Source of the DNA: a virus
Strand: one strand, 5' to 3'
Length of the DNA: 45,031 nt
IMG/VR virus record: IMGVR_UViG_3300045257_000212
Span: 1 to 45,031 of that record
The position numbers were made by a program, and so were the translations under genes. This document shows positions 1 to 45,031 of the stretch, piece by piece. Within the stretch, counting starts at the first letter, position 1. Every line of letters begins with the position of its first letter. The notes beneath the pieces were generated by a model, which was not told the DNA's origin, made no database searches, and worked only from the letters and a program-made list of their open reading frames with translations.

Positions 1-534
1 CTGACCGGGGCAGCGGGGATCATCTACCTGATGGAAACGAATGCTGCGACCCTTACGCTTCCTGCGGCTACGTTGAATGGTCAGGTCGGGATCATCTGCT
101 CCAACGCGATCACCGCAGTCAAACTGAAAGCGAACGCGGGCGGCAAAATCTTCGGGGACTACGTGCTGTCCACTGGGGCAGCGGAAGTGACGGTCTGCGC
201 GAATCAGCATCTGATCGTGGAGGCGGATGGCACGAACTGGCGGATCATCGCGGGTGAGTGCCGCAGGGAACCTACGGCGTTGGCGAAAGCTCCGTTGGGA
301 GCGAACGAAACACATAAAGCGTCTGAAACGCGGCCTGTGATGGTGACGCTCACGATCGGGAACGAAACGGGTGTCCCGCGCACGTATGAAACGCTCATCA
401 ACGCCGAAAAAGTCGGCATCCAGGAGCTGTTGAACGGCACCTACCAGACGATCACGTTCTTCCTGCCTCCGACGTATACGTGGGAACAGAAAGGGACGCT
501 GTCGGTTCTGGAAGCCTCGTACATGATCCTGTAG
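1..534 (+). CDS. Tail fibre-like protein, 3' part (gene begins at 44796)
   Basis: The frame is open from base 1 and ends at TAG 532-534. Collapsing the five bases shared by both window ends joins it in frame to the gene starting at 44796, giving 254 residues. The part here is rich in Thr, Ala and Val, with short beta-strand-like segments (TLPAATLNGQ, GIICSNAITAV), as in trimeric fibre or appendage proteins. Position in the tail/fibre block suggests a host-contact or fibre role, but I recognise no named receptor-binding domain. Glu and Lys are almost all GAA and AAA, like the other fibre genes. An internal ATG at 31 is not the true start, because the coding pattern continues upstream. Confidence 0.8.
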   Translation: MTGAAGIIYLMETNAATLTLPAATLNGQVGIICSNAITAVKLKANAGGKIFGDYVLSTGAAEVTVCANQHLIVEADGTNWRIIAGECRREPTALAKAPLGANETHKASETRPVMVTLTIGNETGVPRTYETLINAEKVGIQELLNGTYQTITFFLPPTYTWEQKGTLSVLEASYMIL

Positions 535-842
535 TGCTCCCGCATCTGCCAGTCCTCAGCCTCACCGATTGTACTAAGAACTTCGAGAGCCTCGGCCAAG
601 GACTTCCCCACATCCCCGTCACATCCTTCCTGGACATCACAAGGAACTTCGAGGTCCTTGATCCTTCGGTGCCGCGTCTCCCGGTGACTTCCTACCAGGA
701 TGCGACCTTGGATTTCGAGAGCGTATCGGTGGCGGCTGCACCGGAGCGGCGTTTGACGTTGGCCCTGACTACGGTAGAAGTGGGGATCTGGGGTAAAGAG
801 GAAGGCAACTGGGGCGAAGGCACCGCGAATTGGGGTGAATAG
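534..842 (+). CDS. Small repeat protein of the tail/fibre block
   Basis: This 102-residue protein starts at GTG 534, overlapping the previous stop (TAGTG), so it is probably translationally coupled. The N-terminal two thirds hold three tandem units of about 21-22 residues of the form LP(H/R)(L/I)PV-(L/T)S-x-x-D-x-T-x-(N/D)FE. The C-terminus carries WG-rich repeats (IWGKEEGNWGEGTANWGE), also seen near the end of the large tail protein at 42883. The context suggests a virion component, perhaps a fibre-associated or chaperone-like piece. The function is unknown. Confidence 0.65.
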   Translation: MLPHLPVLSLTDCTKNFESLGQGLPHIPVTSFLDITRNFEVLDPSVPRLPVTSYQDATLDFESVSVAAAPERRLTLALTTVEVGIWGKEEGNWGEGTANWGE

Positions 843-1487
843 ATGGCATATGAAGCGGGCCCCACATCGGCAGAATCCGGAAACTCCTTCACAGCGGAAC
901 TAAGCCCCGACATAGCGGCAAAATACTATACGGCGAACGCCGCTATCAACCTCTCGGTAGCACAAGCGCAGGCTAGGGCAAAATTCGCAAAGGAAAACGC
1001 AAACGCCAACTTCGAATACGGGCGCGGGAACCTGCTACGAACGGAGCCCCTTCGCCTGAAAGCGAATATGTCCTCCGCAAACAGCCAAGGTCTTGCAGAA
1101 TCGGGACAGTTGGCTAAGGCTCAGACTCAGACTCAGGGTGAGTATTCCCAGAAACAGACGGGTCTTGCGATGCAGCGGGCGCAGGCGATCAAAAACGCCA
1201 CACTCACCCAGGCCGAAAAAGAAGGCGAAGGGACCATCGGGAGACTGGGTGCCTATACTACGGCGAAATCTGAACAGGCGCAGTACATCGCGGAACACCC
1301 GACTTCAACGCCGAATGGTGTAGCTCCTTCGCCGACTACGAATCTTCCTCCCGGCTATACGGCGACAACACAAAAAGGCGGCTCTGTGAGTATCTCGCCC
1401 TCAGTGTCCAGTGGTTTCAACCCGTGGGCTAAACCTGCTCCTGCGGGTACATGGCGTAAGCTTGCATCTAAGAAGGCGGTGGGCTGA
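843..1487 (+). CDS. Ala/Gln-rich putative virion protein
   Basis: This 214-residue protein starts at ATG 843, directly after the stop of the preceding gene, and overlaps the next start (TGATG). It is dominated by Ala, Gln, Lys and Glu in a long predicted helix (residues about 25-145), followed by a Pro/Gly/Ser-rich tail. With the next three genes it forms a tight group downstream of the tail genes. Internal or ejected virion proteins often sit there in podoviruses. That role is inferred from position and composition only. Confidence 0.6.
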   Translation: MAYEAGPTSAESGNSFTAELSPDIAAKYYTANAAINLSVAQAQARAKFAKENANANFEYGRGNLLRTEPLRLKANMSSANSQGLAESGQLAKAQTQTQGEYSQKQTGLAMQRAQAIKNATLTQAEKEGEGTIGRLGAYTTAKSEQAQYIAEHPTSTPNGVAPSPTTNLPPGYTATTQKGGSVSISPSVSSGFNPWAKPAPAGTWRKLASKKAVG

Positions 1488-1630
1488 TGGCAGATGTTAC
1501 GAACTCAGGCGAACCTACTGCCGGCGGCCAGCTGTCCGGTGAGACTGCTCGTGCGTGGGCGGTCAAACGGCTGAAGAAACTCGAAGGCCAAACCGCCCCT
1601 CCAGCCCCGATGCTGCCGAAAGGATCCTAG
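1487..1630 (+). CDS. Small hypothetical protein
   Basis: This gene encodes 47 residues. Its ATG overlaps the upstream stop (TGATG), and its TAG is followed at once by the ATG of the next gene. It is basic and helical in the middle (TARAWAVKRLKKLEG) with a Pro-rich tail. The perfect packing between neighbours supports that it is translated. I do not recognise it. Confidence 0.55.
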   Translation: MADVTNSGEPTAGGQLSGETARAWAVKRLKKLEGQTAPPAPMLPKGS

Positions 1631-2989
1631 ATGGCTTGGGGAGCAACGCCTCCGTACATCCATCCGCTTTCGAAGCCGAACTCCGGTGGACGCCAGTCTG
1701 CGATAGCCCAGCATCTCGGGGGACCTCGCTACTTGAATCGCGGCTCGGGCAAGATGGAAACCCGTGGCCAGATGAAGGCCTACCATAAGGAAACCCTTGC
1801 GGGGAAGCACGGGAAGCCCGCAGGAGGCCCTCCAGGTACCTCTGGCGGGAAGTCTAAGGGCGGGGGAGGAAAGCCCGGAGGACAGCCTGCTCCTGGGGGC
1901 TTCAATCTCGAAACGGCCAACCAAGGCGACATCCACAACCGAGCCGTGACCCAAACACGCCTTGAACGGAACGCTGCCCTCCAGCCCTACCAGGCTCAAG
2001 GCGCCCAGATCCAAGCTAACGAAGCGGGCGCCCAGCAGGCTTACGCGAAACTTCAGGGGTCGGAGAACGAACAGCTCGCAAAACTCGGCACCCAGCAGGA
2101 AGCCTCAGCCAAGACCCTGCAGAACCAGATGGCCGAAAACGCCCTCCAGCAGGGGAAAGCGATCGAAACAACCGGGCAGACCCAAGCTTCGATGACCGGA
2201 GGCTACGTATCTCCCGAACTCCGCAGCCAGCTTCTGAGCCAGTCCCAGCTGGCGGGGCAGACAGGCGGAGCCGGAAATCAGTTCGCCCAGAACCTCGCCC
2301 AGGCTGGTGCTACGAACCTCGCTGAGATGCGCGGGACCGCTTCCCTCAAAGCCCTTGGTGGGTCGCAGAACTTGACGAACTTCTTCCAGAAGCAGCAGCA
2401 GGGTGTCCAGCAGAACGAGCAGGGGGTTCTGGCGAAGGTCGCTCCGAGGGCGCTTGAAATCGAGGGGAACCTCGGGAAAGAACAGTACACGCGGAGGGCT
2501 ACACAGGCAGCTCTGGAAGGGAAGAGTCTCGCGCAGGCGCAGAAAGGCAAAGAAACACTGGCGCGGCTTCGGACCACTGAACGTGGACAGAACATCACGC
2601 GAGAAGGCCACGAAATGACTGCCCAGACGGCAAGGGAAGGTCATCAACAGAAACTGTGGGAACACACTCATCCTACCGGCAAAGCTACGGGACGCAAGGG
2701 AAGCGGTAAACCCGAAAAATCCCCTGAATCAGCGACGAAGTTCATGCACGAAGTTTCTGGTGCAGAAGCTGCGGGCCGTCAAGTATTCGCCCAGAGCGGC
2801 AAGAAGTCGCTCTACAACCGTAAGCGCCAGGAACAGGTACGGCACTACTTGGCCGGACGCGGAGCGAGCGGCGATGTTATCTCGGCCACATTGAACATGC
2901 TGGTCTACGGGAAACTCGGAAAGAAAGACCGGCAAACAGCAAAGGCGTATGGCGTGATCCCGGAAAAGGCGCCCCCGGGCTGGTTCTAA
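1631..2989 (+). CDS. Putative internal virion protein, Gln/Ala-rich
   Basis: This protein has 452 residues. A Gly/Pro/Lys-rich segment (about residues 60-90) is followed by a long Gln/Ala-rich helical region (about 95-330) and a compact C-terminal region ending GVIPEKAPPGWF. It starts immediately after the preceding TAG, and the next gene starts immediately after its TAA. Long, low-complexity helical proteins next to the largest virion gene are typical of podovirus internal core proteins. No conserved domain is visible, so the role is inferred from context. Confidence 0.6.
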   Translation: MAWGATPPYIHPLSKPNSGGRQSAIAQHLGGPRYLNRGSGKMETRGQMKAYHKETLAGKHGKPAGGPPGTSGGKSKGGGGKPGGQPAPGGFNLETANQGDIHNRAVTQTRLERNAALQPYQAQGAQIQANEAGAQQAYAKLQGSENEQLAKLGTQQEASAKTLQNQMAENALQQGKAIETTGQTQASMTGGYVSPELRSQLLSQSQLAGQTGGAGNQFAQNLAQAGATNLAEMRGTASLKALGGSQNLTNFFQKQQQGVQQNEQGVLAKVAPRALEIEGNLGKEQYTRRATQAALEGKSLAQAQKGKETLARLRTTERGQNITREGHEMTAQTAREGHQQKLWEHTHPTGKATGRKGSGKPEKSPESATKFMHEVSGAEAAGRQVFAQSGKKSLYNRKRQEQVRHYLAGRGASGDVISATLNMLVYGKLGKKDRQTAKAYGVIPEKAPPGWF

Positions 2990-5900
2990 ATGCCCGCGTC
3001 TGGTCGTGGCGCCTACCTCAAGCCCGGGATCACGGCTGTCGGAACCAAGGAAAAGCCGTCTAGACCCCCGAGCCTAAAGGGTGTCAGCGGGTCCACGAAG
3101 GCTCCCGGCAAGCCCACGGGTGGGGTCAAGGGAACAGCCACCGTTCCGGTGCATCACGGACACGCGCTGATCAGCCTCCATACGGTAGGAGAAGCCCTTC
3201 ACGCGACCTATGGCACTGGCGGAAAGCGCACCCCGTACAAAGGCGGAACGGGCAATGCTCCTCCCGGAATGGCCATAGCGAGGCCTATCCCACCGGGTAT
3301 TGCGACGAACACGATTGGCGGTACGGCGAAAGCCTTCGTCAATAAGCCGGGTCCCACCACGGTTCGGACCCTTGAGCAAGTACCGAAGATCTTCTCGTCC
3401 CTCGGTGGCGAAGCGGTGCGACGCGGTGCTGAAGTTGTCCACGGGAAACCGCTCCAAGCGGCGGCTGGTTTTGCGGAGTCAACGGCCGAATCGACTAAAC
3501 ACCTTCTGAATGAGAGCATGAAGGAAAGCCAGCGTGAAGCCGAAAAGGAAGGCGCAGCCAACAAAATACTGCTGGTAGCCGGTGGCCTGAGGGCAGGCGG
3601 TCTAGCTGCGGGCGCATTGGAGCGCACTGTGGGGGATGCTGCTGCGGAGTCGGCCGTCCGTAAAGCATTGGCGAAAAGCTCAACCACGGTGCGCCCGCCG
3701 ATTGCCCATCGTGACGATCCGGGAGCCGTGTTCGCTGGCGAATACACAGAGCGCGCAGGACGCTCTGGATACTCGAAGGACAAAACTAGGGCACTGGCGC
3801 AGAAACTCAAGGATGCTCGAGCGCCGAAGGTCGAAGCCCACGGAAAGCCAATCTTGGTGGAGCAGCTCGGCCAGATGGTGCCCGTGCTGAAGCCAACGCG
3901 CAGGCAGGCGATACGACTTCAGAAGCGCAGGGCGGATGTTGAGTCCCAGGCCGCAGTTAGCGCGGGGATTCGTGCTCGCTCTGGGCAGATGAAGGTCAGT
4001 GCGAAGATCGAGAAACCGGGTCGTGGGCGCCAGCCGGTGCGCGGTCGTGCGGCACGGGATCTCGTGCAGCTCGCCGCAGAAGGCGCGCTTGTCACAGCCA
4101 AGACCTTCCGGCAAGACGCTAAAAAACTCCAGGATATGTGGGAGGAGCAACTGGCGACTCCCAGAGGGCGCACAGAGGACGAGCTGCGGACCCTAAGGGG
4201 CAACATTAGTCTGATCAAGAAGGCTCAGGATCCAAGGGTCTACAAGCAGGCTGAGGCGATCGTGGCCGAGGGAGAACGCCACGGGCTGGCTGGTCGAGCG
4301 CTGGACACCCCGTTGCATGCGCTAGGGGTCCATCCAAAGGAGCAGCTGGATCGTGCTGCGCTTATGACCTATGCACAGACTCAGATGGGGGCCAAGCATT
4401 TCACGGAGAAGATGCACCAAGCGGCCGAGAAGTCTGCGAAGGTGCACGAGGACCAGCTTCGCCACTGGGCGAACCAGCTTCCTGAGGGTTCAGCGGAGCG
4501 GGCACACCTAGAGGGTGCGTGGAAAGCCGCAAGAGAGGACCGGATTGCGGTTTCTGGCAAGGACCGCGTTGCGGTGCTAGCCCACGAGAAGGCGCATGAG
4601 GCTGCCCAGGCTGCTGGCGGAAGTGGTCGAATCGCCCAGCTTGAAAAGCGGGCAGCGGTCGCGGAGGCGGCCAACGTCCCTAAGCCGAAGATCACGGAGG
4701 CACTGAGGACCGCCGAGGGCAAGCCGCTCTCGAATGACACGATCATCAAACACATGGAAGCGGCTGGGCGTCATCCCGACACGGTGACTTATGTCCCGCA
4801 CGTTGCAAGCACGGGGCGCAAAGGGCTCTTCTACCGTCCGCTGGAGCCCGGTCATCGGCCCACCGAAGAGCGTGGTGTGCGTACCGGGGCGATGCTCCGC
4901 AGGGGCGAGTTGTCGATCAACCGTGAGGTTATGCATGAGAGCCGCGTCGGGAAAGCGACTCTCGCAGCTTCGGTTGAGCAGTACGACAAAATCCTCAAGG
5001 GCTCCAAGGTCAAACCGGACGGCGAGCCATATACGGCTGCTGGGGCCCGAGAGGCACTGAAGCTTCCGGAGAACGCGAATATGCAAGCAGTAAGGTTGTT
5101 CTCCACCGCGAAAGACAAGGAGCTTCAGGACACCGCGTTGAGTCGTATCGCACCGATAGCTGGGGAAAACTTCGCTTCTCGGCTTCTCAGTGATCGGATG
5201 CTCAAAGCCGATGATCAGGGAGACGCCAGGAACTTTGGGCTGATGTCGAAAGTCCGTTACGAGCGCCTGATGGAACAGGCACAGCCACTACCCAAGCCGT
5301 TCCGTGTCGCGCAGATGGGCCGCAAATGGTTCACGTTCTCGGTGCTCGCCCAGCCTAAATGGTTGCTCGGCCAGTTCCTTGAACCGCACATCATCCGGCT
5401 CACGACGAACGGCGCCGGGATCAACATGGCTGGTGGGGCGGTGGACTTCAAAGCATGGAAGAAGGTCATCGACCCGGGACTCCAATCGAAGAACCCAGAG
5501 ACCAAACTCGCTGCCGAAGCGATGGACTCAATGGCAGAGGGGGGGAACCTTGGGCGCAAGGGACGCAACATCGTTCGCACCCATGAGGATTTCCCCGGCA
5601 GCGATGCTCTATTTGCGGCGCATGTCTTCAGGAACATACCCGCGATCAAGCAGGCCATCGACCTCTATGTCCGGATCCCGGAAACAATCTTTGCGGCTAA
5701 CCATTACATCGAGCGTTCCGCAGAGCAGGTATCGCTAGGTAAGTCGTTCCGGACCGACTACCAAGAGTTGACCAGCTCGTGGCTCAAGACCATGAAACTC
5801 CAAGGTCAGGCGCTCGAGGACTTGCGGAATGGGCTCGTCAACACGGCTCGCCAGGAACGATACGCACGAGAGCTATGGACGACCCTTGGCAAGTACGATA

Positions 5901-6613
5901 CCTACGGGCCGCACATGAAAGCCCTGACCTCCACGATCATGCCTTTCGTCCCTTGGGTGCTGAACTCAGTGCGCTTTGTCTTCTGGACGTTGCCAGCACA
6001 CCACACGGGGCTGTTTACCGCTACCGCGCTCGCCGCAAATAAGGTTCAGCACGAATGGGAAGCCCAGCACGCGGCTCTTGTCAAACGTTTTGGCCCTAGT
6101 TTCGAGAACGCCTACATCAACAAAGGCAAGGTTTATGACATCTCCAAACTGTTGCCCACGGGGGTCACGGACCCGCTTATACGGGGAAACTTCAAGGAAC
6201 TTCCTGGTCTGATCGCCCCGCAGATCAGAGGTCCGAGTCTCGCGTTGGAAGGCAAAGACCCGTTCGGGAAAGACTTCAAAGTTAAACCCACCAAGGACAA
6301 CCCGAAAGGTATACCTAGTCCGCTCCAGATCGGGGAGATCTTTGGGAACCAGGTTGCTGAGTCAACGCTATGGGGTCCAGCCTTGGCCCGTAGGATGGAG
6401 GAAGGCGGTGGTACGCCTTACGCGAACAGCACGGTCTTCTCTCCGCAGGTGAAGCCACACACGAAGACTGGCGAAGGTGCGTTCGCGGCCATAAACCCCG
6501 TGAAAGCCGTGAAAATCAAACCACTAAAAGCCAAGAAAGCTAAGAAACCCCCCAAACTTGGTAGCGGTTTCAAAACCGGCTTCAAAGGCGGCTTTGGTGG
6601 CGGCTTCAAATAA
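2990..6613 (+). CDS. Large putative internal virion/ejection protein
   Basis: With 1207 residues this is the largest protein of the window. A Gly/Lys/Pro-rich N-terminus precedes a hydrophobic Ala/Gly stretch (about residues 185-210). Long charged helical regions follow, then an aromatic-rich part near residues 770-830 and a possible membrane-like segment near 990-1020. The C-terminus is Lys/Gly/Phe-rich (GFKTGFKGGFGGGF). Podoviruses often encode one such giant protein, ejected with DNA to span the envelope. I see no transglycosylase motif; that activity sits in the gene at 7408. It ends facing the minus-strand genes starting at 6606. Confidence 0.6.
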   Translation: MPASGRGAYLKPGITAVGTKEKPSRPPSLKGVSGSTKAPGKPTGGVKGTATVPVHHGHALISLHTVGEALHATYGTGGKRTPYKGGTGNAPPGMAIARPIPPGIATNTIGGTAKAFVNKPGPTTVRTLEQVPKIFSSLGGEAVRRGAEVVHGKPLQAAAGFAESTAESTKHLLNESMKESQREAEKEGAANKILLVAGGLRAGGLAAGALERTVGDAAAESAVRKALAKSSTTVRPPIAHRDDPGAVFAGEYTERAGRSGYSKDKTRALAQKLKDARAPKVEAHGKPILVEQLGQMVPVLKPTRRQAIRLQKRRADVESQAAVSAGIRARSGQMKVSAKIEKPGRGRQPVRGRAARDLVQLAAEGALVTAKTFRQDAKKLQDMWEEQLATPRGRTEDELRTLRGNISLIKKAQDPRVYKQAEAIVAEGERHGLAGRALDTPLHALGVHPKEQLDRAALMTYAQTQMGAKHFTEKMHQAAEKSAKVHEDQLRHWANQLPEGSAERAHLEGAWKAAREDRIAVSGKDRVAVLAHEKAHEAAQAAGGSGRIAQLEKRAAVAEAANVPKPKITEALRTAEGKPLSNDTIIKHMEAAGRHPDTVTYVPHVASTGRKGLFYRPLEPGHRPTEERGVRTGAMLRRGELSINREVMHESRVGKATLAASVEQYDKILKGSKVKPDGEPYTAAGAREALKLPENANMQAVRLFSTAKDKELQDTALSRIAPIAGENFASRLLSDRMLKADDQGDARNFGLMSKVRYERLMEQAQPLPKPFRVAQMGRKWFTFSVLAQPKWLLGQFLEPHIIRLTTNGAGINMAGGAVDFKAWKKVIDPGLQSKNPETKLAAEAMDSMAEGGNLGRKGRNIVRTHEDFPGSDALFAAHVFRNIPAIKQAIDLYVRIPETIFAANHYIERSAEQVSLGKSFRTDYQELTSSWLKTMKLQGQALEDLRNGLVNTARQERYARELWTTLGKYDTYGPHMKALTSTIMPFVPWVLNSVRFVFWTLPAHHTGLFTATALAANKVQHEWEAQHAALVKRFGPSFENAYINKGKVYDISKLLPTGVTDPLIRGNFKELPGLIAPQIRGPSLALEGKDPFGKDFKVKPTKDNPKGIPSPLQIGEIFGNQVAESTLWGPALARRMEEGGGTPYANSTVFSPQVKPHTKTGEGAFAAINPVKAVKIKPLKAKKAKKPPKLGSGFKTGFKGGFGGGFK

Positions 6614-6689
6614 GGAGCACTCCCCTGAGGGCCACGCCCCAGAGCAGTAGGAAGATGAACGTCAGGATGACGGCTGCTTCATCGCTCAT
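6606..6689 (-). CDS. 27-residue single-span membrane peptide
   Basis: The ATG at 6689 overlaps the stop of an 8-codon mini-ORF (ATGA). The product starts MSDEAAVILTFIFLLLWG and is essentially one hydrophobic segment. It is the last member of a minus-strand chain of overlapping tiny genes and overlaps the 3' end of the large plus-strand gene by 8 bases. Small membrane peptides near lysis genes can be holin or antiholin modulators. That role is speculative. Confidence 0.4.
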   Translation of the reverse strand: MSDEAAVILTFIFLLLWGVALRGVLLI

Positions 6690-6711
6690 GGAGATGTCAA
6701 GCGATGCTCCA

Positions 6712-6789
6712 TCAGAACAGCCCTCGCAGCAAATAATCAACGCAGCAAAGAATAGCCAGCACGACGAGAATGATGAGCAGTACGTGCAT
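6712..6789 (-). CDS. 25-residue single-span membrane peptide
   Basis: The ATG at 6789 follows the preceding stop directly (TAGATG). The product begins MHVLLIILVVLAILCCVDYL and is one transmembrane stretch with a short charged tail. Its TGA overlaps an ATG (TGATG) opening an 8-codon ORF, whose stop in turn overlaps the ATG of the 6606-6689 gene. The continuous stop-start coupling is the main evidence that it is real. Confidence 0.45.
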   Translation of the reverse strand: MHVLLIILVVLAILCCVDYLLRGLF

Positions 6790-6918
6790 CTACTCGACCT
6801 TGATCCCCGCTTTCCAGTACCGCTCGCATTTCCAGCACCACCACGACCGGCGACCACCGCGCAACCTCACCTGCGTCAGCTCCGTCGCACAAAGCGGGCA
6901 CTCGCGTTTCTCGTTCAT
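6790..6918 (-). CDS. 42-residue zinc-ribbon protein
   Basis: It starts at ATG 6918, three bases after the stop of the upstream gene. It has two CxxC knuckles, CPLC (residues 7-10) and CWKC, separated by a basic stretch with Trp residues. This is a small zinc-binding module such as is common in phage accessory proteins. Partners and function are unknown. The regular Cys spacing argues strongly for a real gene. Confidence 0.65.
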   Translation of the reverse strand: MNEKRECPLCATELTQVRLRGGRRSWWCWKCERYWKAGIKVE

Positions 6919-6921
6919 CGT

Positions 6922-7131
6922 CTAGACTTGGTCTTTGAGGGCATCGGCGGCCATTTGCGCGGACGGATGACGGTTGCCTCGGTAGTCCATATCGCGGATC
7001 TCGGTTAGCGCCTTGTGGTAGCGTTCGGCGCGGGCCTGCATCGTCTCGTAGAAGTATTTGGGGACGCCTTCAAGGCCCGGGAAATAGCCTTCGTCCGGGT
7101 CCATAAGTACCCATCGCTTAGGATGGCTCAT
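6922..7131 (-). CDS. Small hypothetical protein
   Basis: This 69-residue protein has an ATG overlapping the stop of the preceding minus-strand gene (ATGA). The first half is aromatic- and Pro-rich (RWVLMDPDEGYFPGLEG); the second half is helical and charged. No family is recognised. It belongs to the minus-strand micro-operon driven by the promoter at 7398-7426. Confidence 0.6.
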   Translation of the reverse strand: MSHPKRWVLMDPDEGYFPGLEGVPKYFYETMQARAERYHKALTEIRDMDYRGNRHPSAQMAADALKDQV

Positions 7132-7349
7132 TGCCCCGTCTCGATCTTCTCAATGGCACTTAGGGCAGGCGCAGGATTGTCGAGATTGAGGTAGCCGCCT
7201 TCCGCCGCCGTTATCAGCGCTTGGGCCTCGGTCGCCGTGAGCCCAGCAACGGGCCCAATAGCATCGAGGACAGCGCGGGCCGCAATCGGCGCAACTACCG
7301 GCGGCAGGAAGTTCATCAGTACCCTTACTGCCTCATCCATCTGGCTCAT
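7128..7349 (-). CDS. Small hypothetical protein, Ala-rich
   Basis: This gene encodes 73 residues. Its ATG overlaps the stop of a 14-codon leader ORF (ATGA), and its own stop overlaps the next gene's ATG. A hydrophobic Pro/Ala segment (FLPPVVAPIAARAVLDAIG) could form a membrane-associated helix, followed by a helical acidic region. No family is recognised. Its place opposite the lysis genes leaves a lysis-related role open. Confidence 0.6.
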   Translation of the reverse strand: MSQMDEAVRVLMNFLPPVVAPIAARAVLDAIGPVAGLTATEAQALITAAEGGYLNLDNPAPALSAIEKIETGQ

Positions 7350-7390
7350 TTGAGATGATCCGTGACGTGTGGGGGTTTGTACTTGCTCAT
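7346..7390 (-). CDS. 14-residue leaderless mini-gene (MSKYKPPHVTDHLK)
   Basis: The ATG at 7390 lies 7 nt downstream of the -10 box of the minus-strand promoter at 7398-7426, so the transcript would begin at or next to the start codon. Its TGA overlaps the ATG of the next gene (ATGA). The arrangement looks like a leaderless lead-in ORF that loads ribosomes and couples them to the downstream genes, none of which has a strong Shine-Dalgarno site. The peptide itself may be incidental. Confidence 0.45.
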   Translation of the reverse strand: MSKYKPPHVTDHLK

Positions 7391-7397
7391 GGAGGTT

Positions 7398-7426
7398 ACC
7401 CTAACAGATGGCTGACGCTAAGGCAA
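7398..7426 (-). promoter_or_regulatory. Sigma70-like promoter of the minus-strand micro-operon
   Basis: Read on the minus strand: -35 TTGCCT (7426-7421), 17-bp spacer, -10 TAGGGT (7403-7398). It overlaps the start codon and first codons of the plus-strand lysozyme gene at 7408. The -10 is identical to those of the early promoters near 15100 and 15570. Confidence 0.6.
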
Positions 7427-8382
7427 TCGTTACGCAGGCTGCTCGCAAGTACGGCGTGGATCCCAAGATCCTCTGGGGTCTTTACGGCACGGAGACGAAC
7501 TTCGGGAAGAACCGCTCGACCTCATCCGCAGGAGCCGTAGGCCCCTTCCAGTTCCTGCCATCCACCGCTAAGGGCATGGGTGTCAACCCGTACGACTTCA
7601 AGAGCGCAGCCTACGGAGCGGCGAAGTACCTGTCCCAGTACAAGTCTCGTGGGGTCGGCGGAATGCTGTCAGCCTACAACGCGGGTCCTGCTGGTGGCTA
7701 CCAGTCGAAGTACGTGAGCACGACCTTGCAGAACGCCAAGTCCTACGGCAAGGGCGGGGGAGCGGAAGTTCCCCAGATGCCCGGACAGAAGACGATCCCT
7801 GGAACCCCTGCGAGAACCGAAGAAGTCCCGAACCCGAAGGCCAAGGGCTACGAAATGCTCGCAAAACTCGTCCACTCCGAAGGCCCTGAATCAGCCCCTC
7901 TCGCCTCCCTCATAGCCCAGAAGGCAGAACCGACCACCAGGACCATTCCAGGGACTCCGGAACGCCCTGCTGCGCCGCAAATGGGCGGCTCCAAGCTCGG
8001 AGGGTTCCTGCCTAAGAGCGCGAAGCTTGAACTGAAGCGCATCGACCAGGGCCGGGACATCCAAACCTCACCCGGACAAGCACTCTTGGCTCCGGGTGAT
8101 GGAGAAGTCGTAGCGGTCAAGGCCGATCCTTCGGGTTTCGGGCCAGACTACCCGGTCGTGACGTTCAGGACAGGCCGTCTCGCAGGAACCACCTGGTATC
8201 TCGGGCACACCGATACGGTGCTCAAGCGCGGGGAGTCCTTCCGTGCAGGGCAGCCGATAGCACGTACCTCGAAGACCGGACACAACGCGCCTCCGGGATG
8301 GGCTGAGATCGGCCTATCCTCAGCGCTAGGACAGGGGATCCATAATCAGGGTGCTGCGACCAGGAGGTATCTGGGTGTCTAG
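7408..8382 (+). CDS. Lytic transglycosylase with C-terminal M23-like domain
   Basis: This 324-residue protein is a predicted peptidoglycan-degrading enzyme. Residues about 1-110 are an SLT/goose-lysozyme-like domain with a likely catalytic Glu29 (TETNFG) and the motifs AVGPFQFLP and LSAYNAGP. A Pro-rich linker carries two related TIPGTP segments. Residues about 205-320 form an M23-peptidase-like beta domain (RIDQGRDIQ, WYLGHTD) shared with the protein at 9503. The final HxH metal motif of M23 is absent, so this domain is probably binding rather than catalytic. GGAGG at 7391-7395 lies 12 nt before ATG 7408. It could be the endolysin or a virion-associated lysin. Confidence 0.75.
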   Translation: MADAKAIVTQAARKYGVDPKILWGLYGTETNFGKNRSTSSAGAVGPFQFLPSTAKGMGVNPYDFKSAAYGAAKYLSQYKSRGVGGMLSAYNAGPAGGYQSKYVSTTLQNAKSYGKGGGAEVPQMPGQKTIPGTPARTEEVPNPKAKGYEMLAKLVHSEGPESAPLASLIAQKAEPTTRTIPGTPERPAAPQMGGSKLGGFLPKSAKLELKRIDQGRDIQTSPGQALLAPGDGEVVAVKADPSGFGPDYPVVTFRTGRLAGTTWYLGHTDTVLKRGESFRAGQPIARTSKTGHNAPPGWAEIGLSSALGQGIHNQGAATRRYLGV

Positions 8383-8875
8383 GGGCAAGAACCTTACGCG
8401 CTGGAACCCGGTGGACGAGTCTCTCGCGATCTCCATGATGGCCGCCTACCCGGACATCCAAGAGGCCAAAGAGCATCTCGAACAGGATCACGGCTATGAG
8501 GAGCTTTCTGAGGCGAACCTCAAGCAGATCAAAGGCCATAAAGCCGCCGACCTCGAGGAGGCCCGCAGGGAACTCGCCCCGCTGCACGAGTCGAAGCTGA
8601 CGAACGACATGCTGGATGAGGCCCGCAAGGCCACCAGCATCATCGACCTAGCGATCAGGAACACCCAGAGGCTGCTGGAACGCGACGTGATCTCCGACCC
8701 CGCGAAAGCCGCGAGGGACCTTGGCCAGCTACGTACCCAGTCGATCGACAAGCGTCTTGCTCTTGAAGGGCGTCCTACGGCGATCATCGAGAAGCGGAGC
8801 GCGGAGGAGATCCTCTCGAAACTTGAAGCGCTCGGGGTTGCTAAGAGGGTGGACGTGACGGTCGAGGAGGATTGA
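8375..8875 (+). CDS. Helical DNA-binding-like protein, possible small terminase
   Basis: The protein is 166 residues from GTG 8375, chosen because AGGAGG sits 7 nt upstream; it overlaps the previous gene by 8 bases. The N-terminus resembles a helix-turn-helix (AYPDIQEAKEHLEQDHGYEE followed by LKQIKGHK), and the rest is long charged helices. Terminase small subunits have this kind of layout, and no other candidate is evident next to the large terminase at 28378. The match is by style only, so the assignment is tentative. Confidence 0.5.
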   Translation: MSRGKNLTRWNPVDESLAISMMAAYPDIQEAKEHLEQDHGYEELSEANLKQIKGHKAADLEEARRELAPLHESKLTNDMLDEARKATSIIDLAIRNTQRLLERDVISDPAKAARDLGQLRTQSIDKRLALEGRPTAIIEKRSAEEILSKLEALGVAKRVDVTVEED

Positions 8876-8889
8876 GCCAAGGAGGCGTG

Positions 8890-9297
8890 ATGGATGATCG
8901 CGGAGAGCCGCTGAACCATGAGCCGGTCGACTGGACGGTCGGGACCCTTGCGGTGTACAGCGAGGCGTTGAGGAAAGCTGAGGAAAAGTTCCAGGAAGAG
9001 CGCGACCGTCGTTATGGAGAGGTAAAGGAAGCCGAGGAAAAGGCGCTGAAGATCAAGGAGCGAGCCGATGAAGTAGCCCTTGGCTTGCAGCGTGAAACCC
9101 AGCAGTACAAGGACGAGAAGGCGAACGAGCTTAGGGAGCAGATCTCGGGCGAGCGGAACCTGTATGTCACGAAGAGCGAGCTTGCGGCTGCGATGAGGGA
9201 GATCGCCGCAACACGTCAGCAGTTCAACTCATCCCTGATCGGGTGGATTGGTCTAGCGCTTCTTGCTGGCGGCATCATCACAAAGCTTCTTTCCTGA
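8890..9297 (+). CDS. Coiled-coil protein with C-terminal membrane anchor
   Basis: This gene encodes 135 residues from ATG 8890, supported by AAGGAGG five bases upstream. A long charged coiled coil (about residues 25-110) ends in one transmembrane segment (SLIGWIGLALLAGGIITKLL). This topology (cytoplasmic coil, tail anchor) occurs in phage lysis-cassette membrane proteins. It lies between lysin-like genes and overlaps the next gene (TGATG). Confidence 0.65.
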   Translation: MDDRGEPLNHEPVDWTVGTLAVYSEALRKAEEKFQEERDRRYGEVKEAEEKALKIKERADEVALGLQRETQQYKDEKANELREQISGERNLYVTKSELAAAMREIAATRQQFNSSLIGWIGLALLAGGIITKLLS

Positions 9298-9506
9298 TGC
9301 CTTTCACGGGGGATTGGGTCGAAGCGATCGAACTGGCCCTTGTCCTCGCCGCCTTCATCGCCGGGGCGAGGTTCCTCTTTTGCCATGTCAGCGGCTGTTA
9401 TCGGCTAGGCCGCTTCAAACACGGGCACTTCCGTATCTGCCACGTTCATCATCCCAAAGTCCCGTCTGACGGGAAGATCACCGAGAAGCACCTGGAGGAC
9501 GTATGA
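9297..9506 (+). CDS. Small membrane protein with Cys/His-rich tail
   Basis: This 69-residue protein has one hydrophobic segment near the N-terminus (ELALVLAAFIAGARFLF), followed by a Cys/His-rich part (FCHVSGCYRLGRFKHGHF then CHVHHP) that could bind metal. It is translationally coupled to both neighbours. Its location in the lysis cassette suggests an accessory membrane role. Confidence 0.55.
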   Translation: MPFTGDWVEAIELALVLAAFIAGARFLFCHVSGCYRLGRFKHGHFRICHVHHPKVPSDGKITEKHLEDV

Positions 9507-10123
9507 GCGAAGAACTGACGGCCAAGCAGCTCGAACAGATGGACAACGACCTTATACGGCTCCTACCGAAAGGACCAATAGCCTCGGGCGAATTCAAGCA
9601 CCGGGCGGTCAAGCCCGAAGCCTACCGGCTCGACGCGGACTATGCCCCTCCGGGTGGCGAGGTCGAACACAAGCCTCGCAGCATCCTGAAATGGCGGCGG
9701 TTCCCGATGGGCGGCTGGGTCTACTGGTCCTCGCCGGCCTGGATGCAACGGGTAGATCAGGGGCAAGACTTTGAGGTTCCGCTCGGCAGGCATATCATCG
9801 CTCCGGGCTGGGGGAAGTGCATCCACCATCTCTCCGATGGGCCTTTTCCGAACGGGTTCGGATCCCCGTATGCGGTGGTCTACATCGGCTCGGGCCGGTT
9901 CGCGGGGAGGCTCTGGTATATCGGCCATGTCAACGATGAGGTCATCCCGGCGGGAACACACTTCCACACGGGCAGGATCCTCGGACGGCCGAATCACAGC
10001 CTGAATGCTGGGCGTGGCTGGACGGAGCTCGGTCATGCCCCTAACGGCTATCCGGGTCCGTTTGGGGAAGGCGCCCGCTACCACTCGCTGTTTGCGCCGT
10101 ACTGGCGCTGGAGTAAAACCTAG
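9503..10123 (+). CDS. M23-fold (degenerate peptidase) protein
   Basis: This 206-residue protein matches, over residues about 65-185, the C-terminal domain of the transglycosylase at 7408. Both show R-x-DQG-x-D, GFGSPY/GFGPDY before a beta strand, G-R-(L/F)-AG, WY(L/I)GH and a late G-W-x-E-(I/L)-G. This is the M23/lysostaphin beta fold, but the canonical zinc ligands are incomplete (a single GH and no HxH). A cell-wall binding or structural role is therefore more likely than proteolysis. It overlaps the upstream gene by four bases. Confidence 0.6.
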   Translation: MSEELTAKQLEQMDNDLIRLLPKGPIASGEFKHRAVKPEAYRLDADYAPPGGEVEHKPRSILKWRRFPMGGWVYWSSPAWMQRVDQGQDFEVPLGRHIIAPGWGKCIHHLSDGPFPNGFGSPYAVVYIGSGRFAGRLWYIGHVNDEVIPAGTHFHTGRILGRPNHSLNAGRGWTELGHAPNGYPGPFGEGARYHSLFAPYWRWSKT

Positions 10124-10131
10124 GAGGCATT

Positions 10132-10344
10132 ATGAAAACCTCGGTCCCGATTGGGATTACTTCGATCCTCGGCTGGCTGACCGCGCTGTTGGCCGCGTTG
10201 CCGATCATCATCAAAAGCATCGAAGAAGGGGCAGTGGCGTTCGGTGGTCCTGAAAAATGGTTGGCAATCATCAGCATCGTTGCGGGTGCGATCACCCAGA
10301 TCGGCCGTTATGCACAGGCACACGCGCAGATCAAGGGCAGCTAG
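10132..10344 (+). CDS. Holin-like protein with two membrane segments
   Basis: This 70-residue protein has two predicted transmembrane helices, about residues 6-26 and 43-60, separated by a short charged loop, and a polar C-terminus. AGGAGG lies seven bases before the ATG. Size, topology and position between lysin-fold genes fit a class II-like phage holin, which permeabilises the membrane for endolysin release. Confidence 0.6.
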   Translation: MKTSVPIGITSILGWLTALLAALPIIIKSIEEGAVAFGGPEKWLAIISIVAGAITQIGRYAQAHAQIKGS

Positions 10345-11205
10345 ATGCCTCCGGTCCACTTCGGCCTGATCCCAAAGACCCCTGACCCTAGGGATCTGAC
10401 CCTCAAGGGCGTCCTGAAGGCCGCCGGGCTAACTTCGCTTCCGCCTGTCAAACCGTCCTACGGCTGGGGCCACGGAGGGACGTATAAGAACTGGCGGATG
10501 AATGGGAACGGCCCCGTGCAGACCGGGGAAGTCCTCCCGGCCTCGTGGAAAGCGGCGAAGGAAGGCTGCGGGGACTGCGTGAACGCTGCCGCGGTCAACG
10601 AGCTGAAGGTGGCCCTCACCGATGCAGGAGGGACCCCTACGGCGGTTGAGAGCAAGGTTGGGAACGCGGAAACCGCGATCAAGCTCTACTCGGTCCTGAC
10701 CGGATATGACCCTACGACGGGCGCCAGGGACGAAGGGACCGAAATCCGTGCCCGGTTGAAGTACGCCCAGAAAACGGGGATCCTCTGCGGGGACGGGAGC
10801 CGCCACAAGATCGGGCCTTACGTGTCGTTCGATCCGTTGAATCTCGAACATCTCCTGTTCGCGACCAAGCATTTCGAGGCGTGCCCTATAGGCTGTTCGG
10901 TCTCGGAAGCGAACATGGAAGCCTACGACGATGCGTGGGGCACCGAAGACCGGATCATCTGGTCCCATGCCGCCTCATCGCCGATTGAGGGTTTGCATTG
11001 CATCCCGATCGTCGGACGGCCGGATGCTTCGCATTTTGCGGCCCTTACGTGGATGCGGACGATCTGGCTGACGGAAACCTACCGGACGAAGCAGGTCGAA
11101 GAAGGTTGGGCCTATCTGTCGCCCGATAGGATCAACAAAGTGACCGGGAAGACCCATGAGGGCGACCCTGAAGCCGCTCTCGTCGAATACTTGAAAGCCT
11201 TATGA
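10345..11205 (+). CDS. Papain-fold (C1-like) cysteine peptidase
   Basis: This 286-residue protein has a CGDC motif at residues 75-78 (KEGCGDCVNAA) that matches the papain active-site CGSC pattern, making Cys78 the likely nucleophile. Further on, GLHCIPIVG supplies a possible catalytic His, and a late W-x-T-x-W-x-T segment resembles the papain Asn/Trp region. Similar proteins occur in phage lysis or tail regions and may cleave peptide cross-links or virion proteins. It starts right after the holin stop. The enzyme assignment is by motif only. Confidence 0.6.
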   Translation: MPPVHFGLIPKTPDPRDLTLKGVLKAAGLTSLPPVKPSYGWGHGGTYKNWRMNGNGPVQTGEVLPASWKAAKEGCGDCVNAAAVNELKVALTDAGGTPTAVESKVGNAETAIKLYSVLTGYDPTTGARDEGTEIRARLKYAQKTGILCGDGSRHKIGPYVSFDPLNLEHLLFATKHFEACPIGCSVSEANMEAYDDAWGTEDRIIWSHAASSPIEGLHCIPIVGRPDASHFAALTWMRTIWLTETYRTKQVEEGWAYLSPDRINKVTGKTHEGDPEAALVEYLKAL

Positions 11206-11498
11206 GAAGCCTCAAAACCACAGTCTACGAGGATGGCGTTCGTCACGCTGGGCTGGACCTTGATGAGAAGGATGCCGCGCTGCTGCATTACGCAATCTTC
11301 ACCGCGTTTGGAAATCTCGTGCCCGAAGGCCGCCTCTGGGGGAAGCTCCATGATGCCCTAGGTGATGCGTGGTTTCGGGAGGTCGCGAAAGGGGACGAAC
11401 ATCTACGTATCCATCGCGAACGACAGGCCCTTGAGGGGGATCTTCTCAAAAGTTTCGGCCTAAAAGACTGGGGCGAACTGCCCGAAAGCAAACCATGA
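11202..11498 (+). CDS. Hypothetical protein
   Basis: This 98-residue protein has an ATG overlapping the stop of the peptidase gene. It is a mixed helical, charged small soluble protein without a recognisable motif. It overlaps the following coiled-coil gene by four bases, so it is part of the same message. Confidence 0.6.
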   Translation: MRSLKTTVYEDGVRHAGLDLDEKDAALLHYAIFTAFGNLVPEGRLWGKLHDALGDAWFREVAKGDEHLRIHRERQALEGDLLKSFGLKDWGELPESKP

Positions 11499-11809
11499 CC
11501 GACGAGGCAGCAACCCTCAGACGCCACAAACGCCAGGAGCTTTTCCAGGAGAAAGTGCTCCGCAAACTCGACCATCTCGAAAGAAGGATGAGCCAACTGA
11601 TGACCAACGTGACTGAAGTGACTGAAGCCGTAGAAACCCTCGCTTCCGACCTCGAAACCCTCGCCAGCACCGCGAAGGCCGAGTTCGAAAAACTCGAGAC
11701 GGAGCTCTCCGAAGGCAAAACCGAAGTGGACCTCGAACCGCTGAAGAACAGCATCGAAGCCCTTGACGCCAAGGCAAAGTCAGCTGCATCGGAAATCCCC
11801 TCGAATTGA
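11495..11809 (+). CDS. Coiled-coil protein
   Basis: This 104-residue protein is nearly all a predicted coiled coil, with regular Leu/Val/Ala heptads and many Glu/Lys (for example LASDLETLASTAKAEFEKLE). Coupled ATGA and TTGA overlaps join it to both neighbours. It could mediate oligomerisation; nothing more specific can be said. Confidence 0.55.
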   Translation: MTDEAATLRRHKRQELFQEKVLRKLDHLERRMSQLMTNVTEVTEAVETLASDLETLASTAKAEFEKLETELSEGKTEVDLEPLKNSIEALDAKAKSAASEIPSN

Positions 11810-11985
11810 CGCCCCCCCTCACCGAGCTCCAAGAAGACCGGATCGAACGGCTCAACAGTCGGGCGAAGGTCGTGGGATGGCTGGTGGACGGGCCGATTGT
11901 GAAGCTCTCGGACGGACTCCGGTACCGGGTTGACCGTCAGGGTGTTTTAAGGCTCTTAGGAGCGAATGGGGATAATGGAGGCTAG
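11806..11985 (+). CDS. Small hypothetical protein, TTG start
   Basis: This gene encodes 59 residues from TTG 11806, which overlaps the preceding stop (TTGA). A helical N-terminus is followed by a compact beta-like part (KVVGWLVDGPIVKLSDG). Its TAG (11983-11985) and the stop of the convergent minus-strand gene share the palindrome CTAG, which marks the end of the rightward lysis/late operon. Confidence 0.5.
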   Translation: MTPPLTELQEDRIERLNSRAKVVGWLVDGPIVKLSDGLRYRVDRQGVLRLLGANGDNGG

Positions 11986-12188
11986 AGTTCTTCGACTCTG
12001 AGGATCGCGGGCTTGGGGATGTAGCACCGCTTGACTGCGCCCTGCCCGTTGATCCGGTCGAACGTGAGCGTCCCGCCCTCAGGGAGACGGTCTAGGCTCC
12101 GAAGGACATGCGGTGTCGCCATGGCCGTCCGTAGAACCTCGGGCGGCTGCATGGGGATCGCGATGTGGAGTGCGGTCTTGGCTTTCAT
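11982..12188 (-). CDS. Small hypothetical protein
   Basis: This 68-residue basic protein contains AIPMQPPEVLRTAMATPHVL and a predicted beta-rich C-terminus. No Shine-Dalgarno sequence is seen before ATG 12188. It lies about 245 bases downstream of the strong minus-strand promoter at 12436-12464. It is convergent with the plus-strand gene ending at 11985. Confidence 0.55.
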   Translation of the reverse strand: MKAKTALHIAIPMQPPEVLRTAMATPHVLRSLDRLPEGGTLTFDRINGQGAVKRCYIPKPAILRVEEL

Positions 12189-12347
12189 GGCTGAAGGTTT
12201 AGTGGGCGGCGGGACTAATGGATTACCCGCAAGGCCCCGGAGCGATCCATAAGCGGGATCTGGGACCAGCCGATCGGATTTGAGATGTTCCTAGAGGGCT
12301 TCTCACGCTCTCCTCACAGTCCCTCGGCGGTTAGCCCCTGAGACTGC

Positions 12348-12376
12348 TTGACCAGAACTCCGACGCACATTAGGGG
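12348..12376 (+). promoter_or_regulatory. Candidate plus-strand promoter
   Basis: TTGACC (12348-12353), 17-bp spacer, TAGGGG (12371-12376). The -35 and spacing match the other phage promoters, but the -10 lacks the final T. The inverted repeat AGCCCCT/AGGGGCT spans it and could be an operator. It would drive the small genes at 12599 and 12841. Confidence 0.35.
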
Positions 12377-12435
12377 CTCGCCACCCCTTGTTCTGTCACG
12401 CCCCAGCTTGGACGCTAATCCTCGCTGTGGACGAC

Positions 12436-12464
12436 ACCCTAACGGCTAGTTTAGGGCGTGTCAA
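12436..12464 (-). promoter_or_regulatory. Strong minus-strand sigma70-like promoter
   Basis: On the minus strand: TTGACA (12464-12459), 17-bp spacer, TAGGGT (12441-12436). This is the closest match to consensus in the window. GACACCCTAA and TTAGGGCGTGTC form an imperfect inverted repeat across it, possibly an operator. Transcription would run toward the gene at 11982-12188. Confidence 0.65.
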
Positions 12465-12598
12465 TACCCCTCTGGTAATCTTTCGCGGCTCCGGCGTTTC
12501 TAGCCGATGTCGCCAGCCGACGTATCCAAGCAAACTGGCGAGGCTCAAGCATTGAGCGGCCTCCGACAACTGCGGGGGCAAAACTCGTGAGGAGGATC

Positions 12599-12718
12599 AT
12601 GGTATCCCGACTCATCTTCTGGCTGTACCGTTGGCAGCAGCATCGTTCTGGGGTTCCCACCACCGAATACACGTTCAGCACCCCGATCCGCACCGAATAC
12701 ACCACCAAAAGCACGTAA
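12599..12718 (+). CDS. 39-residue small protein
   Basis: ATG 12599 is preceded by a very good ribosome binding site (GAGGAGG, 4 nt spacing). The product starts MVSRLIFWLYRWQQHRSG and ends with a Thr-rich repeat (TTEYTFSTP then RTEYTTKST). The N-terminus is amphipathic or membrane-seeking. No family is recognised; the ribosome site is the main support. Confidence 0.5.
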   Translation: MVSRLIFWLYRWQQHRSGVPTTEYTFSTPIRTEYTTKST

Positions 12719-12840
12719 AGGGCTACTTTCGCCACCACAGGGAGTGCCGTACAGACCGTTGTGCAGCGAAGGCGGACGTTTCATGGGTCCAACACCAGAT
12801 TCGCCGGCAGAGGCGCTTAGAACGCTCTAGAAGGGCCTCT

Positions 12841-13074
12841 ATGGGCACGTTGGAGGCGTGCATCATCGAGCATGAGTCGGGCGGGAACCCGAACGCTGTC
12901 AACGGCCAGTACGAGGGAATCGGGCAATGGTCACCGGACTCCTGGGCGACCTGGGGCGGGCACCGTTTCGCCTCGACGCCCCTCGGGGCCTCTTATGCGG
13001 AGCAGGAGATCATCCTTCGCGGCGAGGGAGAAGCTGGGATGCGCCGTGAACAGGCCCAGTACGACGGATGTTGA
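12841..13074 (+). CDS. Rpf/transglycosylase-like lytic domain protein
   Basis: This gene encodes 77 residues from ATG 12841; the frame is open upstream, so the start is uncertain. It is one lysozyme-like domain with the hallmark HESGGNP (catalytic Glu in IIEHES), followed by GIGQWSPDSW and ASYAEQE. This corresponds to the E-SGG-NW...G-x-Q-x-x-x-x-TW...A-x-x-Q pattern of actinobacterial resuscitation-promoting-factor and related phage transglycosylases. There is no signal peptide with this start. It probably cleaves glycan strands in lysis or entry, separately from the main lysin at 7408. A strong terminator follows at 13178. Confidence 0.6.
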   Translation: MGTLEACIIEHESGGNPNAVNGQYEGIGQWSPDSWATWGGHRFASTPLGASYAEQEIILRGEGEAGMRREQAQYDGC

Positions 13075-13177
13075 CTTTGATCCCGCTAGGCCCCGGTTTA
13101 CGAACCAGAGTGTTCTGGGACCAAAGCTGACCCCTTCATAGCCTTCGGCGTCCCTCCGTTCTCCTCGCCGAAGAACC

Positions 13178-13217
13178 GGCCCCCAGCTTCCGTCGAGGCT
13201 GGGGGCCTCTTTCGTTC
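13178..13217 (+). terminator. Intrinsic terminator between convergent genes
   Basis: A perfect 10-bp stem, GGCCCCCAGC (13178-13187) and GCTGGGGGCC (13198-13207), with a 10-base loop is followed by TCTTTCGTTC. It lies after the Rpf-like gene and directly before the stop of the convergent minus-strand gene, so it may serve both directions, though the T-rich tract is on the plus side. Confidence 0.75.
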
Positions 13218-13678
13218 TATCGCCGCGTACGGCTGGCCTTCGTGCCGCCAACTTCCACGGCCTGGCTCCTGACCCCGACGGGCTCAAGGACGCTGCACGA
13301 CCCCGAGCTGTCCGTGTAGTAGTCCTGCAGGATCGCCCGGTAGGTGCCCGGTGCGAGCGGCGCGAGTTCCTGGTAGAAGAATCCCGGCAGCACGAATCCT
13401 GTCTGCCACAGGTCCACGGCGTATTCGCCGGGCGCGCTTCCTTCGCGCTTCAGTTTCAGGATCTGCCAATACAGGCGAGCCGTATTCGCGCCGTTCCTGT
13501 AGCCTTTGTATTCCGTTGTCGTGAGTTCCCACGTCACGAGCACAGAACTCGCCGCGATGCCGGGACTGATCGTCAGGCTCGACGGTCCTACCCACTGTTC
13601 GCCTTCGCAGCCGCCCGCCGCAAACGCAGGCGCGGGCAGCATCAACGCTACGAGGATGATCCCGGTTGCCAGTCTCAT
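13217..13678 (-). CDS. Secreted beta-sandwich-like protein
   Basis: This 153-residue protein starts at ATG 13678 with a GGAGGG ribosome site and overlaps the upstream gene by ATGA. It has a clear signal peptide ([20 protein letters not shown], cleavage after AFA). Mature residues about 25-130 alternate hydrophobic and polar residues like an Ig or fibronectin-type fold, with two Cys that could form a disulfide. A secreted or surface function in the infected cell is likely. The partner is probably the collagen-like protein upstream in the same operon. Confidence 0.6.
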
Positions 13679-14106
13679 AGTTCCCTCCAGTGTTCGCCAC
13701 CGTCTTCGGATGGTTTGTTCCCGCCGACGCACCACGCGCCGCCGGCTACCCCAGAGCTGTTCGGATGCGCGCACAGCCATAGCTTTCCTGCGTCTTCCAC
13801 GATCGCTGTCCCGCCGTTGAAATAACGGTCAGGGGTCCAGGCGCCCTCGAAGTGGACCCCGGCTTCGCCCTTGTCGCCCTGTTCGCCCTTGGGTCCGGGC
13901 AGTGAGGGGCCGGGGGAGCCTTCGTGGCCGCGTTCTCCGCGTTCGCCGGCGGGACCCGAAAGCCCCCTGAGTCCCTGGGGGCCGATCTCGCCCTGGATGC
14001 CCTGGGGTCCCCTTGGACCCCTGAGCGCGTGGTTGGCCGCAAAGGCTCCGCCCGTCATTGAGAGGACGAGAGCGCTCCATGCTGCTGCTGCTGTTAGTTT
14101 GCTCAT
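13675..14106 (-). CDS. Secreted collagen-like protein
   Basis: This 143-residue protein begins with a signal peptide ([20 protein letters not shown], then AFA). About 18 Gly-X-Y triplets follow ([16 protein letters not shown] onward). The C-terminal domain ([16 protein letters not shown]) resembles the carbohydrate-binding-like module at the start of the fibre at 35575. Collagen repeats form trimers. An exported trimer made from an early/regulatory region is unusual and could modify the host surface. The ribosome site AAAGGAG sits in the loop of a small hairpin (14111-14129). Confidence 0.65.
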
Positions 14107-14110
14107 TTGT

Positions 14111-14129
14111 CAAGACTCCTTTCGTCTTG
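14111..14129 (-). promoter_or_regulatory. Hairpin presenting the ribosome binding site
   Basis: On the minus strand CAAGAC - GAAAGGA - GTCTTG forms a perfect 6-bp stem with the Shine-Dalgarno in the 7-base loop, ending four bases before the ATG of the collagen-like gene. It could tune translation or be a protein-binding translational operator. Confidence 0.4.
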
Positions 14130-14135
14130 GCCGTG

Positions 14136-14171
14136 CCCCGGGGCTTCTAGGAGCTGCCGGGGTTCTTTTTT
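14136..14171 (+). terminator. Plus-strand intrinsic terminator
   Basis: CCCCGG (14136-14141) and CCGGGG (14157-14162) enclose a 15-base loop and are followed by TTCTTTTTT. The sequence GGGGTTCTTTTTTG also ends the terminator at 15049. No plus-strand gene lies directly upstream, so it may stop antisense transcription through the minus-strand SSB and collagen-like operon. Confidence 0.6.
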
Positions 14172-14206
14172 GTAGCGTACATCACAAGGCAAGCCCTAAC
14201 GGGCTT

Positions 14207-14434
14207 TTAGGCTTTGAGGGTGGAATGGGCTAGGGATTCGCAGACCACGCAGGCGTCACTGCGGCCCCATGCGCCGGGGCAAACCTCACGGTTCAATACG
14301 TAGCCGCAGTAGGCAACTGCACCCCTTGGCGGCGGGTTATTGATCGTGTGGTAGCCCGGGAAGCCGTGCTTTAGGTGGTCGCCATTCGTCGGGGGCGCGT
14401 CGTCGGTTTTAGAACGGGGGTAGGTCGTCTGCAT
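14207..14434 (-). CDS. Small Cys-rich (zinc-binding) protein
   Basis: This 75-residue protein starts at ATG 14434 inside the 3' end of the SSB gene. That start is supported by AAGGAGGAG seven bases upstream. The C-terminal half has CGYVLNREVCPG and CVVCES, a pattern able to bind one zinc. It is co-transcribed with SSB, so a DNA-replication accessory role is possible but unproven. Confidence 0.6.
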   Translation of the reverse strand: MQTTYPRSKTDDAPPTNGDHLKHGFPGYHTINNPPPRGAVAYCGYVLNREVCPGAWGRSDACVVCESLAHSTLKA

Positions 14435-14762
14435 GGGGCAGCTCCTCCTTCTGGACCTTCTGGCCGATGAAATGAACCTCGCTGGCCCTCACGTCGAGCG
14501 ACGTCTGCTTGACCCCATCCTTCTCGTAGGTGCGAGGCTCGAGACCGCCGATGACCGCGACCTGCGACCCCTTGGCGAGATGCTCTTGGCAGAGCTGCCC
14601 GGTCTTGCCCCACGCCGAGACGTTGAACCAGTCCGTTACATCCTCGCCTTTGACCTTCCGGCCAGCCGCGACCGAGAAGTTGCAAACCTCAGCGTCTCCT
14701 ACCTCGCGGCTCGTTGGGTCCTGTCCGACACGTCCTATCAGGGTGATGTGAGCTCGTGGCAT
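14409..14762 (-). CDS. ssb: Single-stranded DNA-binding protein
   Basis: This 117-residue OB-fold protein of the bacterial SSB family binds and protects ssDNA during replication and recombination. Visible marks are the N-terminal ITLIGRVGQDP, VCNFSVAAG, DWFNVSAWGKTGQLCQEHLAKGS in parts, then VIGGLEPRTYEKDG and SLDVRASEVHFIG. The acidic hydrophobic tip ADDLPPF resembles the DDDIPF tip that recruits host replication proteins. It is shorter than bacterial SSB because the Gly-rich linker is missing. GGAGG precedes the ATG. Transcription probably comes from the minus promoter at 15031-15059. ERF and a nuclease on the other strand complete a recombination set. Confidence 0.9.
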   Translation of the reverse strand: MPRAHITLIGRVGQDPTSREVGDAEVCNFSVAAGRKVKGEDVTDWFNVSAWGKTGQLCQEHLAKGSQVAVIGGLEPRTYEKDGVKQTSLDVRASEVHFIGQKVQKEELPHADDLPPF

Positions 14763-14973
14763 TTAGTCCTCCGTCTCCGAGGGCAGACCATCCCACCCTC
14801 AAAGCCTGTTTGGGATTCTATTCGTAGTAGCGACTATCCAGCTTCCTTTTACGCACGCGCGAGAAGCGTTCTCATGGTCCTCGACTACAGTGGCCACCCA
14901 CGGCTCCACGTCAGTCGGTGCGTCGCTACCGTGGACCACTCCCGGCGAGGTTGTCGGCTAGGAGCGCGTGAAG

Positions 14974-15001
14974 GCGCATTGCGCTACGGCTGGCAATGCG
15001 C
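14974..15001. repeat. Perfect inverted repeat, likely operator
   Basis: GCGCATTGC (14974-14982) and GCAATGCGC (14993-15001) are exact complements separated by 10 bases. The arms cover the -35 element and abut the -10 of the promoter at 14979-15007. A dimeric repressor bound here would block that promoter. It could alternatively form a hairpin in a readthrough transcript. Confidence 0.55.
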
Positions 15002-15007
15002 TAGGGT
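14979..15007 (+). promoter_or_regulatory. Plus-strand promoter under an operator palindrome
   Basis: TTGCGC (14979-14984), 17-bp spacer, TAGGGT (15002-15007). Start of transcription is expected near 15013, where a GTG begins. A terminator follows at 15049-15085, so the main product may be an RNA of about 70 nt. Confidence 0.5.
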
Positions 15008-15030
15008 TCCTTGTGGCACGCACACCCGGG

Positions 15031-15059
15031 AAGATACAACTTCCTGCGAACCCCGTCAA
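15031..15059 (-). promoter_or_regulatory. Minus-strand promoter for the SSB operon
   Basis: On the minus strand: TTGACG (15059-15054), 17-bp spacer, TATCTT (15036-15031). Its -35 lies in the loop side of the plus-strand terminator, so the two signals share DNA. The leader to the SSB ATG is about 260 bases. Confidence 0.5.
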
Positions 15060-15085
15060 GCTCCCGCCTGGCGGGGTTCTTTTTT
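15049..15085 (+). terminator. Plus-strand intrinsic terminator
   Basis: AACCCCG (15049-15055) pairs with CGGGGTT (15072-15078), followed by CTTTTTT. It ends four bases before the next promoter's -35. Confidence 0.7.
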
Positions 15086-15088
15086 GCC

Positions 15089-15117
15089 TTGACTCCCTCA
15101 GAGCTAGCGGTTAGGGT
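15089..15117 (+). promoter_or_regulatory. Early promoter
   Basis: TTGACT (15089-15094), 17-bp spacer, TAGGGT (15112-15117). It is directly upstream of the gene at 15147, with a leader of about 23 bases containing AAGGAG. It belongs to the same promoter family as those at 15547, 15692 and 21087. Confidence 0.7.
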
Positions 15118-15146
15118 TAGACGCTCAACTACCCCAAGGAGAACGC

Positions 15147-15359
15147 ATGGCCACCATGTTCGAGTACGCCGTATTCGTCAACGAGAAGCGCGATAAAGAG
15201 GGCGAGCTGGTTGAAGAGGCTGAGGTCGTGGTCCCCGTGACCGCCATCGCCGCCCGCGACGAGGATCAGGCCCAGCTGATCGCCGCCCGTGCGATCCCGG
15301 ACGCTCTCGTGAAGAATGGGAAGATGGAGCGCCTGATGGTTGTGGTGCGCCCTTTCTAA
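15147..15359 (+). CDS. First early gene, small hypothetical protein
   Basis: This 70-residue protein has a strong ribosome site (AAGGAGAACGC) before the ATG and its own promoter. It has an acidic beta-rich N-terminus (MFEYAVFVNEKRDKEG) and a helical middle (DEDQAQLIAARAIPDAL). This resembles small early host-interaction proteins of phages, but no family is recognised. Confidence 0.65.
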   Translation: MATMFEYAVFVNEKRDKEGELVEEAEVVVPVTAIAARDEDQAQLIAARAIPDALVKNGKMERLMVVVRPF

Positions 15360-15409
15360 GCGAGCCACAAGCCCATGTAAGCCCACCCGCACCTCCGCAG
15401 CCTGCGCCC

Positions 15410-15550
15410 ATGCCCTATAAAACGGTTGCGTCGGAAGGGCCGTGGCAGCCCCAGCCGGTGATCTACAACGTCGAAAAAATGATCACCAAAGGCGGCAAAG
15501 AACAGGAAGGCAAATACACGACGGCCGCCTCCCTGCTGAAAGTTTCTTGA
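15410..15550 (+). CDS. 46-residue early protein
   Basis: The ATG is at 15410 and the TGA overlaps the -35 of the next promoter (TTGACT at 15547). The product starts MPYKTVASEGPWQPQPVIYN and ends in a Lys/Gly-rich part. It has codon bias like its neighbours (AAA, GAA, GTC). No Shine-Dalgarno is evident, so it may depend on readthrough from the 15147 gene. Confidence 0.5.
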   Translation: MPYKTVASEGPWQPQPVIYNVEKMITKGGKEQEGKYTTAASLLKVS

Positions 15551-15576
15551 CTCCTTCACCGCCCATCGGTTAGGGT
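15547..15576 (+). promoter_or_regulatory. Early promoter
   Basis: TTGACT (15547-15552), 18-bp spacer, TAGGGT (15571-15576). It is followed by a short leader with AAGGAG five bases before a GTG at 15602. Confidence 0.65.
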
Positions 15577-15601
15577 TATCCAGCTCCCGCCAAGGAGCAA
15601 C

Positions 15602-15760
15602 GTGAGTACCCCGAATCCCCCGTCGGTGTGCTCACCGGCCCCGTCGAGCGTCTCCGTAGGTTCTCGGCGGGGCATTATTTCTTGCAGGCCCTTGACGCCA
15701 TCCGCCCTAACGAGTAGGCTGCTCTCAACCAACCTACGGAGGCCACGATGTTCCGAATAG
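15602..15760 (+). CDS. Possible 52-residue peptide or untranslated leader
   Basis: GTG 15602 has a good ribosome site (AAGGAG) and a promoter just upstream, so initiation here is likely. The Pro/Ser/Arg-rich frame, however, runs through the next promoter and into the start of the 15748 gene, and does not look like a folded protein. A GCCCCG...CGGGGC stem (about 15637-15672) followed by ATTATTT may end the transcript early. It could be a leader peptide. Confidence 0.3.
   Translation: MSTPNPPSVCSPAPSSVSVGSRRGIISCRPLTPSALTSRLLSTNLRRPRCSE
15692..15720 (+). promoter_or_regulatory. Early operon promoter
   Basis: TTGACG (15692-15697), 17-bp spacer, TAGGCT (15715-15720). Its leader carries GGAGG before ATG 15748. 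CGCCCTAAC in the spacer recurs in the spacer of the promoter at 21087. It would drive the recombination genes. Confidence 0.65.
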
Positions 15761-15948
15761 TCCCCGATGGAAAGGCTTTGGATGAGGTGCTTATCGGCAC
15801 CGTAGATGCTGCCAAAGCCCTCAAAATGGCGATTCAGACGCTCCAGACCATCGCAGGGGAGGAGACGCCCGAACCGGCCGTGCTCGCCGGGACCACCCTC
15901 AGAGCCATCTTCGAGGAGGTGATGCACGTTGAGCCCGCTCGCTTCTAA
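15748..15948 (+). CDS. Small hypothetical early protein
   Basis: This 66-residue protein has GGAGG nine bases or fewer before the ATG and a promoter just upstream. It has a short beta N-terminus (MFRIVPDG) and two helices (DAAKALKMAIQTLQTIAG; TLRAIFEEVMHV). It opens the tightly packed early operon with ERF. Function unknown. Confidence 0.65.
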   Translation: MFRIVPDGKALDEVLIGTVDAAKALKMAIQTLQTIAGEETPEPAVLAGTTLRAIFEEVMHVEPARF

Positions 15949-16120
15949 ACCGTACGACTGGGACTGGGAGCAGGACTTCCCCCGACCCCCCCTCAGAGAC
16001 GCTCACGCAACCCTTGTGGGCGAGATGCTGGAAGCGGAGATGGAAGCCGAGGCTACTGTGGAGAAGCTGCGGGAGATCGAGGCGCTGTTCGACCGGGCGC
16101 TGGGTCAGGGCAGGAACTGA
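15929..16120 (+). CDS. Small hypothetical protein, TTG start
   Basis: This gene encodes 63 residues. TTG 15929 is nine bases after GGAGG and overlaps the upstream gene by 20 bases. It is acidic and helical, with Trp-rich YDWDWEQDF near the start and a Glu-rich helix after it. It is coupled to the ERF gene (TGATG). Confidence 0.5.
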   Translation: MSPLASKPYDWDWEQDFPRPPLRDAHATLVGEMLEAEMEAEATVEKLREIEALFDRALGQGRN

Positions 16121-16749
16121 TGTCCGACGAGAAGGCCCCACAGACGCTTCTAAGCGCAATTCTCGCTCTACAGCGGGACATCCCAGGTCTGAAGCTCGCG
16201 AAGGACGCCAGCAACCCGCATTATAAGAGTAAATACATCACGCTTGAGCGGCTGATGAGCGAGGCGCTACCCGCCCTGAATGCCCGGGGGCTGATCTGGA
16301 CGACGCTCCCCGTTGATCGTCCCGGCGGTCCGGTGCTGCATTACAAGCTGATCCACGTTGAGACGGGCGAATCGATCGAGGGCGAGATGCCGCTGATGCT
16401 CGACAAGCAGAACCCGCAGGGCTTGGGTTCGGCGATCACTTACAGCCGGCGGCAGTCGCTGATGGCGATCATCGGCCTGACCGCCCCCGGGGAAGATGAC
16501 GATGCGAACAAGGCGTCCGAATCCCGTCCCTCAAGGCCTCCTGAGCCCGTCACCCAGGCCAAGAAGCCCGAGGACAAAGTTATGACGACCGAAGAGCTGA
16601 ACCAGATCATGACCGCCTGCGAAGCCGCTGGGAAGGACATCCTCACGGCCGCTAAAGCAGTCGGTAAGGATGAGCCGAGGTACCTCACGGTCGCTGACGG
16701 ATGGGAGATTCTCGCGAAAATCAAGGCGAAAGGTCCCGTAGCGGCATGA
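16120..16749 (+). CDS. erf: ERF-family single-strand annealing recombinase
   Basis: This 209-residue protein matches the ERF family, whose members coat ssDNA and anneal complementary strands during phage recombination and genome circularisation. The typical core spans about residues 5-125: LQRDIPGLKLAKDASNPHYK, then YITLERLMSEALPALNARGL, and the conserved GSAITYSRRQSLMAIIGL. The C-terminus is a linker plus a helical tail. The gene overlaps its partner nuclease downstream (ATGA), a classic exonuclease/annealing pair. SSB on the other strand likely cooperates. Confidence 0.9.
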   Translation: MSDEKAPQTLLSAILALQRDIPGLKLAKDASNPHYKSKYITLERLMSEALPALNARGLIWTTLPVDRPGGPVLHYKLIHVETGESIEGEMPLMLDKQNPQGLGSAITYSRRQSLMAIIGLTAPGEDDDANKASESRPSRPPEPVTQAKKPEDKVMTTEELNQIMTACEAAGKDILTAAKAVGKDEPRYLTVADGWEILAKIKAKGPVAA

Positions 16750-17585
16750 GCGAGGTTCTGGAACGGACCCTCCCCGAACTCGGGCTACTCCGTTACGAAG
16801 AGTTCGACGCGGGCGAGTGGCTGACCAAAAAGGGCGAGCCGGCGAAGATCGGCAAGCGCCGCTACAGCCTCAACGACGAGGACTACGACGCCGTATCGGC
16901 GATCGTCGGGACGCTCCCAAAGGAGGCGCTGATCCGATGGGCGGAAGATCACGGAGCTCGGGGAGCCATTGTCGCCCAGGAGCAGGGCGCGCTCGAGGAT
17001 GTCCCGCTCGATGAGGTCATAAAAGTCGTCCGATCCCTGAAGCTGGGCGCCGAGGCGGTCAAGGACGAGGCCGCCGAACGTGGCGACGCGGTGCATCTGG
17101 CGTTTCATACGCTCGCTACGATGGGCACGGTCCCGGTGTTCGCGGACTACCCGCCGAAGTGGCGCGGCTGGATCAAGGGCGTCGCCTCAGCATGGCTGAA
17201 ACTCGATCCTAAGCCCATCGAGGCCGAGTTCATGGTCTGCCATCCCGAACTGCATTATGCGGGCAGACCGGACCTTCTGTGCTTCGTAGACGGCCAGTTG
17301 ACGCTGCTGGACTACAAGTCCTCGCTAAAAGGTGTAATCTACGAGCAGGCGCACTACCAGACACGCGGTTATGCCGACTGCTTCCCGTTCTGCGGCTACC
17401 CGGAGCCTGAGCGCATCCTCATCGTTGCCGTTCGGGCCGACGGCGAGGTTCTTCTGGAGGATTGCGTGGTGTCCTCGACCCGCTGGCAGCGCCTCGTCGC
17501 CCTCTTCAATGACCGCCGAGAGGTTGAAAAACTACGCCGCGCACAAGCCAAAGTCCAGGCCCTAAGAGCGAGCGAGAAGGGATGA
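16746..17585 (+). CDS. RecB-like PD-(D/E)XK exonuclease
   Basis: This 279-residue protein starts at ATG 16746, overlapping the ERF stop. The catalytic core is in the second half: HPELHYAGRPDLL supplies the Asp, LTLLDYKSS gives the D-Y-K catalytic motif, and QAHYQTRGYAD fits the QxxxY motif of RecB-type nucleases. The N-terminal region holds predicted helices that may position DNA ends. With ERF it probably forms a two-component end-resection/annealing system like lambda Exo-Beta. Confidence 0.8.
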   Translation: MSEVLERTLPELGLLRYEEFDAGEWLTKKGEPAKIGKRRYSLNDEDYDAVSAIVGTLPKEALIRWAEDHGARGAIVAQEQGALEDVPLDEVIKVVRSLKLGAEAVKDEAAERGDAVHLAFHTLATMGTVPVFADYPPKWRGWIKGVASAWLKLDPKPIEAEFMVCHPELHYAGRPDLLCFVDGQLTLLDYKSSLKGVIYEQAHYQTRGYADCFPFCGYPEPERILIVAVRADGEVLLEDCVVSSTRWQRLVALFNDRREVEKLRRAQAKVQALRASEKG

Positions 17586-17896
17586 GCCTTGCAACCCCAC
17601 AGGCCGTTGAATCCCGCCTCGAGGCCCTAGACATAGACCTCGCGATCTTCCAGAACGAGATCGAGGAAGCCGCCCTGGACTGGTTCCGGGCGAAGCGTGA
17701 GCGGGAGAAGGCCCACGCCTCCGCATTCCTCACCGCCAAGGGGAGTATCGCTGCCCGTCATGCGGTTGCGGAGCTCGAGACCTGCACCCAGGGAATGGAT
17801 GAGGAGGCGGTTTGGGAAGCGAAACGCCACAAGCTGAAAGTCCTGGAATCCCGGGCGGCGGTCGCCATGTCAATCCTCAAGGCCCAATCCCGATGA
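17582..17896 (+). CDS. Helical hypothetical protein
   Basis: This 104-residue protein is coupled to the nuclease gene by ATGA. It is almost entirely predicted helix with coiled-coil character (ESRLEALDIDLAIFQNEIEE; HKLKVLESRAAVAMS). There is no motif. Co-expression suggests a DNA-transaction accessory, which is inference. Confidence 0.55.
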   Translation: MSLATPQAVESRLEALDIDLAIFQNEIEEAALDWFRAKREREKAHASAFLTAKGSIAARHAVAELETCTQGMDEEAVWEAKRHKLKVLESRAAVAMSILKAQSR

Positions 17897-18063
17897 ACGA
17901 AAACCGCTCCGAAGCCTGGTACTCCAAGTCTATGGGCCTCCAGCAGGCAAGGGCACTGAGGGAGAAACGGGCTGATGAGAAGGTCGAAATCCGCGAGAAG
18001 TTGGCCCAGATGAAGCGGGAAACGGAAGAACGCAAGCCGGAGTGGTTTGGCGGTGAGGGATGA
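17893..18063 (+). CDS. Small charged hypothetical protein
   Basis: This gene encodes 56 residues with an ATGA overlap at both ends. It is a single highly charged helix (GLQQARALREKRADEKVEIR and on) ending PEWFGGEG. The start at 17893 is chosen for the four-base overlap, although the frame is open upstream. Function unknown. Confidence 0.5.
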   Translation: MNENRSEAWYSKSMGLQQARALREKRADEKVEIREKLAQMKRETEERKPEWFGGEG

Positions 18064-18284
18064 GCGAGCCACCCGACTTTGCGCGCCTGCGGGAGATCAT
18101 CCGCAGTCGTGACCGCACCTACTTTGAGGACGATTGCGTGTGCGTTCCTGCTCATCGATCTTACGACGGCCACGACCATAAATGTGCCATGCACGCTGAT
18201 ATTCAATGGGCCGAACGGGCGCTCGATGGGATTCTAGACAACCTACGAGAGGCGAATTCTGATGCCCTCAAAGACCAAGCCTAG
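18060..18284 (+). CDS. Small Cys/His-containing hypothetical protein
   Basis: This 74-residue protein is coupled by ATGA to the upstream gene and overlaps the HNH gene downstream by 23 bases. The central CVCVPAHRSYDGHDHKCAMH could bind a metal. The flanks are helical. Not assigned. Confidence 0.55.
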   Translation: MSEPPDFARLREIIRSRDRTYFEDDCVCVPAHRSYDGHDHKCAMHADIQWAERALDGILDNLREANSDALKDQA

Positions 18285-18585
18285 ACTCTCCCAGGAGTCA
18301 GCCGAGGCAGTGTTCTGGCGTCAGGGCGGTCATTGTGCTGTCCCGGATTGCTCTGAGAGGGCGAGGGAAAACCATCACGTTCTTTCCCAGCAGGCTCTCA
18401 GGAGATGGCACCGGGAGGATCTGATCGACCACCCCGCGAACATCGTCCAGCTCTGCTCCAAATGCCACGCTGGGCACAGCTCTGGCATGCATCGCCTACC
18501 GCGATCGATCTGCCGTCATGCAGAAGCCCTCGACCTCAACCCTTCAATGATGCTGTTTCTGGATCGTTTCTACGGGGAACTATGA
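18262..18585 (+). CDS. HNH endonuclease-like protein
   Basis: This 107-residue protein shows the HNH core: CAVPDCSERARENHHV, then a conserved Asn (HPANIVQLC) and CHAGHSSG. The HH pair and paired cysteines give the beta-beta-alpha metal fold. As part of the overlapping early operon it is more likely a resident recombination or packaging nuclease than a mobile one, unlike the HNH genes at 31950 and 40282. Confidence 0.75.
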   Translation: MPSKTKPRLSQESAEAVFWRQGGHCAVPDCSERARENHHVLSQQALRRWHREDLIDHPANIVQLCSKCHAGHSSGMHRLPRSICRHAEALDLNPSMMLFLDRFYGEL

Positions 18586-18922
18586 TCCGTTGTTCGCCCC
18601 TCAGAGCCTGCCGTTTGCGGCGTCGTCCTCGCTCAGGGCGTGCGAACTTTAGACCTTATTTCCCCTTCCTAAAGGCTCGGGGAGCCACACTTTGGCGCCG
18701 GGCGGCTGGAACTTCGTCTCTTCGACCGGGGCAAGCATCCCACTTGTTCATAGTCCATGGGGAGCGACCGCCAACCCATCCTCTGCCAGCTATGAGGGGA
18801 TCTGGTACGATCCCTGCTGGTAGCTTCAACGCCTGCCAGCCTAGCAGTTTTGAGACGCCCCTGCGAGCCTTGAAAGCCGGGGGCGTTTCTGCGTGATGGC
18901 TGCCCACGATGAGGATCTTCCG
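18586..18922 (+). other. Intergenic region with structured RNA leader
   Basis: The packed early operon is broken here by 337 bases. The first half shows nothing clear; two low-complexity frames (plus from 18582, minus 18656-18928) look non-coding. The second half carries three consecutive hairpins (18797-18890). Confidence 0.45.
18797..18890 (+). ncRNA. Three-hairpin structured leader, possible attenuator or ncRNA
   Basis: Hairpin 1 is GGGATC-TGGTAC-GATCCC (18797-18814). Hairpin 2 is CTGCTGG...CC...AGCAG (18814-18847), followed by TTTT. Hairpin 3 is GACGCCCC...GGGGCGTT (18854-18887), followed by TTCT. The block ends about 33 bases before the ATG of the next gene. The order suggests a regulated terminator or a separate small RNA. 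No known riboswitch consensus is recognised. Confidence 0.4.
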
Positions 18923-19189
18923 ATGCATGGCCGCGAAACTGCAATCGACATTGGCAGTGGCGTCTTGATTGATTGGGATGATGACGGCGGTGGTTTACTC
19001 TGGCACCACGAGGGGTGTCGTGGCTGGTTATTCCTGCGGTTCGCACCAGATCCGCGCTGCTCGGGTCATGTTTTGGTTGATGGTGGACCTCACAACCCGT
19101 GGCAGACGGACATTGAGGGATCGCTGGTCTGTCCTCGCGGCTGTGGGAAGCACGGGTTCATCCGCAATGGTCAATGGGTGCCCGCATGA
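18923..19189 (+). CDS. Hypothetical protein with C-terminal Cys motif
   Basis: This gene encodes 88 residues from ATG 18923, where GAGGA lies upstream; an alternative ATG at 18896 has no ribosome site. The sequence has acidic DIGSGVLIDWDDDGG, CRGWLFLRF, then CPRGCGKHGFIRNGQW. The ending resembles small actinophage proteins of the DUF6527 kind (C-G-x-H-G-F-I-R-N-G-x-W). Function unknown. Confidence 0.6.
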   Translation: MHGRETAIDIGSGVLIDWDDDGGGLLWHHEGCRGWLFLRFAPDPRCSGHVLVDGGPHNPWQTDIEGSLVCPRGCGKHGFIRNGQWVPA

Positions 19190-19455
19190 AACCTCGTGTT
19201 GAGCTTCTTGCCGTGAGGGACGGCTGGCGCTGGACGTTGACTGATGTCGTGGGTACAACGCAGGGCCGGGAGCCGACCTACGAGCAGGCAGCGGAGCAGG
19301 CCCGCGCGCATATGGCGAGCATTCCCGTCTGTGATACTTCCGTCGAATGGTGGACGTGTCGTTACTGTTGCCGCCCGACGCGGGACGGCGAGCATCGCCT
19401 ATGCCCAGACTGTCGTCGCGGCGTGTATGGGCGGTTTGCGAGTCTTGGGGTTTGA
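19186..19455 (+). CDS. Zinc-ribbon protein
   Basis: This 89-residue protein is coupled to the upstream gene by ATGA. The N-terminal half is a beta-alpha unit resembling a small antitoxin-like or DUF fold (TLTDVVGTTQGREPTYEQAA). The C-terminal half has CRYCCRPTRDGEHRLCPDC, a zinc ribbon. A nucleic-acid or protein contact role is likely. Confidence 0.6.
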   Translation: MKPRVELLAVRDGWRWTLTDVVGTTQGREPTYEQAAEQARAHMASIPVCDTSVEWWTCRYCCRPTRDGEHRLCPDCRRGVYGRFASLGV

Positions 19456-19891
19456 CGAGCGAATCCATGAGCTTGAGCGCGAGCTTGCGGCGTCCCTCAA
19501 GCGCGAGCAGGAGATCGACGCTGACGTGAAGTTGACCGCCGAAGCCCTCATTACTGCGGGCGCCGAGGCCGAAAGGCTACGGGAGGCGCTGGGGCGAATC
19601 ACTCGCTCAGAAATCCCCCACGAACATACGACTGGAACTGCGGTGGCAAGGCGTATGGCTGAGGTCGCCCGTGCCGCGCTCACCCCTTCCGGCGGTGGGA
19701 CCCCAATGCCTAAGCCACGATTCCTAGAGCTAGAGCCAGGTCAGGGCTGGCTACACGTTGGTGGTGAGGTGGTGCATCTTTTCTACCAAGGCATCCTTTA
19801 CGTAAACGGTGAGCGCGCGTCGTCAGAGTGGTTGCCGCAAGGAGAGGAACTGAGCGAGGAAATCGGCAAGGCTGATCGCCCCGATGCCTGA
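19427..19891 (+). CDS. Coiled-coil protein with C-terminal beta domain
   Basis: This gene encodes 154 residues from ATG 19427, overlapping the previous gene by 29 bases; the exact start is uncertain. A coiled coil (about 10-55) is followed by a small beta-rich domain beginning PKPRFLELEPGQGWLHVGGE. An internal ATG at 19706 just before this domain could give a shorter second product. Not assigned. Confidence 0.5.
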   Translation: MGGLRVLGFDERIHELERELAASLKREQEIDADVKLTAEALITAGAEAERLREALGRITRSEIPHEHTTGTAVARRMAEVARAALTPSGGGTPMPKPRFLELEPGQGWLHVGGEVVHLFYQGILYVNGERASSEWLPQGEELSEEIGKADRPDA

Positions 19892-20150
19892 CCATGCCAA
19901 GGTCATCCCGAGAGTCGTGCATTGCAAGCGCGAGCCTTACGACGTCTACATAGGGCGGCCAAGCAAGTGGGGCAATCCCTGGGAGATCCGGGGCTTTAGT
20001 CGGGTCGAGGTTATTCGCCTGTACGAGCGTTACATCCTCGACAGCGAATTGATCTACGACATCGGCGAGCTGCGGGGTAAGACGCTGGGCTGCTGGTGCG
20101 CCCCCAAGGCCTGCCACGGTGACATCCTACTCCGGCTGGCCAACCCCTAA
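19884..20150 (+). CDS. DUF4326 protein
   Basis: This 88-residue protein clearly fits DUF4326: YDVYIGRPSKWGNPW near the start and GKTLGCWCAPKACHGDIL near the end. The family is frequent in phages and actinobacteria. The conserved Cys/His (GCWCAPKACHG) could bind metal or a nucleotide, but the biochemical role is not established. The start overlaps the preceding stop. Confidence 0.85.
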   Translation: MPDHAKVIPRVVHCKREPYDVYIGRPSKWGNPWEIRGFSRVEVIRLYERYILDSELIYDIGELRGKTLGCWCAPKACHGDILLRLANP

Positions 20151-20606
20151 ATGCCAGAGAACGCTCGCCTCAAGGTCATCCCGATCACCCAGGCCCTCGA
20201 AGCGGAAAACGAGGAGCTTCACCGCCAGCTTTCAGGGGCCGAGAAAGAGATCAGGGCTTGGCGGACCCGCTATGCGAACCTCGAGCGGGACGTTGAGGCG
20301 GAAGCCCGCGAGGATCCCTTGTGGCCGCTGGCTCTCAGGACCTTCAAATACTGGCAGCGGGCCGCGAATCATCCCCGTGCGGAATGGACGGCGCCGAGGT
20401 TCCGCATGATCAAACGCCTGCTCGAACAGCCCGACGGCTTGGAACGTGCCCTCAGAGCCATTTCCGGGTGCCTCTCGGACGATTGGAGGCGGGAGAAGCA
20501 TCTCGACCTTTGGGAGCATATCTTCGAGTCCCAGAAGGCTTTGGAGGGCTGCATAGCGAAATGTCCGAAGGACTGGGAGCCGCCGAAGGGCTATGAGCGA
20601 TCCTAA
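20151..20606 (+). CDS. Hypothetical early protein with coiled-coil N-terminus
   Basis: This 151-residue protein has an ATG that follows the previous TAA directly. Residues about 10-50 form a coiled coil. The remainder is helical and rich in Trp, Arg and Leu (LALRTFKYWQRAANHPRAEW), compact and basic like a DNA-binding accessory. No motif is recognised. Confidence 0.6.
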   Translation: MPENARLKVIPITQALEAENEELHRQLSGAEKEIRAWRTRYANLERDVEAEAREDPLWPLALRTFKYWQRAANHPRAEWTAPRFRMIKRLLEQPDGLERALRAISGCLSDDWRREKHLDLWEHIFESQKALEGCIAKCPKDWEPPKGYERS

Positions 20607-20766
20607 GCCCCAATGCGACTACTGCTGCGAAAAGCCTGCGACGACTCATGTGGGCGGCGAGAACTTCTGCGAGGAGTGCTTTGAGGCTGATCTAGAACGT
20701 ATCGGTGGACAAGAACGCCGCGAGATGGAAGCCGATCGCGAACGGGAAACCGATGTCTGCGAGTAG
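20593..20766 (+). CDS. 57-residue zinc-ribbon protein
   Basis: ATG 20593 overlaps the upstream gene by 14 bases. Cys8, Cys11 or Cys12, Cys26 and Cys29 (CDYCC...NFCEEC) make a compact zinc ribbon, followed by a charged helix. It is one of several small Cys-rich proteins in this phage. Function unknown. Confidence 0.6.
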   Translation: MSDPKPQCDYCCEKPATTHVGGENFCEECFEADLERIGGQERREMEADRERETDVCE

Positions 20767-21109
20767 CCGGGGCGCATCCCGTGAGAGACAGGTCCGCAAG
20801 CTCCTGGAATCGGAAGGCTGGGCTGTTACGAGGGGCGCGGGTAGTCACGGCTCGGCCGACCTTTGGGCGGGCAAAGCACACTGGAGTCACGGTATGCGTG
20901 TCAAAAAACCTGAACTGAGGCTGATTCAGGTCAAGACTGATAGATCCGGCCCCTACGCCAATTTCAGGCCCGCAGAACGCCGGGAACTGCTCGCCCTGGC
21001 GAAGCAAACGGGAGGGCAGGCCGAGCTTCATTGGTGGCCCGCGCGAGGCAAACGCCGCATCCTCCTTGAGAGCGACTGGCCTCCCCTTGACCGCCCTAAC
21101 AAGTCCTGA
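20753..21109 (+). CDS. Hjc-like Holliday junction resolvase family protein
   Basis: This gene encodes 118 residues from ATG 20753. The archaeal-Hjc/PD-(D/E)XK layout is visible: SRGASRERQVRKLLESEGW with an early Glu, RGAGSHGSADLWAG giving the metal-binding Asp, and RLIQVKTDRSGPY, where the catalytic (E)xK reads Q-V-K. The Glu-to-Gln form occurs in related actinophage-type proteins and may still be active. It would resolve branched DNA made by ERF-driven recombination before packaging. A promoter for the next operon overlaps its end. Confidence 0.7.
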   Translation: MSASSRGASRERQVRKLLESEGWAVTRGAGSHGSADLWAGKAHWSHGMRVKKPELRLIQVKTDRSGPYANFRPAERRELLALAKQTGGQAELHWWPARGKRRILLESDWPPLDRPNKS

Positions 21110-21115
21110 TAGGTT
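21087..21115 (+). promoter_or_regulatory. Promoter giving a leaderless transcript
   Basis: TTGACC (21087-21092), 17-bp spacer, TAGGTT (21110-21115). The GTG of the next gene begins 7 nt downstream of the -10, so transcription should start at the start codon. CGCCCTAAC in the spacer matches the promoter at 15692. Confidence 0.65.
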
Positions 21116-21121
21116 CTGACC

Positions 21122-21355
21122 GTGCCGCCTAGCAAGGAGCAGAAAGCGGCCAAGGAGAAGCGATGGCGCGAACTCGCCCAGTACTGGGAGGAAGGGCTCT
21201 CATGGAAGGAGCTCGAATCAAGGATGAGCTGGTCGAGCAGCCAACTCTCGGTCCAGATGAACCGAGCGCGGCGTGCGGGGATCAGCCTCCCTTACCGCGA
21301 AAACATGGGGCCGAACCATACGCGCAAGCCCCACGGAAGGCCACGAGGAAGATGA
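21122..21355 (+). CDS. HTH protein, leaderless
   Basis: This gene encodes 77 residues from GTG 21122 at the predicted transcript 5' end. It contains one helix-turn-helix-like unit (RWRELAQYWEEGLSWKELES, then MSWSSSQLS) ending in RARRAGISLPYRE. The unit is paralogous to the C-terminal unit of the protein at 21657. Likely a DNA-binding regulator of the phage. Confidence 0.65.
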   Translation: MPPSKEQKAAKEKRWRELAQYWEEGLSWKELESRMSWSSSQLSVQMNRARRAGISLPYRENMGPNHTRKPHGRPRGR

Positions 21356-21657
21356 CCAAACAGCACGCAAGTAGACAGGGCGAGGATTGGCTGGATAATC
21401 AGCCGATACGCGAAGCCGTCGAAGAAGCGGAAGCGCAGGGCTTGCAAAAGAGCGTCATCTGCGATCGACTTGGCTGGTATCGCAAGGACAAGCGGGGGAA
21501 ACGGGCTGCGGAAACGTCCCAGCTTGACCGTAGGATCGGCCGCCGGCACGATATGGGCAGGAACGGCGAAACGTATTACAGCCGCACGATCCACTATGAC
21601 GTGGCGGTGAAGATCTGCCGCGCGATAGACCGCGATCCCGTCGAACTGGGGCTCTGA
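21352..21657 (+). CDS. Hypothetical regulator-like protein
   Basis: This gene encodes 101 residues from ATG 21352, overlapping the upstream stop. The central region (IREAVEEAEAQGLQKSVICD then RLGWYRKDKRGKR) resembles an HTH, and the C-terminal HYDVAVKICRAIDRDPVELGL is compact and helical. It lies between two HTH genes in a short regulatory group. Assigned only as possibly DNA-binding. Confidence 0.55.
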   Translation: MTKQHASRQGEDWLDNQPIREAVEEAEAQGLQKSVICDRLGWYRKDKRGKRAAETSQLDRRIGRRHDMGRNGETYYSRTIHYDVAVKICRAIDRDPVELGL

Positions 21658-22121
21658 TGGACAAGAAGGCCAAGGCCCGGAAGCTACGCGATGATGGCTA
21701 CGGCTACGCTGAGATTGCTAAGCGGATCGGCGCGTCGCAGACGACCGTCTATCGGTGGCTGAACCCAGCCTACGCGGAGCGTGACCGTGCTGAGCGGCGA
21801 GAATGGAAGGCCGACAATCCCAAGGCGGTCAAAGCCTACAATCGGGCTTACAACGCGGAGAATCGCGGCGTCTGCCGTGAGTGCGGCGGCGACTGCGAGC
21901 GCCACCACACCCTTTGCCGGGGCTGTTTCGACGCTTACCGGGCAAGGCGCTGGGAGAAGATCGAAGGGCTCTGGAACGCTGGGCATTCGTTCTCGGAGAT
22001 ATGCGCCGAGATGGGCATGGCGAAAGGCTACCTGTCGAACGACATGTTTCGGATGCGCGAGGCTGGCCGCGACCTCCCTTACCGCTACACGATGCGGGAC
22101 GGAAAGCGGGTGGCCGCGTGA
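21657..22121 (+). CDS. Double-HTH protein with zinc ribbon
   Basis: This 154-residue protein has three parts. A resolvase/transposase-type HTH comes first (residues 5-35, ARKLRDDGYGYAEIAKRIGA, then SQTTVYRWL). A CREC...HH..CRGC zinc ribbon follows (about 73-93). The second HTH-like unit (about 100-150) ends REAGRDLPYRY and aligns with the protein at 21122. It probably binds DNA as a phage regulator. The repeated LPYR-terminated unit is unusual and looks like an internal gene duplication. Confidence 0.65.
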   Translation: MDKKAKARKLRDDGYGYAEIAKRIGASQTTVYRWLNPAYAERDRAERREWKADNPKAVKAYNRAYNAENRGVCRECGGDCERHHTLCRGCFDAYRARRWEKIEGLWNAGHSFSEICAEMGMAKGYLSNDMFRMREAGRDLPYRYTMRDGKRVAA

Positions 22122-22294
22122 CCCTCCGGGACGACATCCGAGCTATCGAAGACCGCCTGCTCGATCTCAGGGACGAAGAGCTGGATTTGGAACGTGACCT
22201 CGGCCGGCTCGAACACGAACGCCATGACTCGGTAGGCCAGGCCCTCGGTGTCCTCTCAGCGCCTATCAATCCCCGGAGATCGTGGTGCAGCTGA
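22118..22294 (+). CDS. 58-residue helical protein
   Basis: The GTG at 22118 overlaps the previous stop (GTGA). It has a strongly charged coiled-coil N-terminus (LRDDIRAIEDRLLDLRDEEL) and a short Pro/Arg tail. Codon use resembles its neighbours. Not recognised. Confidence 0.5.
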   Translation: MTLRDDIRAIEDRLLDLRDEELDLERDLGRLEHERHDSVGQALGVLSAPINPRRSWCS

Positions 22295-22518
22295 GCCCGT
22301 GGGAAGAAGAAGCTTGGCGAGCGTACCGCCTAGGATCCATCGACGCCTCTGAGAGACTAGTCGGAAGGGGTCTGGTCCAAATACTGGCTGCGATCCGCTC
22401 AGACGAGTCCCTAGAGGCCGCTATCGAGACGAGAGAGCAACGGCTTGTCCGCCAGTTGGATGAAGAGCGGACGGCTCTTAGGAGGTTGAGGGAGGTCGGG
22501 TATGGCGGGACAGACTAA
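22285..22518 (+). CDS. Hypothetical helical protein
   Basis: This gene encodes 77 residues; tandem GTGs at 22282 and 22285 are both possible, with GGAG upstream. It is acidic and helical throughout (WEEEAWRAYRLGSIDASERL). Overlaps with both neighbours place it in the early operon. Not assigned. Confidence 0.5.
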   Translation: MQLSPWEEEAWRAYRLGSIDASERLVGRGLVQILAAIRSDESLEAAIETREQRLVRQLDEERTALRRLREVGYGGTD

Positions 22519-22678
22519 GCAGCCCAGTCCAGAGATGATGGCCCAAGCGGTGCGTTTCGGAGCTATGCTTGAGAAGGTCCGCGAGCTTGAGACAGGGCGG
22601 GTCATCGAAATCAAGATCGTGTGGCCCGGTTGGCCCGGGGGCAAAAACCCGCGTTGGGAAGCCAATTATGGCGGATGA
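22502..22678 (+). CDS. 58-residue hypothetical protein
   Basis: ATG 22502 overlaps the upstream gene by 17 bases. A Met-rich helix (PEMMAQAVRFGAMLEKVREL) is followed by a compact IEIKIVWPGWPGGKNPRW ending. The overlap and Trp/Pro pattern argue for coding. Function unknown. Confidence 0.5.
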   Translation: MAGQTKQPSPEMMAQAVRFGAMLEKVRELETGRVIEIKIVWPGWPGGKNPRWEANYGG

Positions 22679-22847
22679 CCCCCTGAAAGCCATGATCCAA
22701 GCCGCCGAAGCCCGCAAGACAGGCCTCACTCCTGCCCAGGCCGAGGCGAGAAGGCTAAACGATGAGCGGGCAGCGAGAATCCAGGCCGCACCCCTCAAAG
22801 CCAAGGACGGCGTGACCTTTGGCAAAGCTCAGAAGGGCAAGCCTTGA
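22668..22847 (+). CDS. 59-residue basic protein
   Basis: The ATG at 22668 overlaps the previous gene by 11 bases. It is helical and basic, with the C-terminus KAKDGVTFGKAQKGKP. The DGVTF-x-K ending also closes the XRE regulator at 26644 (KPVDGVTFAKKA), suggesting a shared contact motif. Not assigned. Confidence 0.5.
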   Translation: MADDPLKAMIQAAEARKTGLTPAQAEARRLNDERAARIQAAPLKAKDGVTFGKAQKGKP

Positions 22848-23590
22848 CCTCCGGTGAGAGCGTGACTCCTCCTGATCGTCCCGAGCAGGCCGTGCGCATC
22901 GACCGGATTGAAAAGCTCGCGCTGGTTGCCGCCGCCGAATGGGTGTTGCGCGAGGCCCCGAATTGGCACGCGAGTATGGCGGACGAAGCGGAGCGGGCGC
23001 TCGCCCTCGATGCGCTCAAGACCGCGCTGGGCGGCGAGGAAAAGTTCAACTATGCCGTGACTCCTCCTGACCGTCCCGACGAGCAGGCTGTAGAGCGGGC
23101 AGCGAGGGCGCTTGAACGGTTCATCGAGCCGAATGATGAGGCGGCTGCTGTGAACCTGAGCGCCACGCTTCACGATGCGGCCCGTGCCGTCCTCGATGCT
23201 GGGTCTGAGTCGAACAACGAGGTCGAAGCGAAGCGGGCGAAGTGGACCAACGCCTTCCACCGGCTTGAGCGGGCTATCGAACGGCACTATGAGGAAACGG
23301 GGGTGCCGAGAGTCGAAAGCGAGATAGACGCCGCCCTCTACGCCGCCTTAGAGAAAGTGCAGCGCGACGTTGGCCCCCTCGCTGCCGTTGCTGAAGGGGA
23401 ACGGGAGGACGCGCTAACGGCGCCCGAGTGCAGGGCACTCCGAATGGCAGTGATCTTCGGCTCGCCCCCCGAGGGCCACGACAGCCTTACATCTGCCGTT
23501 GAGAAGCTAAAACGCCAAGAGGTCGCCTCCCAGGAGTCCCACGGCAGGGTCGGTGAACCGCCCATGAAAGGTGCGAAGGGGGAACGATGA
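22844..23590 (+). CDS. Hypothetical protein with internal VTPPDRP repeat
   Basis: This gene encodes 248 residues from TTG 22844 (TTGA overlap); GTG 22862 is an alternative. The motif VTPPDRPEQAV (near residue 7) recurs as VTPPDRPDEQAV (near 72), each followed by an Ala-rich helical segment. This indicates an internal duplication. The remainder is helical and acidic. It may be an adaptor or scaffold-like early protein. Confidence 0.5.
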   Translation: MTSGESVTPPDRPEQAVRIDRIEKLALVAAAEWVLREAPNWHASMADEAERALALDALKTALGGEEKFNYAVTPPDRPDEQAVERAARALERFIEPNDEAAAVNLSATLHDAARAVLDAGSESNNEVEAKRAKWTNAFHRLERAIERHYEETGVPRVESEIDAALYAALEKVQRDVGPLAAVAEGEREDALTAPECRALRMAVIFGSPPEGHDSLTSAVEKLKRQEVASQESHGRVGEPPMKGAKGER

Positions 23591-23925
23591 GCGACGGACG
23601 TGAAGCGACGCTAGGCGAGGCGCAGGAGTTTCTAAGGAACTCGAAGGAGCGTGCTATTGAGGCGGGAGAGTTCGAGGCCGCCGAACGCTTGCGGCGGATG
23701 GAGTTCGCTATCCGCGACGGAACGGGCCGCATGAAGGCCGTTGAGCGGGAGAACCTGCAATTGCGTCAGACACCGCCCAACGTGGCTGCCGAGTCCGAGG
23801 CCGAACGGCTACGGAGAGAGTTGGACTGGATCGCAAAGGCCGATGGGCAGCCGCCCGACCTTGTGCTCAGAGCCTGTCAAGACCGTGCCCGTGTCGCTCT
23901 CGACACTCCCGAGGACAAGCCATGA
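23587..23925 (+). CDS. Coiled-coil hypothetical protein
   Basis: This 112-residue protein is ATGA-coupled at both ends. It is a highly charged helical protein (EAGEFEAAERLRRMEF; ESEAERLRRELDWIAKADG). Similar AERLRREL motifs occur in small phage operon proteins. Function unknown. Confidence 0.55.
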   Translation: MSDGREATLGEAQEFLRNSKERAIEAGEFEAAERLRRMEFAIRDGTGRMKAVERENLQLRQTPPNVAAESEAERLRRELDWIAKADGQPPDLVLRACQDRARVALDTPEDKP

Positions 23926-23999
23926 GATTCTTCGCTTGGATCCTCGCATCCCTCATGGTCTGGGTCGTCCTTATCGCTGCTGTTGAGAGGCTGGGATGA
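23922..23999 (+). CDS. 25-residue membrane microprotein
   Basis: It has ATGA overlaps on both sides. The product begins MRFFAWILASLMVWVVLIAA and is one transmembrane helix with short charged ends. Tight coupling supports translation. It could be a superinfection or membrane-associated modulator, but there is no direct evidence. Confidence 0.5.
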   Translation: MRFFAWILASLMVWVVLIAAVERLG

Positions 24000-24595
24000 T
24001 CTTCGCCCACGACGAACTAAAGGCGATCCTCTCAGGCCGCAAGACCTCGACACGCCGCCAGTGGAAGAAATGCCGGTTTGAGCAGGGGAAATCCTACGCG
24101 ATCCACCTAGCCCAGAGGCCCGCATCCCACTGGATCACGATCCTAAACCCGCCTAGACAAGAGCGGCTAGGAGACCTCAGCATCCAGGACGCGAAACGTG
24201 AGGGTTTCCGCTCCAGGCAGGAGTTCCAAGACCATTGGAAAGCGAAGCATCGCGCCTATAACCCGGACGAAATCGTGTTCGTGCTGGACTTCGTCCTTGG
24301 TGATTTCGAGGATCATACGAGGATCCCTGCGGGTCGGGCTGGCGTACATGGACACTATGTCTCGAGCGCCTCCCAGAGCCTTCGTGGGACCGATTCTGAA
24401 GTGTCTGAGAGCGTCCAGAAGCGATTCGCTAAGGAAAACCACGTTAGACACCAGCTGCTGCGTAAACAGAGCCTAAGAACAGAGCTCGAAACGGTCCGTA
24501 GCGAAGGCGGGTCGAACAAGGAATTGCGCCAAGTGCAGCGGAAAGCTCGCAGGATTGGACCGTTGGTGTATGATCCGGGCGAGCGCACGGCTTGA
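23996..24595 (+). CDS. ASCH-domain protein
   Basis: This 199-residue protein matches the ASCH fold at residues about 1-103. ELKAILSGRKTSTRRQWKK gives the conserved G-x-K-(T/S)-x-T-x-R basic signature, GKSYAIHLAQ follows, and then the EGF...EF...W region (AKREGFRSRQEFQDHW). ASCH proteins are linked to RNA binding or modified-nucleoside metabolism. The C-terminal half is a basic, low-complexity extension that may contact nucleic acid. It is the last gene of the overlapping early run. Confidence 0.75.
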   Translation: MIFAHDELKAILSGRKTSTRRQWKKCRFEQGKSYAIHLAQRPASHWITILNPPRQERLGDLSIQDAKREGFRSRQEFQDHWKAKHRAYNPDEIVFVLDFVLGDFEDHTRIPAGRAGVHGHYVSSASQSLRGTDSEVSESVQKRFAKENHVRHQLLRKQSLRTELETVRSEGGSNKELRQVQRKARRIGPLVYDPGERTA

Positions 24596-24667
24596 CCAAC
24601 TCGGCCAATAGCCGACGGCCTGCCACACCTAGCGCGGATTCGTCATCTCCAAAGCAAACCCCGAGCC

Positions 24668-25054
24668 GTGATCTATTTCGTTGAGGCGCCGTATCGAGGT
24701 CACAAGGCGATCAAGATCGGCTACTCGGATAGCTTCGATGGGGTTGAGCTGCGGCTCAGAAGCCTACAGACGGGTAATCCGCACCACCTGCGGCTACTCG
24801 CCGTATGTCCTGGGTCGATAGAGGATGAGAAACAGCTCCACCATGATCACGCCGAAGATCGGCTAGGTGGCGAGTGGTTTTGGGCATCTAAGACGCTACG
24901 AAGCGCCGTTAGGCGAGCTAAGAACACCGACTGGCATGCTGCGTTCGACCCGGTGCGAGAAGCCGAACAAGAACTCATCGACACGGCGCGTGCGCAGCTC
25001 GATGAGATTGAGGCCGATTATGAGCGCATAGAGGCCTCGCGCTGGGTTGCCTGA
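24668..25054 (+). CDS. GIY-YIG (T5orf172-type) endonuclease-like protein
   Basis: This gene encodes 128 residues from GTG 24668; no ribosome site is seen, so the start is tentative. The T5orf172/GIY-YIG layout is visible: MIYFVEAPYRG, IKIGYSDSFDG, LRSLQTGNPHHL, then a Glu in EDEKQLHHDH and RLGGEWFWAS. The C-terminus is a charged helix. Such nucleases nick or cut DNA, sometimes as homing enzymes. It stands apart from the overlapping operon by 72 bases, in line with an acquired gene. Confidence 0.7.
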   Translation: MIYFVEAPYRGHKAIKIGYSDSFDGVELRLRSLQTGNPHHLRLLAVCPGSIEDEKQLHHDHAEDRLGGEWFWASKTLRSAVRRAKNTDWHAAFDPVREAEQELIDTARAQLDEIEADYERIEASRWVA

Positions 25055-25095
25055 TGGATTCCCTAGGCTAACCCAGCGGAGGCCGTTAGAAGCGC

Positions 25096-25278
25096 CTAGA
25101 GGCTGCTCTGAGGCGATGCGAGTACATCGAGGATCAGCGAGGCCGGCATCTCCTGGACGACTTCCTCCCTGAACCAGCCCACCTTCGCCCGCTCCAGCTC
25201 ATCCAACGCGAGCTGTTCCAGCCGTTCCAGCTCTCCTTGGCGCTCCACGATCCGGTCTGTGATGGTTCTCAATGACAC
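25096..25278 (-). CDS. Small helical hypothetical protein
   Basis: This gene encodes 60 residues from GTG 25278, chosen because CGGAGG is six bases upstream; the frame is open to a TTG at 25347. It is a helical, Leu/Glu-rich protein (IVERQGELERLEQLALDELE) with a hydrophobic C-terminus (PASLILDVLA). It converges with the GIY-YIG gene. Not assigned. Confidence 0.5.
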   Translation of the reverse strand: MSLRTITDRIVERQGELERLEQLALDELERAKVGWFREEVVQEMPASLILDVLASPQSSL

Positions 25279-25375
25279 GGCTAACCTCCGTTCGATTGAC
25301 TTGGACTCTTTCGCCTCATCGCCCAAAACTCCTGCAAACTTGAACAATTAGACGAACGTCCTAGAACGCAAACGA

Positions 25376-25401
25376 CCCCGGATCACTTCCCAAACCGGGG
25401 C
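25376..25401 (-). terminator. Minus-strand terminator
   Basis: On the minus strand CCCCGG and CCGGGG enclose a 13-base loop and are followed by TCGTTTGCGTTC. It lies just downstream of the minus-strand gene ending at 25430. The T tract is interrupted, so efficiency is uncertain. Confidence 0.5.
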
Positions 25402-25429
25402 CGCTGCGCTTCTGGGAGATCGCTCAGGG

Positions 25430-25681
25430 TTAGGCTGATTGACCTCCGAAGCTGAAGTGTTTCTCGATGAAGTTCGGCGCAAGCCCGAGAATACTGGCCG
25501 TACGCTCCGGCTTGAGGTCGTAACGACAGGCGATCACGGTCACGGCCGCCAGAACATCGACCCTTCGGTCCCGCAGATCCCAGTAATCCTGGTTGATCCG
25601 CAGGTTTAGAGCTTCGACCCGCTGCTTGAATTCATCCGACATCACCTCATCGCGGCTGTAAATACGTGGTGGACGCCTCAT
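25430..25681 (-). CDS. Putative small regulator, leaderless
   Basis: This gene encodes 83 residues from ATG 25681, five bases after a TAGGGT -10 box on the minus strand, which suggests a leaderless message. ATG 25642 is an alternative start. A basic N-terminus precedes a helical domain with an HTH-like segment (VTVIACRYDLKPERTASILG then LAPNFIEKHF). A regulator of the divergent cluster is plausible. Confidence 0.55.
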   Translation of the reverse strand: MRRPPRIYSRDEVMSDEFKQRVEALNLRINQDYWDLRDRRVDVLAAVTVIACRYDLKPERTASILGLAPNFIEKHFSFGGQSA

Positions 25682-25686
25682 TTCGA

Positions 25687-25692
25687 ACCCTA
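25687..25692 (-). promoter_or_regulatory. -10 box for a leaderless gene
   Basis: TAGGGT on the minus strand, 5 bases before ATG 25681. The expected -35 position (25715-25710) reads TCTAGT, which is weak, so this may need an activator or an extended contact. Confidence 0.35.
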
Positions 25693-25710
25693 ACCCTTTC
25701 GATAGATGAA

Positions 25711-25929
25711 CTAGAAAGCCGCGATCCTGCGACCGTTGACCGTGACCACAACCAATAGCTCGCAGTCTGGCCCGATGTAGCTGTGAGGCCGAATCTCCAG
25801 CAAAGACGGCGACCCAAAGTCCTTGATCTGCCGGCGGACGAGACTTGCGACGCTTTCCTTCGTGGTGTCCGGGATGTAGCTGCACTCTGTGAGCCATTTT
25901 GAGCCACGAACACGAGGAACCTTGACCAT
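25711..25929 (-). CDS. Small hypothetical protein
   Basis: This gene encodes 72 residues from ATG 25929 with AGGAG seven bases upstream. Alternating beta and helix segments (LLEIRPHSYIGPDCELLVVV) with a basic N-terminus give a compact single domain. It is the first gene of the leftward cluster. Not recognised. Confidence 0.55.
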   Translation of the reverse strand: MVKVPRVRGSKWLTECSYIPDTTKESVASLVRRQIKDFGSPSLLEIRPHSYIGPDCELLVVVTVNGRRIAAF

Positions 25930-25966
25930 TTCAACTCCTAACCAGTTGGAAACACTTGTAGGATGT

Positions 25967-25994
25967 ACCCTAACACATCATCGGGCAGAACCAA
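25967..25994 (-). promoter_or_regulatory. Minus-strand promoter for the leftward cluster
   Basis: On the minus strand: TTGGTT (25994-25989), 16-bp spacer, TAGGGT (25972-25967). The leader to ATG 25929 is about 35 bases and contains AGGAG. Confidence 0.45.
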
Positions 25995-26092
25995 CATAAA
26001 GATTTCCCCAAACCCTAAAAGCCCGCAAACCAAGCACTTTTAGCCCATCGGATCGTAAAGGCCAACCCAACCGAGAGCCTTAGAATGGATCT

Positions 26093-26263
26093 ATGAGCCC
26101 GCAAACCCTCAGCGACGACATCAAATGGCTTGGATTCAGCCACAACTGGCGAGTCCTCGTCGTACCCAAGGACAAACTCGACGCCCTACAGCTCCGCTAT
26201 ATCACTGAGAAGGACAGAGAACACGCTAACAAGGCCATAAGGCGGCTCTACTCAGTCCGCTAG
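26093..26263 (+). CDS. 56-residue hypothetical protein, probably leaderless
   Basis: ATG 26093 lies six bases after TAGAAT (26081-26086), the spacing expected for a leaderless mRNA, and there is no Shine-Dalgarno. The product contains DDIKWLGFSHNWRVLVVPKD and a basic helical C-terminus. It is divergent from the minus-strand cluster. Not assigned. Confidence 0.5.
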   Translation: MSPQTLSDDIKWLGFSHNWRVLVVPKDKLDALQLRYITEKDREHANKAIRRLYSVR

Positions 26264-26643
26264 AGCTTGAGCAATCAACGCAACTGGACATCGGCTAACC
26301 GCCCGCTATACGCAGCGTGGCATCGGATGTCCCGCCCGCCATACGTCCAACACCCCCTCAGAGCCTTATAAACACTGGCCTTACGCTCGACCTAGCACTT
26401 CCATCCCCCCGCCCATCCAAAGCCCTCCAGGAGCCGCCTACGGGCCTGCACGTAGCAAAGCAAGCGATACCAAGCAAAACGGGGCAGGGGTGGGGGCGGA
26501 TCAGCCGCGTGCTCAGAGTCTTGGAGGGACTCCTAGAGGGATCTGAGAAGCCTCGCGGCTTTGATTCAGCCTAGCCCTTGAATCGTGATTCAGCCCTGTG
26601 ATTCAATGCCCTGATTCAGCGAGCGATTCAGGAGGTTTGATTC
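26264..26643 (+). other. Intergenic region upstream of the late operon
   Basis: This region of about 380 bases separates the early and late halves. 26264-26540 shows no convincing gene; a Pro-rich GTG frame at 26317-26574 lacks a ribosome site. A weak hairpin AAGCC-TCGC-GGCTT followed by T's lies at 26548-26563. The distal part holds the GATTCA array. Base composition here changes and the region could hold a replication or packaging signal, which is speculative. Confidence 0.45.
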
Positions 26644-26644
26644 A
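26563..26644 (+). repeat. GATTCA direct-repeat array
   Basis: Six GATTCA copies start at 26563, 26587, 26600, 26613, 26625 and 26639, the last five spaced 12-14 bp. One inverted copy (TTGAATC) lies at 26578-26584. The array runs into the start codon of the XRE regulator (GATTCATGG). Spacing near one helical turn fits cooperative binding, probably by that regulator as an autoregulatory operator. An iteron-like origin is the alternative. Confidence 0.7.
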
Positions 26645-26952
26645 TGGAGGTCAAGGAGTCCCGGGAGATGATTGGAGTCTCGCAGCGGGAGTTGGCGGAT
26701 AGGACGGGGATCAGCCAGGCGACGCTTTCGAGGATTGAGTCGGGGGTGCGTGAAGCTACGGAAGGGGAGTTGTCGTTGATCGCGATTGCGCTTGACGTTG
26801 AGAAGGTCGAGGCGAAGCCGCGTCGGGAGCAGTATCTGTCGGCTCCGAAAGATCCGAAGGAGCGCAGGGAGTGGTTTGCGTGGCGGAATCGGCGGATACA
26901 GGAGATTGGGCCGAAACCTGTTGATGGTGTGACGTTTGCGAAGAAAGCCTAG
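26644..26952 (+). CDS. XRE-family transcriptional regulator
   Basis: This 102-residue protein is a Cro/C1-type HTH at residues about 3-57 (SREMIGVSQRELADRTGISQ, then ATLSRIESG). The C-terminal segment includes RREWFAWRNRRIQ and ends KPVDGVTFAKKA. AGGAGG lies seven bases before the ATG, within the GATTCA array that it probably binds. It heads the rightward terminase and structural operon, so it may control late transcription. No partner repressor or integrase is seen. Confidence 0.8.
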   Translation: MEVKESREMIGVSQRELADRTGISQATLSRIESGVREATEGELSLIAIALDVEKVEAKPRREQYLSAPKDPKERREWFAWRNRRIQEIGPKPVDGVTFAKKA

Positions 26953-26960
26953 GAGGTCTC

Positions 26961-27035
26961 ATGAGCCTGATTGCTGTTCTTGTGATCCTTGCGATCATCG
27001 TTGCGGTGATCTGGATCGTTCGTGCCCTTCGTTAG
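26961..27035 (+). CDS. 24-residue membrane microprotein
   Basis: The ATG at 26961 has AGGAGG five bases upstream. The product (MSLIAVLVILAIIVAVIW and a short basic end) is a single transmembrane helix with a positive C-terminus. It resembles tiny membrane peptides found in many bacterial genomes. Function unknown. Confidence 0.55.
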   Translation: MSLIAVLVILAIIVAVIWIVRALR

Positions 27036-27393
27036 CAGCTCGCAGCAGCGGTTCATGTGGGCGAATCATCCGCAGATCGCGGCTAGGTGGCAGGCGGTCA
27101 CGAAGGGGAAGCTGCCTAAGCATGTGGGGGGGTCTTCGGAATCGAATGAGAGCAACAAGCCCGGAGTCCCGCGTCTACCTCGGAGTCCTGGGACCAAGAG
27201 GGATTTCAAGCATCTGCACCCGGGGCCAAGGGCTCGTCTGAAGCTTTCGAAGTCCGCTTCGGAGACGGATGCGATGGCAGAAAACCCTCCGGAAGCTCAT
27301 TCTAGGGGGGAACGGGGCAAGATGTCCTTGAGGTATCACGATGAAAGCCGGCTTCAGGGCCGGGATGTTACGGCCGCTGAAAGGAGCAGGTGA
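27022..27393 (+). CDS. Hypothetical protein with QQRFMWANHP motif
   Basis: This gene encodes 123 residues from GTG 27022, overlapping the upstream gene by 14 bases. The N-terminal FVSSSQQRFMWANHPQIAAR W motif is recurrent in small phage proteins near packaging genes; the rest is basic and low complexity. A role in head assembly or DNA handling is possible but not shown. Confidence 0.6.
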   Translation: MPFVSSSQQRFMWANHPQIAARWQAVTKGKLPKHVGGSSESNESNKPGVPRLPRSPGTKRDFKHLHPGPRARLKLSKSASETDAMAENPPEAHSRGERGKMSLRYHDESRLQGRDVTAAERSR

Positions 27394-27762
27394 ATGGCGA
27401 TTAAACCGTATACGGTGTTTTATAACGTCCAGAACTATGGGACGCAGGCTGAATTCAAGTGGGCGGAAAAAGAACTGGTGACGGGGAAAGGCCTTGAAAA
27501 AAACAATGGTCTGAAAGCGGTGCCGGGGGAAGCGAAGCCCCTGATCACGAGCGAGCCTCAGAGCTGTACGTTCGTGACGATCGAAGCGGAAACGGAGCTG
27601 GAAGCGGCTGAGGCCGTGACGACGTTCCTGACGCGGGGGATCACGAACCCTTCGAAAGCTGCTCCTGCGGTTGTGCAGCAGGGGACTGGGGGAGGGTTGA
27701 CGAACAACAAGGTGCTTGCGTGTGTGAGCACGGCTCTCAAAGAAGAACTGGCCGTTCCCTAA
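27394..27762 (+). CDS. Small beta-strand family protein, copy A
   Basis: This 122-residue protein begins MAIKPYTVFYNVQNYGTQAE. It is one of at least four related small proteins (27394, 27777, 28097, 31307) sharing an N-terminal Y-x-V-x-F strand and an EA-(A/E)-EAV-x-x-(V/F) helix. They lie around the terminase gene and may be head or tail decoration or assembly factors. Codons are mostly GAA/AAA. This member has a normal ATG start. Confidence 0.6.
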   Translation: MAIKPYTVFYNVQNYGTQAEFKWAEKELVTGKGLEKNNGLKAVPGEAKPLITSEPQSCTFVTIEAETELEAAEAVTTFLTRGITNPSKAAPAVVQQGTGGGLTNNKVLACVSTALKEELAVP

Positions 27763-27776
27763 GGAGGCTGATTACC

Positions 27777-28097
27777 ATCGCTATAGAAGCGTATCTAGTG
27801 GCGTTCGACATCCAGCAGGCAGCATCTGGGTATAACGTCCCGTTCCAGGAAAAACTGGGGGCCAAAGAAGAAGCTACGATCGCGGGCGCGGCTGAATTCG
27901 AAGGGACGGGGTTGACGACGGAAGCGGGGCTTCTGGCCCAGGTGGGGAGCAATGTGGCGACGGCGTACCTGGTTGAAGTCAAGGCGTCAAGCGCTGCGGA
28001 AGCTGTCGAAGTCGTGAGGCTGAAGTATGGGACGACTGCTGGGGGGTCTAGGGCGGTTGTGAAACCGAACAAAACGAACTTCCGGGTTGTTGTCTGA
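27777..28097 (+). CDS. Small beta-strand family protein, copy B, ATC start
   Basis: This gene encodes about 106 residues. AAGGAGG (27761-27767) lies nine bases before ATC 27777, and no ATG, GTG or TTG is well placed. The frame reads (ATC)-A-I-E-A-Y-L-V-A-F, aligning residue for residue with M-A-I-K-P-Y-T-V-F of the 27394 gene. ATC is therefore the probable start codon. The domain contains AEFEGTGL and SSAAEAVEVVRLKYG. Function as for copy A, unknown. Confidence 0.55.
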   Translation: MAIEAYLVAFDIQQAASGYNVPFQEKLGAKEEATIAGAAEFEGTGLTTEAGLLAQVGSNVATAYLVEVKASSAAEAVEVVRLKYGTTAGGSRAVVKPNKTNFRVVV

Positions 28098-28378
28098 TGA
28101 CAGACTTCTGGATCGTTTTCAACCGCAGGGAACAGTTTGGGAAACAGCCCGCGAACCAGTCGTTGGGCGAAGGTATCACGGTCGCCAAAGCGAAGGTGAC
28201 TGGCACGGAACTTTCGCCCGCCTTCACGGGGCAGCCGGAAGACGCCGTTGTGATGAAGGTCGAAGGTGCGAACGCGATCAAAGATGCTGTGAGGGCGGTG
28301 GTGCGTTCCTATCCGGGGCTTGACTCCGGGGCGGTTCTGGCCGTGCTGGAAGGGAACATGAAAGAAATCTCCCCGTAA
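28097..28378 (+). CDS. Small beta-strand family protein, copy C
   Basis: This 93-residue protein has an ATG coupled to the upstream stop (TGATG). It begins MTDFWIVFNRREQFGKQPAN with the family Y/W-x-V-F start and the later NAIKDAVRAVVRSYPG helix. It directly precedes the terminase gene, which its stop overlaps (TAATG). Unknown function; its location suggests a head-assembly role. Confidence 0.6.
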   Translation: MTDFWIVFNRREQFGKQPANQSLGEGITVAKAKVTGTELSPAFTGQPEDAVVMKVEGANAIKDAVRAVVRSYPGLDSGAVLAVLEGNMKEISP

Positions 28379-29904
28379 TGCTCCGTATCGACCGGGAGAA
28401 GATCGGCAGCCTCCCGGCCGCCCAGCAGCAGGACGCCGCGCGGCTCCTGGAGGTTTTGGAGGCGAAATACGCGGAGAACCCGCTCCTCGGGTATGAGCCT
28501 CATCCGAAGCAGAAGATCTTCCATTCCTCAGTGCTGCCGTTGAAGGCGTTCCTCGGCGGGAACAGGTCGGGAAAGACGACTGCTGGGATCTTGGATGACC
28601 TGATCCAGTGCGTGGACGAGGACTGCCTCCCCGAACACTTACGTTCCTACAAGAAGTTCGACCCTCCGACCCATGTGCGGATTGTTGCCCCGGATTTCAC
28701 GTCCACGATGGAGGGCGTGATCTTCCAGAAGCTCCGCGAGTGGGCGCCTAAGAGCCAGCTACGGGGCGGCAGGTTCGACAAGGCCTACGACAAGAGCCTG
28801 CGGAAGCTGTCCTTCCAGAACGGGTCCACGATTGATTTCCTGACGTTCGAGCAGGACCTGGACAAGTTCGGAGGCGCAGCCAAGCATAGGATTCATTACG
28901 ACGAGGAGCCCCCGTCGAACATACGCAAAGAGGGTCTGATGCGCCTCATCGACTATGGCGGGGATGAGCTGTTCACGATGACGCCCCTTCATGGGATGAG
29001 CTGGATGTTCGATGAGATCTGGGAGCCCTGGACGAAGCGCAAGCTTGAGGACGGGATTGTTGTCCTGGTGGACATGGACGACAATCCGTATCTGGATGAG
29101 GTTACGAAGATCCGTGTTCTGAAGGGGTTGTCCAAGGAGGAGCGGGACGCAAGGAAGTCCGGGAGGTTCGTCCATTTCGCGGGGATGATCTACGACGATT
29201 TCTCGAGGAACATGCACGTCATCCCGGAGATCCGCGAGGTCCCGCCCGGATCGAGAATCTACGTTGGGATCGACCCCGGCATGCGCCATATGGCTGCTGT
29301 TGTCTGGACGTATCTGACGACGGAGGACACGCTTGTGGTGTTTGATGAGCTTGCGCTTGAGAAATACAACGTCAAGCAGACGTGCGACGCGATCAAGCTC
29401 ATCAATGCGAAGTGGGGCCAGAAAGCCCCGAACGGGTCGATTATCAGCCTCCAGCCCGACCAGTACGTGATCGACCCCTCAGCGCGGAATATCGTCCACC
29501 AGACGGGGCGTAGCGATCAGATGGAGTACACGGACCAGGGGATCTTTACGATCTTGGGGCAGAACTCGGTGACGGCTGGGATCAGCGCGGTAAAGGTGCG
29601 CCTCGAAGCCCACAGGCTGCTCGTGACGGCTAACTGCCAGTCTCTGATAGATGAGTTCCGCAAGTACCGTTGGGCGACCCCTACAAGGACTGAGGACGAT
29701 GCGAAGGAGAAGCCGGTGAAGACCGATGACCATCTTCTCGATGCTCTCCGTTACGTCGTCGCCTCAAGGCCTTATACGAGCCCGGAGGAGCAGGGCTGGG
29801 TGCCGCAGAACGAATTCGACCTGAGGATGAAAGAAGAGATGACGGGCAAGTCTTATAAGCGCCGCACCATCCCAAGCACGCCGATGGGTGGCGTGTACGC
29901 CTAG
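28378..29904 (+). CDS. terL: Terminase large subunit
   Basis: This 508-residue protein is the ATPase and nuclease motor that packages DNA into proheads and cuts it. The Walker A GGNRSGKTT is at residues 60-68, the Walker B with catalytic acid at RIHYDEE (171-177), and a coupling motif at about 198-205 (LFTMTPLH). The RNase H-like nuclease begins YVGIDPG (Asp299) with a later Asp in DPSARN and DDHLLDALRY near the C-terminus. Length and motif order are standard. It starts overlapping the stop of the 28097 gene. Confidence 0.95.
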   Translation: MLRIDREKIGSLPAAQQQDAARLLEVLEAKYAENPLLGYEPHPKQKIFHSSVLPLKAFLGGNRSGKTTAGILDDLIQCVDEDCLPEHLRSYKKFDPPTHVRIVAPDFTSTMEGVIFQKLREWAPKSQLRGGRFDKAYDKSLRKLSFQNGSTIDFLTFEQDLDKFGGAAKHRIHYDEEPPSNIRKEGLMRLIDYGGDELFTMTPLHGMSWMFDEIWEPWTKRKLEDGIVVLVDMDDNPYLDEVTKIRVLKGLSKEERDARKSGRFVHFAGMIYDDFSRNMHVIPEIREVPPGSRIYVGIDPGMRHMAAVVWTYLTTEDTLVVFDELALEKYNVKQTCDAIKLINAKWGQKAPNGSIISLQPDQYVIDPSARNIVHQTGRSDQMEYTDQGIFTILGQNSVTAGISAVKVRLEAHRLLVTANCQSLIDEFRKYRWATPTRTEDDAKEKPVKTDDHLLDALRYVVASRPYTSPEEQGWVPQNEFDLRMKEEMTGKSYKRRTIPSTPMGGVYA

Positions 29905-29913
29905 GAGGAACCC

Positions 29914-30294
29914 TTGACGATTAAACTCGCGAACATGCCCGTCTATTGTGCGGGCTGCCACAACCAACAGCCTAGCCTCAAGCACGTGGACTTCGACTCC
30001 GCGCTCGATAGGGGCTATGGGAATGTGGAGGCTGTGAAGATCACGATGGACGATGCGATCTTCTGCGAGAACTGCGTCAAAGAGGGCGCCCACCTGCTAG
30101 GCATGATCGAGCAGGACGCCTGGACCCGGGAGAAAGCGGACCTCGAGCGGAAACTGAGTATCCGTACGAAGGAACGTGACCAGTCGCGACGTTATGCGGA
30201 CACGATCGAGTCTGCGCTCTCTCACCGCCCTGAACCCGTACGGATCGACCATAGGAAGAAGCCCCGTCACATAAGAGAACAGGAACCCGCCTGA
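29914..30294 (+). CDS. Zinc-finger-like protein, TTG start
   Basis: This gene encodes 126 residues from TTG 29914, five bases after AGGAGG. Two CxxC motifs (YCAGCHN near residue 10; FCENCVKE near 50) suggest a zinc finger. A charged coiled-coil and a basic tail follow. It lies between terminase and structural genes. Not assigned to a family. Confidence 0.6.
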   Translation: MTIKLANMPVYCAGCHNQQPSLKHVDFDSALDRGYGNVEAVKITMDDAIFCENCVKEGAHLLGMIEQDAWTREKADLERKLSIRTKERDQSRRYADTIESALSHRPEPVRIDHRKKPRHIREQEPA

Positions 30295-30617
30295 TGGCCG
30301 AATCCGGGACAACCATCCTTACGCCCGCGCTCGTGAAAGTCACGACGGCCGGCACAGCTGTCCAGATCCCCACCAGCGGCGGGGAATACGGGGCTAAGTC
30401 CTTGATCGTCCAGGCGCTGTCCACGAACACGGAAGCGGTCGTGATCGGGGACAAAAACGTGAAGGCGAAAGCCGGTTCGCAGGCTACCCCGGAACAGCGG
30501 GGTATTGAACTCGCGAAATCCCAGTCGATCAGCATCGACATCTGTGATGCGACCCAGGTGTGGGTTGACGCGAGGACTTCGAAAGATGGTGTCGTCTACA
30601 TGCTTCTGATGGCATGA
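30294..30617 (+). CDS. Small beta-sandwich protein (structural)
   Basis: This 107-residue protein is beta-rich: TTAGTAVQIPTSG, KSLIVQALSTNTEAVVIGDK, then an acidic or hydrophobic C-terminal strand region. The layout (coordinate- or offset-like beta protein) recurs at 35300. Similar small phage proteins often decorate heads or tails. It overlaps the next gene by four bases. Confidence 0.55.
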   Translation: MAESGTTILTPALVKVTTAGTAVQIPTSGGEYGAKSLIVQALSTNTEAVVIGDKNVKAKAGSQATPEQRGIELAKSQSISIDICDATQVWVDARTSKDGVVYMLLMA

Positions 30618-31090
30618 CTCATATCGAGTTGACGCCCGTAGGTGGGGTCTTGGGGGCGGAATCTGTCGAAACGGCGAACATCAAAAAAGAAGCTGTTACG
30701 ACAGCAAAGATTGCTCCTTTGGCTGTTACTGCTGGGCAGATCGGGGCGGAAGCGGTTACTGCTCCGAAGATCAGGAATCCTCCGCAGCCGGCGACCCCGG
30801 CGGGCGAAGGGGAAGTCGCGGTCGGGGAACTCGGTGGCGCTCGTAAGAACATCTCGGTTTGCACGGGGAAAGCCGGCGAAACGAAATACAAAGTCAAACA
30901 CTCGTTGACCACGACTGCTGTGATCGTGCAGGTGTTCAAGATGACGACGAAAGTCATAACGGAACCGTACCTTCAGGCTGCGGGTGCCGGGAACTACACG
31001 TATAAAGTCCTATCGGCGGCAGAAGTTGAAGTGATCTTCGGGACGGAACTGAAAGCCGGCGAAGAAGCTGCGGTCGTCACCATCGGATGA
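30614..31090 (+). CDS. Fibre-like protein with repeat stalk and beta domain
   Basis: This 158-residue protein has an N-terminal stretch of alternating A-V-T-(T/A)-x-K-I-(A/G) units (about 20-55), like the repeats of the fibre at 35575. A C-terminal beta domain (about 88-158) follows with YKVKHSLTTTAVIVQVF and an AGEEAAVVTIG end, a common phage fibre/baseplate beta domain that is also seen in the protein at 31585. It is probably a small trimeric appendage protein. Confidence 0.6.
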   Translation: MTHIELTPVGGVLGAESVETANIKKEAVTTAKIAPLAVTAGQIGAEAVTAPKIRNPPQPATPAGEGEVAVGELGGARKNISVCTGKAGETKYKVKHSLTTTAVIVQVFKMTTKVITEPYLQAAGAGNYTYKVLSAAEVEVIFGTELKAGEEAAVVTIG

Positions 31091-31314
31091 GGAACAAGCT
31101 CGCCGAAAAACTGTTGGAGGATTTCAAGCTCGAGCGCGAAGTATGGGCCGAGGAACGCGCAAAGCTTCTTGACCGCATCCAGTTTCCCGAAACGAGACAG
31201 GTTGCTCCTTCAGAGCCTGTTTTTCATGAGCCTCCGAAAGACGAGGCCGAGTTGGCACACATAGGACAGGTTGTCCCCGATTTCGTCCAAGTAGGAGGCG
31301 ATTCAAATAGCTAA
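31087..31314 (+). CDS. Hypothetical helical protein
   Basis: This gene encodes 75 residues from ATG 31087 overlapping the upstream stop. An acidic coiled-coil N-terminus (EKLLEDFKLEREVWAEERAK) is followed by a Pro-rich C-terminus. Its 3' end contains the ribosome site for the next gene (AGGAGG). Not assigned. Confidence 0.55.
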   Translation: MRNKLAEKLLEDFKLEREVWAEERAKLLDRIQFPETRQVAPSEPVFHEPPKDEAELAHIGQVVPDFVQVGGDSNS

Positions 31315-31585
31315 CGAAAATTACCTGGTGTTCTGGGGTACCCAGCCCGCCGGAGACGCAACTGCCGGTTACAAGTGGTCCAATGAAGCCCCGACGAATG
31401 TTGCGGAAAACACGGGGAACCCTGTGGAAATCTGCAAAGTCGTCCAGGTTCACGCGAAAGCCGGTGGCACCCTTACCGCCCAGGAAGCCGCGAACTCCGT
31501 GCGGAAAGCCTACGGTGATTCGATGGTGACGGGGGCGATGAAAGTGGTTCTTACAACAAATGTCGAAGAAAAGACGGCGATCTGA
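31307..31585 (+). CDS. Small beta-strand family protein, copy D, ATA start
   Basis: This gene encodes 92 residues. AGGAGG (31293-31298) lies eight bases before ATA 31307; GTG 31328 is 29 bases away and an in-frame TAG sits upstream at 31291. The frame (ATA)-A-N-E-N-Y-L-V-F-W aligns with M-A-I-K-P-Y-T-V-F (27394) and the ATC-started copy. ATA is thus the probable start codon, although ATT 31301 cannot be excluded. The C-terminus contains EAANSVRKAYGDS. Confidence 0.55.
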   Translation: MANENYLVFWGTQPAGDATAGYKWSNEAPTNVAENTGNPVEICKVVQVHAKAGGTLTAQEAANSVRKAYGDSMVTGAMKVVLTTNVEEKTAI

Positions 31586-31923
31586 TGCCCAACCTACCTG
31601 AAGAAATAGCAGATCTAATTACCTCTAGTGTGACGAAAGCCGGGACGGAACCCGCAGAACCCGCAGAAGGCGAAGTCACGAAGGGTGAAGTTGGTGTCGG
31701 AAGGCGGCAGACGTTCAAATATATGTCCAATTCGGAAGAAGCATTGGTAGTCAAACTGAAACACGACCTTGGAACCCAGTTCGTGCAGGCAGCACTGTAT
31801 CTGGCGGCTAGTTCCGTGATCCTCCCCGTACTGCACCCGGAATCACCAACTGAAGTAAGGATTGATATTAACGAAGGGGAACTAAAAAAAGGAAAAATCG
31901 CCACGATTGTTTTGTCCGCCTAG
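31585..31923 (+). CDS. Beta-domain structural protein
   Basis: This 112-residue protein matches the C-terminal domain of the 30614 protein: VKLKHDLGTQFVQAALYLA and a final KKGKIATIVLSA strand. The N-terminus is a short acidic linker rather than a repeat stalk. It is likely a fibre-type or baseplate beta module. It ends one base before the truncated gene at 31924. Confidence 0.6.
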   Translation: MPNLPEEIADLITSSVTKAGTEPAEPAEGEVTKGEVGVGRRQTFKYMSNSEEALVVKLKHDLGTQFVQAALYLAASSVILPVLHPESPTEVRIDINEGELKKGKIATIVLSA

Positions 31924-32019
31924 ATGCCGTTCGTCAAGTACATCGGCCCCTACGAAGCCGTAACCGAGCGAGATCGTTTGCGGTTGCAGCTGGGATGGGC
32001 AACTCGCGTATTGGCATAG
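31924..32019 (+). pseudogene. 5' remnant of a structural gene cut by an HNH insertion
   Basis: An ATG directly after the preceding TAG opens MPFVKYIGPYEAV, a typical start for small phage head/tail proteins. After about 15 residues the frame enters the reverse complement of the HNH gene and ends at TAG 32017-32019. The rest of the gene is missing. This indicates loss of the gene when the HNH element arrived, rather than a functional 31-residue protein. Confidence 0.5.
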
Positions 32020-32459
32020 GAATGCTCGCCCCCGTGGTGTAGCTGGACGATGTGATCTACGTCGAAGGAGCCGACGATGGGGTCGCCGCAAATCTGGCAT
32101 TTGTAGCCAGCCCGCCGTAGCAGTAGACGGCGATCAACGTTCTCAACGTGCTGGTCTAGTAGCTTCGCCCTACGTCGCTCGTTTCTGTCGATGTACCGAT
32201 CGGGGTTACGCGCGTAGCGTTCCGCGCTTTTGGTTAGCAGCTCGTCTTTGTTCTTCTCGTGGTGTTTTGCCTGATAGGTGCTATTGGCTGCACGACAGAT
32301 CTTGCAGCGGCATTTGTAGTTTGTGTAGCCCGACAGTCCGTGCTTGAGTTTCTTTGGATCTTTTGGGCGCTTCTTGTACTCGCGCTGATATTCGCGAGTG
32401 CCCGTCTTGCAAACATCGCATCGGCAGCCACGAACGTATCCTCCGTATCCATGAACCAT
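31950..32459 (-). CDS. Free-standing HNH endonuclease, mobile-looking
   Basis: This 169-residue protein carries the HNH core near its C-terminus: KCQICGDPIVGSFDVDHIVQ, then a conserved Asn and HPSCNRKR. The N-terminal half carries Cys/basic repeats (CRCDVCKTGTREYQRE; CRCKICRAANSTYQ) that probably bind DNA. It is antisense to the surrounding structural operon. An extended -10 (TGTTATACT) lies seven bases before its ATG, so it should be transcribed independently as a leaderless RNA. It looks like a homing-type insertion. Confidence 0.8.
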   Translation of the reverse strand: MVHGYGGYVRGCRCDVCKTGTREYQREYKKRPKDPKKLKHGLSGYTNYKCRCKICRAANSTYQAKHHEKNKDELLTKSAERYARNPDRYIDRNERRRAKLLDQHVENVDRRLLLRRAGYKCQICGDPIVGSFDVDHIVQLHHGGEHSYANTRVAHPSCNRKRSRSVTAS

Positions 32460-32495
32460 CTAAAGTAGTATAACAAAGGAGGTGATGCACACGAA

Positions 32496-34491
32496 ATGGC
32501 CACTATTCCCGTACCAGCCTCGAATCAACTGGATTACAAAGATGTGACGGTCCAAGATCTCGACAAGCTGTTGAGCATGGCGAGGGGTGCCCGCAGTCGA
32601 TTTGAACCGACATGGCACCTCAATTACGCATACTTCTACGGCGAACAGTGGCTGTTCTGACTTCTGGAACCGAGGCCGTCTAGACCGTCCCCGCCTCGAC
32701 CCTCACCGCGTCACCCTTACCGACAACCGGATCATCGGGATCGTCCGCACGGAGCTGGCGAAGATGACCAAGCAGAAGCCGGCGTTTCAGATCGTCCCGA
32801 CCTCCAAGGACGAGGCTGACGTTCAGGCGGCGCTGATGGGCGAGAAGATCCTCGACTACCTATGGCGCCAGCAGCATCTAAGGAACAAGCTCGTAGACGT
32901 GCTCCTATGGTCCCGTATCACGGGCACAGGCCTGTGGAAGATCGTCTGGGACAATGCGAAGGGCAAGAAGGTCCAGGTTCTCGCAGACCAGGAAGGCAAG
33001 CCTGTCCTGCATGCGGAAACGGGCGCTCCGATGAAACCGGAGCAGCTGGAAGAAATCCCCGAGGGCGTCCAAGCAAAGACGATCGCTACGGGAGATGTTC
33101 TGGTTGAAACGGTCGCTCCGTTCGAATTCCTCGCGGACCCGATCGCCACAAGGCTTGAAGATGCGGAGTGGTGCATCCAGGAGAACGTGAAGTCCCAGGA
33201 ATACGTCAAACAGCACTACGGGGTCATCGTCTCGACAGATACGGACATCGCCCCCGGTCCTACGGAAGCGAGGATGTTCCCGTCCTACCAGATGGGCGGC
33301 ACCAGCAACTACAAGGGCGTGAAGCTGCACGAGTACTGGTGCAAGCCGAACGAAACCCACCCTGAAGGCCGTAGGGCGGTCTGGTGCAAGGGGAAAATCC
33401 TCTTCGAAGGGCCGAACCCTTATGGGACGCTTCCCTACGTGATGTTCACGGGGGTTCCTATTCCCGGCCGGTTCTGGCCGACCAGCACGGTTGAGCAGCT
33501 CAGGAATCCGCAGACGGAGTTGAACAAGATCCGCTCCCAGATCCTCGAGAGTGCGCAGCGGACGGGGAACCCCGCGTTCATGTCGTCCCGCCAAGCGAAC
33601 ATCTCTTACTCGGGTGTTCCGGGGGAGCGGATCGACTACGACGATACGACCCAGAACGCGATCCCTTCCTACCTCCAGGCGCCTCCGATGCCCGCCTACG
33701 TGATCCAGCAGCAGGAACGCATCGAACAGTCCATGCAGGACATCTCAGGGCAGCACGAGGTCTCAAACGCTCAGGTGCCCGCAGGCGTCAAGGCAGCCAG
33801 CGCGATCAACCTGCTCCAGGAAGCAGACGACACCCGCCTCGGCCCGAGCATCTATGACATGGAGGAAAACCTCGGCGTAGCCGGCTCAATGCTTTTGAAG
33901 CTCGTGGCGAAGTACTACACGGACGAACGGACCATCATGATCGCCGGGAAGGACCACCAGCTCGACAGCCTGATCTTCAAGGGCGCCGCCCTACGTGAGA
34001 ACACGGAGGTCGAAGTGCAGGCCGGATCCATGTTCCCGAAGAGCAAGGCCGCGAAACAGGCCGCGATCCAAGACATCCTCAACCTTGTGTTCCAGTACGA
34101 GGGCCAGCAGCCGATGCCTAAGCGGATGCTCGCCAAGGTTCTGGAAGACTACGAGGCTGGGGCTCTGGCGAAACTGTTCGGGAACATCAACGAGGATGAG
34201 TCCCAGATCAACCGGGAGAACCAGGAAATCAGCACGGGTATCCCGGTGATGATCAACGCCTACGATAACCACGAGGCGCACGTCGAAGGGCACGAGGAAT
34301 TCCAGAAGGGGCCGACGTACAAGCAGCTTGGCCCGCAGATCGGGCAGATCATGGAAAACCACGTGAATGAACACCGGCAGCAGTTGATGGCGGCGATGGC
34401 CCCGATGGTCCAACAGCCGCAAGCACCAGGTGCGTCCAATGGCGCTCCGCAATCGACACCAGCAGGAGGAGCAAATGGCCAGCGCACATGA
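32496..34491 (+). CDS. Portal protein, split by a +1 frame change
   Basis: The protein is about 664 residues if the frames are joined. It forms the portal ring through which DNA enters and leaves the head. The first 54 codons (32496-32657) carry a portal N-terminus (RSRFEPTWHLNYAYFYGEQW then LF) and stop at TGA 32658-32660. The rest continues one base further on (DFWNRGRLDRPR, then DNRIIGIVRTELAKMTK). The C-terminal part has long helices and a Gln/Pro tail. The 12-base AAAGGAGGTGAT at 32476 is a perfect anti-16S match. The break could be programmed (TTC-TGA-C), a real mutation, or an assembly error. A GTG at 32587 would give a shorter form. Confidence 0.8.
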
Positions 34492-35062
34492 GGAGGCGAT
34501 CGCTCTCATGGAGCGCGCCAAGAAAGAAATCGAACGAGGCAGGGGCCTCGGCGGCGAGATCTCTCAGTCTCCCGGCATGCAGGAGGCCCGCATGTCCGCC
34601 GAGCAGGGCCACGACGGCGGGGCCGGGAACAAGCTCTCCAATCGCCCGCAGGGCGACATGGGCAACAAGCCCGATAGGCCCGCTGACAGCGCCGAGAACA
34701 GCAAGGGCGACCAGAACCTCTCAGGGCACGGCCCGGTGCCCTCAGGGGGCAACAGACGCTCCGCTAAACCCGCGCCACACGCCGTCTCGGGCGTCCTCAG
34801 TGATATTCGCCGTCAGGCCGCGATAAAGGAGCTCGAGAAGGAGCGCTCGAGCGCAGGGAATGCGATATCCAACAGTCCCGGCCCCGCTCCTGAGGGCGAG
34901 GGCAAAGTCGGGGACGTGCGTCCTCCCGCGAAGGCCCCCCCGGACAAGAACAAGAAAGCCGAATTCGAGGGTGTCCCGCCGTTCGCGAAAGAGGGTCTGG
35001 GCGGGGACGGCTGGGGCAAAGCCGCCGCGAAGGCCCGCGAGATGTACGCCGCCAAGAAGTGA
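34475..35062 (+). CDS. Putative head-assembly or scaffold-associated protein
   Basis: This gene encodes 195 residues from ATG 34475, with AGGAGGAG in the 3' end of the portal gene. It is polar and disordered, with Gly/Pro/Asp/Lys repeats and short helices at both ends (EEAIALMERAKKEIERGRG; GWGKAAAKAREMYAAKK). Its location between portal and the later scaffold suggests an assembly chaperone or minor head protein. Not recognised. Confidence 0.55.
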   Translation: MASAHEEAIALMERAKKEIERGRGLGGEISQSPGMQEARMSAEQGHDGGAGNKLSNRPQGDMGNKPDRPADSAENSKGDQNLSGHGPVPSGGNRRSAKPAPHAVSGVLSDIRRQAAIKELEKERSSAGNAISNSPGPAPEGEGKVGDVRPPAKAPPDKNKKAEFEGVPPFAKEGLGGDGWGKAAAKAREMYAAKK

Positions 35063-35307
35063 TGCTGTACGTCGCCGGAGAAAACCGCAATAGCCAGTGC
35101 GCGAAGGTTCTCCTGGCTGCGATTGAGAACTGCGAGGCGGCGTGGGCGAACGACCGTGCCTTCAGGGATATTTTGTTCAAGCTGGACCGGGTGGAGCAGG
35201 AACTCGAAGTGCTCTGCGCAAGCCCGGGACAGCGGGAGGCACGCAGGGCTTCGGGGCCTCTTCCGTCTGGTCAGATTCCGAAAGAGCGGTCTGAGATAGG
35301 TGGCTGA
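35062..35307 (+). CDS. Small hypothetical protein
   Basis: This gene encodes 81 residues from ATG 35062, adjacent to a GTG at 35059. An N-terminal strand and helices (CAKVLLAAIENCEAAWAND; KLDRVEQELEVLCASPGQRE) are followed by a polar tail. It overlaps the next gene by eight bases. Not assigned. Confidence 0.5.
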   Translation: MLYVAGENRNSQCAKVLLAAIENCEAAWANDRAFRDILFKLDRVEQELEVLCASPGQREARRASGPLPSGQIPKERSEIGG

Positions 35308-35578
35308 GGCCCAGACCTTCCTTTCGGCGGTCAAGACGATAGTCGCGACGAACACGGCCGAAAAGCTCACGACCACCAGCCAGATCATCACGGGCATGGT
35401 GGTTCGGGCGAACAAAGCGAACGCTGCGAACGTGTTCGTGGGGCCTGTGACCGTCAGTGCTGCTTCTTATGCGCTTGAACCCGGCGAAAGCCTCCAGTTC
35501 GACGTGATCGACCCCGTGAGGTTCTACGTGTACGGGAAAGAAAACGACACCCTCAGCTTTTTCGGGTTGATCCCGTGA
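35300..35578 (+). CDS. Small beta-sandwich protein (structural)
   Basis: This gene encodes 92 residues from GTG 35300. It is beta-rich (KLTTTSQIITGMVVRANKAN, VFVGPVTVSAASYALEPGES, RFYVYGKENDTLSFFGLIP), and the layout matches the 30294 protein. Small phage proteins of this shape often form head or tail decoration. It is coupled to the fibre gene by GTGA. Confidence 0.6.
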   Translation: MAEAQTFLSAVKTIVATNTAEKLTTTSQIITGMVVRANKANAANVFVGPVTVSAASYALEPGESLQFDVIDPVRFYVYGKENDTLSFFGLIP

Positions 35579-37911
35579 GCGTCGTAGAGCGTACCCGTAT
35601 GAGCACGGGGTCTGGGGAAGCCGGTCCCCCCGGTCCTCAGGGCGAAAAGGGGGAATTCAACTTTCGTGGGGCTTGGAAAGCCGCGACAGCCTATCTGAAA
35701 GGCGATGCGGTCGAATCCAAAGGTTCGACTTACGCCTGCATCAAAGCGATGAGCGCAGGCGAAGACGTGGAACCGCCGAATGCGACGTTCTGGGCGTTGG
35801 TGGCGAAAGAAGGAAAAGAAGGCCCCGCCGGTGCCACGGGAGAAAAAGGAACCACGGGCGAAAAAGGAACTACCGGAGAAAAAGGCGAAAAAGGAACTAC
35901 GGGGGAAACGGGTCCTGCGGGTGCCCCGAAAACCGCGAAAGAACCCCCGCTCGAAATCACAGGATCGGAAATCACGATCAAAGCGGAAGGCATCACCAAC
36001 GCCCTCGTCAAAGCCAAAAGCCTCGAAGGAAACCGCCTCGCGAAAGAAACGCTCGGTAACGAAGAAATTCAGACCAACGCGATCGACGCGCGTACGATCA
36101 CGGCCGGTGCGGTAACAGAAGCGAAGATCGGGGCAGAAGCGGTCTCGGAAGGCAAGATCAAAGGCGAAGCCGTAACGGCGGGGAAGATCGCCACCGATGC
36201 GGTGACGGTAGTCAAGATCAAAGAAGAATCCGTCACGGCAGCCAAGATCGCTACGGGGGCGGTTACGGAAACCAAGCTCGGTGCCGAAGCAGTAGCTGAA
36301 GCCAAGATCAAAAACGAAGCGATGACCGCTGCGAAGATCGCCACGGGAGCGGTGACCGAAACGAAGCTTGGCGCGGAATCGGTTTCGATCGCGAAGATCA
36401 AAGAAGAAGCGGTCCAAACCAACAAGATCAAAACGGAAGCCGTGACATCCTCGAAGATCGCGACCGGGGCCGTAACAGAATCGAAGCTTGGTGAAGCAGC
36501 CGTGACGAACCTGATCGTCAAAAAAGAAAGCCTCGGTGGCGACCGGCTAACGAAAGAAACGCTCAAAAGCGAACAGGTCGAACTACACGGCCTGACCGTG
36601 GACCGCCTCAAAGAAGCCGAACTGACGAACGCCTATATCAAACCGGCCGCAGCAATCGAAGAATCAAAGCTGTCCCTACCGGGCGTTGTCCATCTTGCCG
36701 GGATAGAGGAAATCACCACCGAAAAGCTCTTTGCGGAAGCTCCCCGGCTCATTGGGACCAAAGGAAGCGTAGGGTTATTCCTGAGGCTTGGGCCTTCTGA
36801 AGCTACGTCTATCGCGGGTAACGTTATCGCCATGCAGATGGCGAGTACCTTCAAATTCACGGCGGAAAATCTCGGCTTCCAGTTGTTCGTGGTCGGCGGG
36901 GAAATGTTTTATGAAGCCAAACCAGAATCAAACGGGGCATCGTTCATACTGTTCACCACCAGTACGATCCTCAAAACAGCAGCGGGTATCAACTTTAGCC
37001 CGGCCTCGCTAATGAGATTAGCCCCGAGCCTTAGGCCGCCCACGAAAACCTCTGGCTGGGGCGCGACGGGTGTGGTTTGGAAACCCGAACTACGCACCAT
37101 CGCGGAAGCCACTGGCGCGGGCTTCACCGCAATTGAAGCGGCCCCGACCTGTCAGACCGCGAAAACGGGCTGCGCATACGAATTCCATCGCGGGCTGCTG
37201 ATGAAGGATGTGAACAACACGGGTGTGTTCACGACTGCCGTCGCGGTCGATGTTGAAGATCTGAAAAACTCCGGGACGAACTACAGTCTTCGCAGCACGG
37301 GGAAAGCCGTCAAACTGCTCCACGAAGGTCCGGTCGAACTCGGGGAAACCCTGAAAGTCACGGGCGCCTCGACACTCGCTGAAGTCAAAGGCACCGCAGG
37401 CGTATTCTCGACGACACTCAAAGTCAAAGAAACCCTGACGGCGGAAGGCGCGGCTACCGTAGCAAAAACCCTCAAAGTCACGGAACTTACGACGGCTACG
37501 GGTGGCCTAACGGTAGAAGGCACACTCACCCTTCCGACCGAATCCATCACCGAAGCGGCGACCAAAAAAGAATCGATCTCCAAAGAAAAGCTCACGAAAG
37601 CCGCCCAAGAAGAATTGATGGTCGTATCAGCACCGTCGGCATTGGGAGCCTATACAAGCGCCAAAGAAGAAGAAGAGGCCAAAGCGACTTTGGTAACGCT
37701 AGTGATAACGCTCAAAGCCGAAGCAGCGGCAGGGACGGTCAAACTGGTCAACTCTGCCGTGGAACTAGTCTACAAATGGGACGGGATCGCATTAGGCGCC
37801 CAGAAAGTGCCCCTTACCTTCATGGTCAAAAAAGCGGGCAAATGGAAAGCAACACTGGAAGGCGCCGTGGAAAAAGCTGAAGTGTCGCGTGTGACGATAG
37901 GGTCCGTGTAA
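35575..37911 (+). CDS. Large tail fibre with collagen and AKI(K/A) repeats
   Basis: This 778-residue protein has a GTG start that overlaps the previous stop. A short N-terminus is followed by GPPGPQGEKGEF collagen triplets, a small carbohydrate-binding-like module (FRGAWKAATAYLKGDAV; about 30-80) and more GEKGTTGEKG triplets. About 12 units of V-T-x-x-K-I-(A/K)-x-(E/G)-A-V-(T/S) then form a long stalk (about 145-330). A mixed beta distal region follows, with a later VKETLT repeat section. It resembles trimeric phage fibres; the distal part likely recognises the host surface. Glu and Lys are nearly all GAA and AAA. Confidence 0.75.
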   Translation: MSVVERTRMSTGSGEAGPPGPQGEKGEFNFRGAWKAATAYLKGDAVESKGSTYACIKAMSAGEDVEPPNATFWALVAKEGKEGPAGATGEKGTTGEKGTTGEKGEKGTTGETGPAGAPKTAKEPPLEITGSEITIKAEGITNALVKAKSLEGNRLAKETLGNEEIQTNAIDARTITAGAVTEAKIGAEAVSEGKIKGEAVTAGKIATDAVTVVKIKEESVTAAKIATGAVTETKLGAEAVAEAKIKNEAMTAAKIATGAVTETKLGAESVSIAKIKEEAVQTNKIKTEAVTSSKIATGAVTESKLGEAAVTNLIVKKESLGGDRLTKETLKSEQVELHGLTVDRLKEAELTNAYIKPAAAIEESKLSLPGVVHLAGIEEITTEKLFAEAPRLIGTKGSVGLFLRLGPSEATSIAGNVIAMQMASTFKFTAENLGFQLFVVGGEMFYEAKPESNGASFILFTTSTILKTAAGINFSPASLMRLAPSLRPPTKTSGWGATGVVWKPELRTIAEATGAGFTAIEAAPTCQTAKTGCAYEFHRGLLMKDVNNTGVFTTAVAVDVEDLKNSGTNYSLRSTGKAVKLLHEGPVELGETLKVTGASTLAEVKGTAGVFSTTLKVKETLTAEGAATVAKTLKVTELTTATGGLTVEGTLTLPTESITEAATKKESISKEKLTKAAQEELMVVSAPSALGAYTSAKEEEEAKATLVTLVITLKAEAAAGTVKLVNSAVELVYKWDGIALGAQKVPLTFMVKKAGKWKATLEGAVEKAEVSRVTIGSV

Positions 37912-38090
37912 TGGCTAACGTCACGATCGTAATTCCCGAAGCCCAGGTTCCCCGCGTCAAAAAAGCCTTGATCGCCTTTACCGGGCTATCAGAAGAATCA
38001 ACTGCGAAACAGCTCGCGACAGCCGCCTTGAAGCAGGTGGTTGTGTCTGCTGAGCGCCAGTATCCGATCGCACCCCCGGAACTGGAATAA
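37911..38090 (+). CDS. 59-residue hypothetical protein
   Basis: ATG 37911 overlaps the fibre stop by one base (TAATG). The protein has a beta-alpha start (MANVTIVIPEAQVPRVKKAL) and a helix rich in Ala/Lys, ending PIAPPELE. Proteins of this short type follow fibre or tail genes in several phages and may assist assembly. Unassigned. Confidence 0.6.
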   Translation: MANVTIVIPEAQVPRVKKALIAFTGLSEESTAKQLATAALKQVVVSAERQYPIAPPELE

Positions 38091-38098
38091 GACTTCGC

Positions 38099-38114
38099 AT
38101 GCGCTAAAGCGCAT
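38099..38114 (+). promoter_or_regulatory. Small palindrome upstream of the scaffold gene
   Basis: ATGCGC-TAAA-GCGCAT is a perfect 6-bp stem with a 4-base loop in the 104-base gap before the scaffold gene. It lacks a T-tract, so it is more likely an RNA processing or binding site than a terminator. The gap otherwise shows only the AAGGAGG ribosome site. Confidence 0.35.
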
Positions 38115-38194
38115 CAGAAGGCACCATAAACGAAGCGCCAGGGGCAGCCCAGGGCCTAACGGTACAGGCATCTGTTACAGCGCAAGGAGGAAAC

Positions 38195-39001
38195 ATGGCC
38201 GACGACGTACAGCCCCAAGAGGGCCAGGGCGACGAGACCACAGGGATCTTCGATCCCTACATCCAAGCCGTCCCCGAGGAGCACCGCGAGGCAGTTGCGG
38301 GCTATCTCAAAGACGCCGAGAAGAACGTCAACGGCCGCCTACAGGAGGCAGCCGACCTCGAGAAGCGGTTCGGGTCCTTCAAAGACATAGACCTGACCGC
38401 CTATGACCCCGAGGGCCTTTCCCAGCTGATCGCATGGCACCAGCAGATCTCCCAGGACGAGAACACGTTCAAGGAGTGGGTGGCAGCAACAGCCCAGGAG
38501 ATGGGCCTCACCCCGAAAGAAGAGGACGAACTCGCAGAGCAAGTCGAAGACGGCGAGCTCACGCGAGAGCAGATCCAGCAGATGATCCAAGACGCTGCCT
38601 CGGAGCGGATGAACCCGGTCCAGGAGCAGCTCACGAACATCGAACAGGAGAAAGCGATCGACCTCGAAGAGCACGCCATCGGAAAAGCCTTCGAAGAGCT
38701 CCAGAAAGAGCACAACCTGGACCTCTCCAAAGAGCAGAGGGAAACGACCCTTCGACTCGGTGCGGATTATGCGTACAACGAGAAGGGCGAAGACCTCCCG
38801 ATGGGCGACGCATCATGGGTCAAGCAGGGTTTCGAGGACTTGCAGAAGCTCCTAGCCGGGGCACAACGGGACTTCATCAACGAGAAGTCCGGTGCGCCTC
38901 AGGGGGCCCTTTCTGCGGGTGGTGTTCCTCAGAGCAAGCCGATCACGTCCTTCAAGGACGCGAACGCGGCAATGCGGGAACGGCTGCGTCAGCAGACCTA
39001 A
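38195..39001 (+). CDS. Scaffolding protein
   Basis: This 268-residue protein is acidic and almost completely helical, with an N-terminal disordered stretch (GQGDETTGIFDPYIQ), a long coiled region, and a basic/hydrophobic C-terminal end (FKDANAAMRERLRQQT). It sits directly upstream of the major capsid gene with AAGGAGG before its ATG. This is the usual place and composition of the assembly scaffold, which templates the procapsid and then exits. Confidence 0.8.
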   Translation: MADDVQPQEGQGDETTGIFDPYIQAVPEEHREAVAGYLKDAEKNVNGRLQEAADLEKRFGSFKDIDLTAYDPEGLSQLIAWHQQISQDENTFKEWVAATAQEMGLTPKEEDELAEQVEDGELTREQIQQMIQDAASERMNPVQEQLTNIEQEKAIDLEEHAIGKAFEELQKEHNLDLSKEQRETTLRLGADYAYNEKGEDLPMGDASWVKQGFEDLQKLLAGAQRDFINEKSGAPQGALSAGGVPQSKPITSFKDANAAMRERLRQQT

Positions 39002-39016
39002 ACCAAAGGAGCCCAA

Positions 39017-40285
39017 GTGGCCACTCAAACCCTGGCATCCTTCGATGCCGCACTAAAGGATCTCTATGTAGGTCCGATTGTCGAGCAGCTCAACCAGAAG
39101 ACCTACCTTCTCGACCAGATCGAGCGGGACGCAGACCACATCGACCACACCGGCCGGCGTGCAGTCATCCCCCTCCATAAGAACCGTAACCGTGGGCGGA
39201 AATCCATCGCAGACGGAGGCACCCTCCCCTCAGCAGGGGCACAGGTGTACTTGGACGCGATCGTCCCGTTGCGCTACCACACCTACGGCATCGAGCTCAC
39301 CGACCAGGTGATCGAGGCTTCCAAGACGAACGAGGGCGCTTTCGTGTCCGCGATCGAAGTGGAGTCCAAGGGTGTCGCGGTGGACATGCGCAAGGACGTG
39401 AACCGTCAGGCGTTCGGGACCGGCAACGGCGCCCTCGCCCAGAAAGTATCGGCCACGGTCGGCGTGAACAAAACTTCGAAAGAATTCGAAGTCAAAGTCC
39501 TGACCAAAAACGACATGCAGTACATCCACGTCGGTGATGTAGTGGACGTGATCAAAGAAGCAACCGGGGAACTCGGGGAAGGCGTCGAAGGCGCCGAAGT
39601 CACCGAAGTCAAAGCGGAAGCGTTCGTCGTCGCCAAAAAACTCAAAGGCGAACTCGGCGCGGAAACCTACCAGGTGTACGTGTCCGGGAACCGCAACCAG
39701 GAGATGGACGGACTCCGCAACATCACCGAAAATGAACGGGTGCTGCATTCGGTGAACTCGGCTACGGCCGGGAACGCCTTCTGGAAAGGCAACACCGTTC
39801 TCGCGGGGACTTCCCTCACCGCAACAGCAGTAGCTGGAGAGTCCCTGTTCGAGCAGCTCGCGGACAACGTGGGGGCTCAGGGTAACGGGGACGTGGAGGT
39901 CTTCCTCACCACCCGTGGGATCCGTCGCCGCCTCGCCGACTCCTACCAGTCCCAGAAGCGGTTCAACGACGCGAAAGCAGTCGATGTCCACGGCGGCTAC
40001 TCCGCCATCATGGTCAACGAGATCCCCGTCGTAGCGGACGACGACGCACCCAAGGGGTACGCCTTTGGCTTCAACAAGTCCGCGTTGAAGTGGTTCGAGC
40101 AGACCAAGCCCGGCTGGCTCGAAAGGGAGAACGGCGGGATCTTCCACCTGAAGACCGCCGGGACCGGGACGTACGCCGCTGTTTGGCAGGCCTGGTTCCG
40201 CTGGTATGCTGCATTGGGGTGCACGGCACCCAATCGCACAGGACGCATCGAAAACTGCACGGATGATGCTCCGCTGTTGAGCTAG
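39017..40285 (+). CDS. Major capsid protein
   Basis: This gene encodes 422 residues from GTG 39017 with AAAGGAG upstream. It builds the icosahedral shell, probably with the HK97 fold. Visible parts are the helical start (FDAALKDLYVGPIVEQLNQK), an R-GRKSIADGGTLPSAGAQ loop, GIELTDQVIEASKTNEGAF (spine-helix region), a beta insertion near 150-220, and the P-domain region NEIPVVADDDAPKGYAFGFN. The codons of the insertion (about 39468-39670) are only GAA/AAA. The gene ends at CTAG shared with a convergent HNH gene. Confidence 0.9.
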   Translation: MATQTLASFDAALKDLYVGPIVEQLNQKTYLLDQIERDADHIDHTGRRAVIPLHKNRNRGRKSIADGGTLPSAGAQVYLDAIVPLRYHTYGIELTDQVIEASKTNEGAFVSAIEVESKGVAVDMRKDVNRQAFGTGNGALAQKVSATVGVNKTSKEFEVKVLTKNDMQYIHVGDVVDVIKEATGELGEGVEGAEVTEVKAEAFVVAKKLKGELGAETYQVYVSGNRNQEMDGLRNITENERVLHSVNSATAGNAFWKGNTVLAGTSLTATAVAGESLFEQLADNVGAQGNGDVEVFLTTRGIRRRLADSYQSQKRFNDAKAVDVHGGYSAIMVNEIPVVADDDAPKGYAFGFNKSALKWFEQTKPGWLERENGGIFHLKTAGTGTYAAVWQAWFRWYAALGCTAPNRTGRIENCTDDAPLLS

Positions 40286-40878
40286 AAGAGGGTGGCGGGT
40301 TCTTCCCGCCACTTAGCAATTTCGCGTTGGTCTTGGGCGATCTTGGCTAGGTTGCATTCGGGGTGAGTAACCCGAACGTTTGCGTAGCTATGATCGCCCG
40401 GACCAAGCGGAATGATGTGATCTAGGTGCCAATTGCTGGGATCAACGGCTTGGGCGCAGATCCCGCAGATGCCCTTATCACGGGCGAACACGTTGGCACG
40501 GCTTATGTCTTCTACGAAGGCTGATCGCTTGCGTGCTCTACGGCGTCCGTTTTCACGGAAGCCGACTGCCTGCCCTTTAGGTGTGGCGGCCCACTTGGTT
40601 TTGTAGGCTGCATTGCGCTTGAGGATTTCATCTCGTTTATGCTGGTATCGGCGCGCTTCTCGTTCTGAGATTTGCTTTTTGTGCGCCAGGTAGTAGGCGG
40701 CAATGTAGGCTTTTCGGTGGATATCCGACTCCTTATCGGAGGCGTACTTCCGCCGGTTGTGGCCGTGAATGTAGGCGATTGGCTCGCCCTTGACTAGACC
40801 GCGCTTGTGGTTGGTTTTGGGCGATAGCGGGGTTTTCTCACCGCAACCGCATTGGCAATAGCCGTGGGGAATGCTCAT
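40282..40878 (-). CDS. Free-standing HNH endonuclease, mobile-looking
   Basis: This 198-residue protein has N-terminal Cys-rich CQCGCGEKTPLSPK and basic helices, probably DNA contacts, then a C-terminal HNH core (CGICAQAVDPSNWHLDHIIP, later HPECNLAK). It is transcribed against the capsid operon between the capsid gene and the next head gene. An extended -10 (TGGTACAAT) lies nine bases before its ATG. It is similar in setting to the HNH at 31950, and probably a homing endonuclease. Confidence 0.8.
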   Translation of the reverse strand: MSIPHGYCQCGCGEKTPLSPKTNHKRGLVKGEPIAYIHGHNRRKYASDKESDIHRKAYIAAYYLAHKKQISEREARRYQHKRDEILKRNAAYKTKWAATPKGQAVGFRENGRRRARKRSAFVEDISRANVFARDKGICGICAQAVDPSNWHLDHIIPLGPGDHSYANVRVTHPECNLAKIAQDQREIAKWREEPATLF

Positions 40879-40907
40879 GGCGCATCGATTGTACCAAAGG
40901 AGGTCCC

Positions 40908-41291
40908 ATGGCTGCAGAAAACATCGCAGCGGTCAAACCGCTCTTCAGTGAGAAGATCGGGGCGCGACTGCTTGTCGTAGGGGAAGTCGAATTCCCCGCG
41001 AAATACAAAACCGAAGGCTGCGAAATCAGCACGAAACAGCTGGAAGAACTCGGCCTGACGCTGGCCCAGGTGGACTGCGGCTGGATCGTCACGTCAGGGC
41101 TGGTCGCGAAAAACGCTGCATACCCGATCGTCCAGCTCAACATCACGAACGCGGGCGGGACGAAAAGCGAAGCTCAGGCCGTGAAGGTCCAGGCTTACGA
41201 ATCGATCACGACCGCGAATAACAAAGAGGTGGCCTCCGAATCGGAATTGCCGAAAAAATGCACCCTGACGGTGGCTCTGATCGGCAAATAG
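40908..41291 (+). CDS. Putative minor head or decoration protein
   Basis: This 127-residue protein has AAAGGAGG seven bases or fewer before the ATG. It is beta-rich, with KIGARLLVVGEVEFPAKYK, VDCGWIVTSGLVAKN and KCTLTVALIGK, as in small head or tail-completion proteins. It directly follows the capsid gene apart from the HNH insertion. The exact role is unknown. Confidence 0.6.
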   Translation: MAAENIAAVKPLFSEKIGARLLVVGEVEFPAKYKTEGCEISTKQLEELGLTLAQVDCGWIVTSGLVAKNAAYPIVQLNITNAGGTKSEAQAVKVQAYESITTANNKEVASESELPKKCTLTVALIGK

Positions 41292-41717
41292 ATGGACCTC
41301 CAGCCCGCCAGTATCGCCCAGGTCCGCCAGGGCAAACACCGCCGTATCACGGTGGAGGCGGACGTGGGCAACGTCGTCAAGCAGATCCGCGAGATCGACC
41401 CGCGACTCGGAGTGATCTGGGACGATGACGGGGAGTTCTTCGCCGTGGTGGAACAGGACGGTCTGAAGCAGAGGATCGTCCTCACCGCCCTAGAGCTGGA
41501 CCACAGGGTCCTGGAGCGTCTCAGGGAGATCTCCAGCCCGGACTACGACTATGTGGCTGAGATGGACCGTATGGATGCTGTGGCGGATAGGGAGAAGGAT
41601 CATCGTTTCAGCGAGGAAGTGGGCGAGAACGCGGAACTCATGGCCCACGCCTTGAGAAAAGATCTCGGGGCGAAGTATCAGGGGAAAATCTTCGTCCCTG
41701 ACTGGATGAAGTGGTGA
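41292..41717 (+). CDS. Hypothetical head-tail region protein
   Basis: This 141-residue protein starts right after the previous TAG. An alpha-beta N-terminus (ITVEADVGNVVKQIREID) is followed by a beta segment (IWDDDGEFFAVVEQDG) and an acidic helical C-terminus. It is probably a head-completion factor by position. No family is recognised. Confidence 0.6.
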   Translation: MDLQPASIAQVRQGKHRRITVEADVGNVVKQIREIDPRLGVIWDDDGEFFAVVEQDGLKQRIVLTALELDHRVLERLREISSPDYDYVAEMDRMDAVADREKDHRFSEEVGENAELMAHALRKDLGAKYQGKIFVPDWMKW

Positions 41718-41722
41718 TCTAG

Positions 41723-42373
41723 TTGATTGAAAGTTTCGTGGAAATCGTCAACGAGTGTTTGAACTATGGGTTTGCGGATGGCCCCCAGGTCAACCGTAAA
41801 CGCTTCGAACAGTGGATCAACGAAGGCCAGTTTCAGATCGCCCGTGAGGTTGAGGCAGCCGAATTCCAGGAAACGGAAGTCATCACTCTGAAACAAGGGA
41901 AATTCAAGTACACGCTCCCTGAAGACTTCCTGAGGGTGCAGGACATCTACTACCCGGAACTCGTCTGCCGGTTGAAGCCCCTGGACCTCCAGCAGTTCGA
42001 CGCCACCGCCCCGGCGAAGTTCGAAGGCCCCCCGGAGAACTACACGATCTACGCGGATGAACTGTGGGTGTTCCCGACGCCGAACAACTCCACGGACACT
42101 CTGGAACTGCGCTACATCAAGAACGCTCCGGCACTCGTATCGGAAAACGATGTGCCACTACTGGACAGGAACTACCTCCAGCTGCTGGTCGAGTGGGCGC
42201 TCATGCGAGCCTTCATGGCCGAGGATGACGTGGAAGCCTCCCAGGCCCACAAAAACCTGTACAAGGAAATGTTAGATGCGTACGCGACGGACAAGCAGTG
42301 GAGGACCGTGGACCGGCCAAGAGTGCTTGAAGGTAGCTGGACAGGCTCGGGATATGGGGGACGGGTGATATGA
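41723..42373 (+). CDS. Head-tail adaptor-like protein
   Basis: This gene encodes 216 residues from TTG 41723. Helical N-terminal ESFVEIVNECLNYGFADGPQ and NRKRFEQWINEGQFQIAREV are followed by a beta part (TLKQGKFKYTLPEDFLRVQD, then TLELRYIKNAP) and a C-terminal helical region (LLVEWALMRAFMAEDD). This matches the common podovirus adaptor (gp11/gp4-like) order that connects portal to the tail tube. Placement before the nozzle-like gene agrees. Confidence 0.65.
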   Translation: MIESFVEIVNECLNYGFADGPQVNRKRFEQWINEGQFQIAREVEAAEFQETEVITLKQGKFKYTLPEDFLRVQDIYYPELVCRLKPLDLQQFDATAPAKFEGPPENYTIYADELWVFPTPNNSTDTLELRYIKNAPALVSENDVPLLDRNYLQLLVEWALMRAFMAEDDVEASQAHKNLYKEMLDAYATDKQWRTVDRPRVLEGSWTGSGYGGRVI

Positions 42374-42498
42374 CAATCGAGGAAGTCGCAAAGCCTATCG
42401 CTGATGCCCCTCTCGAAGTACAGTGGGCGCTCCTCGTAGCCGAAGGCTTCACTGAGGAGGAAGTGGAGGTATACCTTGAAAGCACCGTCGCCTCCTAA
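42370..42498 (+). CDS. 42-residue acidic protein
   Basis: The ATG at 42370 overlaps the adaptor stop (ATGA). It is a helical acidic peptide (EEVAKPIADAPLEVQWALLV, then AEGFTEEEVEVYL). Its end overlaps the next gene. Conserved-looking small proteins here could be assembly chaperones. Unassigned. Confidence 0.55.
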   Translation: MTIEEVAKPIADAPLEVQWALLVAEGFTEEEVEVYLESTVAS

Positions 42499-42688
42499 CT
42501 ACCGCCCCGGCAGTCCCTCAGAGCATTGTTCGAATTGCCGGATGGACTACAAGGGGCACTGTTGGGGTTATGGGAACGTCAAGGTCGCGGATGATTACGT
42601 CTGTGACTCGTGGGCGTCTACGGATGTCAAGGAGCACGCTAGGAGTCTATGGCGTTCTCATCGCAAGGCTCTAGCAAGGGAGGCTTGA
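42476..42688 (+). CDS. Zinc-binding small protein, TTG start
   Basis: This gene encodes 70 residues. TTG 42476 lies six bases after GGAGG and inside the previous gene. HCSNCRMDYKGHCWGYGN and DYVCDSW provide four Cys for a zinc site, followed by a basic helix. One of several Cys-rich small proteins in this phage. Unassigned. Confidence 0.55.
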   Translation: MKAPSPPNYRPGSPSEHCSNCRMDYKGHCWGYGNVKVADDYVCDSWASTDVKEHARSLWRSHRKALAREA

Positions 42689-42886
42689 ATGGCGATCAAG
42701 ATGAGCGGATCATTCCACGGGAAAAGCAATACGCTTGGTTCCGGTGGTCGTGCTGCCCAGCTCAAGGCTCAAGGTGTTCCGGGTGGCGTAATCGGTGCGC
42801 TTGCTCGTAAAGCTCACGCTGCTCCCGGTGAAGCTAACTTCCATCGTTCAATGAGGAAGGCAGCCGCTAAGAAAGCTCTCAAGTGA
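42689..42886 (+). CDS. Small basic protein
   Basis: This gene encodes 65 residues with an ATG immediately after the previous TGA. It is Gly/Ala/Lys-rich (SGSFHGKSNTLGSGGRAAQL, then FHRSMRKAAAKKALK) and basic, like small DNA-condensing or internal head proteins. It is coupled to the large tail gene by GTGA. The role is inferred from composition only. Confidence 0.55.
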   Translation: MAIKMSGSFHGKSNTLGSGGRAAQLKAQGVPGGVIGALARKAHAAPGEANFHRSMRKAAAKKALK

Positions 42887-44784
42887 GGGGCACTCCGTTT
42901 CTCATGTCCGGCTGGACGAACGGGCTGAACACCATCAGCAACCCGTACCTTGTCGAGCAGAACGAGTCCCGGGACTGTCTCAACGTCGTATCGACCGAGC
43001 GTGGCGCGATACGCAAGCGCTACGGCTCCGAACAGTTCCTCAAAGGCGCAGAACTCGCCAAGGTCTCTGCTGTCACGCTGACGACAATGTTCCCGTGCCT
43101 GATCAGCGGGACACGGTATCTGATCGTTGCGGGTGGTGGGAAGATCTGGTCGGTCACAATGGCGGGCGTCGTAGCGGAAATCGGCAAAGGTTTCAACGCG
43201 ACCGCCCGCTGGTCGATAGTGCAGGCCCCTAAATCCACGGCTGTCGGCTCTCAGGGTCCGATCTACCTGGTCAACGGGGTGGATGCGCCCCAGACGTGGA
43301 CGGGGACGGGGGAAGTCAAAGAATGGAAAGGGCTGGGTTCCGCGCAGAAACCCAAAGACGGGGAAATCGTCGCGCATACGAACCTGTTGAAGTCGGCGGA
43401 AGCGAAATTCTTCGAATCGGACATCGGCCTGTGGGTCGAATTCGCCGCCGAACAGACCGTGCTGGGGGAAGGCGGCACGGAAGTCAAAATCAAGCGGGCT
43501 GAGATCGAAGCGATCACGCCCACCCACGAAGCCGTTCTGGCGTTGCCGGGGGAAAATGGGTGGAAGGAAACGAAAGCCACCCTCGAATTCACGTTGGAAC
43601 GGAACTTCTACGAAAAAGGCGAACACGTCCCGAACGGCCAGTACATGATCTTCTTCGGAAACCGGATCTGGATGACGGGAATCAAAGAAGACCAGTCTGC
43701 GGTCTGGTTCAGCGAACTCACCAGCATCGGGGAAGGCGGCGCCCAGGCCGACCCGAGCCAGTGGCCGAACACGAACGTCGCGCGCTTCGATGCCTCGGAC
43801 GAAAACCCGATCATGGCGATAGGCCACGTTGGTCCGTACATCTTGGTCTTCAAGGAGGAAAAGCTGTGGGCGATCCACGACATCAACACGGGGGCCAACC
43901 GTAGGATCAGTACGAGCATCGGGTGTATCGCGCACCGTAGCGTCGTCGAGAGCCCGCACGGCACGTTCTTCTTGACGAAGGATTCCGGGGTCTATCTGAC
44001 CAATGGTTCTACGGTTACGGAGATGTCCTATCTGGTGCGCCCGACGATCCTTGGCCTGAATCCGGCGCAACGGGAAAACGTGGCTGGAGTGTATTTCGAC
44101 AACCACTACTACGTGTCCTTCGCCTCGGCGACCAGTTCGGAAAACAACAAAACGCTCGACTATGATCTGGTCCTGAAATCCTGGTGGCTGCACGATCTCG
44201 CGGGACCGTGCTGGGCGCTACAGGAGCCCTCATCCGGCAAGGAGACGCTGTTTCTTCTCCCCAAGGGGTCCGGGAAGGGGATAGCGGAAGCGTTCAAGGA
44301 AGGCATCTACACGGACCTCGGTTCCAACTACACGGGCAACGGTCTGATGGGCGCGTATTTCCTGACGAACTGGGAATCGTTCGCCTACTACATCTTCCGC
44401 CACCGGGTTCATGCGCCGTTCTTGAAGAAGCGGATCCGCCAGATCTTCTTCAACGGGGAAGGCCAGATCGTGCCGGCGGTGTTCAAGGACTTCACGCAGT
44501 CGGAAACCCAACTCGCAGCAGTAGTTGGGAACGAAGAACAGTACAACGTGAAAGTTCCTACGAACTTCGCCTCGGGGGCTGAATCGTGGGCGGAAGGCGA
44601 AGGCAGGTGGGCGAAAGAAGTCGAAGGTGCCGAAGCGACCTGGGGCGGCGAAACTGAAGTTGGACAGGCTCGCATCTACAGTCCGGGTGTCGCGTTCAAC
44701 TGGAGTGTGGGTTGGGGGAACAACAGCGCGGAACCCTTCGTTGTAGATTCGTTCACGTATTTCGCCCAGTTCCGCAAGTCGTAG
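42883..44784 (+). CDS. Tail nozzle/beta-propeller-like tail protein
   Basis: This 633-residue protein starts at GTG 42883 (GTGA overlap). The N-terminus has GWTNGLNTISNPYLVEQNES followed by repeated blade-like beta strands: RYLIVAGGGKIWSV, GPIYLVNGVDAPQTW, FFGNRIWMTGIK, GPYILVFKEEKLWAI, GTFFLTKDSGVYLTNGS, NHYYVSFASA. This is the pattern of podovirus nozzle proteins (T7 gp12-like, P22 gp10-like). The C-terminal region is mixed and ends with WG-type repeats. GAA/AAA-rich and GAG/AAG-rich stretches alternate within the gene. Confidence 0.75.
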   Translation: MRGTPFLMSGWTNGLNTISNPYLVEQNESRDCLNVVSTERGAIRKRYGSEQFLKGAELAKVSAVTLTTMFPCLISGTRYLIVAGGGKIWSVTMAGVVAEIGKGFNATARWSIVQAPKSTAVGSQGPIYLVNGVDAPQTWTGTGEVKEWKGLGSAQKPKDGEIVAHTNLLKSAEAKFFESDIGLWVEFAAEQTVLGEGGTEVKIKRAEIEAITPTHEAVLALPGENGWKETKATLEFTLERNFYEKGEHVPNGQYMIFFGNRIWMTGIKEDQSAVWFSELTSIGEGGAQADPSQWPNTNVARFDASDENPIMAIGHVGPYILVFKEEKLWAIHDINTGANRRISTSIGCIAHRSVVESPHGTFFLTKDSGVYLTNGSTVTEMSYLVRPTILGLNPAQRENVAGVYFDNHYYVSFASATSSENNKTLDYDLVLKSWWLHDLAGPCWALQEPSSGKETLFLLPKGSGKGIAEAFKEGIYTDLGSNYTGNGLMGAYFLTNWESFAYYIFRHRVHAPFLKKRIRQIFFNGEGQIVPAVFKDFTQSETQLAAVVGNEEQYNVKVPTNFASGAESWAEGEGRWAKEVEGAEATWGGETEVGQARIYSPGVAFNWSVGWGNNSAEPFVVDSFTYFAQFRKS

Positions 44785-44795
44785 AGGAGGCTTAG

Positions 44796-45031
44796 ATGAC
44801 AAGCATCAGTCTTGAAGTTCCCGTGGTGGGAGCCAAAAATACTACCGAGGAGCCCAAGGTGGGCAACTCGATCAAAAAAACCGAAGAATTCATCAACGGG
44901 GCGAACCTCGACGGCACCACGAACATCAAAGCCGAAGGGATCGCTGAAGCGAACCTTACGGCTGCGGTCGTCACAAAGCTCAACCAGAAATCCTCGGGGC
45001 TGGAACTCAAAAAACAGGCCGGCTCACTGAC
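44796..45031 (+). CDS. Tail fibre-like protein, 5' part (continues at base 1)
   Basis: The ATG at 44796 follows GAGGAGG with six bases spacing. The first 78 codons (MTSISLEVPVVGAKNTTEEP onward; NIKAEGIAEANLTAAVVTKL) resemble phage appendage N-termini that attach to the tail. No stop occurs before the window edge. Joined across the shared 5-base end, the frame continues at base 1 to 534. It is probably the first fibre after the nozzle gene. Confidence 0.8.
   Translation, partial: MTSISLEVPVVGAKNTTEEPKVGNSIKKTEEFINGANLDGTTNIKAEGIAEANLTAAVVTKLNQKSSGLELKKQAGSL

Follow-up and report, generated by a model that had tools for sequence, protein, structure and literature searches.

Near-cognate start codons are known in bacteria: In Escherichia coli, infC and pcnB begin at AUU, and such a start limits the expression of a low-abundance protein. 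In Staphylococcus, starts mapped by ribosome profiling include AUA in infC, ccpN, and citZ and AUU in cvfC1, and an extended Shine–Dalgarno (SD) sequence has been described for infC, ccpN, and cvfC1 (PMC13009471). Reporters of cvfC1, ccpN, and citZ gave ∼10% of AUG output, with ccpN reaching up to 30%, and the non-canonical codon is conserved for ccpN and cvfC1 and lineage-specific for citZ, so that conservation is not required (PMC13009471). Phage T4 gene 60 combines a homing endonuclease with a translationally bypassed insert of 50 nt (PMC5009743). Here, we examine against this background a small gene on a 45-kb IMG/VR virus contig (hereafter the window, meaning the whole stretch of DNA analyzed), whose candidate start codon is AUA, as opposed to the AUU of the two E. 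coli genes.

The gene occupies positions 31307..31585 of the plus strand, among small genes that surround those for TerL (28378–29904) and a P22/SU10-type portal protein (32496–34491). The only cellular relative of the TerL that was found is in an Actinomycetota MAG (43%), a faint hint that the host may be actinobacterial. The open reading frame has 92 codons, encodes a small alpha/beta protein, and ends at TGA 31583–31585. The initial annotation had it begin at ATA, and what it read from the sequence is exact: AGGAGG (31293–31298) lies 8 nt (31299–31306) before the ATA at 31307–31309, the frame opens with I-A-N-E-N-Y-L-V-F, and no normal start is usable. An in-frame TAG (31292..31294, plus strand), which overlaps the SD, closes the frame five codons upstream of the ATA, and the first in-frame ATG, GTG, or TTG downstream is a GTG at codon 8 (31328..31330, plus strand), 29 nt past the SD and itself without an SD (anti-SD energy only −2.0 kcal/mol). 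Only 2 nt separate the SD from an in-frame ATT at 31301. The gene is tightly packed: An upstream ORF (31087..31314, plus strand; TAA 31312–31314) overlaps the ATA start by 8 nt, making translational coupling possible, and the ATG of a downstream ORF (31585..31923, plus strand) overlaps the TGA by one base. Compared with its nearest relative, on contig L002, the ORF has a dN/dS of ∼0.13, and on sequence grounds 31307–31585 is a conserved coding gene. Folding of the RNA around the ATA was unremarkable (z −0.37), and there were no Rfam matches across 26900–34600. A recoded genetic code was considered and dropped; a search of the window turned up no tRNA gene, and other genes end at TGA or TAG in the usual way. 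Nearby, 30614–31090, which has a tail-fibre match in PHROGs, resembles 31585–31923 by eye and matches stretches within 36028–36522.

The AGGAGG is the core of an extended SD, AGGAGG-C-GATTC (31293..31304, plus strand), that pairs with the 16S 3′ tail GGAUCACCUCCU with one mismatch at −17.5 kcal/mol (here and below, the ViennaRNA duplexfold energy of the 22 nt upstream with the 16S tail). The two halves of the helix, AGGAGG and GATTC, run toward the start codon, so that pairing reaches past the core as it does at the extended-SD starts of Staphylococcus and Bacillus. The AUA codon, the suitable spacing, and the lack of a competing standard start are likewise shared with infC, ccpN, and citZ of those genera. 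Among the 58 starts considered in the window, the SD of 31307 is the second strongest and that of a second near-cognate start, at 27777, the fourth (an indicative rank, the list having been hand-picked from ORFs), and the two hold the same places among the 1,215 ATA, ATC, and ATT positions on the plus strand of the window. An exhaustive scan for GGAGG ahead of a frame-opening codon of whatever kind, which was without power, found ATA and ATC no commoner than other codons, and an all-against-all comparison of starts was swamped by antisense ORFs until an SD filter was applied.

The proposal that 31307 is a second paralog of the family that includes 27777 held up well in profile–profile comparison (hhalign 97.9%, E 6e-13), with an alignment that runs from residue 1. 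With a family profile, 27394 and 28097 in the window are picked up as well, together with members in L002–L005, L007, and L010–L012, and an N-terminal A-x-E-x-Y-x-V is common to the paralogs. Near-cognate codons open two of the four paralogs of this genome, 31307 and 27777..28097 (plus strand; ATC), and ATG opens the other two, 27394..27762 (plus strand; an ordinary start) and 28097..28378 (plus strand; the ATG overlaps the preceding stop). The AlphaFold2 model of the 31307 protein (pLDDT 82, pTM 0.71) is strand-strand-helix-strand, with strand 1 formed by residues 5–14. Searches against Pfam and PHROGs and for similar folds returned nothing significant and no confident fold relative, and the protein fell into no known virion protein family. 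Queries with the 31307 protein alone among viral contigs, and by tblastn in GenBank phages, gave no convincing relatives; its orthologs were reached through TerL and portal matches. A homolog of 27394 in L005 that had seemed to be start-less has an ordinary upstream TTG with an SD and was set aside.

Start codons across the family were compared as the initial annotation had proposed. Only two close orthologs of 31307 were found, in L002 (54% identical) and L003 (48%), so the case for recurrence at this gene is carried by the paralogs. Both orthologs have ATG at the residue aligned with the ATA, as does the start of a more distant family member in L004. The 27777 gene starts with ATG in L002, L003, L004, and L005 and with ATC in L007. 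Its L002 homolog is 98% identical and lacks a 15-nt stretch, AGGAGGCTGATTACC, that carries the SD of the window gene (AGGAGG-C-TGATT; 27762..27773, plus strand); several synonymous changes also separate the two. The remaining family members mostly start with ATG. Because relatives this close have ATG, the near-cognate codon is most simply read as derived and as having arisen more than once. An ATA where homologs have ATG also fits an initiation site of the infC, ccpN, and cvfC1 type. Unlike the Staphylococcus starts, which were profiled and of which those of ccpN and cvfC1 are conserved, the start at 31307 is inferred, belongs to a set of phage paralogs, and is not conserved in its orthologs.

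SD strength follows the same division. The near-cognate family starts have energies of −17.5 (31307), −15.9 (27777), and −18.1 kcal/mol (the ATC at L007 589), and the seven members with ATG range from −7.9 to −14.4 kcal/mol (Mann–Whitney p 0.011, kinship not corrected for). We consider it likely that the gene is translated from the ATA by means of its extended SD, an ancestral ATG having been lost and the SD strengthened, and 31307 is very probably a real ATA-started gene with a known kind of initiation site that is repeated in a phage gene family. The extended helix with the 16S tail would end near the start codon at good spacing and hold the ribosome there, whereupon the initiator tRNA would accept the near-cognate ATA. 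A G-to-A change probably removed the ATG that the orthologs still have, with the stronger SD as compensation, and output would be expected to fall well below that of an ATG behind an identical SD. Initiation at the ATA and the lowered output are both inferred, and reduced output is likely from comparison with the reporters of such starts. The stronger SD may do no more than return output to the level of relatives that combine ATG with a weaker SD.

The same arrangement appears in other genes and other phages. The portal gene of L007 starts with ATC behind AAAGGAGGTGATTGCA (−23.9 kcal/mol), that of L047 with ATC behind AAAGGAGGTGATGCCCC (−25.2 kcal/mol) and with no in-frame standard start for 90 codons, and L002 has a remnant portal 5′ end with an ATC start (−27.9 kcal/mol). 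At both ATC sites of L007, an in-frame GTG lies three codons upstream, inside the SD; an annotator might call it, but as a start it is sterically unlikely. Among the 80 IMG/VR loci listed for the pattern AGGAGGYGATTNNNATNGCT, the codon was ATG in 55, ATT in 14, ATA in seven, and ATC in four, and since the pattern was built from sites of the present analysis, these counts attest to the existence of such sites and not to their frequency. In unrelated IMG/VR phages with AGGAGGYGATTNNNATAGCT, six of seven ATA sites open frames 60 codons long or longer; one of these is a TerS-like gene (L163) and another a portal gene (L193). ATA or ATC stands behind an extended SD in unrelated phages at L193 590 (portal), L163 2605 (TerS-like), and L175 2725 (tape-measure-like, recognized by eye), in positions on the strand of the site. 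At L049 10036, GGGAGGTGATCGAG precedes the ATC of a conserved gene whose relatives have ATG, and the alternative there is an in-frame GTG inside the SD.

If the ATA is indeed the start, it could serve stoichiometry, with less of the 31307 protein required than of the paralogs that start with ATG; the initial annotation had suggested a copy-ratio role, and such a role is compatible with the initiation mechanism proposed above. The even split of start codons among the four paralogs speaks for this, and starts of this kind cut output several-fold (PMC13009471). Such a copy-ratio role is plausible, but we lean against it: The SD was strengthened alongside, which pushes output up, the ATG and weaker SD of the orthologs may yield similar output, and the absence of the non-ATG start from those orthologs argues against one fixed ratio required across the group. 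The state may be kept because few copies of a minor protein are required, or it may persist by drift, made near-neutral by the strong SD.

Homing endonucleases offer another route to the arrangement, and here the evidence lies mainly in the portal gene. In the window, that gene has an extended SD (AAAGGAGGTGATG; 32475..32487, plus strand; −21.9 kcal/mol) and, after a TTC, a 7-nt insert, TGACTTC (32658..32664, plus strand), which brings an in-frame TGA and a frame change, is shared with L002, and is missing from most relatives. Inserts of 6–9 nt that carry or create a stop, at codons ∼40–57 and differing in sequence, are found in seven portals (window, L002, L003, L007, L035, L047, and L051); L047 has two, both placed by eye against relatives. 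The sequences TTC-TGAC-TTC in the window (32655–32664) and TTC-TGACC-TTC in L047 resemble miniature bypass sites. In the seven portals with inserts, anti-SD energies run from −19.0 to −26.4 kcal/mol, versus −3.8 to −13.3 kcal/mol in 28 other portals (p 2.9e-5, which is overstated: The correlation was noticed before testing, the window and L002 share their insert, and the portals are related). Between the window and L002, purifying selection is evident on both flanks of the insert, the first 34 codons beyond it being free of amino-acid changes, and for this reason the part downstream is probably translated, although L002 has no standard start there. A free-standing HNH endonuclease gene (31950..32459, minus strand; Pfam PF01844, E 7.9e-12) lies just upstream of the portal gene, and a second is at 40285–40932 (minus strand). 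HNH genes also stand beside the portal in L003 and L007, HNH-like ORFs in L002 and L047 were recognized by eye only, and none was seen beside the portal in L035 or L051. The likeness to T4 gene 60 thus concerns the neighboring portal, with its short stop-bearing insert near codon 50 and an HNH gene alongside, and differs in that the T4 insert is 50 nt and bypassing at the portal is putative; no stop-bearing insert of that kind was found in the 31307 gene.

Tentatively, one could suppose that in this phage group homing HNH genes and the scars they leave create obstacles to translation at the 5′ ends of genes (a lost ATG, or 6- to 9-nt stop-bearing portal inserts, some flanked by TTC as in miniature ribosomal bypassing), each offset by a ribosome-loading extended SD, and that the ATA of 31307 is one instance. 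This account rests mainly on the portal genes and touches 31307 through the shared extended SD only, and we judge it doubtful. Somewhat less probable still is a direct homing by-product, in which an HNH gene, landing at the start of another gene or close to it, would rebuild that start with an extended SD of its own, and the altered codon would belong to a changed target site that resists cleavage. It would account for the HNH gene 30 bp before the ATC of the 27777 homolog in L007 and another before the portal ATC of that contig, for the duplicated portal 5′ ends that flank HNH in L003 and L002, and for an HNH-like ORF, recognized by eye, that ends just before the portal ATC in L047. An endonuclease of the gene 60/mobA type is, however, adjacent at the portal and not at 31307: In the window, neither 31307 nor 27777 adjoins an HNH gene, the closest one starting 365 nt beyond the stop of 31307. 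Moreover, L010–L012 have HNH at the portal yet an ordinary start there.

Sequencing or assembly error, with a true ATG and an ordinary gene, needs a single G-to-A difference in an IMG/VR contig, and we regard it as very improbable. A sequencing error that arose independently would not be accompanied by a compensating SD, so the claim of selection rather than error is supported: The change from ATG to ATC or ATA always comes with a much stronger SD, twice in this genome, in the L007 homolog of 27777, and in the L007 and L047 portals. At 27777, error would also have to explain the 15-nt SD stretch and the synonymous changes relative to L002, and the arrangement recurs in L007 and L047, both of them separate contigs that come from other samples. 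Least credible of all is a start at GTG 31328, or re-initiation after the upstream stop, with the first seven codons untranslated, for although the GTG is in frame and the upstream ORF ending at 31314 could deliver ribosomes by coupling, that GTG is without an SD, and initiation there would cut into the predicted strand 1 and forfeit the family N-terminus.

Gene finders limited to ATG, GTG, and TTG truncate or mis-start such genes, as the mechanical ORF calls at GTG 31328 and GTG 27720 illustrate, and the SD signature, extended pairing 8–9 nt from the codon, provides a handle for finding near-cognate starts in viral genomes. The portal inserts with their extended SDs, several of them beside HNH genes, may prove more interesting than the ATA start. 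Within the small-protein family itself, near-identical relatives with ATG and a weaker SD versus ATC and a strong SD constitute a natural experiment on the trade-off between start codon and SD.
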